Source: Fibrobacter succinogenes
GTDB taxonomy: Bacteria; Fibrobacterota; Fibrobacteria; Fibrobacterales; Fibrobacteraceae
Direction: 5' to 3'
Length of the DNA: 64,000 nucleotides
Assembly (NCBI GenBank): GCA_902779055.1
Contig: CACZAD010000007.1
Span: forward strand, 248,001 to 312,000
Shown here: piece after piece, positions 1 through 64,000 of the stretch
How positions within the stretch are numbered: position 1 is the first letter of the stretch
Layout: each line of letters opens with the position of its first letter
Notes under the pieces: model-generated
Database searches by the model: none
What the model was told of the DNA's origin: nothing
The model's input: the letters and a program-made list of their open reading frames with translations, nothing else
Program-made: the position numbers and the translations under genes

Positions 1-443
1 TTCTGCACAAGGACTTGAAGACTAAAGTTCTTTTGGAAACGATGGCGGGGAAGGGGAGCGAAGTTGGCCGGACGTTCGAAGAACTGCGCCAGATTCTCGA
101 CCGAGTGGAGCTTGGTGAAAAGATGGGTGTGTGTCTGGATACCTGCCACGTTTTTGACGGCGGTTACGATATCGTGAACCATCTGGATGACGTCCTCGAA
201 GAATTTGACAAGGTCATTGGACTTAAGCGTCTGTGCGCCATCCATTTGAACGACAGCAAGAACCCGATGGGGAGCCATAAGGACCGACACGAGGTCATCG
301 GTGGCGGGTTCATTGGCCTGGAAGCGCTTGTGAATGTGGTGAACCATCCGGCGCTGAAGGGGCTGCCGTTCTACTTGGAGACTCCGAACGAATTGCCGGG
401 GTATGCCGCGGAAATTGCCTTGATGCGTAGCCGTGAACGCTAA
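1..443 (+). CDS. nfo: Endonuclease IV (AP endonuclease), 3' part only
   Basis: The open frame enters from the left edge of the window and ends at the TAA at 441-443, so only the C-terminal ~147 residues are seen. Endonuclease IV is a zinc-dependent TIM-barrel enzyme that cleaves DNA 5' of abasic sites in base excision repair. Family motifs visible are [53 protein letters not shown] (as separate short blocks) and the terminal LETPNE; the Glu, Asp, His and Glu residues in these blocks are the metal ligands of the family. Nothing looks broken in the visible part. The start lies outside the window. Confidence 0.93.
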
Positions 444-468
444 AATGAATTTTTTTAGCCTTCATACC

Positions 469-497
469 TTGACAACGGAATAGAAAACATCTATATT
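469..497 (+). promoter_or_regulatory. Sigma-70-type promoter of tRNA-Asn
   Basis: TTGACA at 469-474 and TATATT at 492-497 are separated by 17 bases, a near-consensus vegetative promoter. The tRNA begins 46 bases after the -10 box. The call rests on motif match and spacing only. Confidence 0.75.
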
Positions 498-543
498 TGA
501 GCCCGTCGATTGGAATCCCCAAAAGATTCTTGAATTGATTTGA

Positions 544-616
544 TGCTTCATAGCTCAGTTGGTAGAGCCCGCGACTGTTAATCGCGTTGTCCTTGGTTCG
601 AGTCCAAGTGAAGCAG
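544..616 (+). tRNA. tRNA-Asn (anticodon GTT)
   Basis: A full cloverleaf can be drawn. The acceptor stem TGCTTCA (544-550) pairs with TGAAGCA (609-615), with discriminator G616. The D arm is GCTCAGTTGGTAGAGC (553-568). The anticodon stem CGCGA/TCGCG encloses the loop CTGTTAA, with anticodon GTT at 577-579. The T arm is CTTGG-TTCGAGT-CCAAG (592-608). CCA is not encoded. It stands alone, with its own promoter and terminator. Confidence 0.97.
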
Positions 617-619
617 CTG

Positions 620-650
620 AAAAAGCCTCGGTCTTTGACCGGGGCTTTTT
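620..650 (+). terminator. Rho-independent terminator after tRNA-Asn
   Basis: AAAAAGCCTCGGTC, loop TTT and GACCGGGGCTTTTT form a long GC stem with A and T runs on both sides. It can therefore also serve the converging minus-strand gene that ends at 677. Confidence 0.9.
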
Positions 651-676
651 CGTTTATGTCTGCTATTTGCGGTTGA

Positions 677-1522
677 TTATCTTTGAGCGGGCGACCAGCG
701 TTTCTTGAATCGGGGCTCGTCGATGATTTTGCCCCAGATGAATCCGCGTCTGACGCTTTCCCTGCTGATCGAACGAACCGTACGGCGCCGTTCCTGTTCG
801 GAACCGTCGACCGTTTCGCTGGCATAGCCGTTTTCGATGTCGCTCTGACGGGCGGCTTCGTTGGCTTCTTCGCGGGCCTTGCGGGCGCGTTCTTCCAGGA
901 TCTTCAGCTGGCTCTGCTTGTCGCTTGTGGCAGGCGATGCGCTCGGCTTGACCGTGGATGTTGTCGTTTGAGCCAATGCTTCCGCTTTCTGTTCGTGCGA
1001 CAGCAGGTTGTTGAGTTCATCGATGTCTTGCACGAGAACTTCGTAGGCGCCGTCTCCCATGTCGTGACCGATAATGCGGTGCTGCTGGAGTTCGTGGATG
1101 AGTTCGATAGCCCGGGCTTCGGATACTTCGAATTCAATCTTGAGGTAGTCGATATCGACTAAGCCCTGCTCGACGATATCCTCTGCGACTTCACGCATAG
1201 TCACCTGGTCACCCAGGCGATGGTAGTTCTCGGGAATGGGCGGCGGCATGGGGGATTCCATTGTTCCCTGCGAGGCCTCGCGCTGCGCATCTTCAAATTG
1301 CCGGATGTACTCTTGCAATTTGCGGGCGGCGAAAGGTTTTGGCGGAGGTTCCGCATCGTCCGTGTCTTCGTTGCCATCGTTGTCGTCGGGAACCGACGAA
1401 GATTCGTCCCTGCGGTTGCGCCACGGGGGTGGCTGCTGCTGGGATTTTTTCTTCGCCTTCTCTGCCCGATTCTGGATAATCGTTATGATTGCCGCGATGA
1501 CGATAAAGATTATTGTTTCCAT
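677..1522 (-). CDS. Membrane-anchored protein with FtsK-gamma-like winged helix, third gene of the nfeD-floA cluster
   Basis: 281 residues. One N-terminal membrane segment (about residues 3-16) is followed by a Lys-rich stretch, a Pro/Asp-rich low-complexity region (to ~75) and a folded segment at ~110-175. That segment reads MREVAEDIVEQG, then EVSEARAIELIHELQQHRIIG, then GAYEVLV. The order and spacing match the winged helix of the FtsK gamma domain (family pattern: G..RAARL...ME..GIVG...EVLV). No ATPase domain is present. A charged coiled-coil-like stretch (~205-235) and a basic C-terminus follow. It lies 34 bases after floA on the same strand and so probably belongs to the nfeD-floA transcript. 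The gene is otherwise unrecognised. The FtsK-gamma resemblance is an inference from pattern. Confidence 0.72.
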   Translation of the reverse strand: METIIFIVIAAIITIIQNRAEKAKKKSQQQPPPWRNRRDESSSVPDDNDGNEDTDDAEPPPKPFAARKLQEYIRQFEDAQREASQGTMESPMPPPIPENYHRLGDQVTMREVAEDIVEQGLVDIDYLKIEFEVSEARAIELIHELQQHRIIGHDMGDGAYEVLVQDIDELNNLLSHEQKAEALAQTTTSTVKPSASPATSDKQSQLKILEERARKAREEANEAARQSDIENGYASETVDGSEQERRRTVRSISRESVRRGFIWGKIIDEPRFKKRWSPAQR

Positions 1523-1556
1523 AGGCTAGAGCCTCTTTTGAATCTCTCGTCTAGAA

Positions 1557-2531
1557 TTACTTCGTAGCTTCCGGGGCGGATCCGATTTCTTTACGCATCT
1601 GCGTGTCGGCTTCGATGTTCTTGAGGTTGTAGTAGTCCATCACGCCGAGCTTTCCGTCGCGGAGGGCAGAGGCCATGGCCATTGGAATCTGGGCTTCGGC
1701 TTCCACGAGCTTTGCCTTCATTTCCATCACCTTTGCCTTCATTTCCTGTTCGGCCGCGAATGCCATGGCGCGGCGTTCTTCTGCCTTGGCCTGTGCAATC
1801 TTTTTGTCGGCTTCGGCACGGTCGGTTTCGAGGATGGCGCCGATGTTCTGGCCCACGTCCACGTCTGCAATGTCGATGGAGAGAATTTCGAAGGCGGTAC
1901 CGGCATCAAGGCCGGAGGCAAGCACCTTCTTGGAGATCATGTTCGGGTTTTCGAGCACTTCCTTGTGGCTCTGTGCAGAACCGATGGAAGACACGATGCC
2001 TTCGCCAACGCGGGCGACAACCGTTTCTTCGCCGGCGCCACCGACGAGCTTCTGGATGCTGGCGCGCACGGTGATTCGGGTGATGGCATGGAGCTGGATA
2101 CCGTCGAGAGCCACTGCGGAAACCTTCGGGGTTTCGATGACCTTCGGGTTCACGGACATCTGCACGGCTTCGAGAACGTTTCGGCCGGCAAGGTCGATGG
2201 CTGCGGCTTCCTTGAAGTCGAGCTTGATGTTTGCCTTGTTGGCGGCGATGAGAGCCTGGATCACGCGAAGCACGTTACCGCGGGAGAGGTAGTGGGCTTC
2301 GAGCAAGTTGGTGTCGACCGGGAGACCTGCCTTGCAGCTGAGAATTCGGGCTTCGACGATGATCTGCGGCGGCACCTTACGGAGACGCATACCGATGAGC
2401 TGGAAAATGCTCACGTTTGCCTTGGAGAACAAAGCCTGAAGCCAAAGGCTAAAGAACTTGCCGATGAAGGCGAGGATGACGATAACGACGATGGCGGCAA
2501 TGATGATGCCAACGGTAAGAAGAGTATCCAT
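1557..2531 (-). CDS. floA: Flotillin-like protein FloA
   Basis: 324 residues, the usual length of bacterial FloA. An N-terminal hydrophobic hairpin-like anchor (residues ~5-35) is followed by an SPFH domain with blocks [31 protein letters not shown] and [20 protein letters not shown]. An Ala/Glu-rich coiled coil follows (about 235-285, [19 protein letters not shown]), then the C-terminal region [18 protein letters not shown]. Family knowledge: FloA forms membrane microdomains and is typically encoded beside an NfeD protein, as here (21 bases downstream of nfeD). AGGAG lies about 8 bases before the ATG at 2531 and supports this start. Confidence 0.95.
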
Positions 2532-2552
2532 TTGTTTTTTCTCCTGTTTTTG

Positions 2553-4109
2553 TTATAAATGCGTGACCCAGATGTGGCCTTCCTGGACGGATTCGACTTT
2601 GACGTCTTGGCCGGCTTCGATGATTTCGCCGTGCGTCTGGACATCAAGGAGCTTGATACTTCCGTCGGGGAGGGTAAAGCTTGCCTGGCCTACGGGGCGT
2701 AAGAATGTCTTTGCGACACCGACATCGCCGACAGAAACGACCTGGACATCTTCGGTCGGGGAGACGGCCGTTTCCATATCGGTCTTGAGCATCGGCGTCC
2801 AGCCTTCGGGCAAAAGCGGAATCAGGTACTTGCTTGCGGCAATCGGGATGATGAGCGCAACTGCGGCACTCCCGAGGACAAAGAATAGTCCGAATAGCCA
2901 GGGCGTGGCGTCAAATGTGGTTTCGACCGTTTCCGGGACGAATTCCGGGATGTTCGCGGAATCAAAGCTCATGATGAGGGCGATGATCATGCAGGCGATG
3001 CCTGCGACGCCAAACAGGAACGTTCCCGGCATCACAAAGATTTCGACGAGGAATAGCGCAATGCCTGCGACTAGCAGGATGGCGGGGAAGTATCCGTCAA
3101 GCTGCGGAGCGAACTGGCCGAGGAATACGATCCCGATGAGAATGATGCCGATGATGCCGAACATCCCAAATCCCGGAGTCTTGAATTCGATGTAGAGTGC
3201 CCCGAATCCGAGAATCAGGAGGATGCCCGCGACTGCGGCGATGCCGCTTGCGATTTGTTCACCGACGGTTGTTTCGACTTCGCTCTTCTTTTCGATGGCA
3301 AGCTTTGTTTCGAAGTCCTCGCGGTTCTTGAACGTGCCTTTGGAGAATCCGAGTTCTTCGGCTTCCTTGTCGGTCATGGTCAAGAGTTCGCCTTCTTTCA
3401 CGAGAATCTTGGGGGCGCCCCAGAATTTCTTTTCGGTACTGTCAAGAACGGAGTATTTCTTGCTTTCGATGATGAGGGTCGTGTCGCGTTCGGTCTTTTG
3501 GCCTTTATCGAGTTTTGCGGTAAGCTCGTAAATTTCGAGTTCTGGTGTTACGAAGGAAGAGGCCAGGAGTTCGGGGTAGCCGTTACGCTGGGCGAGGTTT
3601 CGGAACTTGGCGCGGAGGGGCGATTGGATCTTTTCGCCGACGATTTGCGGTGTGCCGTCGCCGCCCTGGACTATCGGGGCGCAGTCGCCGATGGTCGTTG
3701 CTTCGAGCATGTAGAGCTTTTTGCAGGCGAGGGCGATGAGCGAGCCCGCGCTGATGGCCTTTTTCTTGACAAGGGCTATCGTTTCGGCACCTTTGACGGC
3801 CATGATGGTATCGACGAGGTCGAAGGCGGCATCGAGGCGTCCACCGAACGTGTTGATTTCAAAGACGATGTAGTCTGGCTTCTTTTCGAGCGCTTCGCCA
3901 ATGGCTCGGGCGCAGAATTCGTACATCGTGGGGTCGACATCCCCTTCCAGCTTGATCCAGACGGCCTGCTTTTTGGGGGCGACTATCTCGGTTGCTGTCG
4001 GGGTGGAGTCTTTTACGACTGGCGCTAAATCTGTTGCAGATGCGGTGGCCGCAATGGAAAATGTGGCCAGAATGGCCAAAAAGAAAAAGATTTTTGCAAA
4101 AAGCTTCAT
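2553..4109 (-). CDS. Long-form NfeD: membrane-bound ClpP-class serine protease
   Basis: 518 residues from the ATG at 4109. An in-frame upstream start at 4220 would add 37 residues ahead of a clear signal peptide (MKLFAKIFFFLAILATFS), so 4109 is chosen. Order: signal peptide; a ClpP-like periplasmic domain (~40-240) with FEINTFGGRLDAAFDLVDTI and the serine-nucleophile region AISAGSLIALACKK; four to five membrane segments (~285-430); and a C-terminal OB-fold NfeD domain with VGDVGVAKTFLRPVGQASF and AGQDVKVESVQEG. Proteins of this family act on membrane proteins next to flotillin/stomatin partners. It heads the nfeD-floA cluster. No clear Shine-Dalgarno is seen; a possible TTAACT-N17-TATACA promoter lies just upstream. 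Confidence 0.92.
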   Translation of the reverse strand: MKLFAKIFFFLAILATFSIAATASATDLAPVVKDSTPTATEIVAPKKQAVWIKLEGDVDPTMYEFCARAIGEALEKKPDYIVFEINTFGGRLDAAFDLVDTIMAVKGAETIALVKKKAISAGSLIALACKKLYMLEATTIGDCAPIVQGGDGTPQIVGEKIQSPLRAKFRNLAQRNGYPELLASSFVTPELEIYELTAKLDKGQKTERDTTLIIESKKYSVLDSTEKKFWGAPKILVKEGELLTMTDKEAEELGFSKGTFKNREDFETKLAIEKKSEVETTVGEQIASGIAAVAGILLILGFGALYIEFKTPGFGMFGIIGIILIGIVFLGQFAPQLDGYFPAILLVAGIALFLVEIFVMPGTFLFGVAGIACMIIALIMSFDSANIPEFVPETVETTFDATPWLFGLFFVLGSAAVALIIPIAASKYLIPLLPEGWTPMLKTDMETAVSPTEDVQVVSVGDVGVAKTFLRPVGQASFTLPDGSIKLLDVQTHGEIIEAGQDVKVESVQEGHIWVTHL

Positions 4110-4237
4110 GTTGCCAATGTATAAAGATTGTTTTGTTAAAGTTAAATTTTTTGTGAAAAAAAACACTCTTTTAGCACAAAACTCTGGTAAAACAGACTTT
4201 TTTTCGAGTAAATCCTCCAAAATGGTACCTTAAAATG

Positions 4238-4243
4238 TATAAT
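4238..4243 (+). promoter_or_regulatory. Possible -10 box of the hybrid kinase gene
   Basis: A perfect TATAAT lies 26 bases before the ATG at 4270 in an AT-rich divergent spacer. No good -35 box is present at 16-18 bases. Confidence 0.4.
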
Positions 4244-4269
4244 ATATTGGCGAATGTTACAAAAAACTT

Positions 4270-7200
4270 ATGAACGATAATTTTTTTAAAAGAAATTTAA
4301 TTGCCTCGTTGCTGTTGGTGGCGTTTTTGTTTGTTGTAACGAACGTATCGTTTTTTTACATCAATCAAAAAGCCATTGATGATAGCTGGGACTCTCTTGA
4401 CGAAGTGGCGTACGCCTCTGAAGCCAAGATGGAGTTCTTGGGCCGTTCCCTTTTGGGTGCCTTGACCAACATTGCGGCCGTGGTGGCTCTCGAAGATAAC
4501 CTGTTGTCCGAGGGTATGGTCCGCATGATTCGCACTTCGCGTATCGGTCCTTTGGTTTCGAAGGCCCGTTTGTATTTGCCGGATGGTCATATTATTGGGG
4601 AGCAGGGGGTCTTTTTCGATTCGTCCTATGCACAGCATTATAATAGAATAGTCTCCCAAAGTCCGTACATTTCGAAGGTGGGACCGGATTTAATCAATAA
4701 AAACGAAGTTGTTTTTGAACAATTTGTGCCTATCCGTCAGCGCGGCCAGGTGGTGGCGATGCTTTCGGCTCTATCCAGCATGTCGCCGTTGTTTGGGTAT
4801 GTCGCTACGAATTCGTTTAAAGGGAATGCTTCGTTGTTTGTCATTGACCGTAGAGATGGCTCCTTTGTTGTCGAAAAGACGGGAAAATGGAAAAATTTTA
4901 ATGAGTTCATAGAAAAGATTAACCCGAAAAGTGGATATTCGACGAATGAGTGGGCCTCTAGCGTGTTGCAGGGCGGTTCCGGTCATTTGGCGTACGATGT
5001 TGTGGGTTCGGACGAGTCCATGCTTTTGGTGTCGCTTCCGCTGTTTGGTGGCTGCTGGTCGTTGGTCCTGTATGTGAACGAGAATATCGCTTTTACGCGA
5101 GTCGATAAAATTCGCCGGTTCTATATCATCATTTCGGCGATAGAACTGCTTGTGATTTTGCTGTACCTGATTCGCGTGGTGTGGAATGCCCGCCGGATGG
5201 CTGAAGCTGAAAGTAGCGAATACTCCGAAATTGCCGATGCCTTGAGCGGAACCTACGAATGCATTTTCTATGTGAACGTTCTGGATGACACGTTCGATAT
5301 GTTCCATTCCGATACGCTCATGAGCAAGCTGCATGACGAAGGGAGCGGAAAGGACTTTTTCTTTGATTCCATTACGAGCCTGAGGCGTAACCTTTATGAA
5401 GACGACGTGGATGTCGTCATGCACTTCATGGAAAAGGGCGCCTTCCTGAAACGTCTTGAAGAAAATACGAGTGCGTCGGTCGAATATAGGCTTGTCATTG
5501 ATGGTGTTCCGCAGTTCTATCGTATGAAGGCGATCAAGTCCAGCAAGGACGAAAACCATGTGATCATCGCCGTCGAAAACATCGATTCCGAAGTCAACAA
5601 GGCGATTGCCCAGCGCCAGGAAATGGATCGCAACAACAGGGTGATTGAATCGCTCGCTTCGGACTTTGACTTTGTGAACTATGTGACTCTTGGCGAAGAC
5701 TCGTCGAGAGATTTTGTGGTGACTTACCGTGCGAGCTCCGTGCTTTTGAAGGCTATTCCTGGCTGGTCCAACGAAAAGCTTTTTTCGAAGAGGATGGAGC
5801 TTTTGCTCAAGTACTTGATTTGCGATTCGGACAAGGTGCAGTTCTATGAACAGACGAACCGTGACCGCCTTGTTTCAAGGCTCAAGTACGAATCTGTCGT
5901 GCATATCAATTTCAAGATCAAGCTCGATGGCAAGGAAGTCTGCTACCAGATGAAGATCATTGCCGACAAGGACGAAATCGGCAACCTCAAGGGTATAGTC
6001 TTTGGTCTGCATAGCGTTGACGAAGAAATCAAGGCGCAGATGGAAATCCAGTCGAAGTTGAAGCGCAACCTCGAAATCATTGATATTCTTTCGGAAGACT
6101 ATACGGCGTTGTTCTTTATGAACCTGGAAGAAAACGTCGATGGCTTGCTTGCCGTGAGCGACCGTATCAAGAAATCCGTGAGCAGGTTCTTTACAAAGAA
6201 CGAGGCGCTTATCGATTCCTTTAGAGGCTATGTCAATACGCTTGTGCATCCGGATGACCGCGAAAAGCTCTTGACGATTGGCAAAAAGGAATACATTGGC
6301 GAACATTTGATGCACCAAAAACGCTTCTCGGTGGTGTTTAGACAGCTTTATAACGATGAATACATGTATACCCGCATGGTGTTTGCTAAGGCGGAGCCGC
6401 TTAATGAACCGCCCAAGCTTGTCGCCGTGGGATTCTCGGAAGTGGATTCGCAGTATAGGGCCGAGTCGGAACATCAGGAGAATATTGAACGTATTATGAG
6501 CCTTTCGGACCAGTTCGAGGCTATTTACGATGTCAATATCGATACGGGTATATTCAGCGTTTCTGTCAGTGGCGAAAAGTTCAATGAGGTCATCGATAAA
6601 AAGACTGGCCAGTTCATGAACTTCTTTGATGAAAGTGGAACGGATATCAGCAAGGTTGTTTATCCGGACGACCAGAAAAATGTACTCGAAGCGCTGAGCC
6701 GTGAAAACATTCTGGCCCGCTTGCAGAACGAAAACTCGTTCTTCTTGGATTACCGTAATGTTCTGGGCGACAAGATTTTGTGGTACCGCATGAGAATCAC
6801 AAAGATGGGCGACTGGTCCAAGTCTCGCCGTGTCCTTGTGGGCGCCTTCAATAACGATGCCGTTTATCGCAAGGAAATGGAACAGCAGGCTGCTCTTGAA
6901 AAAGCTCTTGAAATGGCAAAGTCGGCATCTCGTGCAAAGACGATGTTCTTGAACAGTATGAGCCATGACATCCGCACGCCGATGAATGCCATTATCGGTT
7001 ATACGGAGCTTGCCACGATACATATTACAAATAAAGAACTTGTCCGCAACTTCCTCGGAAAGATTGAGCTTTCGTCGAATCATTTGCTGTCGTTGATCAA
7101 CGATGTGCTTGACATGAGCCGCATCGAGTCTGGAAAGCTCAGCCTGAATGAAAAGCCGGAACGTATCCCGGATCTGATCCATACGCTCAAGGATATTGTC

Positions 7201-8463
7201 CAGGCGGATATCCATTCCAAGCAGTTGCAGTTCTTCGCAAATAGCGTCGACATCAAGAACGAAGAAATTATTTGCGACAAGCTTCGCTTGAACCAGGTGC
7301 TTTTGAACGTTGTCTCAAATGCCATCAAGTACACTCCTGCGGGTGGTTCCATCTGGTTTACCGTTGGGCAGGAAAAGTCCACAGAACCGGGAACCGGAGC
7401 CTACGTGTTTATCATCAGGGACTCGGGTATTGGCATGAGCGAAGACTTCTTGCCGAACATTTATGACCCGTTTACTCGAGTGAATTCTTCGACGGTTTCC
7501 GGTATTCAGGGAACGGGGCTTGGCATGGCGATCACGAAGAACATCGTCGATATGATGAAGGGTTCCATCGATGTCAAAAGCAAGGAAAACGAAGGTACCG
7601 AAGTTGTTCTGAAGTTCAACTTTAAGGTTGCCGATTCGGGTCGTGAAATAGAACGGGTAAAGGAACTTGAAGGCAAGAGGATTCTAGTCGTCGATGACGA
7701 CGAGGATTCTTGCAAGCATATTCCCGAAACCTTTAAGGAATTGGGTATGGAAGCCGAATGCTGCAATTCCGGTGCGAAAGCTTTGGAATTGGCCAAAAAG
7801 GCGAAGGCGGAAGGCTCCTTGTACGATGCGTTCCTCGTGGATTGGCGCATGCCGGGCATGGACGGCATGAAGACAATCAAGATGCTCCGTGAACTGCTTG
7901 GCGACAAAATCCTAGTGATTGTCATGTCGGCTTACGAATGGTCTGATATCGAGGACGAAGCCTCCAAGGTGAATGTTAGCAACTTTGTTGGTAAACCGTT
8001 GTTCCCGTCGGATGTAAAGGACGTGATGCTGATGAGCTTTGGCTTTAAGCAAACCGAGGTCCAGGAATCCGATAAGAATGTGAATTTCAGCGGCAAAAAG
8101 ATTTTGCTTGTCGACGATAACGAGCTGAATCGTGAAATCGCCCAGGAAATCCTGGAAGACTGCGGAATCCAGGTGACGACGGCTTGCGATGGCGAAAAGG
8201 CCCTTGAGTTCATGAAAACGGCGACGAAGGACGACTGTGACTTGGTCTTGATGGATGTCCAGATGCCTATCATGGACGGTTATGAAGCGACCCGACGGAT
8301 CCGCCGGATGGATAGCGATATGGCTAACATCCCGATTATTGCGATGACGGCGAACGCGTTTGCCGATGACCAGCAGGCGGCTCTGGAGGCTGGAATGAAC
8401 GAACACGTGGCAAAACCTGTGAACGTCAACAAGCTGAAAGAGGTGCTGTCGAGGTTCTTGTAG
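4270..8463 (+). CDS. Hybrid sensor histidine kinase with four tandem PAS-like modules and two receiver domains
   Basis: 1397 residues. Two membrane segments (about 12-30 and 280-300) flank an extracytoplasmic sensor of Cache-like layout. The cytoplasmic part begins with four tandem modules of about 140 residues (starting near 317, 457, 601 and 740). Each opens with a pattern such as EIADALSGTYECIFYVN or EIIDILSEDYTALFFMN and ends in Y-R/Q-M-K/R plus a coiled coil. Next come HisKA (SMSHDIRTPMNAIIGYTEL, phospho-acceptor His899) and HATPase_c (NVVSNAIKYTP, DSGIGMS, GTGLGMAI). Two receivers follow, with acceptor Asp1191 (FLVDWRMPGMDG) and Asp1329 (LMDVQMPIMDG). All catalytic motifs look intact. 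The signal and downstream target are unknown. There is no separate response regulator next to it. Confidence 0.93.
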   Translation: MNDNFFKRNLIASLLLVAFLFVVTNVSFFYINQKAIDDSWDSLDEVAYASEAKMEFLGRSLLGALTNIAAVVALEDNLLSEGMVRMIRTSRIGPLVSKARLYLPDGHIIGEQGVFFDSSYAQHYNRIVSQSPYISKVGPDLINKNEVVFEQFVPIRQRGQVVAMLSALSSMSPLFGYVATNSFKGNASLFVIDRRDGSFVVEKTGKWKNFNEFIEKINPKSGYSTNEWASSVLQGGSGHLAYDVVGSDESMLLVSLPLFGGCWSLVLYVNENIAFTRVDKIRRFYIIISAIELLVILLYLIRVVWNARRMAEAESSEYSEIADALSGTYECIFYVNVLDDTFDMFHSDTLMSKLHDEGSGKDFFFDSITSLRRNLYEDDVDVVMHFMEKGAFLKRLEENTSASVEYRLVIDGVPQFYRMKAIKSSKDENHVIIAVENIDSEVNKAIAQRQEMDRNNRVIESLASDFDFVNYVTLGEDSSRDFVVTYRASSVLLKAIPGWSNEKLFSKRMELLLKYLICDSDKVQFYEQTNRDRLVSRLKYESVVHINFKIKLDGKEVCYQMKIIADKDEIGNLKGIVFGLHSVDEEIKAQMEIQSKLKRNLEIIDILSEDYTALFFMNLEENVDGLLAVSDRIKKSVSRFFTKNEALIDSFRGYVNTLVHPDDREKLLTIGKKEYIGEHLMHQKRFSVVFRQLYNDEYMYTRMVFAKAEPLNEPPKLVAVGFSEVDSQYRAESEHQENIERIMSLSDQFEAIYDVNIDTGIFSVSVSGEKFNEVIDKKTGQFMNFFDESGTDISKVVYPDDQKNVLEALSRENILARLQNENSFFLDYRNVLGDKILWYRMRITKMGDWSKSRRVLVGAFNNDAVYRKEMEQQAALEKALEMAKSASRAKTMFLNSMSHDIRTPMNAIIGYTELATIHITNKELVRNFLGKIELSSNHLLSLINDVLDMSRIESGKLSLNEKPERIPDLIHTLKDIVQADIHSKQLQFFANSVDIKNEEIICDKLRLNQVLLNVVSNAIKYTPAGGSIWFTVGQEKSTEPGTGAYVFIIRDSGIGMSEDFLPNIYDPFTRVNSSTVSGIQGTGLGMAITKNIVDMMKGSIDVKSKENEGTEVVLKFNFKVADSGREIERVKELEGKRILVVDDDEDSCKHIPETFKELGMEAECCNSGAKALELAKKAKAEGSLYDAFLVDWRMPGMDGMKTIKMLRELLGDKILVIVMSAYEWSDIEDEASKVNVSNFVGKPLFPSDVKDVMLMSFGFKQTEVQESDKNVNFSGKKILLVDDNELNREIAQEILEDCGIQVTTACDGEKALEFMKTATKDDCDLVLMDVQMPIMDGYEATRRIRRMDSDMANIPIIAMTANAFADDQQAALEAGMNEHVAKPVNVNKLKEVLSRFL

Positions 8464-8483
8464 GGCTGTGGGGTGTGATAATT

Positions 8484-8503
8484 ACCCCTTTTTGGGGCTT
8501 TTT
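8484..8503 (+). terminator. Weak terminator-like hairpin after the hybrid kinase
   Basis: TACCCC, a run of T, GGGG and then CTTTTT form a short stem with a T tail just after the kinase stop codon. Confidence 0.4.
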
Positions 8504-8506
8504 CCC

Positions 8507-8534
8507 TTCCTACTTCCTACTTCCTACTTCTAAC
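8507..8534 (+). repeat. Heptanucleotide array, four units, upstream of rpsO
   Basis: Units TTCCTAC, TTCCTAC, TTCCTAC and TTCTAAC follow without gaps. A -10-like TATATT (8541-8546) comes seven bases later, so the array covers the -35 position of a likely rpsO promoter. The same heptamer family occurs at 35317, 42394, 52010 and 52115. Confidence 0.8.
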
Positions 8535-8671
8535 TTTTCCTATATTTACCCGCAAATTGCATTTTTGCCTGGGTCCTGTGACCAGATTCGCCAATTCCAC
8601 TGGTGCTAGAGCAGTAAACTCGGACAAAAACATGTAATGAAACAACAAAAACAAAAAAAGGAATGGCTACA

Positions 8672-8864
8672 ATGGCTACTATTACTAAAGAAAAGGCTGC
8701 AGAACTCACCGCTAAGTTTGGTGCTAACGAAAAGGACACCGGTAACGTCCGCCCGCGGTCTTTCCATGATGGTTGCAAAGCGCAAGAACCTTCTCAAGTA
8801 CTACGGCGAAAAGGACATTATCGCTCAGCGTGCTTTGGTTAAGGAACTCGGTCTCCGCGGCTAA
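8672..8864 (+). pseudogene. rpsO: 30S ribosomal protein S15, internally deleted and frameshifted
   Basis: The ATG at 8672 follows AAAGGA at a good distance. The first 27 codons read as normal S15 (to NEKDTGNVR). From about 8754 the S15 sequence resumes in another frame at RGLSMMVAKRKNLLKYYGEKD and runs to the TAA at 8862-8864. The middle block that should contain the conserved HKKDHHSRR-type region is missing. The two parts give 63 residues against 89 in typical S15, so about 77 bases are absent and the frame is broken. Read straight, the product would be a 57-residue nonsense fusion. It sits 20 bases upstream of pnp, the classic rpsO-pnp order. pnp carries a similar lesion, so an assembly error is the leading explanation. 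Confidence 0.9.
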
Positions 8865-8884
8865 TTCTCTGATTGGAGATTTTT

Positions 8885-11046
8885 ATGTCAACAGAAGCTT
8901 ATCAAGCTAAATACGGCAAGATGCTCGACCCGAAGGAAGTGTCTGTAAACCTTCCGGATGGTCGTGTCATTACGTTTGAAACTGGCCGTATCGCAAAGCA
9001 GGCACGTGGTTCTGCTGTCGCCAAGATGGGGGACGCGTTTGTCCTTTCTACCGTTTGCTACGGTGAAGAAAAGGATGGTGACTTCTTCCCTCTGACAGTT
9101 GAATACCGCGAAAAGTCTTATGCTGCCGGACGCCTGCCTGGTGGCTATAGCAAGCGCGAACCGGGTCGTCCGAGCGATGAAGAAATTCTTTCTGCTCGTA
9201 TCATTGACCGTCCGATTCGTCCGATGTTCCCGGAAAACTTCACTCGTGAAGTCCAGGTCATCGTTCAGGTTCTTTCTTCCGACAAGAAGTTCGCTCCGGA
9301 CGTCTTGGGCGTGAGCGCCGCCTCTCTTTCCATCGGTCTTTCTGAACTCCCGTTCGAACAGCAGGTCGCTGCCGTTCGCGTGGCTGTCGTCGATGGTCAG
9401 AACGTTGTGATGCCGACTTACGACCAGGTTGCCGTGGCCGATCTAGACCTCGTGGTCGCCGGTACGGAAGACTCTGTGTGCATGGTCGAAGGTGGTGCTT
9501 ACGAAGTGTCCGAAGACACGATGATTGGCGCTATCCTCGCTGGTCACGAAGTCATCAAGCAGATGTGCAAGGCCCAACAGGAACTGGTGGACCGCTGTGC
9601 TAAGCCGAAGATGGAACTCAAGCCGAAGTTTGTCGGTGAAGAACACGACAAGCTCGTTGCTACGGTCAAGGAAGTTGTCTGGGACGAACTGAACAAGGAC
9701 GTCCACTCCAACATGGTGAAGACGGACTTCTATCCGGCTATGGCAGACCTCTGCGCTCGTATGCTCGAAGATGCTCGCATTCTCGCTATCATTGGCGAAG
9801 GCGAAGCTCAGGATGCTAAGCTCGCTGCCGATGCCAAGGCTATCTTCAGCGACCTCGAACGCACTGCTATGCGCGAAATGATTTTGAACGAAGACGTACG
9901 TCTTGACGGCCGTGCAACGACCGAAGTCCGTCCGATCGAAATCGAAATGGGCGTACTCCCGCGTGCTCACGGTTCTGCAATCTTCCAGCGTGGCGAAACC
10001 CAGGGTCTCGTCATTTGTACGCTTGGAACAAAGGCTGACGAACAACGTTTCGAAAGCTTGCAGGGCGAAGGCGCAAAGAGCTACATGCTCCATTACAACT
10101 TCCCGCCGTTCTCGGTGGGTGAATGCAAGAAGCTCGGTCTTTCTCGCCGTGAAATCGGTCACGGTCACTTGGCCGAACGCTCCCTCGCAGCAGTTCTTCC
10201 GCTCCCGGAAGACTTCCCGTACACGATCCGCGTGGTTTCCGAAATCATGGAATCCAACGGTTCTTCTTCCATGGCCTCTGTTTGCGGTGGCTGCCTCAGC
10301 TTGATGGACGCTGGCGTTCCTATCAAGGCTCCGGTTGCAGGTATCGCCATGGGCCTCATCTCCGAAAAGGGTTCCGTCAAGGAAGGCGGCAAGATCAAGA
10401 TCTTGTCCGACATTACCGGTACGGAAGACCACCTCGGCGATATGGACTTCAAGGTGACGGGTACTGCAGAAGGTATCACTGCATTCCAGATGGACATCAA
10501 GATCCGCGGTATCACTCCGGAACTTATGCGCGAAGCTTTGGAACAGGCTCGTCAGGGCCGTATCCATATCCTCGGCAAGATGGCTGAACTCGGTCTCCCG
10601 GCTCCGCGTCCGCACGTTTCTGAAAAGGCTCCGACGATGCTCAAAATGCGCATCCCGACCACGAAGATCCGTGACGTTATCGGCTCCGGTGGCTCTGTCA
10701 TCAAGGGCATGCAGGCTCAGACGGGCTGCACCATCAACATTGATGACAACGGCAATATCGACATCGCCGCCCCGACGGGTAAGGCTGGTGAAGTTTGCCG
10801 CCGCATGATCGAAGAACTCACTGCAGAACCGGAACCGGGCCGCAAGTCCACATCTCCGAACTTGCCGATCACCGTGTCGAAAAGGTCGAAGACGTTGTTC
10901 ATGTCGGTGACGAAGTCGAAGTCCTCTGCCTCGGCGTTGACCCGAAGGGTAAGGTGAAGCTTTCTATCAAGGCTTTGCTCCCTCCGAAGCCCGCTGCAGA
11001 AGCTCCGGCCGCTCCTGCTGAACCGGAAGCTCCGGCTGAAGTCTAA
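8885..11046 (+). pseudogene. pnp: Polyribonucleotide nucleotidyltransferase (PNPase), internally deleted and frameshifted in the S1 domain
   Basis: The ATG at 8885 has GGAG six bases upstream. Two RNase PH domains (REPGRPSDEEILSARIIDRPIRPMFPENF and GRATTEVRPIEIE blocks, split here for length) and the KH domain (IRDVIGSGGSVIKGMQAQTG) are intact. After EPEPG at about 10840 the frame changes: the correct frame resumes at [21 protein letters not shown] and ends at 11046. The start of the S1 domain, normally about 26 residues, is missing. Read straight, translation stops at 10957 with a basic nonsense tail. PNPase is a phosphorolytic 3'-5' exonuclease of the RNA degradosome and the S1 domain binds RNA. 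The deletion is similar in size to that in rpsO. Confidence 0.92.
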
Positions 11047-11078
11047 GTTTGGATTTTATCCATATTGGCTCTTTAAAA

Positions 11079-11116
11079 GGATCGCATGGCGAAAGCTGTG
11101 CGTTCTTTTTTTGTTT
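11079..11116 (+). terminator. Terminator after pnp
   Basis: GATCGCA and TGCGTTC arms around GGCGAAAGC are followed by a run of seven T and TGTTTTT. Confidence 0.65.
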
Positions 11117-11207
11117 TTGATGCTTTTTGCTTAAAAATGAGAAATTTAGAGGGGTCTATGTTCTTTTGTGAAAAAAAAGATTAACTTTATATTTATTATA
11201 TTCCAGT

Positions 11208-12920
11208 GTGGATATGGGTTACATCTATTTAACATTGATGTTTGTGTTGTCGGCCGTGAACCTGGCCGTTCTTTCGCTGCGTTTCCAGAACCAGCGAAAT
11301 AATTACGTTTATTACGTTTTTTACGCTATCCTTGTTGCGAACTTTGGACATTGGCTGCTGGGCTTTTCGGAGTCGGTCGAAGGCGCGATTATTGCGAATA
11401 AGGTGAACTACTTGGGCGCCTCGTTCTTGCCGATGTTCATGTTCTTTGCGCTATTGCAGATTTGCAAGATCCGCATTTCGAGATACCTCTACATTACGCT
11501 CATCATCCTGAGCTTTGGAATTTGCGCCCTGGCGATGACGGTCGGGTTCTGCCCGGCGTACTACGAGACTGTTGAGTATGTGGTGCAGGCCGGTGTCGGT
11601 AACTATGTGGCGACATACGGCTGGGGACATACGGTGTTCAACGTCTTCCTCGTCGGCTATGCGTTGCTGGACATCTGGATTATTGTCCGCGCCATCCTTT
11701 GCCAGAAGATGGTGTCGCTTAAGAACATCTCGGCGATGATTGCTACAGAGATTGCCTCGATTGCTTCGTTCTTTGTTGCCCGCTACATGGGTAACGATAT
11801 GCTGGTGATGCCGTTTGTCTACGTGCTCGACCAGTGGTTGTTGCTCTACATTTGTAACAACGTCAAGTGGTACGATATCACGGAATGCGTGGTGGAATCG
11901 ATTGAAGCCGAAAGCTCCTGTGCGTACTTGTCGTTCTCGGTCGATGGCGCTTATCTTGGAGCAAACAAGAATGCCATTGAGTTTTTCCCGGAACTTTCGG
12001 ATATGCGTGTCGATGCACGCTTGAACGAAAAATCTGAATTGCAGAAGCATTTTATCACCTGGATCGAACGGTTCAAGTCTTCCAGGATCTTGGCGGATTA
12101 TAGCCAGGCAACGGAGTTCAATTATCAGGGCCGCCACTACAAGTGCGACATGAAGGTGCTGAGGCAGGTTCACGGCAAGAACGTCTTCCTGTTCCGGATC
12201 GAGGACAACACCCAGGAACAGCGATATATAGATGCCTTGGGACAGAGCAACTATATGCTGCAGCGCAACAAGGTGAAGTCCGAGAACGAGATGCTTTCGG
12301 TGCAAGAAAAGTGGATCGTCGGTATGGCACAGATGGCGGAAAGCCGCGCTGGGAATATGGACGGGCATATCAAACGGACTAGCGAGGTCGTCAAGATCTT
12401 GGTCGCCTCGATGCGAAAGAAGGGTGTCGAAGACTTGTCGGACAAGTTCCTCGAAGTGATGATTGCTGCAGCCCCGATGTATGACTTGGGCAAGGTGGCC
12501 ATTGACGATGCGGTGCTTCGCAAGCCGGGACGCTTCAACATTGATGATTACGAAATCATGAAGACCCATGCCGAAAAGGGGGCGAACATCATTGAAAAGC
12601 TGCTTTCTGACGTGAAGGACAGTTACTTTGTCGGTGTCGCAAAGAATATGGCGCTTTACCATCATGAACGCTGGGACGGTACGGGCTATCCGGAACGCCG
12701 TTCGGGCGAAAACATCCCGATGGAAGCGCGCATCATGGCTCTGGCCGATGTCTATGATGCTTTGGTGAGCAAACGCTGCTATAAGGAGCGTATGTCGTTC
12801 CGCGAAGCGCGCGATGTCATCTTGGCGTCGATGGGGAAACAGTTTGACCCGCAATTGAAGGACTGCTTCTTGGATTGCCAGGATCAGTTGATGGATTATT
12901 ATTGTTCTGTTGATCATTGA
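11208..12920 (+). CDS. 7TM HD-GYP protein with degenerate catalytic site (paralogue A)
   Basis: 570 residues from a GTG at 11208 (an in-frame ATG two codons on is equally possible). Seven hydrophobic segments (about 3-225) resemble the 7TM N-terminal module of histidine kinases. A PAS-like linker (~240-345) is followed by an HD-GYP domain (~365-560). Helix and GYP motifs are present (GHIKRTSEVV, HHERWDGTGYPE, ADVYDALVSKRCYKERMSF). The HD dyad, however, reads PMYDLGK, with Tyr425 where catalytic proteins have His. HD-GYP proteins hydrolyse cyclic-di-GMP; loss of this metal ligand predicts a weak or inactive enzyme that may act as a sensor. It is followed 24 bases later by an intact paralogue. 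Confidence 0.9.
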   Translation: MDMGYIYLTLMFVLSAVNLAVLSLRFQNQRNNYVYYVFYAILVANFGHWLLGFSESVEGAIIANKVNYLGASFLPMFMFFALLQICKIRISRYLYITLIILSFGICALAMTVGFCPAYYETVEYVVQAGVGNYVATYGWGHTVFNVFLVGYALLDIWIIVRAILCQKMVSLKNISAMIATEIASIASFFVARYMGNDMLVMPFVYVLDQWLLLYICNNVKWYDITECVVESIEAESSCAYLSFSVDGAYLGANKNAIEFFPELSDMRVDARLNEKSELQKHFITWIERFKSSRILADYSQATEFNYQGRHYKCDMKVLRQVHGKNVFLFRIEDNTQEQRYIDALGQSNYMLQRNKVKSENEMLSVQEKWIVGMAQMAESRAGNMDGHIKRTSEVVKILVASMRKKGVEDLSDKFLEVMIAAAPMYDLGKVAIDDAVLRKPGRFNIDDYEIMKTHAEKGANIIEKLLSDVKDSYFVGVAKNMALYHHERWDGTGYPERRSGENIPMEARIMALADVYDALVSKRCYKERMSFREARDVILASMGKQFDPQLKDCFLDCQDQLMDYYCSVDH

Positions 12921-12944
12921 TGGACTTGAATTGAAGAGCGCTGT

Positions 12945-14672
12945 ATGTTTGTTATCTACTACCTGATTGCGATGTGCATCTTTGCGGGCGTGAATGCTTG
13001 CCTGCTTTCTTGCTTTTACCGCAGACCGCTGAATTCGTATTTTACAGCGTTTTTCTTCTCGATTGTCCTTGCCGATTTTGGTCACCTTTTCTTGGCTCTT
13101 TCGACGACGATTGAAGGGGCCGTCGTTGCAAACAAGGTCTGCTACTTGGGATCGTGCTTCTTGCCGCTCTTCTTGTTCCTTCTGATTTGCCGCCTTTGCT
13201 CGTTCAAAGTTGCCAACTGGGTAAAACTTTTGCTGTTCTTGTACAGCACGCTCGTGTTTGCGCTTTCGTGTACGGTGGGCTTTAGCAGTATCTTCTACGA
13301 ATCGGTGCGCTATGTTGTGTTGAACGGCTTTGGCAGCTACATGCCGACGTATGGACCTGCGCACATGTTGTGGAATGCGTTGCTGTATTCTTACGTTGTT
13401 GCAAATGTCGTGGTGATTATTGTTGCTGCCAAAAAGAAGCGTAATGTCAGTTACAAGACTTTAATTGCGATTGCCGCCTTGACTGTCGTTTCTATCGGTG
13501 CTTTTGTGATAGCCCGCTATATGGAAAACGACACGCTGATAATGCCTCTCGTCTATTTGATTGATGAATTTGTGTTGCTCTACATTTGTGCGCTTGTCAA
13601 GATGCACGATGTGATGAACAGTGTGCTTGAATCTCTCGAAGCCGAAAACACCGCTGCGTATCTCGCTTTTTCGCCAAAGGGGCTGTATCTCGGATGCAAC
13701 GATATTGCAACCAAGTTCTTCCCGGATTTGCTTGAATGCCGCGTCGATCACATTTTGCCGGAGAATGCCGAAATATCGAACATCTTTAACGAGGGATTGA
13801 AGCAGCTGCAGAATGCAAACGGCGATAAGGTCTATCGATTTGTTTATAAGGATCGCTACTACAAGTCGGTCATGCGCAATGTCCTCCAGAACAAAAAGTC
13901 TCAGATTTTCTTGTTCCGCATAGAAGACGAAACCAGCATCCAGCGCTACATCGAACGATTGGATGCGAACAATACGGAACTGGCTGCCCTCATCAAGAAC
14001 AACAAGGACCAGATTCGTCTTTTCCAGAACCAGATGCTTGTGGGTATGGCCGAAATGGTCAACAACAAGGATGGCTTTACTGGAGAACACCTCAAGCGTA
14101 CAAAGGAAGTAGTGAGCATCCTTGTTTCCAAGATGCAGAAAGACCCAAATTTGAACTACTCGAAGGAATTCTACGACGACATTATTGCTGCTGCTCCGAT
14201 GCATGATATTGGAAAAATCGCCATTGACGATCACGTGCTTTGCAAGCCGGGCAAGTTTACGGACGAAGAATATACCGAGATGAAGACCCATGCTGAAAAG
14301 GGTGCCATCATCATCAAGAACCTGCTTTCGAATTTCCAGAGCGAGCTGTTCGTGGAAATCGCTAAGAATATGGCCGGTAGCCATCATGAACGCTGGGATG
14401 GCAGTGGATACCCGTATGGGCTCAAGGGAGAGGCTATTCCGCTCGAAGCCCGTGTAATGGCTATTGCGGACGTGTATGACGCCCTTGTGAGTAAGCGCTG
14501 CTACAAGGAGGCGTTTTCCTTTGCGGATGCCTATGCCATCATTGAGGAATCCATGGGCAAGCACTTTGATCCGAGCTTGAAAAAGTATTTTGAACAGAGC
14601 CGTGCGGAACTGGAAGCTTATTACAAGCAGGAATGTGCCGCGGAAAATGCAGAAGCTGAAAAGGCTAATTAA
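12945..14672 (+). CDS. 7TM HD-GYP cyclic-di-GMP phosphodiesterase (paralogue B)
   Basis: 575 residues with the same layout as the upstream gene: seven N-terminal membrane segments, a PAS-like linker and an HD-GYP domain. Here the metal ligands are complete: GEHLKRTKEVV, PMHDIGKIAIDDHVL (His420-Asp421), KTHAEKGA, HHERWDGSGYP and AIADVYDALVSKRCY. The expected activity is hydrolysis of cyclic-di-GMP to pGpG or GMP under control of a membrane-sensed signal. The ATG at 12945 lies 24 bases after the stop of paralogue A, so the two are likely co-transcribed and arose by tandem duplication. The C-terminus is Glu/Ala-rich. Confidence 0.93.
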   Translation: MFVIYYLIAMCIFAGVNACLLSCFYRRPLNSYFTAFFFSIVLADFGHLFLALSTTIEGAVVANKVCYLGSCFLPLFLFLLICRLCSFKVANWVKLLLFLYSTLVFALSCTVGFSSIFYESVRYVVLNGFGSYMPTYGPAHMLWNALLYSYVVANVVVIIVAAKKKRNVSYKTLIAIAALTVVSIGAFVIARYMENDTLIMPLVYLIDEFVLLYICALVKMHDVMNSVLESLEAENTAAYLAFSPKGLYLGCNDIATKFFPDLLECRVDHILPENAEISNIFNEGLKQLQNANGDKVYRFVYKDRYYKSVMRNVLQNKKSQIFLFRIEDETSIQRYIERLDANNTELAALIKNNKDQIRLFQNQMLVGMAEMVNNKDGFTGEHLKRTKEVVSILVSKMQKDPNLNYSKEFYDDIIAAAPMHDIGKIAIDDHVLCKPGKFTDEEYTEMKTHAEKGAIIIKNLLSNFQSELFVEIAKNMAGSHHERWDGSGYPYGLKGEAIPLEARVMAIADVYDALVSKRCYKEAFSFADAYAIIEESMGKHFDPSLKKYFEQSRAELEAYYKQECAAENAEAEKAN

Positions 14673-14694
14673 TTGACGGAAAAATTTCTAGATT

Positions 14695-14711
14695 GCGCCC
14701 CTGCGGGGCGC
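14695..14711 (+). terminator. GC hairpin after the HD-GYP pair
   Basis: GCGCCCC-TGC-GGGGCGC is a perfect 7-bp stem followed by ATTTAGTTTGG. The T tail is poor, so termination is possible rather than certain. Confidence 0.5.
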
Positions 14712-14786
14712 ATTTAGTTTGGTTCAGCAATGTCAAAATAACAAGTTATTTTGCCACAGCAATCGCCTTTTACTAAATTTTGGGCC

Positions 14787-16526
14787 ATGCTAGATTTTAC
14801 TACACTTCCGTATGTTGGTGACCGTTTTAAGGCGGTTCGCAGGGAAACTGTTCAGGTTCGCGTAGGCGACGCTTTGATAGGGGGCAATGCCCCCATTTTA
14901 GTTCAATCCATGACGACGACCAAACCGAAGGACGTCGAAAAGACGGTGGCTGAAACGCTTGCGCTTGCCAAGGTCGGTTGCGGTCTGGTGCGCATTACGG
15001 CACCGACGTTCGCCGATGCCCAGGGACTCGAAGAAGTCATGAAGCGTGTGCGCGCTGCCGGTTGCACGGTTCCTGTTTCTGCCGATATCCACTTCCAGCC
15101 GAAGGCCGCCTTCGAAGCGCTCAAGTGGGTGGAAAAGGTTCGCATCAACCCGGGTAACTTTGTAGATACGGGCATTTTGACGCTTGACCAGCAGACGGAC
15201 AAGTCTTTTGATGAAGGCAAGGAAAAGGTTGCCGAAGCCTTCACTCCGTTTGTGCAAGAAGCAAAGCGCCTTGGCCGTGCCATCCGCATTGGCGTGAACC
15301 ACGGTTCCTTGAGCGCCCGTATGATTTATCGCTATGGCGACACTGTCGAAGGCATGGTGGAAAGCGCCATTGAATATTTGGCGGTTTGCGAAGCCGAACA
15401 TTTTGACCAGGTGGTCTTGAGCCTCAAGTCGAGCAATCCGCGCGTGGCCATTTCGGCTTACCGTTTGCTTGCCGCTCGCTTGAAGCAGGAACACTTCAAG
15501 CCGTATCCGTTCCACGTGGGCGTGACGGAAGCGGGTGCCGGTTCTGACGGACGTTTGAAGTCTGCGGCTGGCATTGGTGCGCTTTTGCTCGACGGTCTTG
15601 CCGATACGATTCGTGTGTCCTTGACCGAAGATCCGGTGGCAGAAGTCCCGGTGGCCCAGGAACTCATCAAGGCTTGCGAACTCAAGGCCGATGCGCCGAA
15701 GTTTGCAGTGCCGGTTTTGGAAAAAGATCCGTACCACTACGAACGCAGGGAAACGGTTCCGGTGACGATTGCTGGCGTAAAGATTGGCGGTTCTGAACCG
15801 GTGCGCGTCGGTATGAAGGCCGATGCCGTGAGCCTCACGGGCGAACGCCGCAATGCAGAATTTGCTTTGGCTGGACTTGATGTAAAGCCGGTCGTGGAAT
15901 TCAAGGATACGATGGATATCGCTGGCTTTGCCGCAAATCCGAACTCCGTGCCGGAAGGTTCGCTCTTCTGCTATACAGGCCCTGAAATGGTGATGGGCGT
16001 GCGCGCTCTCGCTTCGGCTTTGTATGCTGCAAACCGCAAGGATCCGATCCTCCTTTATGCAAAGATTACAGATAGTGAAATGGATACACTCCGTGTATCT
16101 GCCGACATCGGAAGCCTTGTGACGGATGGCCTTGGCGATGCCGTTGTGATTGACGGTTACAAGAGCCCGAAGGATTCTGTGATTCTCGCATTTGATATTT
16201 TGCAGGCCGCCTATTGCCGCCGTAGCAAGACGAACTTTATCAGCTGCCCGAGCTGCGGTCGTACGCTTTACGACATCCAGCAGGTGATGGGCAAGATCAA
16301 GGCACGCTTTGGACATTTGCAGGATATTTCGATTGGCATCATGGGATGCATCGTAAATGGTCCTGGCGAAATGGCTGATGCCGACTTCGGTTATGTGGGC
16401 GGTGGCCCGGGCCGTATTACGCTTTTCGAAGGCAAGACTGCCGTCAAGAAGAACATCCCTGAAGAGGACGCCATCGAAGAATTGGTGAACCTCATCAAGG
16501 AAAGAGGACGCTGGCAGGAACCTTAG
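14787..16526 (+). CDS. ispG: 4-hydroxy-3-methylbut-2-enyl diphosphate synthase, large form
   Basis: 579 residues from the ATG at 14787; an in-frame TTG at 14751 would add 12 unconserved residues. The enzyme makes HMBPP in the MEP isoprenoid pathway using a [4Fe-4S] cluster. Visible motifs are ILVQSMTTTKPKDVEKTV, VRINPGNF, RIGVNHGSLS, FISCPSCGRTLYDIQ and IMGCIVNGPGEMADADFGYVGG (cluster Cys in the CPSC and MGC blocks). The length exceeds the ~370 residues of the E. coli type because of a central domain insertion (about residues 270-430), as in Bacteroidetes, Chlamydiae and plants. It is followed by serA after 32 bases. Confidence 0.94.
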   Translation: MLDFTTLPYVGDRFKAVRRETVQVRVGDALIGGNAPILVQSMTTTKPKDVEKTVAETLALAKVGCGLVRITAPTFADAQGLEEVMKRVRAAGCTVPVSADIHFQPKAAFEALKWVEKVRINPGNFVDTGILTLDQQTDKSFDEGKEKVAEAFTPFVQEAKRLGRAIRIGVNHGSLSARMIYRYGDTVEGMVESAIEYLAVCEAEHFDQVVLSLKSSNPRVAISAYRLLAARLKQEHFKPYPFHVGVTEAGAGSDGRLKSAAGIGALLLDGLADTIRVSLTEDPVAEVPVAQELIKACELKADAPKFAVPVLEKDPYHYERRETVPVTIAGVKIGGSEPVRVGMKADAVSLTGERRNAEFALAGLDVKPVVEFKDTMDIAGFAANPNSVPEGSLFCYTGPEMVMGVRALASALYAANRKDPILLYAKITDSEMDTLRVSADIGSLVTDGLGDAVVIDGYKSPKDSVILAFDILQAAYCRRSKTNFISCPSCGRTLYDIQQVMGKIKARFGHLQDISIGIMGCIVNGPGEMADADFGYVGGGPGRITLFEGKTAVKKNIPEEDAIEELVNLIKERGRWQEP

Positions 16527-16558
16527 TGAATTTTAACATTAACAAAGGATAAAATATC

Positions 16559-17725
16559 ATGGCAACTATTAAGACAATGAACAACATTTCCAAGAAAGGC
16601 TTGGGCTTGTTTGGCCCGTTCTACCAGGTTTCCGATGCTATCGAAAACCCGGATGCTATCTTGGTGCGTTCTGCCCAGGTCGATACGGATAACTTCAATG
16701 GCCTTTTGGCTGTTGCTCGCGCCGGTGCTGGCGTGAACAACATCACGATTGACAAGGCTTCTGCAAAGGGCATCTGCGTGTTCAATACTCCGGGTGCAAA
16801 CGCAAACGCTGTTGCTGAACTCGTGATGACCGTGCTCGGTATGGCTGTCCGTAACGCTGACAAGGCTGCTGCTTGGGTCAAGGGTCTCGACGTGAACGAT
16901 CCGGATCTCGCAAAGACTGTTGAAAGCGGCAAGAAGAAGTTTGCTGGTATGGAACTTGCCGGCAAGACTCTCGGTGTTGTTGGCCTCGGCAAGATTGGCG
17001 TTCTCGTTGCTAACTATGCCCGTTGGAAGAACATGCGCGTGATCGCTTACGAACCGTATCCGAACGCAAACAACATGCATGAACTTTCTAACAAGGTCGA
17101 AATTGCTGACCTCGACACCGTGATTGCAAATTCTGACTTCCTCACGGTTCATGTTCCGTTCATCAAGGGCGTTACCGAAAACCTCCTCAACCGCAAGAAC
17201 CTCGCTCAGTTCAAGGGTTCCTACATCATGAACTTTGCTCGTGGTGGCATTGTTGAAATGGATCCGGTGAACGAAATGCTCGCTTCTGGTTCCCTCCAGG
17301 GCTACCTCTGCGACTTCCCGACTGCAGAACTCATCAAGAACGACAAGGTCACTTGCTTCCCGCACCTCGGCGCTTCTACCGAAGAAGCCGAAGAAAACTG
17401 CGCAGTGATGGCTGTTGAAGAATTGAAGGACTACATCGAATACGGTTGCGTCCGCAATTCCGTGAACTTCCCGGCTCTCGTCGATCATCCGCATGCTGGC
17501 ATCAAGAGCCGCGTGGTCGTGATCAACCAGGACGTTCCGAACATGATTTCTGAAATCACGAAGGTGTTCGGTGCAGAAGGCATCAACATTGCTTCTTTCA
17601 GCAACAAGAGCAATGGCAAGATTGGTTACAACCTCGTTGACGTCGAAAGCAAGGTCGATGATTCCATCGTCGAAAAGCTCTCCAAGCTCGACAAGGTCAT
17701 CAAGGTCCGCGTGATCCACTTCTAA
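16559..17725 (+). CDS. serA: D-3-phosphoglycerate dehydrogenase
   Basis: 388 residues. It oxidises 3-phosphoglycerate to phosphohydroxypyruvate with NAD+, the first step of serine synthesis. Domains: an N-terminal substrate-binding part (NNITIDKASAKGICVFNTPG); a Rossmann nucleotide-binding domain (GKTLGVVGLGKIGVLVANYA, then the catalytic Arg in NFARGGIVE and His in FPHLGASTEEAEENC); and a C-terminal ACT-like domain (~315-388, NMISEITKVFGAEGINIASF), which usually mediates serine feedback. An AAAGGATAAAATATC leader precedes the ATG. It ends five bases from the converging acyl-CoA ligase gene. Confidence 0.94.
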   Translation: MATIKTMNNISKKGLGLFGPFYQVSDAIENPDAILVRSAQVDTDNFNGLLAVARAGAGVNNITIDKASAKGICVFNTPGANANAVAELVMTVLGMAVRNADKAAAWVKGLDVNDPDLAKTVESGKKKFAGMELAGKTLGVVGLGKIGVLVANYARWKNMRVIAYEPYPNANNMHELSNKVEIADLDTVIANSDFLTVHVPFIKGVTENLLNRKNLAQFKGSYIMNFARGGIVEMDPVNEMLASGSLQGYLCDFPTAELIKNDKVTCFPHLGASTEEAEENCAVMAVEELKDYIEYGCVRNSVNFPALVDHPHAGIKSRVVVINQDVPNMISEITKVFGAEGINIASFSNKSNGKIGYNLVDVESKVDDSIVEKLSKLDKVIKVRVIHF

Positions 17726-17730
17726 TAAGA

Positions 17731-19500
17731 TTACTCGTACATTTTCTCGATTTGTTCGGCGTACCGTTTTTCAGCAACGGTGCGCCGAATTTTTAATGTG
17801 GGCGTCAAAAGCCCGGATTCAATCGTGAGTTCGTCACCAACCAGAGTCCATTTGCGGATCTGTTCCCAATGGTTGAGCTTTTCGTTGATGTGTTCGATGT
17901 GCTTTTGAATGGCTTCACGGACGAGTGGCGATTCAATCGCGTTCTCAATGGAATAGTCTTCGCTTTGTGGCTTGAGCATACGGCGGACGCCGACCGGATT
18001 AAGCCAGATGATGGCTGAGGCGAACTTGCGGTCGTTTGCGATGACTAACGCCTGCTCGATAAGCGGGTGACGGATGATTTCGAGTTCGATGGGGTTCGGG
18101 CTCACGTATTTCCCGGTGCTTGTCTTGAGCAGTTCCTTGATGCGGCCTGTAAAGTACAGGTAGCCATCATCGTCAAAGTAGCCTTGGTCTCCGGAGTGGT
18201 AGAATCCGTCTTCGGTAAAAATGTTGGCGTTCAAATCCGGGCGCTTGTGGTATCCTCTGAAGACGCTTTCGCCCTTGATCTGGATTTCGTTGTTGTCGCC
18301 GATACGGACTTGAAGGTGGGGGAGAGGCTTGCCGATAGAACCGGGCTTTATAGCTTGTTCGCAATTTGCGGAAACGACCGGCGAGCATTCTGTCATGCCG
18401 TAGCCTTCAAATACCGGAAGCCCGATGTTCAGCAGGAACCGCAGAATGGACTTGTTCAAGGCGCTGCTGCCCGAAATGATCATTCGGAAATTGCCGCCGA
18501 CGGCTTCTCGCATTTTCTTGTAGACGAACAGGTTGAAAATGCGGTGCAGAAGGCTCGGACATTTATTGGGATCTTTTATTTTCGCCATCTTGATGGCGTG
18601 CTTGATGAGGATGCGCTTCAGTCCCTTGGCGCGGTCAGCCGCGGTAGTCATGCTTTCGTAAAGGCGTTCGAGAATGCGCGGAACCACGATCATGATGGTT
18701 GGCCGGACTTCACGCAAGATGTGCGAAAGGTTCTTTGGATTGTCTCCGAAGTAAATGGAGACACCGCTAAATACGTAAAAGTAGACTGCCATACGTTCGA
18801 GAACGTGTGCGACAGGGAGAATGGTCAAGCAAGAATCTTTCTTTTTGTCGAAGTTGAAAATGGGCTTCAGATTCTGAATTTGTACCAACATATTCCTGTG
18901 GGTGAGCTCGACACCCTTGGGGCGCCCCGTGGAACCGCTTGTGTAGATGATGCTGAAAATGTCATCGGGCTGGATGGTCTGGAGCTGATTTTCGATCCAT
19001 TCGGCCTGTGCGGATTCCGTGAGAAGCTTGCTGCCTGCGCGGATCATTTCTTCCCAATAAATTCCATTGGCGGGGAGCGCGGAATCCTTCTTGATGCAAA
19101 TGATGGTCTTGAAAATCGAGAGGTTCTCTATAAGCGGTATGTCGAGGTCGTCGACGGAATCGATGATGAGAATTTTGATGTTCGCATCGATGCTTTGGTA
19201 TATGAAATTCTCGGATGAAATGTTCGGAAATAGGGGAACCGTTCTTGCGTGGTTCAGTTGTATGGCGATGTCAGCAATCATCCAGTCGGGAGCGCTCGGT
19301 GCGATGATGCCTACGCTTTCGTTCTCGTGCAGTCCGAGGTCATGGAGAACTAGTGCCAGTGCCAACGTATTCTTTTTGATCGTTTTTCTGGAATAGTGAA
19401 CCCACTCACCGTCTTTACGGTGGAACCAACCTTTGAAGGTTCTGCGGTCGCAGTTCGCAAGGAACATCGACGGTAGTGATGTAAACTGAAGCGTCTCCAT
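17731..19500 (-). CDS. Long-chain acyl-CoA synthetase (AMP-forming)
   Basis: 589 residues from the ATG at 19500. An in-frame upstream start at 19587 would add an unconserved Lys/Phe-rich 29-residue leader. The enzyme activates fatty acids to acyl-CoA through an acyl-adenylate. Motifs: P-loop YTSGSTGRPKGVELTHRN, VFEGYGMTECSPVVSAN, FYHSGDQGYFDDDGYLYFTGR, and the hinge/Lys region ELLKTSTGKYVSPNPIE. The layout is that of FadD15/FAA1-like ligases, with the long C-terminal region ending in TLKIRRTVAEKRYAEQIEKMY. No Shine-Dalgarno is seen. It converges with serA. Confidence 0.92.
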   Translation of the reverse strand: METLQFTSLPSMFLANCDRRTFKGWFHRKDGEWVHYSRKTIKKNTLALALVLHDLGLHENESVGIIAPSAPDWMIADIAIQLNHARTVPLFPNISSENFIYQSIDANIKILIIDSVDDLDIPLIENLSIFKTIICIKKDSALPANGIYWEEMIRAGSKLLTESAQAEWIENQLQTIQPDDIFSIIYTSGSTGRPKGVELTHRNMLVQIQNLKPIFNFDKKKDSCLTILPVAHVLERMAVYFYVFSGVSIYFGDNPKNLSHILREVRPTIMIVVPRILERLYESMTTAADRAKGLKRILIKHAIKMAKIKDPNKCPSLLHRIFNLFVYKKMREAVGGNFRMIISGSSALNKSILRFLLNIGLPVFEGYGMTECSPVVSANCEQAIKPGSIGKPLPHLQVRIGDNNEIQIKGESVFRGYHKRPDLNANIFTEDGFYHSGDQGYFDDDGYLYFTGRIKELLKTSTGKYVSPNPIELEIIRHPLIEQALVIANDRKFASAIIWLNPVGVRRMLKPQSEDYSIENAIESPLVREAIQKHIEHINEKLNHWEQIRKWTLVGDELTIESGLLTPTLKIRRTVAEKRYAEQIEKMYE

Positions 19501-19629
19501 GTTTTTAAAATAACATTCTATTTTGCAATAGCTCAAATTTTTTTTAAAAAAAGGTTTGCCGCGCGAAGTCCGTTTTTTTTGTTGCATCGGATGATTGCAT
19601 ATGAATCAAAATTTCGGTATATTAGAGGT

Positions 19630-19956
19630 ATGTTGAAAAGATTAAGCGATTACGAAAATGAACTTTTGAAAATGGTTGAGGCGGGGGCGCCTTTGACGGC
19701 GGAGCAGCTCTTGTCGGTGCGGACGCACATCGGCTTTTTTCAGCATGAACGCCTGGTTCACGAACTCGTGATGATCTTGTTTGCGCTTTTGACCGTTGGC
19801 GGGATTCTTTTCTTGGTGGTTGTGCCGGAAATACCGGTGCTTGCGCTTGACGTGCTTTTCTTTGCGCTCTTGGTGCCGTACGTGAAGCATTACTACGGGC
19901 TTGAGAATGGGGTGCAAAGGCTGTATGATGTGTACGATAAATTGGAAAAATTGTAG
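19630..19956 (+). CDS. Small membrane protein of unknown function
   Basis: 108 residues from the ATG at 19630, preceded by AGAGGT. A charged N-terminal helix (~40 residues, LKRLSDYENELLKMVEAGAP) precedes two closely spaced membrane segments (about 45-62 and 68-85) and a charged tail (YGLENGVQRLYDVYDKLEKL). I do not recognise a family. It diverges from the acyl-CoA ligase gene and ends in a repeat and terminator ahead of the converging serS. Confidence 0.7.
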   Translation: MLKRLSDYENELLKMVEAGAPLTAEQLLSVRTHIGFFQHERLVHELVMILFALLTVGGILFLVVVPEIPVLALDVLFFALLVPYVKHYYGLENGVQRLYDVYDKLEKL

Positions 19957-19964
19957 GAATGGCG

Positions 19965-19990
19965 ACCCCGGCACGATGGCCGGGGTGACA
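19965..19990. repeat. Short GC-rich palindrome, CCCCGGC...GCCGGGG-TGACA type
   Basis: CCCCGGC (19966-19972), ACGATG and GCCGGGG (19979-19985) are followed by TGACA. A near-identical copy lies at 52736-52763, and related palindromes that also end in TGAC(A) or ATAACA lie at 20077-20099, 42278-42300 and 52826-52850. Confidence 0.7.
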
Positions 19991-20004
19991 GTTCGGAGGC
20001 AATG

Positions 20005-20035
20005 AAAAAAGCAAGTCCGTGGGGACTTGCTTTTT
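20005..20035. terminator. Bidirectional terminator between the small membrane gene and serS
   Basis: GCAAGTCC-GTGG-GGACTTGC is flanked by six A on the left and five T on the right, so it can act in both directions for the two converging genes. Confidence 0.85.
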
Positions 20036-20075
20036 GAAATTCGATGGATCCCGTCTTGCCATAACAAGAGGGAGG

Positions 20076-20099
20076 TGCCCGGTCTAGCCGGGCATGACA
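20076..20099. repeat. Short palindrome GCCCGG-TCTAG-CCGGGC-ATGACA
   Basis: A 6-bp GC stem is followed by ATGACA, just downstream of the serS stop codon. It belongs to the same loose family as 19965-19990. Confidence 0.6.
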
Positions 20100-20104
20100 A
20101 TTCA

Positions 20105-21391
20105 TTACTTCTTCGGGGTGATGAATTCCATGCCACCCATGTACGGACGAAGCACTTCAGGAATCTTGAGCGAGCCGTCTTTCTGCTGGTAGTTGTCGCA
20201 GATGCCGACCATCACGCGCGGAGTGGCGAGACCAGAACCGTTAAGCGTGTGGAGGTAGACGTTCTTGCCGTTGACCTTTGTCTTGATGTTGGCGCGACGT
20301 GCCTGGTAGTCTTCGAAGTTCGAGCAGGAGCTGACTTCGAGCCACTTCTTTTCGACCGGAGCGTAAACTTCGAGGTCGTAGCACTTGGCAGCACCGAAAC
20401 CGAGGTCGCCCTTGCAGAGTGCGAGGCGGTGATAAGGGAGGCCGAGCTTTTCGAGGAGCTTTTCACCGAAGCGGGTAAGTTCTTCGTGGTCTTCGTAGCT
20501 GTGTTCCGGATGAGCGAAGTAGACCATTTCAACCTTGTTGAACTGGTGCAAGCGCAGCAGACCACGGGTGTCCTTGCCGTAGCTACCAGCTTCGCGGCGG
20601 AAGCAAGCAGAGTAGGCGCAGATGCGTTTCGGAAGTTCAGATTCCGGAATCACTTCGCCAGAGTAGAGGTTCGTGAGCGGGACTTCTGCCGTCGGGATGA
20701 GGAACAGGTCGTCATCCTTGTCGCAACGGTACATATCTTCTTCGAACTTCGGGAGCTGACCCGTGCCGCGCATGGTGTTGCGGGTAACGAGGTACGGCGG
20801 AGTGAATTCTTCGAAGCCGGCCTTCTGGTGTTCGTCGAGGAAGAACTGGATGAGGGCGCGTTCGAGGCGAGAGCCGAGACCGCGGTAAACCGGGAAGCCG
20901 GAACCAGAAATCTTGGCGCCACGTTCAAAGTCAAAGATGCCAAGGCGTTCGCCGAGAGTCTTGTGGTCGACGCGGGCGAAGTCATCGTTCTTGGTGTAGT
21001 AGTCAAACGGGATCGGACCGTCTTTTTCGACAACGTTATCGCTGGAGTCCTTGCCTTCCGGAGAACGCGGAGCGATGTTCGGAACGTGCATGAGCATTTC
21101 TGTCTGCTTGTAGTCAAGTTCCTTGAGCTTCTTGTCGAGTTCGTCAATCTTGTTGCCGAGTTCGCGTGTTGCGGCCTGGGCTTCGTCAGCGTTTTCGCCC
21201 TTCTTCTTGAGTTCGCCAATCTTCTTGGACTGGGCGTTGCGTTCACTCTTGAGGCGTTCGACTTCGGTGAGGAGCGGGCGGCGTTCGTTATCGACGGCAA
21301 GCACGTCACGAAGGCTTACGGTCGTATATTTCTTTTCGGTTTCAGCAATATAGTATTCCGGATTTTCACGGATTTTCTTAATATCAAGCAT
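20105..21391 (-). CDS. serS: Seryl-tRNA synthetase
   Basis: 428 residues, the usual length. It charges tRNA-Ser. The N-terminal part is the tRNA-binding coiled coil (about 30-110, RPLLTEVERLKSERNAQSKK). The class II catalytic core follows: GFEEFTPPYLV (motif 1), ACFRREAGSYGKDTRGLLRLHQF (motif 2, split by family convention) and HTLNGSGLATPRVMVGICDNYQ (motif 3). All class II motifs are complete. The gene starts at the ATG at 21391 in a spacer shared with the divergent esterase gene. Confidence 0.97.
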   Translation of the reverse strand: MLDIKKIRENPEYYIAETEKKYTTVSLRDVLAVDNERRPLLTEVERLKSERNAQSKKIGELKKKGENADEAQAATRELGNKIDELDKKLKELDYKQTEMLMHVPNIAPRSPEGKDSSDNVVEKDGPIPFDYYTKNDDFARVDHKTLGERLGIFDFERGAKISGSGFPVYRGLGSRLERALIQFFLDEHQKAGFEEFTPPYLVTRNTMRGTGQLPKFEEDMYRCDKDDDLFLIPTAEVPLTNLYSGEVIPESELPKRICAYSACFRREAGSYGKDTRGLLRLHQFNKVEMVYFAHPEHSYEDHEELTRFGEKLLEKLGLPYHRLALCKGDLGFGAAKCYDLEVYAPVEKKWLEVSSCSNFEDYQARRANIKTKVNGKNVYLHTLNGSGLATPRVMVGICDNYQQKDGSLKIPEVLRPYMGGMEFITPKK

Positions 21392-21579
21392 TTGATTGCC
21401 TCGGTTGAAAATATTTTACGGGCAACAATATAGAATATTTTCTTTGTTGTAGTTTTTTACACCGATAATTAGAAGGGCTTGGGAGTTCTTCTGTGGTTTG
21501 GATATACATTATTAGCGGGATGGTGTAGGGTATGAGTTGGATGACCATGAACAATGAAGAAATTCCAAGGAGTACAATA

Positions 21580-22728
21580 ATGAAATTTCTTTTGTTGCCC
21601 TTACTCGCTGTCTCATATGCCTTTGCTCAATGGGGTGGCGGTGGAGGAAAATCCCTAAACGACTACAAAAAAGTGTCTGTTTCTGGCAGAGACATCCATA
21701 TCTATGCGCCGTCCAATCTTAAGGCCAAGAGCCCGCTCTTGCTTTCATTTCATGGTATGGACCAGGATCCCAATTACCAGCAGGAAAATACTCATTGGGA
21801 AGCTGTTGCCGATACGGCGGGCTTTGTTGTCGTGTATCCTAGAGGTGGAACAGGGATGAGTACCTGGGATATCCGCGGCGATAAGGATACCAAGTGGATT
21901 GTGGAAATCATCGACAAGATTGTTCAGGATTATGATATCGATACCAAGCGTGTGTATATGTCGGGCTTCTCGATGGGCGGTATGTTGACTTACCACGCTA
22001 TGAGCAAGATTGCAGACAAAATTGCGGCCTTTGCGCCCACATCCGGTACGAATGTATTCGGAGCTTCAAAGGCCATGCGCCCTGTTCCTATCATCCATCC
22101 TCATGGAACGACTGATAATATTTTGGGTTACGATCAGGTTGAAGGCTTTATCAAGAATTACCGCGATCAGTTCAACTGCCCGTTTCAGGCCGAAGTGCAG
22201 AATAACTACCCCCATCAGGGTGAAACGGCGACGATGTACACTTGGGGCCCCTGCGATAAAGGTGTCTATATCAAGCATATGAAGCTTGAAGGACGCGGTC
22301 ATATGCCTTCGAAAAACGAGGTCTCGGATATCTGGAATTTTGTGAAGCAGTGGAATTTGGATGGCCGTATTGATGATGCCCCTGCACCGGAATCTTCTTC
22401 GAGCGTAGCGGAGTCTTCGTCATCCGAAACTGCGAATACCTCCAGCAGCGTCAGCTCTGAAAGTTCTTCCAGTTCTAGTGCCGAAATCACCTCCAGTGCT
22501 ACAGGTCTCCAGCCTATGGATCCTGGCATGCGTTCGATTGCCGTGTTCAGCTCTGACAACCACATCGTCGTCGCCAATGCGCAGGGTAAATCCATAACGG
22601 TGTTCAACAGCCTTGGCCACATTGTCTGCACGACTCGTGGTCTTGGAAACCAGCAAAGGGTTTTCACCGGCGCCAAGGGCATGTACATCGTGAAGGTCGG
22701 CGGCAGAACATTCAGGACTTCGCTCTAG
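21580..22728 (+). CDS. Secreted CE1/PHB-depolymerase-like esterase with Ser-rich linker and C-terminal sorting-like domain
   Basis: 382 residues from the ATG at 21580, chosen because AAGGAG (21567-21572) precedes it and a signal peptide (MKFLLLPLLAVSYAFAQ) begins there. The alpha/beta-hydrolase domain (~30-265) has LLLSFHGMDQDPN, the nucleophile elbow GFSMGGM (Ser131) and a late His in GRGHMP, typical of the LpqC/feruloyl-esterase type CE1 group. A poly-Ser linker (~270-305) leads to a 60-residue C-terminal domain ending in KGMYIVKVGGRTFRTSL, which resembles a type IX secretion tail. It probably removes acyl or feruloyl groups from hemicellulose, though the substrate cannot be told from sequence. 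Confidence 0.86.
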   Translation: MKFLLLPLLAVSYAFAQWGGGGGKSLNDYKKVSVSGRDIHIYAPSNLKAKSPLLLSFHGMDQDPNYQQENTHWEAVADTAGFVVVYPRGGTGMSTWDIRGDKDTKWIVEIIDKIVQDYDIDTKRVYMSGFSMGGMLTYHAMSKIADKIAAFAPTSGTNVFGASKAMRPVPIIHPHGTTDNILGYDQVEGFIKNYRDQFNCPFQAEVQNNYPHQGETATMYTWGPCDKGVYIKHMKLEGRGHMPSKNEVSDIWNFVKQWNLDGRIDDAPAPESSSSVAESSSSETANTSSSVSSESSSSSSAEITSSATGLQPMDPGMRSIAVFSSDNHIVVANAQGKSITVFNSLGHIVCTTRGLGNQQRVFTGAKGMYIVKVGGRTFRTSL

Positions 22729-22754
22729 AACCTGACGGAATTGCAACATTGAAG

Positions 22755-22780
22755 GCACTCCCTTGAGGAGTGCTTTTTTT
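22755..22780 (+). terminator. Terminator after the esterase gene
   Basis: GCACTCC-CTTGA-GGAGTGC is followed by seven T. Confidence 0.9.
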
Positions 22781-22809
22781 CACTTTAAGTTTTTTTATAA
22801 ATTTATCCT

Positions 22810-23322
22810 ATGTTTTTTAGGAACGTAACTCGTTTGCTTTGTCTTGTGGCTGTAGTTTTTCTGACCTCTTTCTTGTCGGGCTGTTACAGCTTTACCGCAT
22901 CTACGCTTCCGAGCCATATCAAAACGGTCAATATCCACGAAGTCGAAGACAAGACGCTCGACCCGGTGCTTGCCAACAATATCCATACTGCAGTTGTCGA
23001 TATGTTCAAGAAAAATGCGGGTGGTGTACGCTTGGTCAATGGCGAAGCCAATGCCGACTTTGAAATTACATTGTTGAGCTATTCGAATAAGCCCGAAAAC
23101 TACAACAGCAATAGCGACGTGGAAACGTACCGCGTAACGATTCGTGTGGAAGTCAAATTTTACGATAACGTAAAAGAACGCATCATCTACGAAAGCAAGT
23201 CCCTCTCGGCGGATGGTGTCTATGACGTCCAGGCGAACGAGACCGAAGACCGCCATGGTCAGACGCGTGCTGTCGAAAAGCTCCAGGACCTGATTGTTTC
23301 GAACGCCCTCGCCAAGTGGTAA
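22810..23322 (+). CDS. lptE: LptE-family LPS assembly lipoprotein
   Basis: 170 residues. The lipoprotein signal peptide ends in the lipobox LSGC (Cys25). The mature part begins YSFTASTLPSHIKTVNIHEVED and contains FEITLLSYSNKPENYN and YRVTIRVEVKFYDNVKERIIYES, the pattern of the LptE family of Bacteroidetes and relatives. LptE plugs the LptD barrel and helps place LPS in the outer leaflet of the outer membrane. Its gene stands alone between two hairpins. It supports a diderm cell envelope for this organism. Confidence 0.85.
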   Translation: MFFRNVTRLLCLVAVVFLTSFLSGCYSFTASTLPSHIKTVNIHEVEDKTLDPVLANNIHTAVVDMFKKNAGGVRLVNGEANADFEITLLSYSNKPENYNSNSDVETYRVTIRVEVKFYDNVKERIIYESKSLSADGVYDVQANETEDRHGQTRAVEKLQDLIVSNALAKW

Positions 23323-23343
23323 TGCTTGTGCTATAAAAAAAGC

Positions 23344-23379
23344 GACTCGGCAATATCGATGAGCGAATCTTGCCGAGTC
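23344..23379. terminator. Hairpin after lptE
   Basis: GACTCGGCAA and TTGCCGAGTC form a perfect 10-bp stem with a 16-base loop, without a T run on the right. A run of A on the left would let it act on the minus strand. Confidence 0.5.
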
Positions 23380-23487
23380 TAGGGTTGGTTTGGAGTATTA
23401 CAAATATGCTTAATTTCTTATGCTTTGTTAAGCCCTAAAGCCAAATTTTATTGAAAAAAAGCAAAAATTGGTGACAAATGGACCAAT

Positions 23488-23973
23488 TTATAGGACATCT
23501 TGCAAAGTGATCGGCTTTTCATTGAGCAGGGCTTCGGTGAGCGTGCTGCCCTTATAGGTCAACTTTAACGAGAAAAACGGTTCGCCTCGTTCGAGGAGCG
23601 CGAGGAATATCAGGTCTCCGTCCCAGTGCGGAAGTTCCTTGACCCTTTGCTTGTCGACCCATTCGAGGACGCCTTCGTCACATTCCTTGATGGTTCCCGT
23701 AAATTCGGTTGCGGTAAACAGGTGCATAAACTCCGTCTGGTCCATGCCGTCGCTGATGAACGTGACAATGCCGCGGTACTTGGGGCGGATGAGCGTGAGG
23801 CCCGTTTCTTCGAGTGCCTCGCGGTGGATGCAGTCTTCGGGTGATTCCCATTCTTCGAACTTGCCGCCGATGCCGATCCACTTGTCCTTGTTGATGTCGT
23901 TCTTCTTCTTGATGCGGTGGAGGAGCAGATATTTGTTGTCTTGTTCGATGTAGCAGAGGGTTGTGTTGATCAT
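23488..23973 (-). CDS. Nudix hydrolase (MutT/8-oxo-dGTP diphosphatase-like)
   Basis: 161 residues from the ATG at 23973; a further upstream in-frame start at 24027 would add an unconserved leader that overlaps the divergent promoter region. The Nudix box is complete: G-G-KFEEW-E, seven residues, then REALEETGL. FHLFTA-type core strands (EFMHLFTATEFTG) and CDEGVLEWVDKQRVKELPHWDGD resemble the MutT group with 8-oxo-dGTPase activity. The true substrate cannot be told. It is divergent from the anti-sigma kinase gene. Confidence 0.88.
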   Translation of the reverse strand: MINTTLCYIEQDNKYLLLHRIKKKNDINKDKWIGIGGKFEEWESPEDCIHREALEETGLTLIRPKYRGIVTFISDGMDQTEFMHLFTATEFTGTIKECDEGVLEWVDKQRVKELPHWDGDLIFLALLERGEPFFSLKLTYKGSTLTEALLNEKPITLQDVL

Positions 23974-24033
23974 GCGTCTAAATATAGAATTGTTTGCGTT
24001 TTTGCACATTTTGTGGTGATTTGACAAAAAAAA

Positions 24034-24062
24034 TTGCCATAAATGCGATAAGAATGTATAAT
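24034..24062 (+). promoter_or_regulatory. Sigma-70-type promoter of the anti-sigma/STAS pair
   Basis: TTGCCA (24034-24039) and a perfect TATAAT (24057-24062) are 17 bases apart, and the ATG at 24103 follows 40 bases later. Confidence 0.65.
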
Positions 24063-24102
24063 TATCGTATGAATTTTGAAATGTTTAGCGGGTACTGATA
24101 CA

Positions 24103-24516
24103 ATGCAGAATTTGGAGAAGGAAATAATCGTAGATTCAAAGCTCGAAAATATCGAAACGCTTACGCATTTTGTCGAAAGTGCTCTTGAGCCGTATGACCC
24201 GTCGCCCAAGGCGATGATGCAGATTAGCGTGGCGATTGATGAGTTGTTTAGCAATGTTGTTCGTTACTCAGGTTCTTCGAACATGAAGCTGATTCTGAAT
24301 GTGAACGAGGATGTGCTGACGGCGACGCTGACTTTTATTGACGAAGGGATCGAATACGATCCGCTTGCCAAGAAGGATCCCGATGTGAAACTCCCTGCAG
24401 AAGATCGGGAAATCGGCGGACTAGGAATTTTTTTGGTGAAAAAGACGATGGATGGTGTTGAATACAAACGAGATGGTCAACAGAATATCCTGAAAGTTGT
24501 AAAAAAACTTAAGTAA
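24103..24516 (+). CDS. RsbW/SpoIIAB-like anti-sigma serine kinase
   Basis: 137 residues from the ATG at 24103. It is an HATPase_c domain of the GHKL type: N-box QISVAIDELFSNVVRYS, G1-like LTFIDEGIEYDP and G2 region REIGGLGIFLVKKTMDGVEYK. Family members bind ATP, phosphorylate a STAS antagonist and hold a sigma factor or another partner. It is followed 31 bases later by a STAS-domain gene, the usual kinase/antagonist pairing. No sigma-factor gene is nearby, so the regulated partner is unknown. Confidence 0.9.
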   Translation: MQNLEKEIIVDSKLENIETLTHFVESALEPYDPSPKAMMQISVAIDELFSNVVRYSGSSNMKLILNVNEDVLTATLTFIDEGIEYDPLAKKDPDVKLPAEDREIGGLGIFLVKKTMDGVEYKRDGQQNILKVVKKLK

Positions 24517-24547
24517 CTAAAGGTTTTAAAAAAAGAGAGGCTTATAT

Positions 24548-24844
24548 ATGCAAATCAAAAAGAATATTGATGGTTCTGTTGAGTCGATAGCTTTGGAAGG
24601 TCGCCTGGACACGGTGACGGCTCCATTGCTGGAGTCTGAAATCCAGGGCAAGCTGGATGGTATCACGGAACTTCAGCTGGACTTTGCCAAGTTGGCTTAC
24701 ATATCTTCTGCGGGGCTGCGTGTGCTGCTCTCTGCTCAAAAGATTATGAATAAACAGGGAAAGATGGTCATCAAAAATGTATGTGCCGAAATCAAGGAAA
24801 TCTTCGAGATGACCGGCTTTTCGGATATTTTGACTGTTGTCTAG
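24548..24844 (+). CDS. STAS-domain anti-sigma factor antagonist
   Basis: 98 residues, a single STAS domain of normal length. The conserved phosphorylation region reads LAYISSAGLRVLLSAQK; the first Ser after I is the usual target of the partner kinase. AAGAGAGG precedes the ATG. It is co-transcribed with the RsbW-like kinase gene and should switch partner release by its phosphorylation state. Confidence 0.9.
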   Translation: MQIKKNIDGSVESIALEGRLDTVTAPLLESEIQGKLDGITELQLDFAKLAYISSAGLRVLLSAQKIMNKQGKMVIKNVCAEIKEIFEMTGFSDILTVV

Positions 24845-24912
24845 TTCTTGATAGATAGCTGAGACTGTTTGCGTTAAACAGGGAATAATGCAAACAAATC
24901 TCTGTGAATAAA

Positions 24913-24938
24913 GCCCTCGGGAATACCCGAGGGCTTTT
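24913..24938 (+). terminator. Terminator after the STAS gene
   Basis: GCCCTCGGG-AATA-CCCGAGGGC is followed by four T; a perfect 9-bp stem flanked by AAA. Confidence 0.9.
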
Positions 24939-25000
24939 ATAATATGACCGGCGGCTCGATTGCAATTTACACTGCGAAACCTCGCCGCCTCTCGCTTCCA

Positions 25001-25020
25001 TCGCCGATTAATATCGGCGA
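25001..25020. repeat. TTAATA-loop hairpin, copy 1
   Basis: TCGCCGA-TTAATA-TCGGCGA, perfect 7-bp stem. It is followed after CTCCA by GCTCACGA. Confidence 0.8.
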
Positions 25021-25037
25021 CTCCAGCTCACGACAAT

Positions 25038-25073
25038 CGCGTCATCCTGAACGCGAAGCGTGAAGGATCCAGT
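25038..25073. repeat. Palindromic repeat GTCATCCTGA...GAAGGATCCAGT
   Basis: The termini CGCGTCATCCTGA and GAAGGATCCAGT surround the hairpin ACGCGAAGCGT. Related copies lie at 46685-46722 and, in reverse orientation inside a coding region, at 28313-28348. Confidence 0.75.
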
Positions 25074-25076
25074 CAA

Positions 25077-25115
25077 TTACTTAACACCAATCAGAGACAG
25101 GTCGCGGACTGCACC
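25077..25115 (-). pseudogene. ilvD: Ghost of an ilvD 3' end
   Basis: Read on the minus strand, the stretch encodes [12 protein letters not shown] and a TAA stop, identical to the last 12 residues of the functional ilvD that ends at 25238. The DNA differs in seven of the 12 codons, all synonymously, including TCT versus AGC for Ser. It therefore comes from a diverged ilvD allele that was once under selection, not from a recent duplication. Confidence 0.85.
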
Positions 25116-25178
25116 ATGTGACGACCGGCGGCTCGATTGCAATTTACACTGCGATACCTCGCCACCTCTCGCCTTCGA

Positions 25179-25198
25179 CGACTCGTTAATACGAGTCG
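25179..25198. repeat. TTAATA-loop hairpin, copy 2
   Basis: CGACTCG-TTAATA-CGAGTCG, perfect 7-bp stem with arms unrelated to copy 1 but the same loop. It is followed after CCCTACG by GCTCACGA. Confidence 0.8.
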
Positions 25199-25237
25199 CC
25201 CTACGGCTCACGATTATGACCGGCGACTCGACAGTTA

Positions 25238-27094
25238 TTACTTCACGCCGATGAGGCTGAGGTCGCGGACTGCGCCCTTGTCTGCAGAGGATGCCATGGC
25301 GGCGTATGCCTGGAGAGCCTTGGACACGACGCGGTCGCGGTTTTCCGGCTTCCATGCCTTGGCGCCACGGGATTCCATTTCCTGACGGCGTGCGGCGAGT
25401 TCTTCGTCGGTGAGTTCCACGTTGATGGTGCGGTTCGGGATGTCGATTTCGATGACGTCGCCCGTGTGCACGAGACCGATGTTACCCTTGTTGGCGGCTT
25501 CCGGAGAAGCGTGGCCGATGGAGAGGCCGCTTGTACCACCGGAGAAACGACCGTCGGTGAGGAGGGCGCAGGACTTGCCGAGGTGACGGCTCTTGAGGTA
25601 AGAGGTCGGGTAGAGCATTTCCTGCATGCCCGGGCCACCCTTCGGGCCTTCGTAACGGATGACGACGACGTCGCCGGCCTTCACCTTGTTGCCGAGAATG
25701 CCGTTCACAGCTTCTTCCTGGCTTTCGAACACGATTGCCGGACCGGTGAACTTCCAAATGGATTCATCAACGCCTGCGGTCTTCACGATGCAGCCGTCGA
25801 TAGCGAGGTTACCGTAAAGAACAGCGAGGCCGCCGTCCTTGGTGTAAGCGTGTTCGCCATCGCGGATGGCACCGTTTGCGCGGTCGAGGTCGTGATCGGG
25901 GTACATGAAGTTCTGAGAGAATGCTTCGATGTTGTACTTGCGGCCCGGACCTGCGAGGTAGCGCTGCTTGGCTTCGGCAGTCGGATTACGCTTGAGGTCG
26001 TTTGCTTCGAGAGCGTCGCCCATCGTGGCGGCGTGAACAGTCTTTGCGCTCTTGTGGATGAGGCCCATGCGGTCGAGTTCACCGATGATGCCCATGATGC
26101 CGCCTGCGCGGTTCACGTTTTCGACGTGGATGTTGTGGACGGTCGGAGCGACCTTGCAGATGCACGGCGTGTTGCGAGAGAGGCGGTCGATGTCCTTCAT
26201 AGTGAAGTCCACGCCAGCTTCCTGAGCAACGGCGAGCAAGTGGAGAACGGTGTTAGAAGAACCGCCCATGGCGATGTCGAGGCGCATGGCGTTTTCGAAG
26301 GCGTCCTTCGTGGCGATGCTCCTCGGGAGGATGCTTTCGTCGTTCAAATCGTAATACTGGTGGCAGAGTTCCACGATGCGCTTTCCGGCGGCTTCGAAGA
26401 GCTTCTTGCGTTCGGCGTGCGTTGCAACGATGGTGCCGTTGCCCGGGAGGCTAAGGCCGAGGGCTTCGGTAAGGGAGTTCATGGAGTTTGCGGTGAACAT
26501 GCCGGAGCAGGAACCGCAAGTCGGGCAAGCGTTGGCTTCGATGTCGGCAACTTCTTCATCGCTGATGGTGTTGTCTGCAGAATCGATCATGGCGTCGATC
26601 AAGTCGAGGGCGCGGTCCTTGCCGTCCTTCGTCGTGACGTGGCCAGCTTCCATCGGACCGCCAGAAACGAAGATTGCCGGAATGTTGAGGCGCATGGCAG
26701 CCATGAGCATACCCGGAGTCACCTTGTCGCAGTTGGAAATGCAAACGAGTGCGTCTGCGCGGTGGGCGTTTGCCATGTATTCGGTGGCGTCTGCAATGAG
26801 GTCGCGGCTGGGAAGGCTATAGAGCATGCCGTCGTGGCCCATGGCGATACCGTCATCGACAGCGATGGTGTTCATTTCCTTGGCGACACCGCCGGCTGCT
26901 TCGATCGCGCGTGCGACAACCTGACCGACATCCTTGAGGTGGACATGACCCGGTACAAACTGGGTGTAGCTGTTCACCACGCAAATGACGGGCTTACCAA
27001 AGTCTTCCACCTTGGTTCCTGTTGCGTGCCAAAGGGCACGTGCACCGGCCATTTCACGGCCTTCCATAGTCTTGAGCGAACGAAGTTTCGGCAT
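25238..27094 (-). CDS. ilvD: Dihydroxy-acid dehydratase
   Basis: 618 residues, the long E. coli-like form. It dehydrates 2,3-dihydroxy acids to 2-keto acids in isoleucine and valine synthesis using an Fe-S cluster. Motifs: the cluster Cys in [11 protein letters not shown] and [19 protein letters not shown], the substrate region [13 protein letters not shown], and the C-terminal [34 protein letters not shown] precedes the ATG at 27094. The gene looks complete. The DNA just downstream carries a second, diverged copy of its last codons. Confidence 0.96.
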
Positions 27095-27200
27095 AATGAT
27101 CCTTTTTTGTCTTTAATAATTCCGGCGACATTATGTATGCCACCATAAATTTCGGTTATAAGTTAGAAAATTAATTGTTGGAATGAAAAAGTCTACGCGT

Positions 27201-28691
27201 CTAGATTGTTGCAAAGAAGGCGTTGAGGCTAAAGCCGCCGTGGCTTGTCTGGATGACTTTGGCGGTCGGGGCGTGTTCAGGCGAAAGGGCGGGGCATTCG
27301 TGCAAAAGGTTTGCGGTGCAAGTGTACCTAGCGCCGTCGCGGGTGTCGTCTTTTGGGGCGAGGATGGCGACTGTGAGTGTTTTGCCCAAATGGCGTAAGT
27401 CGCGGGCGAGTTCTGTTAGCTTTTGGCCGATTTGCGTGTAAAGCTTGGGCGCGTCAAAGTCGAGGCGTTTGCCGTAAGGCGGGTTCAGCACGAGAATGGG
27501 TGAGGTGTCGCTGCAGGCGTCTGTAATTTCTTTGGCGGTGTAGCTGAAAAAATCTTTTTGTTGCGGTGCGATGGGCGCAGGTTCGATATGTGCGAGCGGG
27601 CTGCATTCCACGTTGTGCTTGATGATGCTTACCGCGCGTTCGGAAATGTCGCTTGTGATGATTTTAGTGATTGTCGCGACATCATTGCTTGCCGACTTAA
27701 TTATAAAATTCCAGGTGGCTTCCTTGAAGGCGGGCTGGTGTTTGAGTGCAAAATCACGGCAAGTGCCGGGAATGATTTTATTGGCGATGCAGGCTGCTTC
27801 GAGGCTGAATGTGCCACTGCCGGACATGGGGTCGAGTATTGTGTATGGTGGCCTCGTCCCCATACGCGGATCATGACCACGTAAGAGCTGAAGCTCTAAG
27901 TGGTCAAAGAGAACGGAGTCCGGGGTGACATCTTGTAAATTGGGTAGTTGGCTGTTTACGTGGAGTGCTTCGAATATCATCGCGGAGGCGATGGTTTCTT
28001 TGAGCGGGGCGTCGTTCACGAAACGTTCAAAGCCGCGCTTGTAGAGTTCTTCTCCGGCGAGGTCCTGCCAGATGGTGCAACGATCGTCCAGAAAGTTGAC
28101 GTAGAGGTTTTGTGGTGTGCCGCGATTCTCGTTTTGCGATGGGGCGTTGCGGGGTGTCCCCGCAGAGGGGGTAGCGGATGCCGTGTCGGCAGAAGCGAGG
28201 GGGACACTTACCCCTTCAATTATTTTATACAAACGTTCTGCGATGGCGTCGCTATGGTACAGGCGGGAATGCTTGCAGGTAACGTGAATGTTTAATGCGA
28301 GGGTAAACTTTACTGGATCCCCTACGCGTTGCTTCGAGGATGACTGGTTATTGGTTAGGTAAAGTTCCCACGGGATTTCGCTGGCTTTCTTTTCGAGTTC
28401 GCGGAAGTTCTCGGCTTTGAAATCGGCGATGTGCATAAGCACCCGGTTGGCGATTCGACTGTAGGCGACTGCTTTCCAGGCTTCGGTAATTTTGGCAGTG
28501 AATTCAACCTTTCCGTCACCCACGATGCGGAAACCATCGGCAGAGCTTGTTGGTTCGCTTGCGGTCTCGATGCCAATGGCCTTAAATTCTGAAACGAGCG
28601 TTTGTTCGAAACCGAGGGGCGCAACCGCTAAAAAACGGTGCGTTTTTCCGATGATTTGTCGTTTAAGTCTTTTTTCGAGTGCCGGATCCAT
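27201..28691 (-). CDS. RlmL-like THUMP-domain rRNA methyltransferase with two in-frame repeat insertions
   Basis: 496 residues. N-terminal ferredoxin-like/THUMP region (~18-210), then a Rossmann methyltransferase with ILDPMSGSGTFSLEAACIA (SAM site), ITSDISERAVSIIKHNV and the motif IV NPPYGKRLDF. This matches the 23S rRNA m2G methyltransferase family (RlmL/YcbY N-terminal half). Two segments do not fit the family. Residues ~114-126 (NNQSSSKQRVGDPV) are encoded by a GGATCC/AGGATGAC palindrome, and residues ~159-187 (Ala/Thr/Pro-rich) by the CCCCCTCGCTT element also found at 42200-42260. Both keep the frame and fall in the THUMP region, probably in loops. The gene starts at 28691; a weaker TGA-free upstream extension is not supported. 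Confidence 0.88.
   Translation of the reverse strand: MDPALEKRLKRQIIGKTHRFLAVAPLGFEQTLVSEFKAIGIETASEPTSSADGFRIVGDGKVEFTAKITEAWKAVAYSRIANRVLMHIADFKAENFRELEKKASEIPWELYLTNNQSSSKQRVGDPVKFTLALNIHVTCKHSRLYHSDAIAERLYKIIEGVSVPLASADTASATPSAGTPRNAPSQNENRGTPQNLYVNFLDDRCTIWQDLAGEELYKRGFERFVNDAPLKETIASAMIFEALHVNSQLPNLQDVTPDSVLFDHLELQLLRGHDPRMGTRPPYTILDPMSGSGTFSLEAACIANKIIPGTCRDFALKHQPAFKEATWNFIIKSASNDVATITKIITSDISERAVSIIKHNVECSPLAHIEPAPIAPQQKDFFSYTAKEITDACSDTSPILVLNPPYGKRLDFDAPKLYTQIGQKLTELARDLRHLGKTLTVAILAPKDDTRDGARYTCTANLLHECPALSPEHAPTAKVIQTSHGGFSLNAFFATI
28130..28215 (-). repeat. CCCCCTCGCTT...CCGCTACCCCCTC element inside the RlmL-like gene
   Basis: On the minus strand GGGGTAAGTGTCCCCCTCGC, then TT and about 17 bases, then CCGCTACCCCCTC with a trailing GGGG arm. 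The intergenic copy at 42194-42256 aligns along its whole length: GGGGAATGTATCCCCCTCGC and TT, then about 16 bases and CCGCTACCCCCTC, then GGGG. Confidence 0.8.
28313..28348 (-). repeat. GTCATCCT...GGATCCAGT palindrome inside the RlmL-like gene
   Basis: ACTGGATCC (28313-28321) and AGGATGAC (28338-28345) are the conserved ends of the element seen at 25038-25073 and 46685-46722, in the opposite orientation. The inner bases (CTACGCGTTGCTTCG) resemble the ACGC/GCGT core of the 25038 copy. Confidence 0.7.
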
Positions 28692-28708
28692 GCCCTACAA
28701 TTTAGTAT

Positions 28709-29041
28709 TTAGTGGACGTCCATTTTTGAAAACAGGTTCAAAACGGCGACTCCGGAGATGATCAGCAACAGTCCGACGATGGCGCCGATATCAGGGGTCT
28801 GCTTGAAAAAGAACATCCCGCTCAAGGTGATGAGAGCTATTCCGAGTGCGGACCAGGTGGCGTATGCGATGCCGATAGGGATAGTCCTGAGACAAAGGCT
28901 CAGCAGGTATAGCGATGCGACGTAGCATAGCAGGGAAAATACTGAAGGGACGACTTTTGTGAACTGTTCCGAAAACTTGAGAAGCGTTGTTCCCGCGGCT
29001 TCCATAACTATGGCGAGAAAAAGAAAAATGTAGTTGAGCAT
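28709..29041 (-). CDS. Small multidrug resistance (SMR/EmrE-like) transporter
   Basis: 110 residues from the ATG at 29041, with GGAGG five bases upstream. Four membrane helices fill the protein. The family's essential membrane Glu is at position 14 (LAIVMEAAGTTLLKFSEQFT), and helix 2-3 motifs IPIGIAYATWSALGIALITL match EmrE closely. Such proteins export lipophilic cations by proton antiport as antiparallel dimers. It lies 17 bases upstream of the RlmL-like gene and may be co-transcribed with it. Confidence 0.93.
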   Translation of the reverse strand: MLNYIFLFLAIVMEAAGTTLLKFSEQFTKVVPSVFSLLCYVASLYLLSLCLRTIPIGIAYATWSALGIALITLSGMFFFKQTPDIGAIVGLLLIISGVAVLNLFSKMDVH

Positions 29042-29153
29042 GTCGTCCTCCAAATTTTCATATAAAATACAAAAATCTTGTTGATTGTTACAAACAAGAT
29101 TACACAGCCGGGGAAAATTCCGGTAGGTTTTACGAATGTGGGGGAGGGCTGGA

Positions 29154-29519
29154 TTAAAGCTTGATGCTCAATCTGCTGGGGGCGACTATCGGAAGCTTGC
29201 TCAAGTCGATGTTGATGGCGATGATTTCGCCGGAGAGCGATATGATTGCACCTGTAGAAAGGTTGAATGTGCCGATGACTTTTCCGGAGCCGTCACTGAC
29301 GGTCATTGTCGAGGGTGCGATGACGTAATGGCTAGTTCCTTTTTGAAAGAAGTAGCTAGGCTCGCTGACGACAATGTTCTGAGGAATCTGTACATCCAAA
29401 GTTCCGTTTGCGCTCTTGGATGCAGAATCTTGGGTGGCTGCACTTTCGGAGCAGTTCCAGGTTGCGGCGACAATGCCGGAGAGCATCAAGATTTTGAGAA
29501 ACGGGATCTTCATATTCAA
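29154..29519 (-). CDS. Small putative lipoprotein of unknown function
   Basis: 121 residues (start at 29519, or two codons later). A short basic N-terminus, a hydrophobic stretch (FLKILMLSGIVAATW) and NC at 22-23 suggest a lipoprotein, although Asn before the Cys is not a standard lipobox. The mature part has alternating strands with Gly/Ser turns (NGTLDVQIPQ, TMTVSDGSGKVIGTFNLSTG, GEIIAINIDLSKLP), consistent with a small beta-rich domain. I do not recognise a family. A hairpin (TCTTGTT...AACAAGA at 29076-29099) lies downstream between it and the SMR gene. Confidence 0.6.
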   Translation of the reverse strand: MNMKIPFLKILMLSGIVAATWNCSESAATQDSASKSANGTLDVQIPQNIVVSEPSYFFQKGTSHYVIAPSTMTVSDGSGKVIGTFNLSTGAIISLSGEIIAINIDLSKLPIVAPSRLSIKL

Positions 29520-29727
29520 TTCCTTTCCTGCAAATCTATATTGTAAATTTTTGTTGCGGTTGCAAAAAAAGGTGTTAAAATTATTAAATGTTCTCTATGC
29601 GTTCTCTGTTTACTTATCTAACACTGTTGTAATTATTACGAAAATATTATTTGCTGTTTCACGCAATTTTGAGCCGTTTTCGGCACGCTTCTTCATCTTT
29701 TTTTTGTGTGTTGCTATCTTTTGAATT

Positions 29728-30939
29728 ATGAAGATGAAAAAGTTTTTATTGATTTCTGCGATTGGCTTTTTGGCCGCGTCCGCTTATGCCGAACAGGGTG
29801 CTCCGATGGGTGCTTCTGTTGACCCGACTCCCGAAGAACAGAAGGCGCTTGATGCCTTGAAAGGCAAGCTTGAAGGCGCTATTGTCTGGTCGACGAGCCG
29901 TGCGAATTCGCATCATGATATTTGGATTATGAATGCCGATGGTACGGGTTCCCGTGCGCTTACCAAGGGCAATAACGTGGATTGGTTTCCGCGTATTGCA
30001 CCGGATGGTTCCAAGGTTCTCTTTAACCGTAGCAAGGGTGGCTGGGTTCCCGAAAACGATGCCAACTATCCTGAAAAGTGGGATTTGTGGACTGTCGATA
30101 TCAATGGCGGCAACGAGACGAAGATTGTCGAAAATGCAACGTGGGGCACTTGGCGCCCGGATGGCAAGTCGATTGTATTTAGCCGTGCCGGCAAGGTGTT
30201 CACGATGGATCTCGCTAGCAAAAAGGAAACGCTCGTGCTTGATGGCGAAAAGGCCTTCAACAAGGCTGGCGTGATTTTGCAGGAACCGAACATGAGCCCG
30301 GATGGCAAGCATCTCGCCATTACGCTCCGTGGATCGATGCGCGAAACGGGCGTGTGGGATTTGTCCAAAAAAGTTTGGACAAAATCTGGCGACGGTTGCC
30401 AGATTGACTGGAATTTTGATGGCTCCAAGCTCTACCGCGTGAACCCCACGGGTAACGGTGGTACGGCAGCTCCGAGTGAAATTTTGTGGTTTACCGCTAA
30501 GGACGGCAAGCAGGTCGAAAAGGTCGGCTTCTTTGGCATTCCGAAGAACGTGAAGCTGATGGACTTGCCGGGTCGTCGTAGCCATGAATACTTCCCGCGC
30601 CTCTCTCCGGATGGCAAGTGGCTTGTCTGGGGCGCTACGGACAAGGGTCATGACCATGACTTGTTCGACTACGAACTTTATATCTGGAAAATCGGTGAAC
30701 CTTTCGAAAAGGCTACGCGTATTACATACAACAGTGGCAATGACCGCTGGCCGGACATCTGGTTTGGAAAGCTCCCGGTAAGCGATGCTCCGGCTGCTAC
30801 CGCAAAGGCTGTTGAAACGGCTGCGTCTGCAACTGCTGCCGCCATTGCCGGTGGCGTAAGCGATGCCAAGATGGATGAACTCATCAAGGCGATTGACCGC
30901 TTGACGGATGCTGTGAAGGCTCTTGCTCCGCAGAAGTAA
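29728..30939 (+). CDS. Periplasmic TolB-like beta-propeller protein
   Basis: 403 residues. A signal peptide (MKMKKFLLISAIGFLAASAYA) precedes a WD40-like/PD40 propeller with repeated blocks such as DIWIMNADGTGSRALTKG, FPRIAPDGSKVLFNRS, GTWRPDGKSIVFSRAG, NMSPDGKHLAITLRG and FPRLSPDGKWLVWGATD. It ends with an Ala-rich stretch and a short helix (MDELIKAIDRLTDAVKAL) that could oligomerise. TolB propellers take part in envelope integrity or bind partners; no TolA/Pal genes are nearby, so the role is open. The next gene starts two bases after its stop. Confidence 0.88.
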   Translation: MKMKKFLLISAIGFLAASAYAEQGAPMGASVDPTPEEQKALDALKGKLEGAIVWSTSRANSHHDIWIMNADGTGSRALTKGNNVDWFPRIAPDGSKVLFNRSKGGWVPENDANYPEKWDLWTVDINGGNETKIVENATWGTWRPDGKSIVFSRAGKVFTMDLASKKETLVLDGEKAFNKAGVILQEPNMSPDGKHLAITLRGSMRETGVWDLSKKVWTKSGDGCQIDWNFDGSKLYRVNPTGNGGTAAPSEILWFTAKDGKQVEKVGFFGIPKNVKLMDLPGRRSHEYFPRLSPDGKWLVWGATDKGHDHDLFDYELYIWKIGEPFEKATRITYNSGNDRWPDIWFGKLPVSDAPAATAKAVETAASATAAAIAGGVSDAKMDELIKAIDRLTDAVKALAPQK

Positions 30940-30941
30940 CG

Positions 30942-31694
30942 ATGTACACCGAACCGAAATTTTTAGCGATGAAAGAAACGTCCAAGTTCAAACGCTTGGC
31001 CGAGCTTTTGCGCGTTATCATTTTGCAGCTGGGCGACGATGTGCCTCGGGCCCGTCGAGAATTTGAAACTTATACGGAATGGCTCCACCTGCCTGAATCT
31101 GAACGCTTGACGGGGAAGAACCAGGCTCAGATGATTGACTTGTACAAAACGTTCCGCACTCGTGCGGGGCTTGGTTTTGAACGAGATATTTATCTGGAGC
31201 AGGAACCGGGGGACCGGGATGTCGCCAACGAAAAGCCAATCCAGTTTGCCGTCCTTGTGCATAACTTGAGAAGTGCGTTCAATGTCGGATCCATCATTCG
31301 CAGTACGGATTGCTTCGGTCTCGAAGGCGTCCATCTGAGCGGGTACAGCTGTGGCCCGGACCATGTGACCGTGAAGAGTGCGGCTCGCGGTTGCCAGGAA
31401 TGGATTCCTATAAAGCGTTGGGACGATCCGTTTGAATGCATCAAATGGCACAAAGAAAACGGCTACGAAATCATTGCGCTTGAAACGGGCGAAGACATCC
31501 CGAGCATCAACGATGTCCAGTGGCCTGAAAAGGGCTTGATTGTGCTGGGCAACGAGGAACTCGGTATTGCTCCGGAAATCATGGAACAGGCGACTATGAA
31601 GGTCACGATTCCGATGGCTGGTCGAAAGGCGAGTATGAATGTCGCAGGCGCGTTTGCCATTATGGCGTTCTGTCTGAGAAGCGCCAAGGGCTAG
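30942..31694 (+). CDS. SpoU (TrmH-family) RNA 2'-O-ribose methyltransferase
   Basis: 250 residues. N-terminal ~80 residues are helical and unrecognised. The SPOUT domain follows, with motif 1 VHNLRSAFNVGSIIRSTDCFG, motif 2 LIVLGNEELGIAPEIM and motif 3 VTIPMAGRKASMNVAGAFAIM, forming the knotted SAM site. The target may be a tRNA or rRNA ribose; sequence alone does not decide. An alternative start nine codons in (MKETSK) is possible. It is two bases from the propeller gene, so co-transcription is likely. Confidence 0.92.
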   Translation: MYTEPKFLAMKETSKFKRLAELLRVIILQLGDDVPRARREFETYTEWLHLPESERLTGKNQAQMIDLYKTFRTRAGLGFERDIYLEQEPGDRDVANEKPIQFAVLVHNLRSAFNVGSIIRSTDCFGLEGVHLSGYSCGPDHVTVKSAARGCQEWIPIKRWDDPFECIKWHKENGYEIIALETGEDIPSINDVQWPEKGLIVLGNEELGIAPEIMEQATMKVTIPMAGRKASMNVAGAFAIMAFCLRSAKG

Positions 31695-31718
31695 CAAGTA
31701 TAGTGGATTTGACGTGAA

Positions 31719-31750
31719 AAAAGTCCCGCGGAGTTCTCTGCGGGACTTTT
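31719..31750 (+). terminator. Terminator after the SpoU methyltransferase
   Basis: AAAAGTCCCGC, a ten-base loop and GCGGGACTTTT form an 11-bp stem. Confidence 0.9.
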
Positions 31751-31808
31751 AAAATTTTGCTGTTTTGGAGGGAATGAATTATATTTGCTTTTATGATCGG
31801 GAGCAATT

Positions 31809-34490
31809 ATGATAGGGAGCATTTGGCGTTTATCGCTGTTATTTTTTATGTGCCTAGTGGCATGTTCTGATTGGGGTTCTTCATCGATGGGACCAAACCC
31901 ATCCGCTTATCTTGAATCTTATGATTTTGATGGCTTTACCCTGATCCACTCATGGAACAAAGAGGTGACTTTGGGAACTGATGACGAATCTGCTGCGTCA
32001 AGTAATCGTCCGTCCATGAAAGTCCGGTTCGAATATGATTTTTTGATGGGAAACCACGAAGTCACTTGTGGTGAAATGGGGCTTAATTGCAAGAAATCGT
32101 TGCCTGCGACCAATGTTACCTATTTCGATGCCGTACTGTATGCAAATAAATTAAGCAAATCAAAGAAGTTTGATACCGCCTATACCTACACGAAGGCCGT
32201 TTTTGATGACAATGGTTCTTGCACTAGCTTGAGAAATTTGAAATTCTTGCCGTCTGTAGATGCCTTCCGTTTGCCGACAGAAGCGGAATGGACCTATGCT
32301 GCAAATCAGGCGTTCGAACCGCAAAAATCATGGAACGCCAATAGTTCTGGATATGAACCTCACGAGGTCTGCACGTCGTATGTTGGCAAAAATGGCTTGT
32401 GCGATATGGCCGGGAACGCAAAGGAATGGGTCGAAGATATTGTCGTGCCGTTTCTGTCGACGACGGTTCTAAACTTTGTCGGAGTGCAGGGCGGCAGCTT
32501 GCTGGACGAACGTGTCGTGAAAGGCGGAAGCTTCCGCGATGATCCTGCTGAAATGAAAATCTATAAACGTGGCGATATTTATACGGTGACATCGTCGTTT
32601 AAGGCGAATTATATAGGTTTTAGGCTTGCGTTCGGAGCCATTCCCAATATCGGCAAGCTTACTCGCGATGGGTTACGAAAAAATACGACGAATTCAATGC
32701 TTGCCCAGTTTGATGACTTGCGATCCTTTGATAAGGGTGATTTGTATAAGATCGTGTATCGAGATGATGAATCGAATTCGTTGGTGTATTTACGTTATTC
32801 AAAGGACGGTTCTCCGATCCAGAAAAACTTGGACTTGGAGGTCTCGGCCTATCATCCCGATATCTCTCCAGATGGAAACTGGGTGGCGTTTTGTACGGGA
32901 ATGGAAGGTGTTTCCGGAAAATCTGAAGTGTTTGTTTACCAGCTTGATGGCGGTGCGCCTGTAAAGTTGGAGGTGGAATCGGCTGCAATTCCTCGCTGGC
33001 ATGTGACAGAGAATGAGGATACGGTTCTTGTGTATGTGTCCTCGGCGGGAAACAACAAAAGTGATTTGATATTCTTTGCCGCGAGTACGTGGTATGTGCC
33101 GTTTAGGAAGGGCTCTTTTGGAACGCCCCGAAAACTTTTTAATGGCGCATACCATGGTGGAATTTCTGCGGATGGCAATCTTGCGGTGACGGGAGCGAGA
33201 CTGTTGCGTTCCCGTGTCGGAGGAAAAGATGATGTCTGGTATGCTGGCGAACAGGCTTGCAATGTGTCGTTGAGTGGAGGTGGCGAAAAACGTACCTTGT
33301 TCCTGGATTTTGCCGGAAAAACGGGTGCCGATTTTGTTGGGCATTCTTACAAAACGCATGAATACGCCTTGATTGCCGATAGCACTGGAAAACTTGTTTT
33401 ATCTGTGAAATCTCCAGAAGGCTACACTTTTGACCATACGGAATGGGTTTATGGATCGGATTCCGTATTTGTCGCAACGCTTGCCAATTCGGACGGCGCA
33501 CATAAAAAAGTGGTGCTGGTCAATGCGTTTACGGGAAAGGTTCTTGACATTGTGGAAGGTGGTGAATTGTGGCATCCTGCGATGTGGACGGACCGACCTG
33601 TTACGGTTTCCATTGATCCCGAACTGGACGTGGACAGTGCAGGGGTTTACTACACTGTGGGTTCTCCGTTCTATTTGTTGGAACTCCGTGTCCAGATGGA
33701 AAAATTCTGGATGGGACATAACTCCGCCACAGCCGTCGCGCTGGGCAGTTCCAGGACGATGTATGGAGTTCATACACCCTGGATTAACTCGCAGAATATG
33801 TTGAATTTGGCGTTTTCTTCGGGGGACATTTATGCGGCTGATTATCTTGTTAGAAACTATGTGATGACGCATGTGCCAAAGCTCAAATACCTCGTGCTTG
33901 AGGCTTCGCTGGATTTCTTGTGGGATGAGTCTGCTACTTCGTGGGATGCTGTTTATTACGGGGTTCCGGGATATCGTTACGATGAATCACACGATTTTTG
34001 GAAGGATGGCATTCCTGATGGCTTTACTTATCTTGTCAAAAAAGTGCCTAAGCCACAGGATGATATGTCTGTCTCGGAACTTGGCGAGTTCTTGTTGCCG
34101 TCTTATGGTTGGGGAAATCCCGTAGTGATGCTGGATTCTGCCTCTAGGCGTGTTTCAAACCCGATTGTTGCTACAAACCTCGGAATGTACAAGTCCTTGG
34201 TTGATTTGGCAAAGAAAAAGGGCGTGACCGTGATTTTCCTGATTCCTCCGCAGAATCCGGGATATGCGGAGACGGGTGCGTTCGGTGTTTATGGCGTTCT
34301 CCGTTCGGAGTCCGAGGAAATTATTGACGAGCTTTCGTCAATGGGAGCTGTTGTTTTTGACGAAAACAAGATGGGGTATCACGACTATACATCGGATATG
34401 GCGTACAATACGGACCATCTCAGTTTGGAAGGCGCGCAACGGCTGTCTGGACGCCTGGATTCCTTGCTGAAAACGCTCGAAAAACGGTAG
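31809..34490 (+). CDS. Fibrobacter-type paralogous lipoprotein: FGE-like domain, propeller and SGNH-like C-terminus
   Basis: 893 residues. The lipobox LVAC (Cys19) follows a short signal peptide, and GGGAG precedes the ATG. Residues ~70-275 form a formylglycine-generating-enzyme-like (SUMF1) domain: FLMGNHEVTCGEMG, FRLPTEAEWTYAANQ, GLCDMAGNAKEWVED, ERVVKGGSFRD, YIGFRLAFG. Residues ~290-600 look like a PD40 propeller (YHPDISPDGNWVAFCTG). The last ~280 residues resemble an SGNH/GDSL-like fold (GSSRTMYGVHTP, VTVIFLIPPQNPGY, TDHLSLEGAQRL with late Asp-His). I believe this is the Fibrobacter succinogenes paralogous family described as TIGR02171; function unknown. The FGE catalytic Cys pair is not obvious. 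Confidence 0.85.
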   Translation: MIGSIWRLSLLFFMCLVACSDWGSSSMGPNPSAYLESYDFDGFTLIHSWNKEVTLGTDDESAASSNRPSMKVRFEYDFLMGNHEVTCGEMGLNCKKSLPATNVTYFDAVLYANKLSKSKKFDTAYTYTKAVFDDNGSCTSLRNLKFLPSVDAFRLPTEAEWTYAANQAFEPQKSWNANSSGYEPHEVCTSYVGKNGLCDMAGNAKEWVEDIVVPFLSTTVLNFVGVQGGSLLDERVVKGGSFRDDPAEMKIYKRGDIYTVTSSFKANYIGFRLAFGAIPNIGKLTRDGLRKNTTNSMLAQFDDLRSFDKGDLYKIVYRDDESNSLVYLRYSKDGSPIQKNLDLEVSAYHPDISPDGNWVAFCTGMEGVSGKSEVFVYQLDGGAPVKLEVESAAIPRWHVTENEDTVLVYVSSAGNNKSDLIFFAASTWYVPFRKGSFGTPRKLFNGAYHGGISADGNLAVTGARLLRSRVGGKDDVWYAGEQACNVSLSGGGEKRTLFLDFAGKTGADFVGHSYKTHEYALIADSTGKLVLSVKSPEGYTFDHTEWVYGSDSVFVATLANSDGAHKKVVLVNAFTGKVLDIVEGGELWHPAMWTDRPVTVSIDPELDVDSAGVYYTVGSPFYLLELRVQMEKFWMGHNSATAVALGSSRTMYGVHTPWINSQNMLNLAFSSGDIYAADYLVRNYVMTHVPKLKYLVLEASLDFLWDESATSWDAVYYGVPGYRYDESHDFWKDGIPDGFTYLVKKVPKPQDDMSVSELGEFLLPSYGWGNPVVMLDSASRRVSNPIVATNLGMYKSLVDLAKKKGVTVIFLIPPQNPGYAETGAFGVYGVLRSESEEIIDELSSMGAVVFDENKMGYHDYTSDMAYNTDHLSLEGAQRLSGRLDSLLKTLEKR

Positions 34491-34522
34491 CTTTTGCCGT
34501 TTTTTTCTATCTTTGGTAGTGC

Positions 34523-35308
34523 ATGCAAAACAACCTAAAAACACGCGTCCTGATTGTAAATGATGATGGGGTAGAAAGCGCCTATATGCGCTCTTTGGCA
34601 TCTGCACTTGACCAAGTGGCAGAAGTGTTCGTTTTTGCTCCCGAAACGGAGCAGAGCGGCGTTTCCCATGCGTTTACCGTGCGCCGTGGACTTTCGCTCA
34701 GAAACGTTGCTGAGCGTGTTTACGCAATGTCGGGTACTCCCTCTGATTGTGCCAAGTTTGCGCTTGGGCATTTTGCCTTGCACGGAACAGGGTCCGAGGG
34801 GGGTGGTCCGGGTGCCTTTGATGTGTGTTTTTCGGGCGTGAACGTAGGAGAAAATTCCGGCGTCTCGTCGCTTTATTCGGGGACGGTTGCCGGGGCTCGC
34901 GAGGCTGCCCTCTGGGGGGTGCCCGGAGTCGCTCTTTCGTTGCGCGGTGGAGCTGGCCTTTTGCAGGCGGCCATCGATTTTGCGGTCGAAGTCGTGAAAA
35001 ATGGCTGGTACAAGCAGATCCCTTCGGGTGTGTTCTGGAACGTGAATTTTCCAAAGGTTACAACCGGATCCTTTAAAGGTTTCAAGGCGACAAAGATGGC
35101 CCTTGGTATGTTTACGGACCACTACTCCCATGATGGGGGGCTGTGGCAGCTGGATGGTGACAAGCTGTGGAACGAACAGCCTGTAGATAGTGACGACTAC
35201 CTTTTGAATCAGGGGTATGCGACCGTCACTCCGCACCGCATTGACCAGACCGATTTAGAAAGTTTGAAAAAAATAAATGATATGTTAGAAGGAGGCAGAA
35301 AGATTTAG
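34523..35308 (+). CDS. surE: 5'/3'-nucleotidase SurE
   Basis: 261 residues. It removes phosphate from nucleoside monophosphates with a divalent metal. Family motifs: VLIVNDDGVES (metal Asp pair), APETEQSGVSHAFT, MSGTPSDCAKFAL, SGVNVGENSGVSSLYSGTVAGAREAALWG (given as two blocks in the family) and the late VTPHRIDQTD. The length is normal. It lies between the FGE-like lipoprotein (32 bases) and gyrA (51 bases, with a heptamer array). Confidence 0.95.
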   Translation: MQNNLKTRVLIVNDDGVESAYMRSLASALDQVAEVFVFAPETEQSGVSHAFTVRRGLSLRNVAERVYAMSGTPSDCAKFALGHFALHGTGSEGGGPGAFDVCFSGVNVGENSGVSSLYSGTVAGAREAALWGVPGVALSLRGGAGLLQAAIDFAVEVVKNGWYKQIPSGVFWNVNFPKVTTGSFKGFKATKMALGMFTDHYSHDGGLWQLDGDKLWNEQPVDSDDYLLNQGYATVTPHRIDQTDLESLKKINDMLEGGRKI

Positions 35309-35316
35309 GAAAAAAC

Positions 35317-35344
35317 TTCCTACTTCCTACTGTCTACGTCCTAT
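35317..35344 (+). repeat. Heptanucleotide array, four units, upstream of gyrA
   Basis: TTCCTAC, TTCCTAC, TGTCTAC and GTCCTAT. It fills the surE-gyrA spacer and ends 15 bases before the gyrA ATG. The last unit runs into TATTATAGAGG, which may be a -10 box or the ribosome site. Confidence 0.75.
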
Positions 35345-35359
35345 TATAGAGGTTAACAA

Positions 35360-38089
35360 ATGTCAGAAGAAATGGTACCTGGATCGCAGTTCAAGAGTCT
35401 TGTCGAACAAGACATGCAGGACTGCTATCTTCGCTACTCGATGAGCGTGATTGTTGCTCGTGCCTTGCCTGATGCTCGAGATGGCTTCAAGCCGGTACAC
35501 CGCCGTGTGATGTTCAGTATGCATAAGTTGGGCGTGGTTCCCAACAAGGGCACGGTGAAGTCTGCTCGTATTGTGGGTGACGTTATCGGTAAGTACCATC
35601 CGCATGGTGATTCCGCTGTTTATGAAACTCTTGCCCGTATGGCGCAGGACTTCTCTTTGCGTTATCCGCTGGTCTATGGTCAGGGTAACTTCGGTTCTAT
35701 TGACGGTGACAGCCCGGCTGCCATGCGTTACACCGAAGCCAAGATGAACAACCTCGGCGCCCTCATGCTCGAAGATCTTGAAAAAGAAACTGTCGACATG
35801 GGCCCGAACTATGACGAATCTCTTGAAGAACCGCTGGTCCTCCCGTCTGCGCTTCCGAACATGATTGTGAACGGAACGTCGGGTATTGCTGTGGGTATGG
35901 CGACGAACATGGCTCCGCACAACTTGCGCGAAGTCGGTGCTGCCATTCACGCGATGGCCGAAAATCCGGACATTACCGGCGAAGAATTGATGGAATACGT
36001 GAAGGGCCCGGACTTCCCGACTGGCGCTATCGTCTGTGGCCGTTCTGGCATTCGCGAAGCATACCTCACGGGTCATGGCCGCGTTCGCGTGCGTGCCCGT
36101 ACCGAAATTGAAACGGATGCAAAGGGTAAGCCGCGTATCATCGTCACCGAAATTCCGTACATGGTGAACAAGGCCGAACTCTGCAAGAAGATTGCAGACC
36201 TCGTCCGCGACAAGCGTGTCGACGGCATTACGGATATCCGCGATGAATCTAGCCGCGACATCCGCATTGTGATTGAACTCCGTCGTGATGCAGTTGGTGA
36301 AGTTGTCTTGAATAACTTGTTCAAGTACACGCAGTTGCAGACGACATTCAGCATTTATAACTTGGCGCTTGTCAATAACCTCCCGAAGCTCCTTACGCTC
36401 AAGGATCTTTTGCAGGTCTACATTGACCACCGCCTTGACGTGATTACGCGCGCAACGCAGTTCGACTTGAAGAAGGCTGCAGCTCGCCTCCACATCATTG
36501 AAGGTTTGCGTATTGCAACGCAGAATATCGACGAAGTCGTGAAGATCATTCGCCAGAGCAAGACGACCGAAATTGCAAAGCAGAGCTTGCAGGATCGCTT
36601 CTCGCTTGACGAAATCCAGTCTCAGGCCATCGTTGACATGCGCCTTGCCCAGTTGGTCGGCTTGAACATCGAAAAGTTGGAAGCCGAATACAACGATCTC
36701 ATTGCAACAGTCGCCGACTTGAAGGACATCTTGGAAAAGCGCGAACGCCGCGTAGCCATCATGCTCCAGAAGCTCGATGCCGTTGTCGAAAAGTACGGTG
36801 ACGAACGCCGCACGACGATTGGCGAAGCCATTGACGACAGCGACGACGAAGACCTCATTGCTGAAGAAGAACAGGTCATTACGCTCAGCAAGGAAGGCTA
36901 CATCCGTCGCCTCCCGATCGATACGTTCAAGGCCCAGAACCGCGGTGGTAAGGGCATCATCGGTGCTGGCCTCAAGGACGAAGATAATGTGGAACAGATC
37001 TTTACGGCCAGCACGCACAGCTACTTGCTCGTGTTCACGAACAAGGGACGTGTCTACTGGACGAAGGTCTATCGCTTGCCGGAAGGTGCCCGCAATGGCA
37101 AGGGTCGCCCGATTGTGAACTTTGTCGCTTTGACCGAAGGCGAAAAGGTCCAGGCGGTTGTGCCGGTGCGCAAGTTCGGTGGCTACTTCTGCCTCGTGTT
37201 TGCAACGAAGAAGGGTGTCATCAACAAGATGGACCTCACGCTGTTCAGCCGTCCGCGTAAGGCTGGCGTCAATGCCATCAGCCTCGACGAAGACGACGAA
37301 TTGGTCAAGGTCCAGCTCGTAGGCATGACCGAAGAAGAATTCAAGGCTAGCCACGCTGCCGGTTCCGACGACGATTCTGCTGAAGCTGTTGAAAATGCCG
37401 TAGAAGCTCAGGCTGCCGATGGTTCGACAGGCTCACCAACCGATGCTTCTGAAGAAGAGGCTGGCGAAGGTGAAGACTTTGCCAACCGTCCGATCGCAAA
37501 GGACCTCTTGATGCTTGCTACCAAGAACGGCCAGGCCGTCACGTTCCCGATTACCTGCTTCCGCTCGATGGGCCGTGGCACGCATGGTGTGAAGGGCATT
37601 ACGCTCGCCGAAGGCGACGAAGTCATTTCGCTCCTGTGGCTCAAGGCTGGCAACAAGATCCTTACCATTACCGAAAATGGTTATGGCAAGCGTTCTGAAC
37701 CGGGCTCTTACCGTGTGACCCGCCGTGGCAGCAAGGGCGTGCGCAACCTGAACGTGACCGACAAGATTGGTCCGGCCGTGTTCGTGGAAAGCGTTGCCGA
37801 TGATTACGATTTGATCATCACCAGCCGCGAAGGCCAGGTCATCCGCATCAAGGCCGCCGACATCCGTCTCACGGGCCGCAATGCCCAGGGCGTCAAGGCG
37901 ATTACGCTTCGCGAAGGCGATGCCGTCCAGGATGCAACCGCACTCCCGAGCGTCGAAGATATCGAACAGGATAGCGCCGACGCCAAGGAAACCTTTGACA
38001 AGGTCAAGGGTGTGGAAGTCGATGACGATTCCGTTGTGAAGGACGATGCTGAAAAGCAGGAAATCGGCCCGACGGAAACCGACGCCTAA
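35360..38089 (+). CDS. gyrA: DNA gyrase subunit A
   Basis: 909 residues. It forms the breakage-reunion part of gyrase, which introduces negative supercoils. The N-terminal domain has the catalytic Tyr124 in AAMRYTEAKM and the quinolone-region HPHGDSAVYETLARMAQ. The C-terminal beta-pinwheel has a GyrA-box-like QNRGGKG (~525-535). Residues ~664-712 are an acidic, low-complexity insertion (SDDDSAEAVENAVEAQAADG onward) between pinwheel blades. The tail is Asp/Glu-rich. Serine at the usual quinolone position (GDSAVYE) implies a sensitive allele. Confidence 0.96.
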   Translation: MSEEMVPGSQFKSLVEQDMQDCYLRYSMSVIVARALPDARDGFKPVHRRVMFSMHKLGVVPNKGTVKSARIVGDVIGKYHPHGDSAVYETLARMAQDFSLRYPLVYGQGNFGSIDGDSPAAMRYTEAKMNNLGALMLEDLEKETVDMGPNYDESLEEPLVLPSALPNMIVNGTSGIAVGMATNMAPHNLREVGAAIHAMAENPDITGEELMEYVKGPDFPTGAIVCGRSGIREAYLTGHGRVRVRARTEIETDAKGKPRIIVTEIPYMVNKAELCKKIADLVRDKRVDGITDIRDESSRDIRIVIELRRDAVGEVVLNNLFKYTQLQTTFSIYNLALVNNLPKLLTLKDLLQVYIDHRLDVITRATQFDLKKAAARLHIIEGLRIATQNIDEVVKIIRQSKTTEIAKQSLQDRFSLDEIQSQAIVDMRLAQLVGLNIEKLEAEYNDLIATVADLKDILEKRERRVAIMLQKLDAVVEKYGDERRTTIGEAIDDSDDEDLIAEEEQVITLSKEGYIRRLPIDTFKAQNRGGKGIIGAGLKDEDNVEQIFTASTHSYLLVFTNKGRVYWTKVYRLPEGARNGKGRPIVNFVALTEGEKVQAVVPVRKFGGYFCLVFATKKGVINKMDLTLFSRPRKAGVNAISLDEDDELVKVQLVGMTEEEFKASHAAGSDDDSAEAVENAVEAQAADGSTGSPTDASEEEAGEGEDFANRPIAKDLLMLATKNGQAVTFPITCFRSMGRGTHGVKGITLAEGDEVISLLWLKAGNKILTITENGYGKRSEPGSYRVTRRGSKGVRNLNVTDKIGPAVFVESVADDYDLIITSREGQVIRIKAADIRLTGRNAQGVKAITLREGDAVQDATALPSVEDIEQDSADAKETFDKVKGVEVDDDSVVKDDAEKQEIGPTETDA

Positions 38090-38112
38090 TCCATAAAAAT
38101 TATCGAAATTAT

Positions 38113-38153
38113 GCCCTTTTCCGGTGTATTGCCGGGAAAGGGCTTTTCTTTTT
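38113..38153 (+). terminator. Terminator after gyrA
   Basis: GCCCTTTTCCGG and CCGGGAAAGGGC pair around TGTATTG and are followed by TTTTCTTTTT. Confidence 0.85.
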
Positions 38154-38307
38154 GGGGTGTTGCGTGCTTGCTTGGGAACCTGGCAGTTTTCCAATGTAAA
38201 CTCTTTATCGTTGTTTTTCTCAACAACAAACTTTTGTTTAACCAGGGTCTTTTTTTAATGGACACTCATATATTAACTGCAGCATAACTAAATGTGAGGA
38301 ATACATT

Positions 38308-40131
38308 ATGAAAAAATTGCTAGGAATGACCAAGATTGGGTTGGTCCTGACATTTGGATTGGCTTCTGGCGCTTTGGCCCAGGATTTCTGCAGCAATGCT
38401 CAGCATTCTGGTCAATCTGTGAAGATTTCTTCGAACCAGACCGGTAAAATCGGTAATATCGGTTACGAACTTTGGGACGAAAATGGCCATGGCGGCGACG
38501 CTACGTTCTATAGCGACGGTTCTATGGAATGCAACATTACGGGCGCCAAGGACTATCTCTGCCGCGCAGGTCTTTCCCTCGGCAGTGACAAGACTTATAA
38601 GGAACTTGGTGGTGATATGATTGCCGAGTTCAAGCTTGTGAAGAGCAACGCTCAGAATGTGGGTTATTCCTATATCGGTATCTACGGCTGGATGGAAGGC
38701 GTTCCTGGAACGGCAAGTAATCTGGTTGAATACTACGTGATCGATAATACCCTCGCTAACGATATGCCGGGCAGCTGGATTGGTAACGAAAGAAAGGGTA
38801 CCATTACGGTTGACGGCGGTACCTATACAGTTTATCGCAATACCCGTACGGGTCCGGCCATCAAGAACTCCGGCAACGTCACGTTCTATCAGTATTTCAG
38901 CGTGCGTACCTCTCCGCGCGATTGCGGTACCATCAACATTTCCGAACATATGAGACAGTGGGAAAAGATGGGCCTCACCATGGGTAAGCTCTACGAAGCC
39001 AAGGTGCTTGGTGAAGCGGGTAACGTCAATGGTGAAGTTCGCAGCGGTCATATGGACTTCCCGCATGCCAAGGTCTATGTGTCTGACGGCAGCAGCAGCG
39101 GCGATACGCCGAAGTCCAGTTCTTCTGGTGCTACGGCCAAGTCCAGCTCTTCTAAGGGCAGCACGGCTGTTAGCGGTACGATTGATGCCTGCAAGGACGA
39201 AATGGGCCACCAGGGCGAAAGCAAGACGACCCAGGGCCAGAACAACTCTAGCGTGACGGGTAACGTCGGTAGCTCTCCTTACCACTACGAAATCTGGTAC
39301 CAGGGCGGCAACAACTCTATGACCTTCTACGACAACGGTACGTATAAGGCTAGCTGGAACGGCACAAACGACTTCCTTGCCCGTGTCGGTTTCAAGTACA
39401 ACGAAGATAAGACTTATGATGAACTCGGTCCTATCGATGCTTACTACAAGTGGAGCAAGCAGGGCAATGCCGGTGGTTATAACTATATCGGTATTTACGG
39501 TTGGACCGTCAATCCGCTCGTAGAATACTACATCGTGGATGACTGGTTTAATAAACCGGGTGCAAACCTTACGGGACAGAAGAAGGGTGAATTTGAAGTG
39601 GACGGTGATGTCTACGAAGTTTACCAGAATCAGCGCTATAATGCTCCGTCCATCAAGGGCAATTCGGATAACTTCCCGCAGTACTTTAGCGTTCGTAAGA
39701 GCGGTCGTTCCTGTGGTCATATCGACGTCACGGCTCACTTCAAGAAGTGGGAAGCTCTCGGTATGAAGATGGGTAAGATGTACGAAGCCAAGGTGCTTGT
39801 TGAAGCCGGTGGTGGCTCGGGCTCCTTCGATGTCACCTACTTCAAGATGACGGACAAGGCTCATCCGCTTCCGCAGCCGGAACCGGAATCGAGCTCTTCT
39901 GAAGCCAAGGCCGAATCTTCTAGCAGCGGAACCGTCTCTCTCCACGAAGCTCCGAAGATGCAGTTCAAGAGCGGCAACTTCCAGGTGTTCGACATGCAGG
40001 GCCGTTACCTCGGTTCCATGAAGGTCGAAGCTGGTGCAACCGTGAACGAAGTCCTCAAGGCCAACTTCAAGAGCGCTGGCATCTACATGGTGAAGCAGGG
40101 CAGCTTTATGCAGCGCTTCTCCGTGAAGTAA
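38308..40131 (+). CDS. xynC: Endo-1,4-beta-xylanase with two GH11 catalytic domains
   Basis: 607 residues. A signal peptide ending ALAQ is followed by GH11 domain A (~26-260), a Ser-rich linker (~265-295), GH11 domain B (~298-520), a second Pro/Glu/Ser linker and a C-terminal domain ending in AGIYMVKQGSFMQRFSVK. Catalytic Glu pairs are visible in both domains: E141 (LVEYYVID) and E236 (VLGEAGN) in A; E406 (LVEYYIVDD) and E499 (VLVEAGG) in B. This is the architecture of F. succinogenes XynC, a secreted xylanase. The C-terminal domain is likely a secretion tail. GTGAGGA precedes the ATG. Expression signals are a TATATT at 38269-38274 and a small GTTGTT/AACAAC hairpin at 38211-38228, neither certain. 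Confidence 0.97.
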   Translation: MKKLLGMTKIGLVLTFGLASGALAQDFCSNAQHSGQSVKISSNQTGKIGNIGYELWDENGHGGDATFYSDGSMECNITGAKDYLCRAGLSLGSDKTYKELGGDMIAEFKLVKSNAQNVGYSYIGIYGWMEGVPGTASNLVEYYVIDNTLANDMPGSWIGNERKGTITVDGGTYTVYRNTRTGPAIKNSGNVTFYQYFSVRTSPRDCGTINISEHMRQWEKMGLTMGKLYEAKVLGEAGNVNGEVRSGHMDFPHAKVYVSDGSSSGDTPKSSSSGATAKSSSSKGSTAVSGTIDACKDEMGHQGESKTTQGQNNSSVTGNVGSSPYHYEIWYQGGNNSMTFYDNGTYKASWNGTNDFLARVGFKYNEDKTYDELGPIDAYYKWSKQGNAGGYNYIGIYGWTVNPLVEYYIVDDWFNKPGANLTGQKKGEFEVDGDVYEVYQNQRYNAPSIKGNSDNFPQYFSVRKSGRSCGHIDVTAHFKKWEALGMKMGKMYEAKVLVEAGGGSGSFDVTYFKMTDKAHPLPQPEPESSSSEAKAESSSSGTVSLHEAPKMQFKSGNFQVFDMQGRYLGSMKVEAGATVNEVLKANFKSAGIYMVKQGSFMQRFSVK

Positions 40132-40154
40132 GTTTCTCTCTCTATGACGTTTAA

Positions 40155-40188
40155 AAACGTTCCCCCGCAAGGAGGAACGTTTTTTTTT
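40155..40188 (+). terminator. Terminator after xynC
   Basis: AAACGTTCC, CCCGCAAGGA and GGAACGTTT are followed by a T run of eight or more. Confidence 0.9.
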
Positions 40189-40211
40189 GTTGTTGAGAAC
40201 AGGTTAAAAAA

Positions 40212-40420
40212 ATGCGAGTCCCATAACGGAACTCGCATAAAGACTTTGTCTAAAATCGAAGATTACTTCTTAGATTTCCGTGAGCAAAAAGCGACCCGTA
40301 TTAACGGGTCGTGATTGACGCTTTCAGCGTCCGCGGCTTTACTCGGTCATGAAATTATGCAAGCATAATTTCGCGACGCTCGTTTTGCACGCTTTTGCGA
40401 GAGCAAGCGCTCTGAAGGAT
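40212..40420. repeat. Cluster of palindromes between xynC and the Cys-cluster gene
   Basis: No gene is visible. Besides the TTAATA hairpin, TGCGAGT/ACTCGCA (40213-40237), GACGCT/AGCGTC (40317-40332) and AAATTATGC/GCATAATTT form further inverted repeats. Confidence 0.6.
40292..40311. repeat. TTAATA-loop hairpin, copy 3 (minus orientation)
   Basis: CGACCCG-TATTAA-CGGGTCG; on the minus strand the loop reads TTAATA. In that orientation CTTTTT and GCTCACGG follow, as in copies 1 and 2. Confidence 0.8.
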
Positions 40421-41119
40421 TTATTTCTTAGCTTTAGCGCTTGCGGTCTTTTTAGGCGGGTGTGCCGAAATCTTCTTCACGCTCTTGTCTTCATCCTTGG
40501 CAGCCTTTTCAGCTTCCTTGAACATGGCTTCCACCTGTTCGAGGGCGCCGTTCGGATCTTCTTCGATGATTTCAGAAGCTTCGTCAACGAGTTCGGCAAA
40601 TTCGTCGTACCAGTCAGCGAAAATTTCGACTTCGAGGTGATCCACACCCGGAACTGTCAAGCGCACGCCGCAGCTTTCGCCAACGCGGTCAAGGAACTTT
40701 GCAATTTCCGGACGGAGGAGGGAGAGGTCAAGACCTTCGAGGTCTTCCGGTTCCAAGAGAACGCCGTCAACCTTGTCGTCGTCTTCAGCCTTCTTGGACT
40801 TCTTCTTGTCGCCCTTCTTGCAGTTGCAGTTTTCACCGCAGCAGCATTCGTTGTTGAAGTCGCCGTTCATGGCGAGGTATTCTTCGTCATCGATGCCGCT
40901 GTCGTAGTAGAATTCGTCGTCTTCAAGATAAAGTGTTTCAACGAAGATGCTCTTTGCGCCGAGAGTCTTGGCTGCTGCCAAGAATTCCTTGAGGTCGCCG
41001 CCGAAGTAGCGAGTGGCTTCGGCTTCTTCGTTCAGAGTCTGAACCGGGATGGGAAGAAGCTTCTGCTTCTTGATGTGGTCGCAGACCAAGTCAGTAACGG
41101 ATTTTTCATTCTTAGCCAT
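40421..41119 (-). CDS. Acidic cytoplasmic protein with a five-cysteine cluster, unknown function
   Basis: 232 residues. No signal peptide. Residues 1-85 look folded (LVCDHIKKQKLLPIPVQTL, RYFGGDLKEFLAAAKTLGA) with Asp/Glu/Tyr-rich DDEFYYDSGIDDEEY. A short cluster ECCCGENCNCKKG (Cys 92, 93, 94, 98, 100) is followed by a Lys run, then a second acidic, helical domain (~118-205) and a Lys/Ala-rich tail ending ASAKAKK. The cluster could bind a metal. I do not recognise the family. It lies 34 bases downstream of dapA on the same strand and is probably co-transcribed. Confidence 0.75.
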   Translation of the reverse strand: MAKNEKSVTDLVCDHIKKQKLLPIPVQTLNEEAEATRYFGGDLKEFLAAAKTLGAKSIFVETLYLEDDEFYYDSGIDDEEYLAMNGDFNNECCCGENCNCKKGDKKKSKKAEDDDKVDGVLLEPEDLEGLDLSLLRPEIAKFLDRVGESCGVRLTVPGVDHLEVEIFADWYDEFAELVDEASEIIEEDPNGALEQVEAMFKEAEKAAKDEDKSVKKISAHPPKKTASAKAKK

Positions 41120-41153
41120 AGTGTGTCTCCTGATAGAATTTTAAATCTATCTA

Positions 41154-42146
41154 CTAAACATGATACTTCTTCAAGCTTTGTGCCTTCTCGTCGATGAGCT
41201 TCATGATGCGGGCGACAGCGTCTGCACCGTTTGCCGTGTCCTTCACGCTTACGAGCGGCTGGAACAACGGGCTGTTGAAGAGCGTTCCGAGAGGAATCGG
41301 ATTCTTGCGGCAGAACGTGGCGTCGATATAGTCACGAGCAGCCTTCTGCAAGTTGTGAGCCTTGTCCTTGTCGCCAGCTTGGAAAGCCTTGTAGAGGTCA
41401 ACGAAAGTCTTGCAAGCTTCCGGGATGTTGCCCGTTGCGCTCACGATACCCGTGCCGCCCATTTCGAGAAGATCTGCAAAGAGACCGTCTTCACCGCTCA
41501 TCACAGCGAAGTCCTTGCCCTTTGTTTCCTTGATGACGCGCATCGTGTCTTCGTGGAACTTTTCGCCAAAACCAAATTCAACTGCCTGCTTGAGACCGAT
41601 GATGTTCTTGTCTTCAGCAAGAGCAATCAAGGTGTCCGGATGGACATAGCTGGAAGTACGACCCGGAACGTTGTAAATGACAATCTTTGCGCCTGTTTCG
41701 CTACTGAGCGTCTGGTAGTGCTTGAGGAGTCCTTCCTGCGGCGGATTGTTGTAGTAGCCAGTGACGCAGAGGACTGCCACCGGAGCAATCTTCAAAACGT
41801 TTTCGATCATCTCGATAGATTCGCGCGTGCAGTTGGAACCAGCGCCTGCAATCACAGGAACGCGACCGTCCACATAGTCGAGCGTAAACTTAATGATATC
41901 CAAATGCTGCTGCGGAGAGACTGTTGCACTCTGACCCGTCGTCACGGCGGGAAGCACGCCACTAGCACCAGCTGCAATAACATCGTCAATCATCTGCCCC
42001 ATCTTCTTGTAGTCGATGGAGTTGCGAAGGTTCTTGGGATCGTCGTTCTTGAGCGGGGTGAACAACGCGGGGAAAACACCAGTAAGTTGAGAAGCGAGTA
42101 GGCAGTAAATTGTTATTAGAATTGCGCCTTTTAGAAAAATTGACAA
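41154..42146 (-). CDS. dapA: 4-hydroxy-tetrahydrodipicolinate synthase; start uncertain
   Basis: The enzyme condenses pyruvate and aspartate semialdehyde in lysine/diaminopimelate synthesis. The TIM-barrel motifs are complete from LTGVFPALFTPL on: AGASGVLPAVTTGQSATVS, YYNNPPQEGLLKHYQ, IYNVPGRTSSYVHP, the Schiff-base Lys in IIGLKQAVE, and GGTGIVSATGNI. The frame has no ATG before this region; the only standard-like codon is TTG at 42146, giving 20 odd hydrophobic residues (MSIFLKGAILITIYCLLASQ). Their DNA (42085-42115) looks partly like the heptamer repeats. The true start may be non-canonical or lost. No Shine-Dalgarno is seen. Confidence 0.88.
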   Translation of the reverse strand: MSIFLKGAILITIYCLLASQLTGVFPALFTPLKNDDPKNLRNSIDYKKMGQMIDDVIAAGASGVLPAVTTGQSATVSPQQHLDIIKFTLDYVDGRVPVIAGAGSNCTRESIEMIENVLKIAPVAVLCVTGYYNNPPQEGLLKHYQTLSSETGAKIVIYNVPGRTSSYVHPDTLIALAEDKNIIGLKQAVEFGFGEKFHEDTMRVIKETKGKDFAVMSGEDGLFADLLEMGGTGIVSATGNIPEACKTFVDLYKAFQAGDKDKAHNLQKAARDYIDATFCRKNPIPLGTLFNSPLFQPLVSVKDTANGADAVARIMKLIDEKAQSLKKYHV

Positions 42147-42467
42147 AATGCTTCGGCGGATATTTTTTTTGGCGATAGATTCTCTCTATGGAATGGGGAA
42201 TGTATCCCCCTCGCTTTAGCCCCTCCGGGTCTTCCGCTACCCCCTCGAACGGGGCCTCAGACGCCGGCTGGAGCCTGCCCCGGACAGGTTCCGGGGTGAC
42301 GCCCCGGCTTGGTGCTGAGAATTTGTTTGAAATGAATGAAATTTATGTCTTGAGTTTTTTACAAGAATTGTAACCCCTTGTTTTGGGTGTTTCTTCCTGC
42401 CGTCTACTTCCTACTTCCTACTGGATTTTTTCTAAATTTTCCGCGTTAAAACTACAAAGGAACCCCT
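42147..42467. repeat. Gene-free spacer made of repeats between dapA and the phosphohexomutase gene
   Basis: I see no gene. It holds the CCCCCTCGCTT...CCGCTACCCCCTC element with a GGGG arm (42194-42256), a CCCCGG-ACAGGTT-CCGGGG-TGAC palindrome (42278-42300) and a four-unit heptamer array (42394-42421: TTCCTGC, CGTCTAC, TTCCTAC, TTCCTAC) that ends 46 bases before the downstream ATG. Confidence 0.8.
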
Positions 42468-44081
42468 ATGGAAAACATTACCCAGATTTGGAAAAAGATT
42501 CAGTCCCCCGAATTCAACCCGGCTACCGATATGAACCTGGTTGAAACCGTGAAGCAGGTCGCATTGACCTCCCAGGAACCGGCTAAGGTCAGCTTTGGTA
42601 CCTCCGGCTGGCGCGGTGAAATCGGTTCTGAATTCACGCTCCGCAACTTGCAGGTTGTCGGTGCTGCTATTGTGCGCTTGTACAAGGAAGCAACTCCGGA
42701 ACTCTTCGCTGCTCTGGGTGTCAAGGATTTTGCCGAACTCCAGAAGCGTGGCGTGGTCGTTGGCCATGACAACCGCTTGCTCGGTCATGAATTCTGCGAA
42801 GCTGTCGCAGACCAGTTTGCAAAGGCTGGCGTGAAGGTCTACTACGGTGGCGAAATGCCGACTCCGGAATTCTCCGCTGCCATCGAAATGCTCGGTGCTG
42901 CCTGCTCCATCAACATGACTCCGAGCCACAACCCGAGCCACTACAACGGCATCAAGTTCAACCCGGCAGACGGCGGTCCTGCAGGTCCGGAAATCACGAA
43001 CGTCATCACCAAGCTTTCTAACGAAATGATGGCTACCTGGAAGTTCGAACCGGTCTCCAAGGTTGACTGGGAAATTATCGACTCCCTCAAGATTTACAAG
43101 GAATTCCTCGTCAAGCAGGGCACGATCAAGTTCGACCGCATCAAGGAATTCATCAAGAAGGGCCGCCTCACGCTCGTGTGCGACCACGTTCACGGTTCTA
43201 CCCGCCGCCGCCCGGCTGCTCTCCTCGACAATCCGGAATGCCTCATCACGCTCCGCAACGAAGACGATTCTTTGTTCGGCGGTATCGCTCCGGAACCGTC
43301 CAGCAAGAACCTCGAAAAGGTCCGCAAGGTCCTCGACGAAAGCAAGTCCTGGTTCCGTCTCGGTGCAATCTTTGACCCGGATGGCGACCGTATCCGTTTC
43401 TACGACGGCACTCGCGAAATCGATATGAACCAGTTCGGTGCAATCGCTTTCCACTACATGGCAACCTGGCGCAAGGAACAGGGCTGCGTGGCTAAGTCCG
43501 TTGCTACTTCCAACTTCGTGAACATCATTGCTGAAAAGCTCGGCGTTCCTGTGATGGAAACTCCGGTGGGCTTCAAGAACTTCCGCCCGTGGCTCTCTCG
43601 CAATGCCAAGCAGAAGGCTCTCGTTGCATTCGAAGAATCTGACGGTATCTCCGGCCTCAACAACACGCTCGAAAAGGATGCCCAGTTCGGTCTCCTCATC
43701 GCTCTCGAAATTCTTGCAACAACTGGCAAGAACCTCGGCGAATACCTCGACGCTTTGTACGAAGAATACGGCCGCTTCTATCCGACCCGTTCTGGTTTCG
43801 AAGTCGACAAGTCCCTCGTTGGCGAACCGCTCAAGGCTAAGGTCAACGCTATTGCCGATATCGCCAAGCCGGGTGCAAAGGTCATGGTTGGCAACAACGA
43901 AAAGACCGTGAAGCAGCTCCTCACGCTCGATGGCGTGAAGGTCATCTTCGACGACGATTCCTGGATGCTCGTGCGTCCGTCCGGTACGGAACCGAAGGTC
44001 CGTATCTATACGGAATGCCGTAACCCGGATGAAAAGGATCCGATGTTCGAAGCCGCTAAGGCTTTGTTCTTCAAGAATTAA
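42468..44081 (+). CDS. Phosphoglucomutase/phosphomannomutase family protein
   Basis: 537 residues. Alpha-D-phosphohexomutases interconvert 1- and 6-phosphosugars and feed glycogen, cell-wall and polysaccharide synthesis. All four active-site loops are visible: substrate N-loop FGTSGWRGEIG, phosphoserine loop NMTPSHNPSHYNGIKF, metal loop FDPDGDRIRF, sugar loop FEESDGISG and phosphate loop LVRPSGTEPKVRIY. The protein is longer than PMM/PGM of E. coli type because of extra helical segments. AAAGGA precedes the ATG. Sugar specificity cannot be told from sequence. Confidence 0.92.
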   Translation: MENITQIWKKIQSPEFNPATDMNLVETVKQVALTSQEPAKVSFGTSGWRGEIGSEFTLRNLQVVGAAIVRLYKEATPELFAALGVKDFAELQKRGVVVGHDNRLLGHEFCEAVADQFAKAGVKVYYGGEMPTPEFSAAIEMLGAACSINMTPSHNPSHYNGIKFNPADGGPAGPEITNVITKLSNEMMATWKFEPVSKVDWEIIDSLKIYKEFLVKQGTIKFDRIKEFIKKGRLTLVCDHVHGSTRRRPAALLDNPECLITLRNEDDSLFGGIAPEPSSKNLEKVRKVLDESKSWFRLGAIFDPDGDRIRFYDGTREIDMNQFGAIAFHYMATWRKEQGCVAKSVATSNFVNIIAEKLGVPVMETPVGFKNFRPWLSRNAKQKALVAFEESDGISGLNNTLEKDAQFGLLIALEILATTGKNLGEYLDALYEEYGRFYPTRSGFEVDKSLVGEPLKAKVNAIADIAKPGAKVMVGNNEKTVKQLLTLDGVKVIFDDDSWMLVRPSGTEPKVRIYTECRNPDEKDPMFEAAKALFFKN

Positions 44082-44108
44082 GAACAAACTAGCGAAGTGG
44101 ATTAGGAA

Positions 44109-44831
44109 ATGAAAAAAATTCTAACGGTCATCTTCCTTGCGTGTGCATTCGTGTTCGCGCAGGAAGGCTCTCTTAAGCCGGGATTCCAGGCTTTCTCTGG
44201 CGCTTTGATCAAGCTCAAGAAGGCTGAACACGGCTTCCACAAGTTCAGGCTCAGAGTCGATGTGGCTCCTTGGGCTTTCCTTGCGGAAGGCGAGGTGCAG
44301 GCTCCCGGTGGAGATTCCGATGTTCTCATTACGGCTCTTTTCGATAGAGCACTCTATGCTGTGCTTGCCTACATACCGGACAAGATTGCTGCCGGTTCCG
44401 ATGGCGAAGAATACAACGTGGGCTTCTTCGATATGATGCTTTACTATGACGAGGAACCGACTAGAATCCGTAACTTGTCCTTCAAGCTTTTGCCGCCTGC
44501 AAACGACAGCTGGGCTCAGAGCATCCTGGATGATGCTCTCCAGTCTGGCTCGCTTTTGGGCAAAATCTGGAGCGGTAAGTACGAACGCGAAATTACTAAG
44601 GCTTCCGCCGTTCCTATAGACAAGGCAAAACTTGTCAATATGCAGCAAAAGCGTTTAGAGGCCAAGGCCGCCGCCGAAGCCGAACGTAAGGCTAGGGAAG
44701 AAGAAGAACGCAAGGCCAGGGCCGAATCCGAAAAGATTCGCCTCAAGTCCAAAAAGAAGGGCGACCTTGATTGCTCGAGTCCAAAGCTCACGGCTAAGCA
44801 GAAACGCCGCTGCAAGATGAACAATAAGTAG
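44109..44831 (+). CDS. Secreted protein of unknown function with a charged C-terminal helix
   Basis: 240 residues. A signal peptide (MKKILTVIFLACAFVFAQ) precedes a ~150-residue beta-rich domain (FRLRVDVAPWAFLAEGEVQA, YAVLAYIPDKIAAGSDGEEY, IRNLSFKLLPP) and a highly charged helix (about 175-220, RLEAKAAAEAERKAREEEER) ending DCSSPKLTAKQKRRCKMNNK. I do not recognise it. It follows the phosphohexomutase by 27 bases and precedes yebC by 41 bases on the same strand, so the three may share a transcript. Confidence 0.7.
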   Translation: MKKILTVIFLACAFVFAQEGSLKPGFQAFSGALIKLKKAEHGFHKFRLRVDVAPWAFLAEGEVQAPGGDSDVLITALFDRALYAVLAYIPDKIAAGSDGEEYNVGFFDMMLYYDEEPTRIRNLSFKLLPPANDSWAQSILDDALQSGSLLGKIWSGKYEREITKASAVPIDKAKLVNMQQKRLEAKAAAEAERKAREEEERKARAESEKIRLKSKKKGDLDCSSPKLTAKQKRRCKMNNK

Positions 44832-44872
44832 AACTTTTTTAAATTTAAGCAAAAACCAACTAGAGGTAAATT

Positions 44873-45616
44873 ATGTCCGGTCACTCCAAATGGGCCACCA
44901 CCAAACGCAAGAAAGCCAAAACCGACGTCGCTCGTGCCAAGGCTTGGAACAAGCTGATTAAGGAAATCTCCATCGCTGCTAAGCTCGGCGGTGGTAACCC
45001 CGACGCTAACCCGCGTCTCCGTGCTGCAATTCTCAAGTCCAAGAGCCAGAGCCTTCCGACCAAGAACATTGAAAGTGCTATTGCCAAGGGTACGGGTGCT
45101 AACTCCGGTACCGAAATGACGGAACCGCTGTACGAAGGACGCGGCCCGGCAGGCATTGCTATCATGGTGCAGTGCATGACCGACAACAAGGTCCGTACGG
45201 TTGCTGAAATCCGTAACATCTTCAACAAGAACAACGGTTCCATGGGCGAATCCGGTTCCGTTTCTTGGGCTTTCACCTACAAGGGCGTGATTGTCGTCGA
45301 TGCTGAAAAGTATCCGGAAGACCAGATCATGGACCTCGTCCTCGAAGCTGGTGCCGAAGATATGAGCACCGAAGATGGCGTTCATGAAATCTCCACTTCT
45401 CCGGAAGCTTTCGACGCCGTTTCCAAGGCTCTCGAAAATGCTGGTATCGAAATGATGAGTGCAGAACTCAGCTACGTTCCGAATGACCCGGTCAAGCTCG
45501 GTCACGACGACGCCGTGAAGCTCCTCAAGCTCATCGACAAGTTCGAAGACCACGACGACGTTCAGGAAGTCTATCACAACGCCGAAATCGACGAAGCTGA
45601 CATGGACGCTGAATAG
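44873..45616 (+). CDS. yebC: YebC/PmpR-family protein
   Basis: 247 residues, the standard length, with the invariant start MSGHSKWATTKRKKAKTDVARAKAW, then KLGGGNPDANPRLRAAI, YEGRGPAGIAIMVQCMTDN and the C-terminal DKFEDHDDVQEVYHNAEID. Members are reported as transcriptional regulators and as translation factors that relieve ribosome stalling; which applies here cannot be told. GAGGTAAATT precedes the ATG. Its stop codon (GAATAG) lies at the start of the tandem repeat array. Confidence 0.95.
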   Translation: MSGHSKWATTKRKKAKTDVARAKAWNKLIKEISIAAKLGGGNPDANPRLRAAILKSKSQSLPTKNIESAIAKGTGANSGTEMTEPLYEGRGPAGIAIMVQCMTDNKVRTVAEIRNIFNKNNGSMGESGSVSWAFTYKGVIVVDAEKYPEDQIMDLVLEAGAEDMSTEDGVHEISTSPEAFDAVSKALENAGIEMMSAELSYVPNDPVKLGHDDAVKLLKLIDKFEDHDDVQEVYHNAEIDEADMDAE

Positions 45617-45800
45617 TCCGTAAGGCGAGTGTCGCGACGGCAAGCTTGCTTGCTGGCATGACCGAGCCGCAGGACGGACGCCGAAGCCGAAGGCGTAGAC
45701 GTCAATAGTCCGTAAGGCGAGTGATGCGGGATTGCTTGCAATCCCATAACCGAGCCGTAGGACGGACGCTGAAGCCGAAGGCGTAAGCGTCAGTAGTCCG
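45612..45800. repeat. Tandem palindromic repeat, two full units and a partial third
   Basis: Units begin AATAGTCCGTAAGGCGAG at 45612 and 45704 and AGTAGTCCGTAAGG at 45792 (periods 92 and 88). Each full unit then has a variable central hairpin (GCAAGCTTGC in unit 1, GGGATTGCTTGCAATCCC in unit 2) followed by CCGAGCCG[CT]AGGACGGACGC and GAAGCCGAAGGCGTA. The outer arms are partly complementary. The first unit overlaps the yebC stop codon. No gene is seen up to 45925; a small GTCATTCCCGCC...GCGGGAATC palindrome is at 45810-45836. Confidence 0.85.
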
Positions 45801-45844
45801 TAAGGATTTGTCATTCCCGCCACCGAGCGGGAATCTCCTATAAA

Positions 45845-45876
45845 GAACTGTTGCTTGTGCAACGGTTCTTTTTTTA
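45845..45876 (+). terminator. Terminator after yebC and its repeat array
   Basis: GAACTGTTGC-TTGT-GCAACGGTTC is followed by eight T. Confidence 0.9.
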
Positions 45877-45924
45877 TTGTAAAATAATTATATTTTATTT
45901 AACATTTTAACGATAAAATTAACC

Positions 45925-46680
45925 ATGATCAAAAAGATTCTTTTTTCTCTTGCTGCCCTTTCCATTTACGCTAGCGCTATGAATTGCCTGGAGGCTTATT
46001 TCAAAACCGAGCCGATAGATTATCATGTCCCGGGAGATTATGTTCTTGACAGCCTTTACAAGGTTCCTGCAGAGAGTATGGAATCGGAACCATGGTTCAA
46101 GAAGTATTACTATACGCCAGGAAATACTCTTCCGGATAGCCTCTTTATGGCAAATTCGAAGGACACTGTTAGAACTGTATTCCATTTTACTCAAGAAGCG
46201 GATACCCTGAATGGCTTGATTACGGTTACAATCAAGAATAATGGCGAACTTTATGGAATAGTCAAGTATATGAAGGTTGTTGATGATATGCATCCTTATT
46301 CATATAAGGGGTATGATTCAGATGGAGAATACGAGCTTGATGGATATGTAAATATTACAGAAGATTCTCTTTATGTGTACGAAGATGGGGAAAAGCATAG
46401 CATGGTCATGGATGCTGACAATCCTAATGTCTGTTATAAAGGCAACCCTGGTGATGAAAATTATATGAAGATTACTTACGAAGCCAAGGGTGATACGATT
46501 CATCTTACCACGGATTCTCAGTATAGTTTGACGGATCTGTTCTTTATCCCGCTGTATCCTCAAGAATCAACGACTGGAATCCGTAAAATGCGACCGGTGG
46601 CGAACTTTAAAAAGTACCAATACTTTGATTTGCTTGGTCGCCCAGCTGTTAACAAGCACTCCGTGCAGATTCGTAAATAG
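45925..46680 (+). CDS. Secreted protein of unknown function with sorting-like C-terminus
   Basis: 251 residues. A signal peptide (MIKKILFSLAALSIYASAM) precedes a beta-rich domain (FHFTQEADTLNGLITVTIKN, YELDGYVNITEDSLYVYEDG, MKITYEAKGDTIHLTTDSQ). The last ~35 residues (GIRKMRPVANFKKYQYFDLLG and VQIRK) resemble a shortened secretion tail of the kind seen in other secreted proteins here. I do not recognise the main domain. It stands between two terminators. Confidence 0.7.
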   Translation: MIKKILFSLAALSIYASAMNCLEAYFKTEPIDYHVPGDYVLDSLYKVPAESMESEPWFKKYYYTPGNTLPDSLFMANSKDTVRTVFHFTQEADTLNGLITVTIKNNGELYGIVKYMKVVDDMHPYSYKGYDSDGEYELDGYVNITEDSLYVYEDGEKHSMVMDADNPNVCYKGNPGDENYMKITYEAKGDTIHLTTDSQYSLTDLFFIPLYPQESTTGIRKMRPVANFKKYQYFDLLGRPAVNKHSVQIRK

Positions 46681-46684
46681 CCTT

Positions 46685-46722
46685 GCGTCATCCTGAGAGG
46701 CCGCGCCTCGAAGGATCCAGTT
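46685..46722. repeat. Palindromic repeat GTCATCCTGA...GAAGGATCCAGT, second intergenic copy
   Basis: GCGTCATCCTGA, the inner hairpin GAGGCCGCGCCTC and GAAGGATCCAGTT. Conserved ends as at 25038-25073; different inner stem. Confidence 0.75.
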
Positions 46723-46734
46723 GTTTTTTAGAGA

Positions 46735-46765
46735 GAACTGTTGCGAAAGTGACAGTTCTTTTTTT
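46735..46765 (+). terminator. Terminator after the secreted protein at 45925
   Basis: GAACTGT, TGCGAAAGTG and ACAGTTC are followed by seven T. Confidence 0.85.
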
Positions 46766-46828
46766 ACGCCTAAAGTTTGTCTTCGTTGACGGACAAATTA
46801 TATATTATGTTTAGAAGAAGGATTTGGT

Positions 46829-47917
46829 ATGACTATCCATAAATTTATTCGCCTATTTAGCTTGACTGTCGCATCGTTTTTTTGGGCAAGTTGCTCGGAT
46901 TCGAATCCACAATTTCCGGCACAGTCCTTGGCGAATCCTGATTCATCGTCTGATGCAAATGAAAGTAGCTCTAGCGAATTATCTAGTTCTGCGGTAGCAC
47001 CTGAATCAAGCTCTTCAGAAACTCCGCAGCAAAGTTCTTCTTCTGAATCCGCATCGAGTTCGTCGGGCGTTGAAAGCTCGTCTGGCGCTAACAGCAGTTC
47101 GAGTTCTGCTGGTTATGTATTAGCTAGAGATCCATCTGTTGGCTGCAAGCAAACGCTTTACCCAGCGTATCGCTATTGTTACGAAAGTTGTGATGCGGCT
47201 AAACGCGATTTGGAAACCAATGGAATTATTTCTAAAAATGAATTGGAGCGGGCCGAATTTGGACTTGAATCATGTAGGGCTATGGAGTATATTTCATCTG
47301 TGGTTTATGGAGTTCCTTTTAATCCTTGCCCAAATCCGATTCATTTTGAACCCGCTTATGAGTGTTCCAATGATAGTACTTATAAAGAATATTGGTTAGA
47401 AGATAATCTAGTTTATACAAGTGTTGCGGAATATAACGAAGCTCATGGAGTAAGTTCCAGCTCTGTTCCTCAAAGCTCCAGTTCATCGGTGGAAATGATT
47501 CGTAATTGTCCTCAAGAGGATTTTCTTCCATTTACAGGTATCCTTGCAGATGTCCAAAAAGAACTGTACGAAATAATTGAACAAAAACTCAAAGACGATG
47601 TTTTGCCGGAAACGGAGCGGACATATTTGGAAAGTCTTTTGGATCGAGAACAGAAAACTTTGAAGAATTCGACTCCACATGAACTCCATGATTATTCAGA
47701 TGAAGCTGTTGCCATTGCGCCGTATTCACCGGATCTTTTGTGGAATGATTATTATTATAAAATAGACTCTAAAAATTGGTTTAGCGGCTACATCGCCAAG
47801 ACCAAGATATGCGAAGATGGCACGCCCGTGATAACGGAACGCTACAAACAAAAGTATGACGCAATTTTAGCGGAATGCCTTGAAATTATTGAGAAAAGGT
47901 CAAAGGCTGCTGAATAG
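46829..47917 (+). CDS. Ser-rich lipoprotein of unknown function
   Basis: 362 residues. A hydrophobic N-terminus ends in WASC (Cys22), a likely lipobox. Residues ~30-95 are a long poly-Ser/Glu/Ala linker, typical of Fibrobacter surface proteins. The following domain (~100-200) is Cys-rich (GCKQTLYPAYRYCYESCDAA, SCRAMEYISSVVYGVPFNPC). A second poly-Ser block (~210-222) leads to a helical domain rich in Glu and Lys. I do not recognise it. It converges with the amidase gene, with 7 bases between the stop codons. Confidence 0.7.
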   Translation: MTIHKFIRLFSLTVASFFWASCSDSNPQFPAQSLANPDSSSDANESSSSELSSSAVAPESSSSETPQQSSSSESASSSSGVESSSGANSSSSSAGYVLARDPSVGCKQTLYPAYRYCYESCDAAKRDLETNGIISKNELERAEFGLESCRAMEYISSVVYGVPFNPCPNPIHFEPAYECSNDSTYKEYWLEDNLVYTSVAEYNEAHGVSSSSVPQSSSSSVEMIRNCPQEDFLPFTGILADVQKELYEIIEQKLKDDVLPETERTYLESLLDREQKTLKNSTPHELHDYSDEAVAIAPYSPDLLWNDYYYKIDSKNWFSGYIAKTKICEDGTPVITERYKQKYDAILAECLEIIEKRSKAAE

Positions 47918-47924
47918 TTCTCGT

Positions 47925-49169
47925 CTAATTTCTTCCGAGCGTTTCGCGGTAGGTGTGGACGGCGTCCTTGTACTTGCTGACGGCTTGCGCAATGCGGTCG
48001 GCGAGGTCTTGCTGGCCTGCCTTGGTCATCATGTAGGCTTCGTCTTCTTCGTTGCTGATAAAGCCAAGTTCAATGAGTACGGCCGGCATCATCGCGCCTA
48101 CGAGAACCATGAATCCCGCACCGCCGACGCCTGTGTTCATCTTCTTGATTTTTCCGCCATCGAAACTGCTTAGCAATTTTTCGGTAAATAGGTAGCTAGT
48201 TTGTTTGTACTGCTCGAGGCGAGCTTCGAGCTTGAACCATTCCAGCGGTGAAAGTTCGTCCTTGGCGTTCTTTTCGCCGTAGAGTGTGGCGACCGCGTTT
48301 TCACGACGGGCAATCGCCTTGTCTTCTTCGCTTTCCGGGGCGCGCAGTACGTAGAACTGGTAACCTTGGATTATCTTTTTACGTTCTTCGGTTGCATCGA
48401 TGGCATTGCAGTGCAGGCTGATGAAAAGGTCGCCATCCCATTGGTTCGCCAAGTTTGCTCGTTGGCGCAGTTCAATGAAAACATCCTTGCTGCGGGTGAG
48501 CTTCACGTTGAAGCCTGCATCGGCGAGGTTCTTGCGCAAAAGCTTTGCTACGGCGAGAACGATATCCTTTTCCTGCGATTTCTTGCCCGAAGCGCCGGGA
48601 TCCTTGCCACCGTGTCCGGGGTCAATCACGATGGTGCGGACTTCGCGCGTGCCTGCGATTTCTTGCTTCGGAGTCTTCGGCTTTACGGCAACCGGCTGTG
48701 TAGGTTTCTGTTCGACAGGCTTTGCTGCGGGCTTGGCAGGCGCTGTGCCTGTTGCTTTTGCCTGCGCCGTCTCTGCCTTTGTTGCAGGGACTGCCACAGC
48801 TTTACTGGAAATTTTCTTGGCATCGTTTTCCGCAATCCAGATGTGCCCGTTCTCGAGTTGCGGTGCCTGCGATAGCTCGATCGTCTGGCCGTTGCGAGTC
48901 ACGTACGGAATGCCGACAGCGAACTTGAGCGTATCCTTTGGTGAGGCTATCGTAAATGTCTTTTGGACAGGGTACCAGCGGAATGCACCCTTGACTTCAC
49001 GGGCGAGTGATTCTACGTCGACCCTTGCCGAAGCGGCGAGGGCTAGACTGCATGCGACCAGCAGTAAAGCTAAAATTAGCGATGTGCCTTTGCGGCGCGA
49101 GCCATTTCCATCTTGGCGTCGCGGACTAGAATGTCCTGTCGCTTGTCGTGTTGATCCTTGCCTCGGCAT
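47925..49169 (-). CDS. N-acetylmuramoyl-L-alanine amidase (Amidase_3)
   Basis: 414 residues from the only available ATG at 49169, which lies 94 bases inside smpB in another frame. A long basic leader precedes the signal-peptide core LILALLLVACSLALAASA. A spacer rich in Ala, Pro and Lys (~130-175) leads to the catalytic domain with zinc ligands in IVIDPGHGGKDPGA (His), the Glu of SQEKDIVLAVAKLL, LFISLHCNA (His) and the catalytic Glu in VLIELGFISN. It cleaves the amide bond between MurNAc and the peptide stem during cell separation or wall remodelling. The start could also be a rarer codon nearer the hydrophobic core. Confidence 0.9.
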   Translation of the reverse strand: MPRQGSTRQATGHSSPRRQDGNGSRRKGTSLILALLLVACSLALAASARVDVESLAREVKGAFRWYPVQKTFTIASPKDTLKFAVGIPYVTRNGQTIELSQAPQLENGHIWIAENDAKKISSKAVAVPATKAETAQAKATGTAPAKPAAKPVEQKPTQPVAVKPKTPKQEIAGTREVRTIVIDPGHGGKDPGASGKKSQEKDIVLAVAKLLRKNLADAGFNVKLTRSKDVFIELRQRANLANQWDGDLFISLHCNAIDATEERKKIIQGYQFYVLRAPESEEDKAIARRENAVATLYGEKNAKDELSPLEWFKLEARLEQYKQTSYLFTEKLLSSFDGGKIKKMNTGVGGAGFMVLVGAMMPAVLIELGFISNEEDEAYMMTKAGQQDLADRIAQAVSKYKDAVHTYRETLGRN

Positions 49170-49546
49170 ATTCCTACTTCGAGTTTTGCAATACGGTTCT
49201 TAAAGTAAAGTTTTAACGGAATGATGGTACAGCCCTTCAGTTCCTTTGCCTTGCGCATTTTCTGGATTTCATGCTTGTGGGCGAGGAGCTTTCTTCTGCG
49301 GGCTGGAATGTGGTTGAATCGGTTTGCGAAAAGGTATTCGTCGATGTGGGCACCGACTAGCCAAAGTTCATCCTTGTTTTCGTCGATATCGATCCATGCT
49401 TCGCCCAACGTGCATTTGCCATCTCTGATGGACTTGACTTCGGAGCCGATGAGCATGATGCCCACTTCAAAGGTTTCATCTACAAAGTAGAGGTGGTTCG
49501 CCTTTCTGTTCTGGATTACGGGCGTACTAGATTCTTTCTTTGCCAT
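49076..49546 (-). CDS. smpB: SsrA-binding protein SmpB
   Basis: 156 residues from the ATG at 49546; a start four codons earlier is possible. SmpB delivers tmRNA to stalled ribosomes. Motifs: NRKANHLYFVDETFEVGIML, GSEVKSIRDGKCTLGEAWI, RRRKLLAHKHEIQKM, KLEVGICRGKDQHDKR and a basic tail. It overlaps the 3' end of the HU gene by 20 bases and the amidase start by 94, so the three minus-strand genes are tightly packed. No tmRNA gene is in the window. Confidence 0.95.
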   Translation of the reverse strand: MAKKESSTPVIQNRKANHLYFVDETFEVGIMLIGSEVKSIRDGKCTLGEAWIDIDENKDELWLVGAHIDEYLFANRFNHIPARRRKLLAHKHEIQKMRKAKELKGCTIIPLKLYFKNRIAKLEVGICRGKDQHDKRQDILVRDAKMEMARAAKAHR

Positions 49547-49880
49547 CTTTAGGAACAAAAGCCTCTTTTTCTAAGTCGAAAGGAACCTTGTTGACTTTTT
49601 CGATTAATTCCTTGCTGGGCTCGAAAACTGGGCGTACCTTGGCGGGAATGTCCACCAGCTCGCCAGTCTTTGGATTCCGGGTTCGGCGTTCCTTGCGCTG
49701 TTTGTTCTTGAAGCGACCGAATCCACGCAGCTCGATGTTGCTGCCTTCGATAACGGAATTGGCAACCGCGTTGATGAGCTCCTCCACGATGACTTTGGTT
49801 TTTACCTGGGTAAAACCGGTCTGTGAAGCGATTTCATCAACGAGTTCCTTCTTAGTTATGTTGGACTGAGTCGCCTTCAT
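49527..49880 (-). CDS. HU/IHF-family DNA-binding protein
   Basis: 117 residues from the ATG at 49880; an upstream in-frame codon at 49994 lies inside obg and is not supported. Features: N-terminal helical hairpin (ITKKELVDEIASQTGFTQVK), IELRGFGRFKNKQRKERRTRNPKTGE beta-arm region and DIPAKVRPVFEPSKELIEKVN. HU/IHF proteins bend DNA in the nucleoid. It has about 20 residues more than HU at the C-terminus. It is 32 bases downstream of obg. Confidence 0.92.
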   Translation of the reverse strand: MKATQSNITKKELVDEIASQTGFTQVKTKVIVEELINAVANSVIEGSNIELRGFGRFKNKQRKERRTRNPKTGELVDIPAKVRPVFEPSKELIEKVNKVPFDLEKEAFVPKDGKERI

Positions 49881-49912
49881 ATTAATGAATTTACAATATT
49901 TTTTGGCAATGG

Positions 49913-50914
49913 TTAGGCTTTTTTGATCCAACCGATGCTTTTTTTGTGTCCATGGGGCACCGCTTCGTCCAACGCCTGCTGCAATTCTGCGCAACCTTCG
50001 CCAGTGACTGCCGATGTGATGACAACCTTCTGGCGGTGCTTCTTGAATTCCTTGATGGCGTTTTCGATGCCGAGGTCGCTCTTGTTGAGGGCGACGACAA
50101 AGTTCTTTTCGGCAAGCTTCGGGTGGAATGCCTTGAGCTCTTCCTTCAAGACCTTGAACTGCTCGTAAGCGTTTTCGGCAAAACCGTCGATTACAAAGAG
50201 CAACGTGTGCGTACGTTCGATGTGCTTGAGGAACTGGTGGCCAAGGCCCTTGCCTTCGCTGGCGCCTTCCAAGAGACCCGGAATATCGGCAACCACAAAG
50301 CTGTGGCCGTTCACCTGGACGATGCCGAGAACCGGTTCGAGCGTTGTAAACGGATAGTCGCCAACTTTGGGGCGTCCGCTAGAAATCTTGTTCACGAGGC
50401 TCGACTTGCCTGCGTTCGGGAAGCCCACGAGACCCACGTCTGCCATAAGCTTGAGTTCGAGGAACAGCTGGCGGACTTCGCCCTTTTCACCCGGAGTGCA
50501 TTTGCGCGGAGCCTGCACCTTCGGGGTTGCAAAGTGCTGGTTGCCCATGCCGCCCTTGCCACCGCGAGCCGCGATCCACTTCTGACCGACTTCCGTCAAG
50601 TCCGTGAGAATGTGGCCCTGTTCGTCCTTGACGATCGTGCCACGCGGAACGTTGATGATAAGGTCGTCTGCGGATGCGCCGGAGCAGCGCTTGGCGCCAC
50701 CGGGCTGACCGTTCTTGGCCTTGTAAATGCGGGTATGACCCATGTCGAGGAGCGTGGTGTACTGCTCGTTCACCTGCAAAATCACGTGACCGCCACGACC
50801 GCCATCACCGCCGTCGGGACCGCCGAGGGGTACAAACTTTTCACGATGGAAACTGCAGATGCCGTCACCGCCTCTGCCGGAGCGAACTTCAATATTTTTT
50901 TCGTCTAAGAACAT
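49913..50914 (-). CDS. obg: GTPase Obg/CgtA
   Basis: 333 residues. The Obg fold (GRGGDGICSFHREKFVPLGGPDGGDGGRGG glycine-rich region, to ~155) precedes a G domain with GFPNAGKSSLVNKIS (P-loop), DYPFTTLEP (switch), ADIPGLLEGAS and NKSDL. It is a ribosome-associated GTPase required for 50S assembly in most bacteria. The usual C-terminal OCT domain is absent; the protein ends after GIGWIKK-like residues, as in many Obg without OCT. It is followed closely by HU, smpB and amidase. Confidence 0.96.
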   Translation of the reverse strand: MFLDEKNIEVRSGRGGDGICSFHREKFVPLGGPDGGDGGRGGHVILQVNEQYTTLLDMGHTRIYKAKNGQPGGAKRCSGASADDLIINVPRGTIVKDEQGHILTDLTEVGQKWIAARGGKGGMGNQHFATPKVQAPRKCTPGEKGEVRQLFLELKLMADVGLVGFPNAGKSSLVNKISSGRPKVGDYPFTTLEPVLGIVQVNGHSFVVADIPGLLEGASEGKGLGHQFLKHIERTHTLLFVIDGFAENAYEQFKVLKEELKAFHPKLAEKNFVVALNKSDLGIENAIKEFKKHRQKVVITSAVTGEGCAELQQALDEAVPHGHKKSIGWIKKA

Positions 50915-50979
50915 AGCCCAAATTTAGAAATTTTTGGTGAAATTCATAGAGTACAAATTTCACCTCCAAAAACAAAAAA

Positions 50980-51004
50980 CGCCAAAACTCAAGGAGCTTT
51001 GGCG
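50980..51004 (-). terminator. Terminator between argC and obg
   Basis: CGCCAAA and TTTGGCG pair around an 11-base loop. T runs lie on both sides: on the minus strand TTTTTTGTTTTT follows, so it fits argC. Confidence 0.8.
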
Positions 51005-51037
51005 CTTTTTTGAAATTTGATTGATGACGAACGCAGA

Positions 51038-52003
51038 TTAAACCAAACCGATCGTTTCGTCGAGGCCGAGCGCGATATTCATGTTCTGAATAGCGGCGCC
51101 GCTAGCACCCTTGCCGAGATTGTCGATGATCGTCGTGACCTGCATGATGTTTTCGTTGCCGAAAACCTGGATGCAGGCGTTGTTCGTGTCGTTGCAGACT
51201 GTCGGATCCAAGCGGCCGTTGAACAGCACCGGAGCGGCTTCGTACGGCATGACCTTCACGAACTTCGAACCTTCGTAATGCTTGGCGAGGATTTCGGTCA
51301 AGTCCTGCGGACCGACCTTCTTCGAAAGCATGTTCGGGAAGATGGCGACCGTCACGGCCATACCCTTGTAGTAGGGTCCAAGCACCGGGTTGAAGAACGG
51401 GACGTTTTCGAGTCCGCAGTACTTCTTCATTTCGGGGAGGTGCTTGTGGGCGAGCGCAAGCGCGTACGGGGCGGGAGCCATGATGGCCTTCGATTCGCCA
51501 GCCTTGTGGCTGAGGGCATCTTCGGCTTCGTATTCGGCGATGAGCTTCTTGCCACCGCCGGAGTAACCGGTGATGCTGTAGGCGGCGAGGTTTGCGTTCT
51601 TCGGGAGGATTCCCGATGCAACGAGCGGATGAACGCCGAGGATAAATCCGGAGGCGTGGCAACCGGGGTTTGCAATGCGCTTGCTCTTGGAAATCGCTTC
51701 ACGTTGTTCGGCCGAAAGTTCCGGCATACCATATGTCCAAGCCGGGTTCACGCGATGTGCCGTGGAGGCGTCGATGATACGCGTGTTCGGATTCGTGCAG
51801 AGGGCGGCGCTTTCCATGGACGCTGCGTCCGGGAGGCAAAGGAACGTCACGTCAGATTCATTGATCATCTTCTGGCGTTCGTTCACGTCCTTGCGGAGTT
51901 CTGGATTGATCTTGAGAATTTCCAGGTCGTTACGCTTGGCAAGTCTCTCGAAAATTTGCAGGCCAGTGGTACCTGCTTCGCCATCTACGAATATCTTGAA
52001 CAT
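51038..52003 (-). CDS. argC: N-acetyl-gamma-glutamyl-phosphate reductase, type 2
   Basis: 321 residues. It reduces N-acetylglutamyl phosphate in arginine synthesis. The start FVDGEAGTTGLQIFERL is the signature of the shorter type 2 enzymes. The catalytic Cys is in IANPGCHASGF, and a late NPVLGPYYKGM and GKGASGAAIQNMNIALGL are conserved. A ten-unit heptamer array begins 7 bases upstream of its ATG (52010-52079). No Shine-Dalgarno is seen. Confidence 0.93.
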   Translation of the reverse strand: MFKIFVDGEAGTTGLQIFERLAKRNDLEILKINPELRKDVNERQKMINESDVTFLCLPDAASMESAALCTNPNTRIIDASTAHRVNPAWTYGMPELSAEQREAISKSKRIANPGCHASGFILGVHPLVASGILPKNANLAAYSITGYSGGGKKLIAEYEAEDALSHKAGESKAIMAPAPYALALAHKHLPEMKKYCGLENVPFFNPVLGPYYKGMAVTVAIFPNMLSKKVGPQDLTEILAKHYEGSKFVKVMPYEAAPVLFNGRLDPTVCNDTNNACIQVFGNENIMQVTTIIDNLGKGASGAAIQNMNIALGLDETIGLV

Positions 52004-52009
52004 TGGATA

Positions 52010-52079
52010 GTGGTTAGTGGTTGGTGGTTTGTGATTAGTGATTGGTGATTGGTAGAAAGTTAGAAGTAGGAAGTAGAAA
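52010..52079. repeat. Heptanucleotide array, ten units, upstream of argC
   Basis: Ten uninterrupted heptamers beginning GT: GTGGTTA, GTGGTTG, GTGGTTT, GTGATTA, GTGATTG, GTGATTG, GTAGAAA, GTTAGAA, GTAGGAA, GTAGAAA. GTAGGAA is the reverse complement of TTCCTAC, so this is the same family as 8507, 35317 and 42394. Confidence 0.9.
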
Positions 52080-52090
52080 GTTTTATAATC

Positions 52091-52103
52091 GCGGCAAAGC
52101 CGC
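52091..52103. repeat. Hairpin between the two heptamer arrays
   Basis: GCGGC-AAA-GCCGC, centred between arrays of opposite orientation. Confidence 0.7.
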
Positions 52104-52114
52104 CGGATTAATAC

Positions 52115-52142
52115 TGTCTACTGCCTACTGTTTACTGTCTAC
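52115..52142. repeat. Heptanucleotide array, four units, at the end of the SEC-C gene
   Basis: TGTCTAC, TGCCTAC, TGTTTAC and TGTCTAC. The last unit contains the stop codon of the SEC-C gene (minus strand TAG at 52139-52141). Confidence 0.9.
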
Positions 52143-52636
52143 TTATTCGCGCCGCAGCACTTCTTGTACTTCTTGCCAGAACCGCACGGGCACGGGTCGT
52201 TACGGCCGACAACCGGACCTTCGTGGCGGACGGTTTCCTGCTTCACTGCACGACCGTCATAGAAGTACCAAGCACCGCCGACCTTGTGGAATTCACCAAG
52301 TTCGTGGTGGTTACGGGTGATGTTGCCCTGCTTGAAGCGGGCGACAAATTCGACCCAGCCGATGTTCTTTTCTTCTTCGGTCTTGGTCTGCTTGATTTCG
52401 ATGCCGAGCCATTCGGACTGACGGCTCCAGGCTTCTACGCTCGGTTCGTCAAAGTCGTCACGCTGGGTGGCTTCGAGGGAATCCTTGAGCCATGCAATTT
52501 CGTGCTTGGCATAAGCGGTGTAGCGGGAGCGCATGAGGGCTTCCGGGGACGGGGCGAGGGCGGTCTTCTTAATAATCGGTTCGCAGCAGTCGCAATAGGC
52601 CTTGCCAGAACCGCACGGGCATAAATCGTTAGCCAT
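52139..52636 (-). CDS. YchJ-like SEC-C motif protein
   Basis: 165 residues from the ATG at 52636; an in-frame upstream start would add a basic unconserved leader. An N-terminal zinc-type SEC-C motif ([13 protein letters not shown]), a central NTF2-like YchJ domain ([20 protein letters not shown] and [20 protein letters not shown]) and a C-terminal SEC-C motif ([15 protein letters not shown]). The function of YchJ proteins is not established. The stop codon is supplied by a heptamer repeat unit. Confidence 0.9.
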
Positions 52637-52890
52637 AGTAAAATCCTTATAAAAAACTGGAGCAAAAATACAAAAAAAAGGGGCGCCTGTGGAGTTCCCT
52701 GCTTTATTTTTTACAAGCCTCAAGTCTATAAAAAGGCGACCCCGGCACGGAGGCCGAGGTGACTGCAAACGTGGTGGCTCGTATTCATAGACTTTTCGCT
52801 TCGCTCAAGTCTATAAAAAAGAGATGCCCGCTTGGAGGCGGGCATAACAGCTAAAGTCGCAACAGACTTGGCTAAAATGGAGGTGCTAGA
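52637..52890. repeat. Repeat spacer between the SEC-C gene and the methyltransferase
   Basis: It holds two copies of CAAGTCTATAAAAA (52722 and 52806), a GACCCCGGCACGG..GGCCGAGGTGAC palindrome (52736-52763), an ATAGACTT/AAGTCTAT hairpin with a 12-base loop (52787-52814) and GCCCGC-TTGGA-GGCGGGC-ATAACA (52826-52850). No gene is seen. Confidence 0.7.
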
Positions 52891-53511
52891 TTACAGGCAC
52901 TTCTTCATGAGCCAGAATTCTTCCTTGCCTTCGCGGCCCGGAATGCTGTTGACCGGCTTCACGCGTTCGACGATGTCGAAAACGCCGTCCAGACGAGCCA
53001 TGAGTTCGCCTTCGCTCATGCAGTGCGGAGGGCCCTGCATGGTCTTGCCGTTCATAAGCGGGTACATGAAGCAGATGAACACGCCGTCGTCCTTCATCAT
53101 CTTGTAGCAGACTTCGAAGAATTCGTCGCGGCGACCCGGATGGATGGCCGAGAATGCACCGTAATCGTAAATGATGTCGAACTGCTGGCCGCCACGCTTG
53201 GCGTCCTTCGGCGAAAGCGTGAACAAGTCCAAATCCAAGGAACGGAGGTTCTTGTGCTTTCTGCTCAGGTGGTCGAGTTCATCGACGGCCGTCGGGGCAA
53301 AGTCCACAGCCAAAACTTCGTGTCCACGCAAAGCCCAAGCCTCGGCGTCATAGCCGAACCCGGCGCCAGGAATCAGCACGGAGCCGGTTGCGGGGCAGGA
53401 GGGATGCTTGAAAAATTCAAGCAGGGCGGGGGTAGCCTTCTTGAAATTCCAGTAGTCCTTGCCTTCGGCATAAAGATTATCCCAGAATTCCGGGAGGTTT
53501 TGCGTTAACAT
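52891..53511 (-). CDS. TPMT-like class I SAM methyltransferase
   Basis: 206 residues. EFWDNLYAEGKDYWNFKKATP, VLIPGAGFGYDAEAWALRGHEVLAVD (SAM site, Asp after the glycines), FDIIYDYGAFSAI and GVFICFMYPL match thiopurine S-methyltransferase-like enzymes of bacteria, which often act on small thiol, selenium or tellurium compounds. The natural substrate is unknown. Its start overlaps the rlmN 3' end by 7 bases, so it is likely translated from the same message. Confidence 0.88.
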   Translation of the reverse strand: MLTQNLPEFWDNLYAEGKDYWNFKKATPALLEFFKHPSCPATGSVLIPGAGFGYDAEAWALRGHEVLAVDFAPTAVDELDHLSRKHKNLRSLDLDLFTLSPKDAKRGGQQFDIIYDYGAFSAIHPGRRDEFFEVCYKMMKDDGVFICFMYPLMNGKTMQGPPHCMSEGELMARLDGVFDIVERVKPVNSIPGREGKEEFWLMKKCL

Positions 53512-54581
53512 TTCTTACCATCCTTTTTGTACGCTAGTTGTCCACATGCGGCAAGGATATCCCTACCGCGGGGATTGCGGATCGTGATTTGAATTTCGGC
53601 AGCTCGCACGGCGGCGAGAAAATCTTCCACCTCTTCGGGGGTGGGGGCGTGTAGAGTCGGATCATCGCCGTCGTTTAAGACGATGGCGTTCACCTTCACA
53701 CGGCGCGGGGCGCAGATGCGGATCAGTTCCTTTGCAGCCTTCGGCGTGCAGGTGATGTTCTGGATGAGTACGAACTCAAACGTCACATAATTATCGGTTC
53801 GACGGATGTAATCGTCAACCGCTTCCAAAAGTTTTTCGATGGGCCAGGTCTTGTTTACCGGCATCACGGACGAACGGTATTCGTTGTTCGTGCTGTTGAG
53901 GCTCACGGCGAGGCAGCAGGGCGTGTTGCGGTCCACGAGTTCCTTGATCTTCGGAACCACGCCCGAAGTGCTCACGGTCATGCGCTTTGCGCCCATGTTG
54001 AAGAGTTTCTGGTTGTGCAGGGTGCAGCAGACGCGGTGGACGTTCTCGAGGTTGTTGAGCGGTTCGCCCATGCCCATGAAAATGATGTTCGTCACCTGGG
54101 CGACTCCGCCTTCTTCGTTCATGAAGCCGTTGTCCTTCAGGTACCAGTTGACGTTGATGATCTCTTCGAGGATTTCGCCGGCTTCGAGGTTTCTCGTAAA
54201 GCCCATCTTGGCGGTACGGCAGAACGCACAGTTCATAGCGCAGCCGACCTGCGTCGAGACGCAAACGGAATAGCGACCGTTTGCCGGAATCATCACTGTT
54301 TCGATATGGTGACCGTCTTCGGTTTGGAATAGCCACTTGACTGTACCGTCAACAGAAACAGAACGCTGGTCTTCTTTAAGACCGCAAAGCGTGAACTGCT
54401 TGGCCATTTTTTCACGGAGGACAGGGGAGATGTTCACCATCTCGTCATAAGAGCGCACCTGCTGGCAAAAAAGCCATTTTTGGATTTGGTCGGCGCGGTA
54501 AGGTTTCTCGTCAACGTCCCGAAGCCAAGCTTTGAGCTCGTCGGTTGTCAAAGTTTTTATATTGCGCTGCCATTCCATCAC
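53505..54581 (-). CDS. rlmN: 23S rRNA/tRNA adenine C2-methyltransferase RlmN
   Basis: 358 residues. Radical-SAM enzyme that methylates A2503 of 23S rRNA and A37 of some tRNAs. The cluster motif is CAMNCAFCRTAK (Cys-x3-Cys-x2-Cys). Also visible are the N-terminal KPYRADQIQKWLF, VMIPANGRYSVCVSTQVG, NIIFMGMGEPLNNLENV, MTVSTSGVVPKI and the C-terminal RNPRGRDILAACGQL with the methyl-carrying Cys. A second ATG is one codon later. It heads a two-gene unit with the methyltransferase. Confidence 0.96.
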   Translation of the reverse strand: MMEWQRNIKTLTTDELKAWLRDVDEKPYRADQIQKWLFCQQVRSYDEMVNISPVLREKMAKQFTLCGLKEDQRSVSVDGTVKWLFQTEDGHHIETVMIPANGRYSVCVSTQVGCAMNCAFCRTAKMGFTRNLEAGEILEEIINVNWYLKDNGFMNEEGGVAQVTNIIFMGMGEPLNNLENVHRVCCTLHNQKLFNMGAKRMTVSTSGVVPKIKELVDRNTPCCLAVSLNSTNNEYRSSVMPVNKTWPIEKLLEAVDDYIRRTDNYVTFEFVLIQNITCTPKAAKELIRICAPRRVKVNAIVLNDGDDPTLHAPTPEEVEDFLAAVRAAEIQITIRNPRGRDILAACGQLAYKKDGKKC

Positions 54582-54618
54582 TATAAAAGATAGAAAATTT
54601 TAAGCTTTTTGTTAAGGG

Positions 54619-54984
54619 CTAGGGTCTGGGTAATCCTCTCGCCTTGCGTATATATTCCTTGGCCGGTGCGCTAAGCTCGGCTGCTTGGGTTGGTGGGCTG
54701 CCGAGTGTGGAATTGTCCTGCTCTGTGCGATTTTGCCAGGAGAGGTGAAAGTAGATGCGGTCGAGTTCTACCGCAAGGGAGCCTATGCTTGTCCTAAGGG
54801 CTAGTGCCATTTGAGCAAGGGTGTCGATGGAGGGGATGCGTTTCCCGCATTCCATTTGCGAAATGTACTGCCTGGAGATTCCAGATTCGACGGAAAGGGA
54901 TTGTTGTGTATGCCGCCGTTTCTGCCTTGTTGAAATCACGAGAAGCCTTATGGCTTCGTGTAGTAATATTGGTTCGTAATTCAT
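54619..54984 (-). CDS. Small HTH (XRE-family) transcriptional regulator
   Basis: 121 residues from the ATG at 54984; further upstream starts lie in a palindrome-rich leader. The HTH_3 domain reads RQKRRHTQQSLSVESGISRQYISQMECGKRIPSIDTLAQMALALRTSI (N-terminal 70 residues). The C-terminal part (SWQNRTEQDNSTLGSPPTQA) is short and unconserved in appearance. It could repress its own transcription: GCAAA-A-TTTGC (55035-55045) and TGATA...TATCA (55054-55071) lie upstream. Target genes are unknown. Confidence 0.85.
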   Translation of the reverse strand: MNYEPILLHEAIRLLVISTRQKRRHTQQSLSVESGISRQYISQMECGKRIPSIDTLAQMALALRTSIGSLAVELDRIYFHLSWQNRTEQDNSTLGSPPTQAAELSAPAKEYIRKARGLPRP

Positions 54985-55452
54985 TGCGCACAATTTTACC
55001 AAAATGCGAAAAAAGCGGGTGTATGCGATAGTTTGCAAAATTTGCTAATTCTTTGATACCAGTTGTTATCATTTAAACTGTCAAAAAATTAAGCGTCATT
55101 TAATGACGTTCTTTTTTGTGTTTTTAAGTTGCTTTTTTTATTAAAGCGCCTATGGAAATGTTCCTAAAAATTTTCGGAGAATGCCCGTGAATCGCTTAAA
55201 AGTAGGGCTTTGCGCTTGTTCTTGATGCTTGAAAAAATATTTATGTTAGAATAAATTTATGAAGTGCAAATGAACAAAAAATTCTGGGAATTTTCGTACC
55301 GAAAAATCGGCGGGCGGAAAAATTCGAGAATGTCTTTACGGCTGTGTACGGAAATGTATTGAAGATCTGTTTGGGGCGCACGTTTTTTAGTTTATTTTTC
55401 GAACAGTAGAATTTTACTGCAATTATTGCGCATGGCGCAAAGGGATATACGT
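54985..55452. other. Gene-free AT-rich region between the HTH regulator and the SDR gene
   Basis: No convincing coding frame is seen. It holds the possible operators GCAAAATTTGC (55035-55045) and TGATA-N8-TATCA (55054-55071), and an inverted repeat GCGTCATT-T-AATGACGT (55091-55108) followed by TTCTTTTTTG, which may terminate transcription. The rest (55130-55425) shows nothing I can name. Confidence 0.5.
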
Positions 55453-56190
55453 ATGATCGACGTAAAAGGGAAGTGGTGTCTTGTCACGGGCGGTTGCCGT
55501 GGTGTGGGGCGCCTTATCGCTATCGAAATGGCCAAGCTCGGTGCAAATCTCATTTTGCAGGGGCGCGACAAGAGCCATGCCGAGAAGGTCATTGCCGAAC
55601 TTGCCCCGTATGGCGTGCAGGTGAAGGCCGTGGGCTGCAATCTCGAGAACGAAAATGAAATTGATGAAGCTTTGGCCGAAATCGATTCTTTTGGCGTCCA
55701 GGTGGATCTTGTTTTTAACAATGCGGGCCTCATGAGCCACTACTTTGCCGATTACCTGACGAACACGATGGAAGATTTCCACCAGGCGATGGCCGTGAAC
55801 TTCTTTGCCCCGATGAAGATCGTGTACCACTTTTTGCCGGGCATGATCCAGCGTGGCTTTGGGCGTATGCAGCTTACCACGAGTGGCATCGCGAACGAAC
55901 CGGAACTTTCCGCTTATGCCTGTGCCAAGGCTGCCCTCACCAAGTTCGTGAAGGATTTCGCCTGCAAGCTCAATGGCACTGACGTGATGATGAACGTGAT
56001 GGATCCGGGTTGGCTCCGCACGGATCTCGGTGGCCCGAACGCTCCGAACGCTCCGGAAACGGTTGTCCCGGGAGCCCTTGTGAGCGTGCTTTTGGACGAC
56101 AAGAAGAGCGGTCGCTGGTTCAGTGCCCAGGATTATGTGGGCCTGAGCATTGCCGATGCCGTTGAAAATGGGCGCAAGGTTTTGGCCTAA
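55453..56190 (+). CDS. Short-chain dehydrogenase/reductase (SDR)
   Basis: 245 residues from the ATG at 55453, with AAAGGGA upstream; an earlier in-frame TTG gives a 9-residue leader. Classical SDR: cofactor motif LVTGGCRGVGRLIAIEMA, NNAG motif (VFNNAGLMS), catalytic YxxxK in SAYACAKAALT and PGWLRTDLGGPN after the active site. Cofactor preference and substrate are unknown. It is divergent from the HTH gene across a long spacer. Confidence 0.9.
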   Translation: MIDVKGKWCLVTGGCRGVGRLIAIEMAKLGANLILQGRDKSHAEKVIAELAPYGVQVKAVGCNLENENEIDEALAEIDSFGVQVDLVFNNAGLMSHYFADYLTNTMEDFHQAMAVNFFAPMKIVYHFLPGMIQRGFGRMQLTTSGIANEPELSAYACAKAALTKFVKDFACKLNGTDVMMNVMDPGWLRTDLGGPNAPNAPETVVPGALVSVLLDDKKSGRWFSAQDYVGLSIADAVENGRKVLA

Positions 56191-56220
56191 ACGGTTCAAA
56201 AAAGGCAATTTTTGGAAATG

Positions 56221-56250
56221 GACCCGCACCGGAGCGGGTCTATTTTTGTT
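56221..56250 (+). terminator. Terminator after the SDR gene
   Basis: GACCCGC-ACCGGA-GCGGGTC is followed by TATTTTTGTTTT. Confidence 0.85.
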
Positions 56251-56423
56251 TTGAAATGGGAAAATGTGGTGGTTGTCACATTTTTCTCAACGAAATTTTA
56301 TTTATTTTGCGAAAAACTTACAAAAATCTTGCAATATTGAAAATATTATGCTAGTTTAATGCTTAGGTGTAATAATGGAGATTATAGACCTTCCTGCGTT
56401 TTGTGCATTGGAGGCGTGTGGAT

Positions 56424-59400
56424 ATGGTTTCGCAAAAGATTTACAAATTTCCTGAGGGGACCAGGCAAGAGCTAGAAAAATCTGAAATTCCTCTTGCTAT
56501 CTATCAGCTTATTGATGGATGTGTTAAGGCTATTCTTGTTTCTGACGGTCTTGTGGCTTTGCACGGACCCGAATGTACCCGCGATGCAATGATGCACTAT
56601 CTCGATAGGGACATGTACAAGAATGTCCATCGGGAAGATCTGGCCTTTGTCGTGGGAAAGGCGAAAGAGTTTGCGAAATCGCGCGATGCACATTACAATG
56701 TTTATTATCGCGAAAAATTGTACGGCAAGGACGAATACAGCACTCTGCATGCCCTGGGGTATCACCGTGTCCTCAGCGATGGTACGGAATATGCCGTTGT
56801 TATTTATGATGATGTGACCCGAGCGGTCAAGCTAGAGAGCAAGAAGCATTTTGAAATCCATGACAATCTTGTTGAACTTTTGAATATGGACAAGATTGAT
56901 CCGTTCGTCATTATCGATTCCGCCTCGCATAAGATTTTAATGGTCAGCGCTCCGGTGGCCAAAATATGGAAGCCGGCAAAATCGTTCGAAACGGGGATCT
57001 CGTTCGAAGAATACTTCTTTAAGCCGGGCGAAGACCACCTGATTTCTGTTGACGACATTCTCGAAAAAGGCGAAGTCATCGTCACGAATCCGAAGACCGG
57101 GAACGACTTGATCGTGAGCGCATCGCCTATCAAGTGGCATGGGAAGAATGCCATATTCTTGCGTATCAGTGAAAAGGACGACCGTTATTTCGATGCATTG
57201 ACCGGCCTTCCGAATATGGAGTATAGCCGTATCTGCGGCGAAAAGTTTGCGGAAGATATTAGGCGAAAGGGAGGGAATCCTTCTCTTATCTTTTTCGATA
57301 TTGAAGGGATGAAGCTTTACAATAGCGCAAACGGCTTTGACAAGGGCAATGAGTTCCTGATCCTTTTTGCGGCGTGCCTTAAAAAGCAGTTCCCGAACGA
57401 TCTCATTTGCCGCTTTTCCAATGACCACTTTGCTGTTATTGCCGACACTTGTGATGTCGAAGAGAAGCTGAATTGCGTCCGGAAGTTCGTCAAGGATTCC
57501 GTCTCGAAAATTGCGATGGATGTCAATATGGGCATTTGCCAGATTGACGAATTTGATTCCATTCTGGAAGCCATCGAAAAATCAAAGATCGCCTGCAACC
57601 TGCAAAAGCGCACGGGCAATGGCAATATCCGCTATTACGACGAAGAACTGCGCAAGGATCTTATTTTACAGAACTACATCGTCAATCACATCGATGAGGC
57701 GATTGACAATGGCTACATCAAGGTCTTTTACCAGCCGGTCGTCCGCACCATTACGGAAACATTTTGCGGCTTGGAGGCGCTTGCTCGTTGGGTGGACCCG
57801 CAATACGGATTCCTGAATCCCGCGGCTTTTATCGGAGCCCTCGAAGAATCCCGCCAAATCCATAAGCTCGATAGCCATGTCATCAACCTGGTCTGTAAAG
57901 AGATGCGTGAGGAAATGGATCAGGGGCATGCCGTGGTGCCAGTCTCGTTTAACCTTTCGCGTCTGGATTTCTTGAGTTGCGATATTTTTGAAGTGGTCGA
58001 AAAGGCCCTGCAAAAATACAACATCGACCGTGAGTACATCCGTGTCGAAATCACGGAAAGCATCATGGCTTCGGATTCCTATGTCCGTAACGAAATCGAA
58101 CGTTTCCGTCACGTCGGTTACGAAGTCTGGATGGACGATTTTGGCAGCGGTTATTCTTCGCTCAATACGCTTAAGGATTACAAGTTCGATGAACTCAAGA
58201 TTGACATGGCGTTCCTTTCGAACTTTAACGAAACTTCACGTACAATCATTCGCTCTACAGTCCGTATGGCGAAGAACCTTGGTTTGAAAACGCTTGCAGA
58301 AGGCGTTGAAACCAGGGAACAGATGGATTTTTTGAAGGGGATCGGTTGCGAAAAGGTTCAAGGCTACTATTACGGCAAGCCGATGCCTTTGCATGAGGCA
58401 ATCCAGCATATGGCCTCCATCGGAAAGCAGGCCGAACCTCCTGAACTCCGCCGTGTTTATTCAAAGCTTGGCAGTATCGACTATTTGGAAGAATCTCCCA
58501 AGGCGATCATTGCATACGAAAATGAAAAGTTCAGGTTCCTGTTCCTGAACAAGTTGTTCGAAGATCAACTGCGCAGTCTTGGCTTCAAGAATCAAAAGGA
58601 AGTCGAACGCGCGTGCAACGATCCTAACGATCCGGCTTACTATACGCTTCACGAGGCCGAAAACGCGGCGTACAAGGCTCCTCTCCAGATGACCTATGTT
58701 TCTCATGGAATGTTCGTTTCGATGGGGGGCAGGCTCGTTGCCGATGTCAACGGATGCCATATCTATGACATGACGCTCCGCAATACGCACGTGAGCGCTT
58801 TTGAAAATACTTCGAATGACCAGGATATGGTCAAGGTGAATGTCGAGGCCAAGACGGTTCTGATTGGCGATATAAATCCGCAGAACAGGGCGTTTCTCGA
58901 AAGCATGCTGAGAAGCGACTACAATCTGCTCATTGCCGAAGATGGAGAGCAGGTCGTTAAGCTGCTGAACGAATACGGCAACCGCATTTCGCTTGCGCTG
59001 ATTGCCGCGGTTCTCCCCAAGATTGATGGCTTCAAGGTCATGCAGACCTTCAGGAAAGATCATCGCGAAGTCCAGATACCGTTCATCATCATAACGGACA
59101 ATATGGACCTTGCAAAAGAAAGCATGCGCCTGGGGGCTTACCAGTACGTTCTTTTGCCCATCAAGGACAAGGGCGTCATCAAGGCGAAAATTGACGGTGC
59201 CATCAAGAATACGGAAATGATCCACCAGATGGCACTCAACTATATGGAATTTGTGGCTGGCGGTGTCATGCTTTTTGAACTTGGCAGCCAGGAAATTCTT
59301 TATGTGAATTGCCGTGCTATGGACATCTTCGAATGTAACGATATCGAGGAATTTCGCAATGAGGTCGGGGACAATTTCAAAAATGTTATTGTTCCTGAGG

Positions 59401-60383
59401 ACTTTGAGCAGGCGAATAAGGAAATTTATGATCTGGTCGAAAGCGGAAGTCCGATGCCTCGGCAGATTACTTACCGCGCCCGCACGAAATCGGGATCCTT
59501 GAAGCGCATCTACCTTGTCGGAAAGGTGTTTAAGGGGACTCCGTACGGGGACATCTTCTCGATGTTCATTTCGGAAGATGACATGGCGCTCAAGAACTAC
59601 TTTGCTCGCAAAAAGGCGTTCGAAGAGTTCATGGCTTCGGGCGAAGCGACGCATACCAAGTCGTATGAACCTGGTTACAAGGCGTTCATTTTCTGGAATA
59701 TCACCAAGAATTCTCCCGTGCTGAGGATGGATGGTATCAGCTACATTCCTAAGGAGCTTAAAGACCAGTACACCTACGATATCCATTATAAACTCTTGTC
59801 GAGCATGTTCTCGAAAGAAGGAGTTGATGCGCAAAAGGCTGCAAACTACACTCGTGAAAAGTTGTTGTGCAGTTTTATGAACGGGAACAAGGTTCCGCCC
59901 CTTAGTTTGAATTATCATTTAAAGAATGGGTGGTTTACCATCAAGACGACAAGCGAGATGATGGCTGATCCGGATTCTGGCGACGTGATTCTGAAAATGC
60001 AGAACGAGAACACCACGGATATCGAGGCGTATCGCGAATTGACGGATTCCGTTGTGCTGAACATGTACGACCAGATTATCTTCATCGACGGGTCTGCGGA
60101 TTGCGTTTTGACGCTTTCTAGCGTTGAAGGCAAGCCGGTGTATGTCCAGCGCTCCATTACGGATTCCATCGAGAGCCTTTGCAGGCTGTTCCAGATGTCG
60201 CTTTGCACGGTGGGACAGTTCCTGGATGTCCTTGAGTGCAAAACATCGAACGCGACATACGGAAAAGTTCTCAAGACTGATGATGACAAGTTCAAGTTCG
60301 TCCGAGCAAGATCGTTATACAATGGCCTGCACAAGTACATTGTAACCATTTCCGACATAACGGACTTTAAAAACGAATTTTAA
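56424..60383 (+). CDS. Multidomain EAL phosphodiesterase with degenerate GGDEF and receiver-like domains
   Basis: 1319 residues from the ATG at 56424 (an in-frame start 7 codons earlier exists). No membrane segment. Two PAS-like regions (to ~250) precede a GGDEF fold (~255-410) whose signature reads RFSNDHF (332-336 SNDHF), so no cyclase activity is expected. The EAL domain (~425-670) is complete: CGLEALARW (E451), SFNLSRLDF, VEITESIM, DDFGSGYSS, LKIDMAFL, AEGVETREQ, QGYYYGKPMP. A receiver-like domain (~800-920) follows with the acceptor Asp replaced by Ala861 (LIAAVLPKIDGF) and the Lys of KP replaced (VLLPIK). More PAS-like domains follow. Predicted: a cyclic-di-GMP hydrolase regulated through non-catalytic domains. 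Confidence 0.88.
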   Translation: MVSQKIYKFPEGTRQELEKSEIPLAIYQLIDGCVKAILVSDGLVALHGPECTRDAMMHYLDRDMYKNVHREDLAFVVGKAKEFAKSRDAHYNVYYREKLYGKDEYSTLHALGYHRVLSDGTEYAVVIYDDVTRAVKLESKKHFEIHDNLVELLNMDKIDPFVIIDSASHKILMVSAPVAKIWKPAKSFETGISFEEYFFKPGEDHLISVDDILEKGEVIVTNPKTGNDLIVSASPIKWHGKNAIFLRISEKDDRYFDALTGLPNMEYSRICGEKFAEDIRRKGGNPSLIFFDIEGMKLYNSANGFDKGNEFLILFAACLKKQFPNDLICRFSNDHFAVIADTCDVEEKLNCVRKFVKDSVSKIAMDVNMGICQIDEFDSILEAIEKSKIACNLQKRTGNGNIRYYDEELRKDLILQNYIVNHIDEAIDNGYIKVFYQPVVRTITETFCGLEALARWVDPQYGFLNPAAFIGALEESRQIHKLDSHVINLVCKEMREEMDQGHAVVPVSFNLSRLDFLSCDIFEVVEKALQKYNIDREYIRVEITESIMASDSYVRNEIERFRHVGYEVWMDDFGSGYSSLNTLKDYKFDELKIDMAFLSNFNETSRTIIRSTVRMAKNLGLKTLAEGVETREQMDFLKGIGCEKVQGYYYGKPMPLHEAIQHMASIGKQAEPPELRRVYSKLGSIDYLEESPKAIIAYENEKFRFLFLNKLFEDQLRSLGFKNQKEVERACNDPNDPAYYTLHEAENAAYKAPLQMTYVSHGMFVSMGGRLVADVNGCHIYDMTLRNTHVSAFENTSNDQDMVKVNVEAKTVLIGDINPQNRAFLESMLRSDYNLLIAEDGEQVVKLLNEYGNRISLALIAAVLPKIDGFKVMQTFRKDHREVQIPFIIITDNMDLAKESMRLGAYQYVLLPIKDKGVIKAKIDGAIKNTEMIHQMALNYMEFVAGGVMLFELGSQEILYVNCRAMDIFECNDIEEFRNEVGDNFKNVIVPEDFEQANKEIYDLVESGSPMPRQITYRARTKSGSLKRIYLVGKVFKGTPYGDIFSMFISEDDMALKNYFARKKAFEEFMASGEATHTKSYEPGYKAFIFWNITKNSPVLRMDGISYIPKELKDQYTYDIHYKLLSSMFSKEGVDAQKAANYTREKLLCSFMNGNKVPPLSLNYHLKNGWFTIKTTSEMMADPDSGDVILKMQNENTTDIEAYRELTDSVVLNMYDQIIFIDGSADCVLTLSSVEGKPVYVQRSITDSIESLCRLFQMSLCTVGQFLDVLECKTSNATYGKVLKTDDDKFKFVRARSLYNGLHKYIVTISDITDFKNEF

Positions 60384-60451
60384 TTGCCGCGGCTCGACGA
60401 TTTTTTGAAAAATGACATCTTTTGTCATTTGGATTTGTTATATTGGTGCCC

Positions 60452-61843
60452 ATGGTAGCAGTAAACAAGTCTAAGAAAGAAATCGTGTATCTCTGTACGG
60501 AATGTGGCAATACGACGCCCAAGTGGGCGGGCAAGTGCCCGTTCTGTGGTGCCTGGAGTACGCTCAAGGAGCATGTTGTCGAAAATGCGGCTGAGGGCGC
60601 TGGGCGTACCGGTCGCGGGCTGGGCGGTCCGGTCCACAAGATTATTCCGCTAAAGGACGTGGCGACGGAAGATACGCGTCGCCTGAGTACGGCAAATTCC
60701 GAGTTCGACCGTGTGCTTGGGGGCGGTTTTGCGCCGGGGAGCCTTGTGCTGATTGGCGGTGACCCAGGCATTGGCAAGTCGACCCTGGTTCTCACGACTC
60801 TTGCGACGATGAATGCGGCGGGGGTCAAGGCTCTTTACGTGAGCGGCGAAGAAAGCGCCTGCCAGGTGAAGCTCCGCAGCGAACGATTGAATGTTTCGGG
60901 GAGCGATATGCTGCTCCTGTGTGAAACGAACCTCGAAAAGATTCTGGAGCAGGCACGTGAGGTGAAACCTCAGGTGCTCGTGATTGACTCCATCCAGACG
61001 GTTTACAAGAGCGACCTCTCCGGGACTCCCGGCTGTGCGACCCAGTTGCGCGAATGCACGCTGGACTTGATGGTCTTTGCCAAGAATTCCGGATGCATTA
61101 CGATCTTGATTGGGCACGTGACGAAGGATGGGCAGATTGCCGGTCCGAGAATCTTGGAACATATGGTCGACACGGTGGTGTACTTTGAAGGCGACCGCAA
61201 TCATCAATATCGGTTGCTGCGCACCATCAAGAACCGCTTTGGCGCTACCGACGAGATTGGCGTTTTCGAGATGACGAGTCACGGGCTGAACCCGGTGATG
61301 AACCCGAGCAAGGTGTTTTTGCAGGAGGGGGTACCTCCGACTCCGGGAAGCGCTGTCTGCTGTACCATGGAGGGGTCGCGGGCGCTCCTGTTCGAGACCC
61401 AGGCGCTTGTAAACCAGACGAACTTCGCTGTTCCGCAACGTGTGGCGGCAGGGATTGACCCGAAACGCCTGACGATCATCTTGGCGCTTTTGGAAAAGTT
61501 CGGTGGCATTACGATTGGGGCTTCGGATGTGTTCGCAAGCATTGCTGGCGGCATGAAGGTGAACGATGCTTCGTCCGATCTGGCACTTGCGTTAGCGGTG
61601 GCGAGCAACCATCTGGGAATCCCGCTTTCGCGACAGACGATTGCGATCGGCGAGCTGGGACTTTCTGGTGAAGTGCGTGGCGTGAGCCTCCTGGACCAGC
61701 GGCTCAAGGAAGCGCACCGTCTGGGGATGATGGAAGTGGTTGTGCCGGCAAGCTGCAAGATTGCGGAGAGCATGGGGACGATGAAGGTCGTGCGCGTGCA
61801 TTCTCTTGCCGAAGCGATCTGCTGGCTGATGGATAAAAAATAA
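60452..61843 (+). CDS. radA: DNA repair protein RadA
   Basis: 463 residues from the ATG at 60452; an upstream in-frame codon at 60422 adds an unconserved leader. N-terminal zinc finger CTECGNTTPKWAGKCPFC, RecA-like ATPase with Walker A GGDPGIGKST and VLVIDSIQTVY, the family-specific KNRFG motif, and a C-terminal Lon-protease-like domain (~295-460, GGMKVNDASSDLALALAVAS). RadA promotes branch migration in recombinational repair. The protein is complete. Confidence 0.95.
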   Translation: MVAVNKSKKEIVYLCTECGNTTPKWAGKCPFCGAWSTLKEHVVENAAEGAGRTGRGLGGPVHKIIPLKDVATEDTRRLSTANSEFDRVLGGGFAPGSLVLIGGDPGIGKSTLVLTTLATMNAAGVKALYVSGEESACQVKLRSERLNVSGSDMLLLCETNLEKILEQAREVKPQVLVIDSIQTVYKSDLSGTPGCATQLRECTLDLMVFAKNSGCITILIGHVTKDGQIAGPRILEHMVDTVVYFEGDRNHQYRLLRTIKNRFGATDEIGVFEMTSHGLNPVMNPSKVFLQEGVPPTPGSAVCCTMEGSRALLFETQALVNQTNFAVPQRVAAGIDPKRLTIILALLEKFGGITIGASDVFASIAGGMKVNDASSDLALALAVASNHLGIPLSRQTIAIGELGLSGEVRGVSLLDQRLKEAHRLGMMEVVVPASCKIAESMGTMKVVRVHSLAEAICWLMDKK

Positions 61844-61870
61844 GTACGTGCTTGGTTATAAAATGAAAAA

Positions 61871-61900
61871 GGGGCGCTCTTGCGAGCGTCCCTCTTTTCC
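61871..61900. terminator. Hairpin between radA and the pentapeptide gene
   Basis: GGGGCGCTC and GAGCGTCCC with a short loop, flanked by AAAAA on the left and TCTTTT on the right, so it can serve both converging genes. Confidence 0.75.
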
Positions 61901-61913
61901 GTTATTTAAAGGC

Positions 61914-63233
61914 TTACTTGCGCTTTTCGCCCGGCTTGGTGAAGCCGAATGCGCGCGGATCGAAACCGTTGGGGAACTTGGTTCTTTCGTTGTAGGTCAC
62001 CTTCTTGGCGGTGAACTTTTCAATCTTTGCACCGGAGAGGTCTGCACCAGAGAAGTCCACGTCTTCCATCTTGGTGTCTGCGTCGATCTTGACGCCTTCC
62101 ATCTTAGCATTGAGGAAGGTCACCTTGATGAGCTTTGCACCAGAGAAGTTTGCACCGGAGAGCTGTGCATTGTTGAATGCAGAGCGTTCGATGGTGGAGT
62201 TGGCAAAGTTTGCCTTGGTGAGGTCGGCGTAGTCGAAGATGTCCTTGAAGACGTAGGCACCGTCGAACACAGCCTTCATGAGTTCTGCGTTGTTGAACAC
62301 GTTCTTGCTGACTGTTGCGTCAAAGAAGGAGGTCTTGTTGAGCTTGGTCTTGTCGAAAGAGCTCTTGGAAACTTCGCCCTTGTCGAACACGACGCCGTTC
62401 AAGTCCTGGTTGTTGAACTTCATGTTCTTGAGCTTGGACTGAGCGAACTTGGCCTTCTGGAGCTGCGTTCTGGAAAGATCTACGTCATTGAAGTAGGTGA
62501 GGGAAAGGTCTGCTTCCTGGAGGTTGACGTTGATGAAGTCTGCACCGTCAAATTCAGCCTGGGAAAGACCGGCCTTGGCGAAGTTCACGTTGTTGAGCTT
62601 CACGCCGCTGAAGTTTGCTGCGATGAGGTTGCAAGCCGTGAAGTCCGTCTTGTTCATTGTGGTCTTGCGGAGGTCGCTGTTAGCCATCAAGGAACGGGAG
62701 AAGTTCGTGTTGGTGAGGTTTGCCTTGCTGAAGTCGGCGCGGGTAAGGTCCACGTCGATGACGGACGCCTGGGTGAGGTCTGCCTTGCTGAAATCGCATT
62801 CGTCAGAGACCTTCATGGCGTCGAGGCGGGCGCTCTTGAGGTTTGCCTTCGGGAATTTGCTGTCGAGGAGCGTTGCACGGTAGAGGTCAGCGCCTTCGAG
62901 ATTGGCCTTTTCGAAAGATGCGGAACGGATGTCGGCACCGCTAATCGTTGCACCAGCGAGGTTTGCGCCTTCGAAGTTTGCGCCGTTAATCACTGCGTTA
63001 CGGAAAGAAACGCCAGCGAGGTTTGCTTCTTCGAAGTTCGGGGAATCACCGGCAGAGCGCTGGAAGTCCGTAACGCCCTTGACGGCTCTTGCCTTCTGGA
63101 ACTGGAAGTCAGAGATTTTCTTGTCGCGGAAAGACATGTTCAGGTCTTTACCTCTGTAATCCTGTGCGGACACATTGAGTGCGAGGGCACCAAGGAGGCA
63201 GAGACCAAATTTATAGACATTCTTCATATTCAT
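61914..63233 (-). CDS. Secreted pentapeptide-repeat protein
   Basis: 439 residues. A signal peptide (MNMKNVYKFGLCLLGALALNVSAQ) is followed by pentapeptide repeats of the A(D/N)LXX type nearly to the end: FEEANLAGVSFRNAVINGANF, FEKANLEGADLYRATLLDS, LSGANFSGAKLIKVTF and many more. They form a right-handed quadrilateral beta-helix. The C-terminus is basic (FGFTKPGEKRK). Pentapeptide proteins act as scaffolds or DNA mimics; here the signal peptide argues for an envelope role. Function unknown. Confidence 0.92.
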   Translation of the reverse strand: MNMKNVYKFGLCLLGALALNVSAQDYRGKDLNMSFRDKKISDFQFQKARAVKGVTDFQRSAGDSPNFEEANLAGVSFRNAVINGANFEGANLAGATISGADIRSASFEKANLEGADLYRATLLDSKFPKANLKSARLDAMKVSDECDFSKADLTQASVIDVDLTRADFSKANLTNTNFSRSLMANSDLRKTTMNKTDFTACNLIAANFSGVKLNNVNFAKAGLSQAEFDGADFINVNLQEADLSLTYFNDVDLSRTQLQKAKFAQSKLKNMKFNNQDLNGVVFDKGEVSKSSFDKTKLNKTSFFDATVSKNVFNNAELMKAVFDGAYVFKDIFDYADLTKANFANSTIERSAFNNAQLSGANFSGAKLIKVTFLNAKMEGVKIDADTKMEDVDFSGADLSGAKIEKFTAKKVTYNERTKFPNGFDPRAFGFTKPGEKRK

Positions 63234-63352
63234 ATAATAAATTCCCTTTATGAAAAACCAAATAACGGATAGCCCTAAAATAACTAAAAAATTTGCAAAA
63301 CTAACAACTAAAAAGAAAAAGTCTATAAATAAATACTAATTTTTACGATGTA

Positions 63353-64000
63353 ATGACAATTTTTCGTTCAAATTTGTACAATGTGGTTGTCTGCGGGGCA
63401 GGTCCAGCCGGTCTTATGGCTGCATACCAGCTTGGAAAATTGGCAGGCAATGATGGACGGGTGCTTCTTTTGGATAAAAAGGAACCCTGGAAAGAGCCGA
63501 TTTTTTGTGCTGAGGCGGTTTCGACCCATCGTTTGAACGAACTGTGGCCCATAGACGAGTCCTGGGTGCGTGGAAGTATCTCCGGCATCTATTTTACATC
63601 GCCCAAGGGTTACAAGGCTGAATTTTATAGCAAGGACTGCGGTCGACTTCTGGATCGCTCCAAGTTCCACCATGCGATTGCCGATGCCTGCGTCGAAGCG
63701 GGGGTCGAATGCCGTTACGACGCTCTCGTGAAAAGCATTTCCCGTGACGAATCCGGCTGGCATCTGAATGTGCAGGTCGGCGGTGAAATGGTCGAGATCT
63801 CGGCTCGGGCGGTTATCGATGCTACCGGTCCTGGCTGCCGTCTGACTCGTGGAATCCCGTGTCTTGAAGGGATTGAGTCGGGCGATATCGACCTGGAACC
63901 TGCGATCTTTGCGGTTGCAGAGGGCATCGAACATAAGCGCGACCACATTGACTTGTTCTACGGGAGCGAGTTTCCGGGCGGTTACGGCTGGATCTTCCCG
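63353..64000 (+). CDS. FAD-dependent oxidoreductase, geranylgeranyl-reductase-like; 5' part only
   Basis: The frame starts at the ATG at 63353 and runs off the right edge (216 codons). The first residues carry the FAD-binding motif YNVVVCGAGPAGLMAAYQLG, then LLLDKKEPWKEPIFCAEAVS, a second nucleotide region RAVIDATGPGCRLTRGIP and FPGGYGWIFP at the edge. This is the pattern of geranylgeranyl reductase and FixC-like flavoproteins, which reduce isoprenoid chains or act as dehydrogenases. The substrate and C-terminus are not visible. Confidence 0.88.
   Translation, partial: MTIFRSNLYNVVVCGAGPAGLMAAYQLGKLAGNDGRVLLLDKKEPWKEPIFCAEAVSTHRLNELWPIDESWVRGSISGIYFTSPKGYKAEFYSKDCGRLLDRSKFHHAIADACVEAGVECRYDALVKSISRDESGWHLNVQVGGEMVEISARAVIDATGPGCRLTRGIPCLEGIESGDIDLEPAIFAVAEGIEHKRDHIDLFYGSEFPGGYGWIFP

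Follow-up and report, generated by a model that had tools for sequence, protein, structure and literature searches.

The nfeD-floA-gene3 locus

The window is the whole stretch of DNA that was analysed, 64 kb of a Fibrobacter genome. Its open reading frames place nfeD, floA and a third gene, here called gene3, in that order on the minus strand, with gene3 as the last gene. The identities of FloA and NfeD are unambiguous from their family matches, and the original prediction that gene3 is the third gene of an nfeD-floA operon was borne out. The intergenic gaps are 21 bp between nfeD and floA and 34 bp between floA and gene3. The likely start of nfeD is an ATG at 4109, while gene3 starts with an ATG that has an AAGAGG ribosome site 9 nt upstream. 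A tRNA-Asn gene that adjoins a hairpin beyond gene3 is convergent with the operon. The features are as follows:

618-652, no strand assigned: terminator-like hairpin of 16 pairs, between tRNA-Asn and gene3
677-1522, minus strand: gene3, encoding a 281-aa single-pass membrane protein
680-760, minus strand: C-terminal motif ESVRRGFIWGKIIDEPRFKKRWSPAQR, common to floA-operon third genes of Fibrobacterota and Bacillota
833-925, minus strand: predicted helix with QLKILEERARKAREEANEAA (residues 200-230; AlphaFold), conserved among orthologues
1028-1207, minus strand: winged helix, likely derived from FtsK gamma (residues ~106-165; Pfam, hhalign, AlphaFold and PDB matches)
1031-1078, minus strand: wing RIIGHDMGDGAYEVLV (residues 149-164; alignment to E. 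coli FtsK)
1082-1120, minus strand: recognition helix alpha3 (residues 135-147; alignment to E. coli FtsK)
1265-1333, minus strand: conserved helix KLQEYIRQFEDAQREASQG (residues 64-86; AlphaFold helix 64-84; conservation 0.78; dN/dS 0.06)
1334-1462, minus strand: disordered acidic Pro/Gln-rich linker (residues 21-63; pLDDT <50 over 29-63; conservation 0.35)
1469-1516, minus strand: N-terminal membrane helix (residues ~3-18, within a stretch of ~2-20 from sequence; AlphaFold helix 2-28)
1557-2531, minus strand: floA, flotillin-like protein (PF12127, E 2.5e-152; NF010186, E 4e-156)
2553-4109, minus strand: nfeD, long NfeD1b type (NfeD1b_N, E 1e-33; NfeD_membrane, E 5.7e-20)

The gene3 product opens with a membrane helix and a linker; a conserved helix, the winged helix and one more helix follow, and the C-terminus carries a conserved motif, VRRGFIWGKIIDEPRFKKRW. 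The C-terminal tail is disordered in the AlphaFold model. The single membrane helix and the disordered linker that had been read from the sequence were thus both recovered. The membrane helix is followed directly by the basic stretch RAEKAKKK, and therefore, by the positive-inside rule, the tail of gene3 is predicted to be cytoplasmic. Pfam and NCBIfam searches gave no ATPase match in gene3, so that the FtsK motor is absent, as had been claimed. The NCBIfam search returned nothing meaningful; weak matches to YxzE and PFF1_TM in Pfam and to CdvB in NCBIfam were judged to reflect low complexity or chance.

Divergently from nfeD, a 1397-aa protein is encoded at window positions 4270-8463 on the plus strand; from a reading of its sequence it is an apparent hybrid sensor histidine kinase with receiver domains.

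Relationship of the winged helix to FtsK gamma

The winged helix was compared with the FtsK gamma family at the level of both sequence and predicted fold. Residues 109-164 of gene3 matched FtsK_gamma (PF09397) in Pfam with an E-value of 2.9e-5; the HMM check put forward in the original prediction therefore gave a match, but its score of 24.1 bits lies under the family's gathering score of 30.6. The same family was matched independently by 11 of 37 gene3 orthologues, more than any other family, and homologues from the sister genus g19 scored 27.5 and about 31.1-34.2 bits, one of them (L098, 31.1 bits) passing the cut-off. Profile-profile comparison by hhalign of the Fibrobacter gene3 domain with Fibrobacterota FtsK gammas gave a score of 38.1 (E 1.7e-7), with the reversed profile at 10.5 and 20 column shuffles at no more than 15.4. 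For the g15/g19 gene3 domain the corresponding score was 59.7.

AlphaFold predicted a gamma-type winged helix, with pLDDT 85-88 when the full protein was modelled and a mean of 86 for the isolated domain, and FtsK gamma structures were the best PDB matches for both models, in agreement with the fold that had been anticipated. Foldseek ranked 2j5p first in each case, at rmsd 0.9 and 1.2 (the latter over 60 columns, TMt 0.79), with E-values for FtsK gamma of only about 2e-3. With VIA-align, 2j5p, 2ve8 and 2ve9 reached Z-scores of 9.6, 9.3 and 8.7 and the next family 8.0; on the other model the FtsK gammas reached 9.4, 9.3 and 9.3 and the next family 8.5. With margins this narrow and Foldseek E-values this modest, the fold alone is no proof of descent.

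A single-sequence search of the PDB with gene3 gave no match. When the domain profile was used instead, a segment of gyrase A (E 0.0015) came out level with FtsK 2j5p (0.0018), and given this, the sequence evidence for FtsK gamma descent is modest by itself. Since a gamma-type winged helix is predicted, gyrase A was not accepted as a relative, and its match is probably convergent. The gyrA gene of one genome (G041, L092:2815-4914) also matched the full gene3 profile. Taking the sequence and g19 evidence together, the gene3 winged helix likely descends from FtsK gamma.

The domain shares with the FtsK gammas of E. coli (2j5p) and P. aeruginosa (2ve8/2ve9) the fold, the order of helices and strands, a hydrophobic core pattern ending in IIG...EVLV and detectable sequence homology. 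It differs in having no motor, in being acidic and in the replacement of its KOPS and phosphate contacts; moreover, gamma forms the C-terminus of the ATPase in FtsK, whereas in gene3 it lies in mid-protein, behind a membrane helix. The genome's true FtsK gamma is located elsewhere (G000:C7:331948-332133, 59.4 bits). In a gamma-domain tree a long branch set all gene3 domains apart (100/100), and the donor FtsK therefore cannot be named. We regard the gene3 domain as derived from the FtsK_gamma family and do not class it as a functional gamma.

A floA-linked third-gene family

Co-occurrence with floA and nfeD, also put forward as a check, was found throughout the phylum. Of 67 sampled Fibrobacter genomes, 65 carried a gene3 orthologue and the other two were only 70-71% complete; a third gene with the C-terminal motif followed floA at all 48 readable Fibrobacterota loci, as counted by script and by eye. 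This count includes one locus with an inserted open reading frame between the two genes (L039) and one with only a 57-aa open frame (L104). The insertion at L039:2074-2500, in a single Fibrobacter genome, is an open frame of 136 aa. At L104:3804-3977 (G053), the 57-aa frame after floA carries the C-terminal motif and has no in-frame membrane helix. One genome (G131) has two floA loci (L113 and L114), each with its own third gene bearing the motif.

Across the remaining genera of the family, the N-terminal helix and C-terminal motif are retained in the gene that follows floA; in other Fibrobacterota classes that gene likewise ends in the motif and has no winged helix. The winged helix was found in the third gene only in Fibrobacter, g15 and g19, and was absent from g16, g17, g18 and g20-g24. 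The gamma-like domain is thus a lineage-specific insertion into the third gene of the floA operon. The FloA tree unites Fibrobacter, g15, g19 and g16 in one group with support of 94/97, just below the starred level; one gain at the base of this group and one loss in g16 therefore suffice.

Outside the phylum, five floA loci were examined, all of them records from a plasmid collection. A third gene with the C-terminal motif lay beside floA in Paenibacillus, Acetoanaerobium and Listeria (3/3 Bacillota), and none was found at the Bacteroidales loci (Parabacteroides and Bacteroides), so that FloA is not always dependent on a third gene. The Bacillota genes resemble gene3 in lying directly downstream of floA, in their N-terminal membrane helix and disordered middle, and in the C-terminal motif (AIVWSEVLGPPRAKRPW, AIITKEILDKPVSLR and AVIMKEIIDRPLSMR in Paenibacillus, Listeria and Acetoanaerobium collectively), but they have no winged helix and are about 150-200 aa long. 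The window's gene3 has the features of this family: a position directly downstream of floA, an N-terminal membrane helix and a motif of the type [AG][IVF]xWxxILxxPxxxR. Searches for gene3 relatives on plasmids and for FloA in viral contigs found none.

A profile of the motif, 29 positions long, was then used to search whole genomes. It found the floA neighbour in 14 of 14 floA-bearing genomes, a recovery to be expected since most of the target sequences were already in the profile, and no second match elsewhere in these genomes was better than E 0.04. Nothing was found in five of six floA-less genomes; in the sixth, whose assembly is highly fragmented, a match lay at the edge of a contig. This restriction of the motif to floA neighbours makes the linkage look functional, while linkage need not mean binding.

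The third gene is part of the yqeZ-yqfA-yqfB operon in B. subtilis (PMC3498285; PMC8144471), where YqfB can be likened to gene3 by operon position only (PMC3498285), and in Thermus it was called 'of unknown function' (PMC2636767). Our literature search found no description of the floA third gene beyond operon position, and no paper joining the FtsK gamma domain and flotillin. In S. aureus, the OB-fold domain of NfeD is reported to bind FloA, and the complex to stabilise unfolded membrane proteins (PMC11222466); this complex involves the same two partner genes as the gene3 operon, and the available part of that paper describes no third component. The FloA-NfeD microdomain system is widespread in bacteria and is described as a unit of two components. 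Going beyond the original prediction, gene3 belongs to a widespread floA-linked family whose constants are the membrane helix and the C-terminal motif. The results suggest that the system has a conserved third component, bearing a short candidate docking motif in both phyla where it was found, and this general claim may be the more useful of the two results. The other is that gene3, with its domesticated FtsK gamma, represents a variant of an operon member that was known but uncharacterised.

Altered DNA-contact surface and possible role

The residues with which FtsK gamma reads DNA were located in gene3 by aligning 37 gene3 sequences with the FtsK set, using E. coli MG1655 FtsK as the reference. 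N1296, R1300, E1303 and E1306 of E. coli correspond to A137, E141, H144 and Q147 in the window's gene3, and Y1295 to E136. The claim that the usual recognition-helix Asn is Glu was therefore off by one: N1296 aligns with Ala, and the Glu changes are Y1295 to E136 and R1300 to E141. The latter is the more telling. R1300 is required for full KOPS recognition in E. coli FtsK, where R1300A and E1303A mutants are defective in it (PMC2680272). At the R1300 position, 21 of the 37 gene3 sequences have Glu and none has Arg; at that of K1318, all 37 have Gly. In place of R1320, an invariant residue of the FtsK set, the family has Tyr, Cys or His (Tyr in the window), and S1283, S1285 and R1289, near-invariant in that set, are mostly Asp, Asn or Glu. 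The net charge of the winged helix is -10 in the window's gene3 and -3 to -15 across the family, compared with -1 to +6 in 16 gammas from the phylum (14 FtsK, 2 stand-alone). Gene3 has neither the KOPS-recognition residues (R1300, E1303, E1306) nor a basic or neutral DNA face, in line with the earlier doubt about KOPS binding.

Selection was measured as dN/dS pooled over ten close pairs. Values were 0.17 for the winged helix, 0.06 for helix 64-86, 0.12 for the C-terminal motif and 0.36 for the linkers, the last possibly inflated by alignment errors. Gene3, including its winged helix, is under purifying selection. Residues M155, G158, E169 and N172, in the wing and just after it, are invariant among orthologues.

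The original prediction left open whether the module binds DNA or protein. The acidic charge and the replacement of the KOPS and phosphate contacts, mostly by Asp or Glu, mean that DNA binding is not supported, and the domain probably binds no DNA, although acidic winged helices could bind nucleic acid. The protein half of the claim is the better alternative, and a protein is most likely the ligand. In E. coli FtsK gamma, the KOPS-binding surface has a protein ligand as well, XerD, which is contacted by the ends of alpha2 and alpha3 and the loop between them (PMC5052618); since one face serves both, a swap from DNA to a protein ligand is plausible.

Our preferred explanation, to which we give a probability of roughly 0.55, is that gene3 encodes an adaptor conserved in flotillin operons: its tail would dock on FloA or NfeD, and its domesticated gamma domain would bind a protein partner. 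As third component of the nfeD-floA operon, this protein would span the membrane once and have its tail in the cytoplasm, on the same side as the contact between the NfeD OB domain and FloA (PMC11222466). The motif at the end of the tail is constant and therefore a natural candidate for docking on FloA or a FloA-NfeD assembly. An FtsK gamma winged helix would have entered the disordered tail in the common ancestor of Fibrobacter and its nearest genera; it would then have lost its basic and KOPS-reading residues and turned strongly acidic. Held on flexible tethers, it may now present its binding face as a protein-binding module, presenting or recruiting a partner at flotillin microdomains. With its DNA face turned acidic, this piece of the FtsK pump would then be a clear example of a chromosome-segregation domain reused at the membrane.

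Other explanations were weighed against the same observations. Descent from a DNA-reading domain, together with the membrane tether and flexible linker, would suit a protein that holds chromosomal DNA at flotillin patches, in a KOPS-like or non-specific manner, but the inverted charge and the loss of R1300, K1318, R1320 and the S1283/S1285/R1289 group make this unlikely. Another possibility is a generic GntR- or DeoR-like winged helix of other origin in a membrane-bound regulator, and here too the acidic surface argues against DNA binding. Winged helices do resemble one another, and a few orthologues gave weak matches to these families (GntR E 0.0013, DeoR E 3.9e-4); FtsK_gamma, however, was the family matched most often and with the best E-value; its cut-off is passed in g19, its structures come first in the structure searches, and we consider the generic origin improbable.

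Rather unlikely, too, is that the membrane helix and C-terminal motif carry the whole function of gene3, with the winged helix serving as a structural spacer or for self-association. While g16, g17, g18, g20 and all other classes manage without the domain, its purifying selection and invariant residues speak against such a passive part. A regulator or decoy of the Xer/FtsK system, binding XerD, FtsK or another partner and so linking flotillin domains to dimer resolution, could draw on the known XerD contact of E. coli gamma, and as the host FtsK keeps its own gamma, a second one could compete with it. The residues replaced in gene3 sit on that same XerD-binding surface, however, and no genomic link to xer genes was seen; we consider this unlikely. 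That the charge-inverted gamma at flotillin microdomains still binds a chromosome-terminus partner (XerD, FtsK or another gamma-binding protein) seems a long shot; if true, the resolution of chromosome dimers, or division, would be coupled to the state of the membrane domains.

Two observations concern other FtsK gammas of the phylum. Those in the FtsK proteins of Fibrobacter, g15, g16, g17 and g19 (L157-L164) scored only about 50-65 bits, where most of the phylum reaches 70-102; in them R1300 is often Lys and N1296 Ser, and KOPS reading by Fibrobacteraceae FtsK may differ. Motor-less FtsK gammas also occur in three other Fibrobacterota proteins. Two are small, with 179 aa (L154:2840-3379, plus strand) and 156 aa (L155:2667-3137, minus strand), and the third (L156:2465-3541, minus strand) has 358 aa, with a zinc-ribbon-like N-terminus, the gamma domain and C-terminal hydrophobic helices.

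What the first reader, a model, noticed from the sequence alone, without database searches (positions are those of the whole stretch)
25077..25115. Ghost ilvD tail with purely synonymous divergence
The last 12 residues and stop of ilvD occur again downstream, with seven codons changed and none altering the peptide (including TCT/AGC for Ser). This is the mark of a diverged allele once under selection. It suggests that ilvD was replaced by an allele from another strain and the old 3' end was left behind.
Basis: partly seen in the sequence, partly recalled or inferred. Interest (0 to 1): 0.7.

Follow-up and report, generated by a model that had tools for sequence, protein, structure and literature searches.

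The report
Gene-tail-swapping mini-elements in Fibrobacter
The leftover copy of the end of a metabolic gene is the footprint of a tiny, still unnamed element that repeatedly slips into the ends of the same few genes in Fibrobacter, brings a working replacement end with it and leaves the old end behind.

Summary
In detail: window 25077-25115 (-) repeats the last 12 codons and stop of ilvD, with 7 codons changed and no residue changed. It is not unique to this locus. Between the two tails lies an ~89-nt two-hairpin element ("E"), and a second E follows the ghost tail. E forms a strongly covarying family found in all 37 Fibrobacter genomes tested by model (1 to at least 43 copies each), in all 4 genomes of a sister genus, and in 0 of 59 other genomes of the phylum. 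It has no Rfam match. The layout gene - new tail - (terminator) - E - old tail recurs at ilvD in other Fibrobacter, at rplT (14 genomes), at tRNA-Arg(acg) (about 20) and at murC. In G004, G006 and G016 the ilvD reading frame switches abruptly near codon 576 to a shared, AT-rich foreign tail. At rplT and tRNA-Arg a ~14-nt sequence 5' of E is complementary to the insertion site and covaries with it. The best explanation is site-specific insertion of a mini-element that restores the gene's 3' end, as prophage e14 does in icd, but only ~0.15-0.35 kb long and with no integrase of its own. The enzyme is unknown; base-paired targeting is unproven.

The parts
25238..27094 (-). ilvD (dihydroxy-acid dehydratase), complete CDS
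   Evidence: ORF; Pfam ILVD_EDD_N 1e-126 and ILV_EDD_C 9.5e-74
25238..25276 (-). functional ('new') tail of ilvD: codons 607-618 and stop
   Evidence: codons 579-618 differ more from sister genomes G014/G001 than the rest of the gene does
25212..25237 (-). 26-nt spacer between the ilvD stop and E1; ends in ...CGCCGGTCATAATC, which looks like the 3' end of an earlier E copy
   Evidence: sequence; no guide-like complementarity to ilvD found here
25123..25211 (-). E1: two-hairpin element GTGAGC-hp1-GCGAGAG-hp2-CGGTC
   Evidence: covariance model R1, 61.7 bits, E 6.8e-16 (it is one of the 39 model sequences); covariation of the family
25116..25122 (-). right-end linker GTCACAT between E1 and the ghost tail; linkers of 6-8 nt follow CGGTC in the other ghost-bearing copies
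25077..25115 (-). ghost ilvD tail (12 codons and stop), 7 codons synonymously changed
25032..25076 (-). 45-nt segment with a dispersed intergenic repeat (GGATCCTTCACGCTTCGCGTTCAGGATGACG) between the ghost tail and E2
   Evidence: matches at other loci of the genome
24946..25031 (-). E2: second copy of the two-hairpin element
   Evidence: R1 59.0 bits, E 4.2e-15 (in the model); direct repeat of E1, D1
24910..24937 (.). terminator-like hairpin between the two convergent genes (ilvD and the STAS-domain gene 24548-24844 +)
   Evidence: inverted repeat I1; STAS gene
40280..40448 (+). third E copy in the window, with about 80 nt of extra hairpin DNA inside; antisense to the end of the ORF 40421-41119 (-)
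   Evidence: R1 45.5 bits, E 3.6e-11; sequence; ORF

Best explanation
The ghost tail is the displaced 3' end of ilvD, left by insertion of a very small mobile unit that carries its own functional 3' end for the target gene. Such a unit consists of a gene tail, usually a terminator, a short sequence complementary to the insertion site, and the two-hairpin element E. It enters at a fixed point inside the 3' end of a gene. The gene's reading frame or tRNA fold is completed by the incoming tail, and the old tail survives as a ghost starting 6-8 nt after E's CGGTC end. Later recombination between the two tails can remove E and leave a mosaic gene end. Shown here: the layout, its recurrence at four genes, the sharp switch to a foreign tail at ilvD, the covarying structure of E, and the complementarity at rplT and tRNA-Arg. 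Inferred: that the unit moves as such, probably as a circle in the manner of att-site integration. Also inferred: that an enzyme acts in trans, since no recombinase gene was found beside E, and that the complementary sequence takes part in target choice.
For: (1) Ghost tails occur at ilvD in G000, G006, G016 and G019, at rplT in 14 genomes, at tRNA-Arg(acg) in about 20 of the 52 genomes that match its 3' end and at murC in G004 and G012. (2) A direct-repeat test around E gave 15/110 sites with score >=18 versus 3/327 mismatched pairings. (3) The ghost starts 6-8 nt after CGGTC in nearly all examined copies. (4) In G004, G006 and G016 the ilvD tail from about codon 576 is a shared foreign, AT-rich tail (G004-G006 99% identical, 57-74% to the non-carriers) while codons 489-577 are 84-98% identical throughout. 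GC3 is 0.30-0.35 in the new tail of G006 and G016 against 0.59-0.68 in the ghost. (5) The ghosts of G006 and G016 resemble different native alleles (best matches G001 86% and G018 90%) yet start at the same base, which suggests separate insertions at one site. (6) Main and ghost differ mostly at synonymous sites in all five pairs tested (pS 0.66-1.16, pN 0.04-0.15). (7) Relatives without E have a single tail. (8) L200 and L204 carry a foreign middle segment followed, in L204, by the native end and no E, as expected from excision by recombination between tails. (9) At rplT the sequence 5' of E follows the target codon: CTT with AAG 5/5, ATG with CAT 9/9. At rplT and tRNA-Arg the complementarity is reached by 0-2 of 5000 shuffles.
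Against: No autonomous version with a recombinase was found, and no tyrosine recombinase, RT or Y1 transposase locus examined has an E beside it (the IS110 loci were not scanned). Most E copies (about 85%) show no flanking duplication. In the window itself and in G019 there is no guide-like complementarity upstream of E, and at murC it is no better than chance. In the window the main tail is GC-rich and the ghost AT-richer, the opposite of G006 and G016, so the order of events there is unclear. G007 has a tRNA-Arg unit with a different hairpin in place of E, so E may not be strictly required. Shared ancestry of some insertions means the genomes are not independent observations.
Confidence: 0.66

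Rival explanations
1. Ordinary homologous import of an ilvD allele from another strain (for example by transformation), with one crossover in ilvD and an illegitimate join downstream that left the old 3' end. E is only a passenger that was present behind the donor gene.
For: Explains the synonymous divergence and the leftover end. Tail types do switch between close relatives: G014 and G001 are 98% identical at codons 489-577 but 61% over the last 12 codons. Mosaic tails exist (L200, L204).
Against: The right junction lies at the same base in different species, 6-8 nt behind E's conserved end, and the same layout occurs at rplT, tRNA-Arg and murC. Passenger DNA would not give one structured element at every junction or a complementary sequence that covaries with the target.
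Confidence: 0.18
2. E is a mobile repeat whose insertion makes long target-site duplications of 30-130 bp; the ghost is simply the second copy of the duplicated target and has drifted.
For: Several sites look like X-E-X with nearly identical X: rplT in G014 and G000, the tRNA-Arg unit in G042, and a terminator at L043.
Against: A drifting ghost would collect amino-acid changes, but pS greatly exceeds pN in five pairs. The new tail in G004, G006 and G016 is foreign, not a copy of the resident one. The terminators (tRNA-Arg in G014, L050) and the 3' UTR (rplT in G012, L142) differ between the two copies.
Confidence: 0.07
3. Reverse-transcription model: an RNA reading gene tail - terminator - E is copied into the nicked target, starting at the 3' end of E, and the cDNA end is joined by homology to the upstream gene.
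For: The fixed 3' junction next to a structured RNA-like element and the homologous 5' side would fit. Base pairing with G.T/G.U wobble is seen at tRNA-Arg.
Against: RVT_1 proteins are absent from 14 of 17 genomes, including near-complete E-rich ones (G003, G004, G005, G010).
Confidence: 0.05
4. Assembly artefact: the spacer joins two strains in a mixed assembly.
For: The window's genome has estimated contamination of 7.9%.
Against: The same architecture is found in many unrelated assemblies, including near-complete ones with few contigs, and E is a genus-wide family.
Confidence: 0.04

Closest known systems
Prophage e14 / icd in Escherichia coli (integrase elements that reconstitute a protein gene's 3' end)
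   Same: Insertion inside the coding 3' end; the incoming tail keeps the protein intact; the old tail remains as a diverged fragment. PMC11148124 describes a 165-bp duplication with 12 nt exchanges and 2 conservative residue changes.
   Different: Here the inserted DNA is about 0.12-0.35 kb, with no integrase gene and no cargo. A two-hairpin element sits at the far junction, and at rplT and tRNA-Arg there is a sequence complementary to the target.
tRNA-targeting genomic islands and phages (tyrosine integrases using tRNA 3' ends)
   Same: The tRNA-Arg(acg) 3' end is restored by the insert and a 28-nt tRNA fragment is left behind.
   Different: Unit of only ~190-300 bp, sometimes present two times in tandem; no integrase in or beside it.
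REP/BIME and PATE/MITE-type palindromic repeats mobilised by Y1 (IS200/IS605-like) transposases
   Same: Small, non-coding, hairpin-bearing, intergenic, many copies, tandem arrays.
   Different: Y1_Tnp found in only 5 of 17 genomes and never beside E. As far as I know those repeats do not carry gene tails.
IS110/IS1111 elements guided by bridge RNA/seekRNA (PMC11187229)
   Same: Possible target choice by base pairing with a structured non-coding element.
   Different: No DEDD recombinase in 16 of 17 genomes. The complementarity is one continuous stretch across the junction. The unit carries a gene tail.

Membership tests
Integrase-type element that reconstitutes a gene 3' end (e14/icd-like, tRNA islands) | Functional gene completed by an incoming tail and old tail left as a fragment at the far junction | tested here: met
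   ilvD, rplT, tRNA-Arg, murC; foreign incoming tail
Integrase-type element that reconstitutes a gene 3' end (e14/icd-like, tRNA islands) | Element encodes an integrase/recombinase | tested here: not met
   Inserts are too short to encode one; no tyrosine recombinase locus of the 30 examined in 8 genomes has an E within the fetched flanks
Integrase-type element that reconstitutes a gene 3' end (e14/icd-like, tRNA islands) | Precise, recurrent insertion site | tested here: met
   Same junction in many genomes at rplT and tRNA-Arg; two junctions at ilvD
Integrase-type element that reconstitutes a gene 3' end (e14/icd-like, tRNA islands) | Excision as a circle | not testable with these tools
   Needs PCR or reads
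REP/PATE elements of Y1 transposases | Y1 transposase (RAYT/TnpA) in the genome, usually flanked by the repeats | tested here: not met
   Absent in 12 of 17 genomes including G003 and G010; no E near the seven Y1 loci found
IS110/IS1111 (bridge RNA / seekRNA) | DEDD_Tnp_IS110 recombinase | tested here: not met
   Found only in G006 of 17 genomes; its two loci were not scanned for E
Retroelements (group II intron, retron, TPRT) | Reverse transcriptase | tested here: not met
   RVT_1 in 3 of 17 genomes; absent from G000 and E-rich G003, G010
Known structured RNA family (Rfam 15) | Covariance-model match | tested here: not met
   No match to E1 or E2 near a gathering score
Functional structured RNA or ssDNA hairpin family (E itself) | Compensatory base changes across sequences | tested here: met
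   18 of 21 pairs with changes on both sides; score 0.575 versus 0.18 shuffled, 0/500

The most novel reading that the evidence does not exclude
A new class of mini mobile element in which a structured non-coding element (RNA or folded single-stranded DNA) selects its target by an adjacent ~14-nt complementary sequence. It inserts a ready-made replacement for the target gene's own 3' end, using a recombinase supplied in trans.
Probability: 0.3. Interest if true: 0.92.

Novelty: new variant of a known kind. Interest (0 to 1): 0.74.

Why it matters
If right, core genes of Fibrobacter, a major rumen cellulose degrader (ilvD, ribosomal protein L20, murC, tRNA-Arg), have their last codons exchanged again and again by elements of only a few hundred base pairs. 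That would be among the smallest site-specific integrating units known to me. It would also explain sudden tail-only allele switches that could mislead strain phylogenies. If target choice is by base pairing, the system would be a new guided insertion mechanism. The E family is in any case an undescribed, strongly covarying element present in up to dozens of copies per genome.

Tried and rejected
Hybrid att site: the window ghost looked like half allele A and half allele B with the crossover in a palindrome (TCAGAGAC-CT-GTCTCTGA). Rejected because G003 and G005 carry that mixture natively. Reverse-transcriptase mobilisation: RT absent from most genomes. Y1 transposase/REP: patchy and not beside E. 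IS110: found in 1 of 17. Tyrosine recombinase beside E: none. Phage or satellite carrying the tails or E: 0 matches in IMG/VR for the foreign ilvD tail, the tRNA-Arg tail and an E pattern. A general complementarity between the two flanks of E: not above control over all sites. Automatic gene-orientation statistics around E were unreliable because antisense ORFs are long in this genome. Rfam gave nothing for E. Literature searches found nothing on such repeats in Fibrobacter.

Full report
1. The observation. The stretch 25077-25115, read on the minus strand, is a second copy of the last 12 codons and stop of ilvD (25238-27094, minus strand; Pfam ILVD_EDD). Nine nucleotides in seven codons differ and the peptide is the same. 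Nine random substitutions kept the peptide in 0 of 200,000 trials.

2. What lies between the tails. The tails are 122 nt apart. Reading along ilvD, the order is: stop; a 26-nt spacer; an 89-nt element (25123-25211); a 7-nt linker; the ghost tail; a 45-nt segment with a dispersed repeat; a second copy of the element (24946-25031); and a terminator shared with the convergent STAS-domain gene. The element, called E here, has the plan GTGAGC - hairpin 1 - GCGAGAG - hairpin 2 - CGGTC. In 39 dissimilar copies, 18 of 21 base pairs show changes on both sides that keep the pair. The covariation score is 0.575 against 0.18 for shuffles (0/500) and 0.10 or less for slid structures. Rfam has nothing like it.

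3. Where E occurs. A covariance model finds E in all 37 Fibrobacter genomes of a phylum sample (1 to at least 43 copies; 18 in the window's genome), in 4 of 4 genomes of a sister genus, and in 0 of the other 59 genomes. E is sometimes tandem (for example L047/L048, L053, L065).

4. Ghost tails are recurrent. A search with IlvD in relatives found a second C-terminus behind ilvD in G006 and G016 (37 codons) and in G019 (12 codons), each after an E. A direct-repeat test over 110 E sites gave 15 with score >=18, against 3 of 327 mismatched pairings. The duplicated pieces are the 3' ends of rplT (ribosomal protein L20) and tRNA-Arg(acg), of ilvD and of murC, and at one site a terminator (L043). The name murC rests on my reading of the Mur-ligase-like protein, not on a family search. 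Pattern searches over 61 genomes found extra tRNA-Arg tails in about 20 of 52 positive genomes, 150-300 nt downstream, and extra rplT tails in 14 of 31, 236-441 nt downstream. The ghost begins 6-8 nt after E's CGGTC in nearly all examined copies. Relatives without E have a single tail.

5. The incoming tail is foreign. In G004, G006 and G016 the ilvD sequence changes abruptly near codon 576. Upstream (codons 489-577) all genus members are 84-98% identical. Downstream (579-605) these three are 90-99% identical to one another but only 57-74% identical to the non-carriers. The new tail is AT-rich (GC3 0.30-0.35 against 0.59-0.68 in the ghost of G006 and G016), and the murC tail in G004 shows the same contrast (0.29 against 0.52). 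Main and ghost differ chiefly at synonymous sites (pS 0.66-1.16, pN 0.04-0.15). In G016 the ghost and the DNA behind it match G022, which has no E, so the ghost is the native end and the functional tail is the newcomer. The ghosts of G006 and G016 are closest to different native alleles (G001 86%, G018 90%) but start at the same base, which suggests separate insertions at one site. G004 and L203 have the foreign tail without a ghost. L200 and L204 have a foreign middle segment and no E, L204 with the native end and native downstream DNA, as recombination between the two tails would produce.

6. A complementary sequence. At rplT and tRNA-Arg the ~14 nt directly 5' of E are the reverse complement of the target across the junction, for example rplT target ACTTG^GCCGTCGCC with GGCGATGGCCAAGT, and tRNA target AAAG^GCTCCAGGTTC with GAACCTGGRGCCTTT. 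Shuffles reach these scores 0-2 times in 5000. Where the rplT target codon is CTT the sequence reads AAG (5 genomes), and where it is ATG it reads CAT (9 genomes). In tRNA genes with GGTTCC the sequence has GGAACC. At ilvD of G006 and G016 the match is weaker (51 and 136 of 5000); at murC it is not significant (390 and 1686 of 5000); in the window and in G019 there is none. Relatedness of the genomes weakens the covariation argument, and over all E sites there is no general complementarity between the two flanks.

7. Mechanism. The most economical reading is site-specific integration of a short unit (tail, terminator, complementary stretch, E) that completes the gene's 3' end, as e14 does in icd (PMC11148124). 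The layout, recurrence, foreign tail, E structure and complementarity at two targets are shown. Movement as a unit or circle, the role of the complementary stretch, and the enzyme are inferred. No reverse transcriptase, Y1 transposase or tyrosine recombinase locus examined lies beside E. Reverse transcriptase (14 of 17 genomes), Y1 transposase (12 of 17) and IS110 recombinase (16 of 17) are missing from most genomes; the two IS110 loci of G006 were not scanned for E. Simple import of a whole ilvD allele does not explain the constant junctions, the constant element or the four target genes. A long target-site duplication does not explain the foreign tails. An assembly chimera does not explain the many independent assemblies.

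8. The window itself. Its functional tail from codon 579 on is closer to other Fibrobacter lineages than expected. Identity to the sister genomes G014 and G001 falls from 97% upstream to 89-90% over codons 579-605, about the same as to G003, G008, G010 and G020. The 26-nt spacer ends in what looks like the 3' end of another E. This locus has probably seen more than one event, and the order cannot be fixed from one genome.

Noticed in passing
window 40280-40448 (+) and ORF 40421-41119 (-): A third E copy in the window contains about 80 nt of extra hairpin DNA. The minus-strand ORF runs into E from its 3' side and takes its last codons (...KTASAKAKK) and stop from E; a short KSKK-stop-like sequence remains beyond E, perhaps another ghost tail.
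   Followed up: partly
L067, L090, L093, L095, L098, L108, L110, L125, L152 and others: Many E copies without ghost tails end right at the stop codon of a convergent gene (CGGTC followed by TCATTA, TTATAA and the like), as if E supplied or abutted the stop codon.
   Followed up: partly
L175 (G007 tRNA-Arg locus): Two tail - terminator - complement units in tandem with a different, unrelated hairpin in place of E.
   Followed up: no
L065 / L185 (G042:C1:111740-112363): A whole tRNA-tail - terminator - E - E unit is present twice in tandem, nearly identical, followed by a third tail; it looks like a recent re-insertion or tandem duplication.
   Followed up: partly
L046 (G000:C51:12408): An E copy whose first hairpin is interrupted by a longer hairpin-rich insert, next to an intact copy; similar to the third copy in the window.
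   Followed up: no
window 25032-25076; L002, L004, L005: A dispersed intergenic repeat of the type GGATCCTTC...AGGATGACG lies between the ghost tail and E2 and elsewhere in the genome; not part of E.
   Followed up: no
G095, G097, G122, G128 (sister genus g10): Four genomes of a second genus of the family carry 2-10 E copies; whether they also have ghost tails was not checked.
   Followed up: no

Follow-up and report, generated by a model that had tools for sequence, protein, structure and literature searches.

The rlmL-like gene of a Fibrobacter succinogenes genome contains, within its coding sequence, one copy of a palindromic element of about 85 nt (hereafter element A), which is repeated in rumen Fibrobacter genomes and lies in frame in about 12 unrelated protein families. 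We consider it very likely that element A is a non-autonomous palindromic repeat that spreads at the nucleic-acid level and is tolerated in frame in protein linkers. The window, that is, the whole 64,000-nt stretch of DNA analyzed, belongs to a 3.88-Mb genome (referred to as its own genome, G000), and the features discussed are collected in Table 1.

Table 1. Positions of the main features in the window, with strand and supporting evidence.
Feature	Position	Strand	Evidence	Remarks
rlmL-like gene, host of the inserts	27201-28691	-	ORF, 496 aa	23S rRNA guanine-N2-methyltransferase family
Element B, second palindromic repeat in frame in rlmL	27847-27930	-		residues ~254-282; hairpin GACCACTTAGAGCT..AGCTCTTACGTGGTC
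Element A, in frame	28137-28220	-	CM E 6.7e-18	residues ~158-185 (EGVSVPLASADTASATPSAGTPRNAPS)
Hairpin H3 of element A	28148-28164	-	fold, covariation, cross-phylum core	TGCGGGG ACA CCCCGCA
Hairpin H2 of element A	28179-28191	-	fold and covariation	TGCCG ACA CGGCA
Hairpin H1 of element A	28198-28215	-	fold and covariation	AGGGG..CCCCCT
Third repeat in rlmL, probable	28312-28344	-		residues ~116-127; CATCCT..GGATCCAGTAAAG type
dapA-like gene, neighbor of the non-coding copy	41154-42146	-	name by eye	divergent
Non-coding element A copy	42189-42309	+	CM E 2.3e-7	intergenic
Palindrome nested in the non-coding copy	~42269-42296	+		CCTGCCCCGGACAGG..CCGGGG
Phosphohexomutase-like gene, neighbor of the non-coding copy	42468-44081	+	name by eye

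In-frame repeats in the rlmL gene

The product of the host gene contains the Pfam domains UPF0020 and RlmL_1st and matches the NCBIfam model RlmKL at E 1.8e-38, under the equivalog cut-off, and its nearest solved structures are 3ldu and 3v97. An initial annotation, made from the sequence of the window, had placed an in-frame element inside this rRNA methyltransferase; the CM search of the own genome confirms the element and sets its bounds (C7:276137-276220). In an alignment with outgroups, the segment is absent from the RlmL of other Fibrobacterota families, and some Fibrobacter species also lack it; 3ldu and 3v97 are likewise without it, a short different loop being aligned at its place. Element A is recognizable by nhmmer in the RlmL of 19 of 30 Fibrobacter species, a count that includes the own genome from other searches because the nhmmer scan file excluded it. 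The RlmL loop of other species is empty or has unrelated repeats at this place. This distribution indicates that the RlmL copy is probably an old insertion, common to most of the genus and not private to the genome of the window.

Element A is one of several repeats in this gene. Element B is an 88% match to an intergenic copy (G000:C7:55573-55656), and between the two copies its stem changes from GAGCT/AGCTC to GAACT/AGTTC; additional copies of element B carry stops, and it is absent from the other 29 Fibrobacter-genus RlmL sequences aligned. The probable third repeat is 88% identical over 33 nt (E 1.5e-4) to C7:105533-105565, and its site is occupied by different repeats in other species. 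Because of inserts at several sites, the length of RlmL varies within the genus, from 413 to 589 aa among full-length sequences. AlphaFold predicts disorder at all three repeat places, with pLDDT <50 at residues 115-122 and 125-130, 162-190, and 257-277.

Repeats of other kinds are also present in the window. At 24946-25172 and 25076-25276, downstream of and overlapping the end of an ilvD-like gene, are direct repeats with lengths of 50 nt (96%) and 40 nt (78%), which look like a duplicated gene tail, and two 61-nt direct copies that are 90% alike, with a spacing of 88 nt, are found at 45657-45805.

Copies in Fibrobacter genomes and on plasmids

There are about 20 copies of element A in the own genome (24 CM matches at E ≤ 0.1, the weakest being uncertain). 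Most are non-coding, and three are in frame in unrelated genes, namely those for RlmL, an RluA-family pseudouridine synthase (PSU) and a GT4 glycosyltransferase. The likeness between the RlmL segment and a non-coding element at 42194-42256, from which the initial annotation started, stands for the elements as wholes, by blastn (E 0.0015), by CM and by nhmmer (E 2e-22 and 5e-19 for the 42194 and RlmL copies, respectively, under a model seeded with both), but not for the single shared blocks. Although the 11-mer CCCCCTCGCTT and the 13-mer CCGCTACCCCCTC have just two exact sites each, singly they fall within chance (33 and 29 of 100 shuffles, respectively); combined into one motif, they give exactly two sites in the 3.88-Mb genome and zero in a reversed control. 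The exact-pattern search by itself, having found two copies, was misleading on further genomic copies, three of which match by blastn at E 9e-13, 7e-11, and 1e-7. An orthologous intergenic copy, without the nested palindrome of the 42194 copy, is present in the relative G045.

Across the genus, 60 of 61 Fibrobacter genomes match a profile of the insert peptide, a search biased towards the sense frame, whereas the CM search operates at the DNA level without frame bias; many of the genomes compared are MAGs. Hosts of sense-frame copies include RlmL, PSU, GT4, CoaBC, FeoB, a TonB-receptor-plug protein, GluQRS, a GDSL protein, and CehA/McbA-like and Peptidase_MA-like proteins (the last two names being matches under curated cut-offs), and antisense-frame copies are found in HrpB (under its equivalog cut-off) and TilS. 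In G090, which has 73 CM matches, at least five genes hold sense-frame copies among the best 30 of the 73, which also comprise the antisense-frame copies in HrpB and TilS. Whether the other frames are open, a point raised in the initial annotation, can be answered: non-coding copies contain stops in some frames, and coding copies are read nearly always in one sense frame and less often in one antisense frame. The copies in HrpB and TilS rule out a single coding frame for element A, which is also present in other Fibrobacterota families.

The GT4 linker illustrates the turnover of such sequences, in that among orthologues it is empty or holds element A, other repeats, or element A bearing another palindrome. 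Other repeats are likewise nested within the element A copies of PSU, GT4 and the TonB protein. The own assembly has two GT4 orthologues (C27:17405-18724 and C37:38967-40223), only one of which contains element A; this pair may represent a strain mixture, the contamination estimate being 7.9%. In a census of 195 orthologue pairs, drawn from one contig (G000:C7) and part of one relative (G045:C1), 8 of 55 indels matched dispersed repeats, as compared with 18 of 1100 control segments. Other repeats in frame among these pairs are a CCCGG(T)CAAGCCGGG hairpin in a UvrA-like protein, a CATCCTGAAC..GAAGGATCC repeat in a topoisomerase-III-like protein (both names by eye), and a CCCTGAGCTTGTCGAAGGG repeat in a 1377-aa protein.

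Element A is not specific to Fibrobacter, since other phyla have related full-length copies on their plasmids and on viral contigs. By blastn and CM, matches are located on plasmids of Magnetospira (CM 81.7 bits), Caulobacter, Sphingobium, Tardibacter, Phenylobacterium, Agrobacterium, Shinella, Treponema, and Granulicella, and related elements on eight IMG/VR contigs; CM matches span the full length on viral contigs and on the plasmids of Alphaproteobacteria, Treponema and Granulicella. The 3' core is borne by plasmids from Alphaproteobacteria, Campylobacter and an acidobacterium, frequently in the vicinity of ardC. An exact core of 24 nt recurs in 33 Campylobacter plasmid records, in which the 3' hairpin only is kept (CM 19 bits, one record read). 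Among the 42 plasmid records with the core, 38 are conjugative and 33 are those of Campylobacter; the 3' core is absent from the known phage records and E. coli genomes searched. The plasmid copies checked lie between genes or almost so, with that of Magnetospira overlapping the end of a hypothetical gene. Several of them (among L310-L320 and L329) share the strand of an adjoining ardC, zincin, SSB, or toprim gene, and several others lie near other genes; the hairpins of the plasmid copies are a candidate leading-region signal. On one IMG/VR contig, a copy (L323:3013-3103, minus strand) forms the in-frame C-terminal end of a portal protein of the phage SPP1 type, and coding use therefore extends beyond Fibrobacter.

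Hairpins and nucleotide-level conservation

Compensatory changes, seen in Fibrobacter and again in an independent non-Fibrobacter set, support the three hairpins of element A, the last of which (H3) is followed by a conserved CGCAACGCCCC tail. Across 51 copies, 90.6% of cells are paired, with 75 double changes compared with 22.6 ± 4.6 after shuffling. For 23 plasmid and viral-contig matches, the alignment of which was fitted to the model and hence leans towards it, 93.1% are paired, with 42 double changes compared with 11.4 ± 3.9. The predicted fold was obtained for a window copy (z −1.9) and a sister copy (z −3.2). Rfam gave no match to the window at E ≤ 1, and against the plasmid and viral copies it gave only an antisense, sub-threshold match to Collinsella-1 (24 bits vs. 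35). This match (L322:140-304, minus strand) overlaps an element A copy on the opposite strand, and Collinsella-1 may be a related palindrome.

Unexpectedly, element A is also conserved at synonymous sites, to ~95-100%, as compared with ~50% in the flanking codons. Between species, fourfold-degenerate sites of RlmL are 88-100% identical inside element A and ~46-76% identical elsewhere in the gene; in the coding RlmL copies the count is 16/16 vs. 68/136 in the core, and a codon-matched expectation of 7.4 leaves this conservation unexplained. The conservation peak of RlmL coincides with element A, with a shoulder just upstream (0.80 at residues 140-153). An equal trend is seen in the PSU, FeoB, and TonB copies and a weaker one in CoaBC and GT4, and the intergenic orthologue shared by the own genome and G045 is conserved between diverged flanks.

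As to the source of this conservation, the stems are not more conserved than other columns within orthologous coding copies, and because they vary as often, maintenance of the hairpins was not supported there as an explanation. Genome-wide homogenization by gene conversion is not favored either, since copies resemble their orthologues, whereas within one genome the RlmL copy differs from the PSU copy. Survivorship of recognizable copies may contribute, but element A persists in the majority of the RlmL clade members compared. The synonymous conservation, taken together with the presence of the core on plasmids outside the phylum, suggests that the nucleic acid itself is selected or recognized, and it is plausible that the DNA or RNA of element A has an extra function or is recognized.

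Origin of the insertions and known palindromic elements

We infer that element A entered proteins through a mobilizing activity and is harmlessly translated. A small non-autonomous repeat, consisting of three hairpins and the tail, would propagate at the nucleic-acid level and would have reached tens of copies in each Fibrobacter genome, most of them intergenic. It would be tolerated where it lands in a surface linker, its frame reads through and its length keeps the gene in frame. A tolerated copy would then be translated as a flexible loop rich in Ala, Thr, Pro, and Ser, and the RlmL copy would be an old case within the genus. Given the in-frame copies in RlmL and about 12 unrelated proteins, a selfish-looking DNA repeat seems to have joined proteins repeatedly.

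This reading has to be weighed against several others. That the segment is a low-complexity linker evolved in place, its likeness to other sequences being due to composition or chance, would fit its Ala/Thr/Pro-rich makeup and the single motifs that are non-significant in the window, but it is refuted by the significance of the whole elements, the covariation, the in-frame copies in unrelated genes and the DNA matches across phyla, and we give it almost no credence. Only slightly less improbable is that the element is removed before or during translation, by bypassing or splicing, and is thus missing from the protein. Elements that are hopped over occur elsewhere, and element A is structured, lies in coding sequence and is conserved as nucleic acid; however, a bypassed element need not stay open, and internal stops are nearly absent from the genus-wide RlmL matches (one TAA among the matches listed). 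Mobilization of a REP-like element by a RAYT or Y1 transposase is also unlikely, if somewhat less remote than removal. The palindromic form, the many copies and hairpins that suit single-strand transposition speak for it, but Y1 transposases are present in only 20 of 61 genomes and absent from the element-rich G016 and G092, and that of G090 is partial with a stop. By its sequence, the sole Y1_Tnp of the own genome (G000:C5:13610-13966) looks like a TnpA of the IS200 type; it has flanking hairpins of its own, and no element A is near it. A MITE-type comparison of termini in the GT4 linker and the census inserts revealed hairpin ends in the element A inserts and no clear target-site duplication, near-identical empty element A sites being lacking there.

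A further reading, possible rather than probable, is that element A serves a conserved nucleic-acid function on plasmids and other mobile elements, such as that of an ssDNA promoter or a priming site in the leading regions of conjugation, and was inherited and amplified by Fibrobacter chromosomes. The protein insertions would then be a by-product, and the sequence would be kept by selection or by a recognizing protein. The full-length CM matches on plasmids and viral contigs, the preponderance of conjugative records among those with the core, the intergenic or nearly intergenic positions, in several cases beside ardC, zincin, SSB, or toprim genes, and the conservation both of fourfold sites and of the intergenic orthologue are all consistent with it. 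On the other hand, several plasmid copies lie near other genes, 20-73 chromosomal copies exceed the need of one leading-region signal, and the Campylobacter copies, which account for most of the core-bearing records, consist of the 3' hairpin only. In its broadest and equally tentative form, element A might be an undescribed structured DNA (or RNA) element of conserved sequence, present in at least five phyla on plasmids, viral contigs and chromosomes and recognized by a widely conserved partner for priming, ssDNA transcription, or transposition, and in Fibrobacter a genome-wide repeat under nucleotide-level selection even within protein genes; if this were true, enzymes would carry a translated copy of a plasmid signal.

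The tolerated, non-autonomous repeat that we favor resembles the Rickettsia palindromic elements (RPE), described as palindromic repeats of about 100 nt found between genes and in frame in many unrelated conserved proteins (Ogata 2000, 2002; reviewed in PMC2229807). By structure and location, element A may be likened to RPE, being palindromic and both intergenic and in frame in unrelated genes, and the suggestion that an amplifying palindrome had become protein as RPE do is borne out by the dispersed copies and by outgroup RlmL without the insert. Unlike RPE, element A has Fibrobacter as host, is ~85 nt long with three hairpins, uses one sense and one antisense frame, and has a core in common with plasmids of other phyla; moreover, several unrelated repeat families use the same linkers in Fibrobacter, and insertions are nested. 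Protein-coding palindromic repeats are also described for Wolbachia and Methanocaldococcus jannaschii (cited in PMC2229807), and enterobacterial RU/ERIC as small mobile repeats whose open reading frames have become fused to genes (PMC2759123). By these descriptions, the former are protein-coding palindromes outside Rickettsia, as is element A, in other lineages, and the latter are small repeats inside genes, in a different host group. REP/RAYT systems share short palindromes in many copies, but no RAYT was found for element A, which is commonly inside genes. Frpo-type ssDNA promoters belong to conjugative leading regions. With their hairpins near ardC and SSB genes on conjugative plasmids they may be analogous to element A, from which they differ by its many chromosomal copies in Fibrobacter.

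To our knowledge, palindromes that code for protein had been reported chiefly in Rickettsiales and a single archaeon. Neither a paper on such elements in Fibrobacter, for which the initial annotation also knew of no description, nor the core sequence of element A in print was found in the open literature; the phenomenon resembles RPE, whereas the lineage, sequence, and breadth are new. The Fibrobacter copies extend such palindromes to another phylum, in a genus associated with the rumen, and to core enzymes (RlmL, CoaBC, FeoB, and TilS). Since many species have the same linker empty, filled, or otherwise filled, the tolerance, turnover, and cost of insertions become directly testable, and the nucleotide conservation, together with the core on conjugative plasmids, suggests an undescribed functional nucleic-acid element that can likewise be put to the test.
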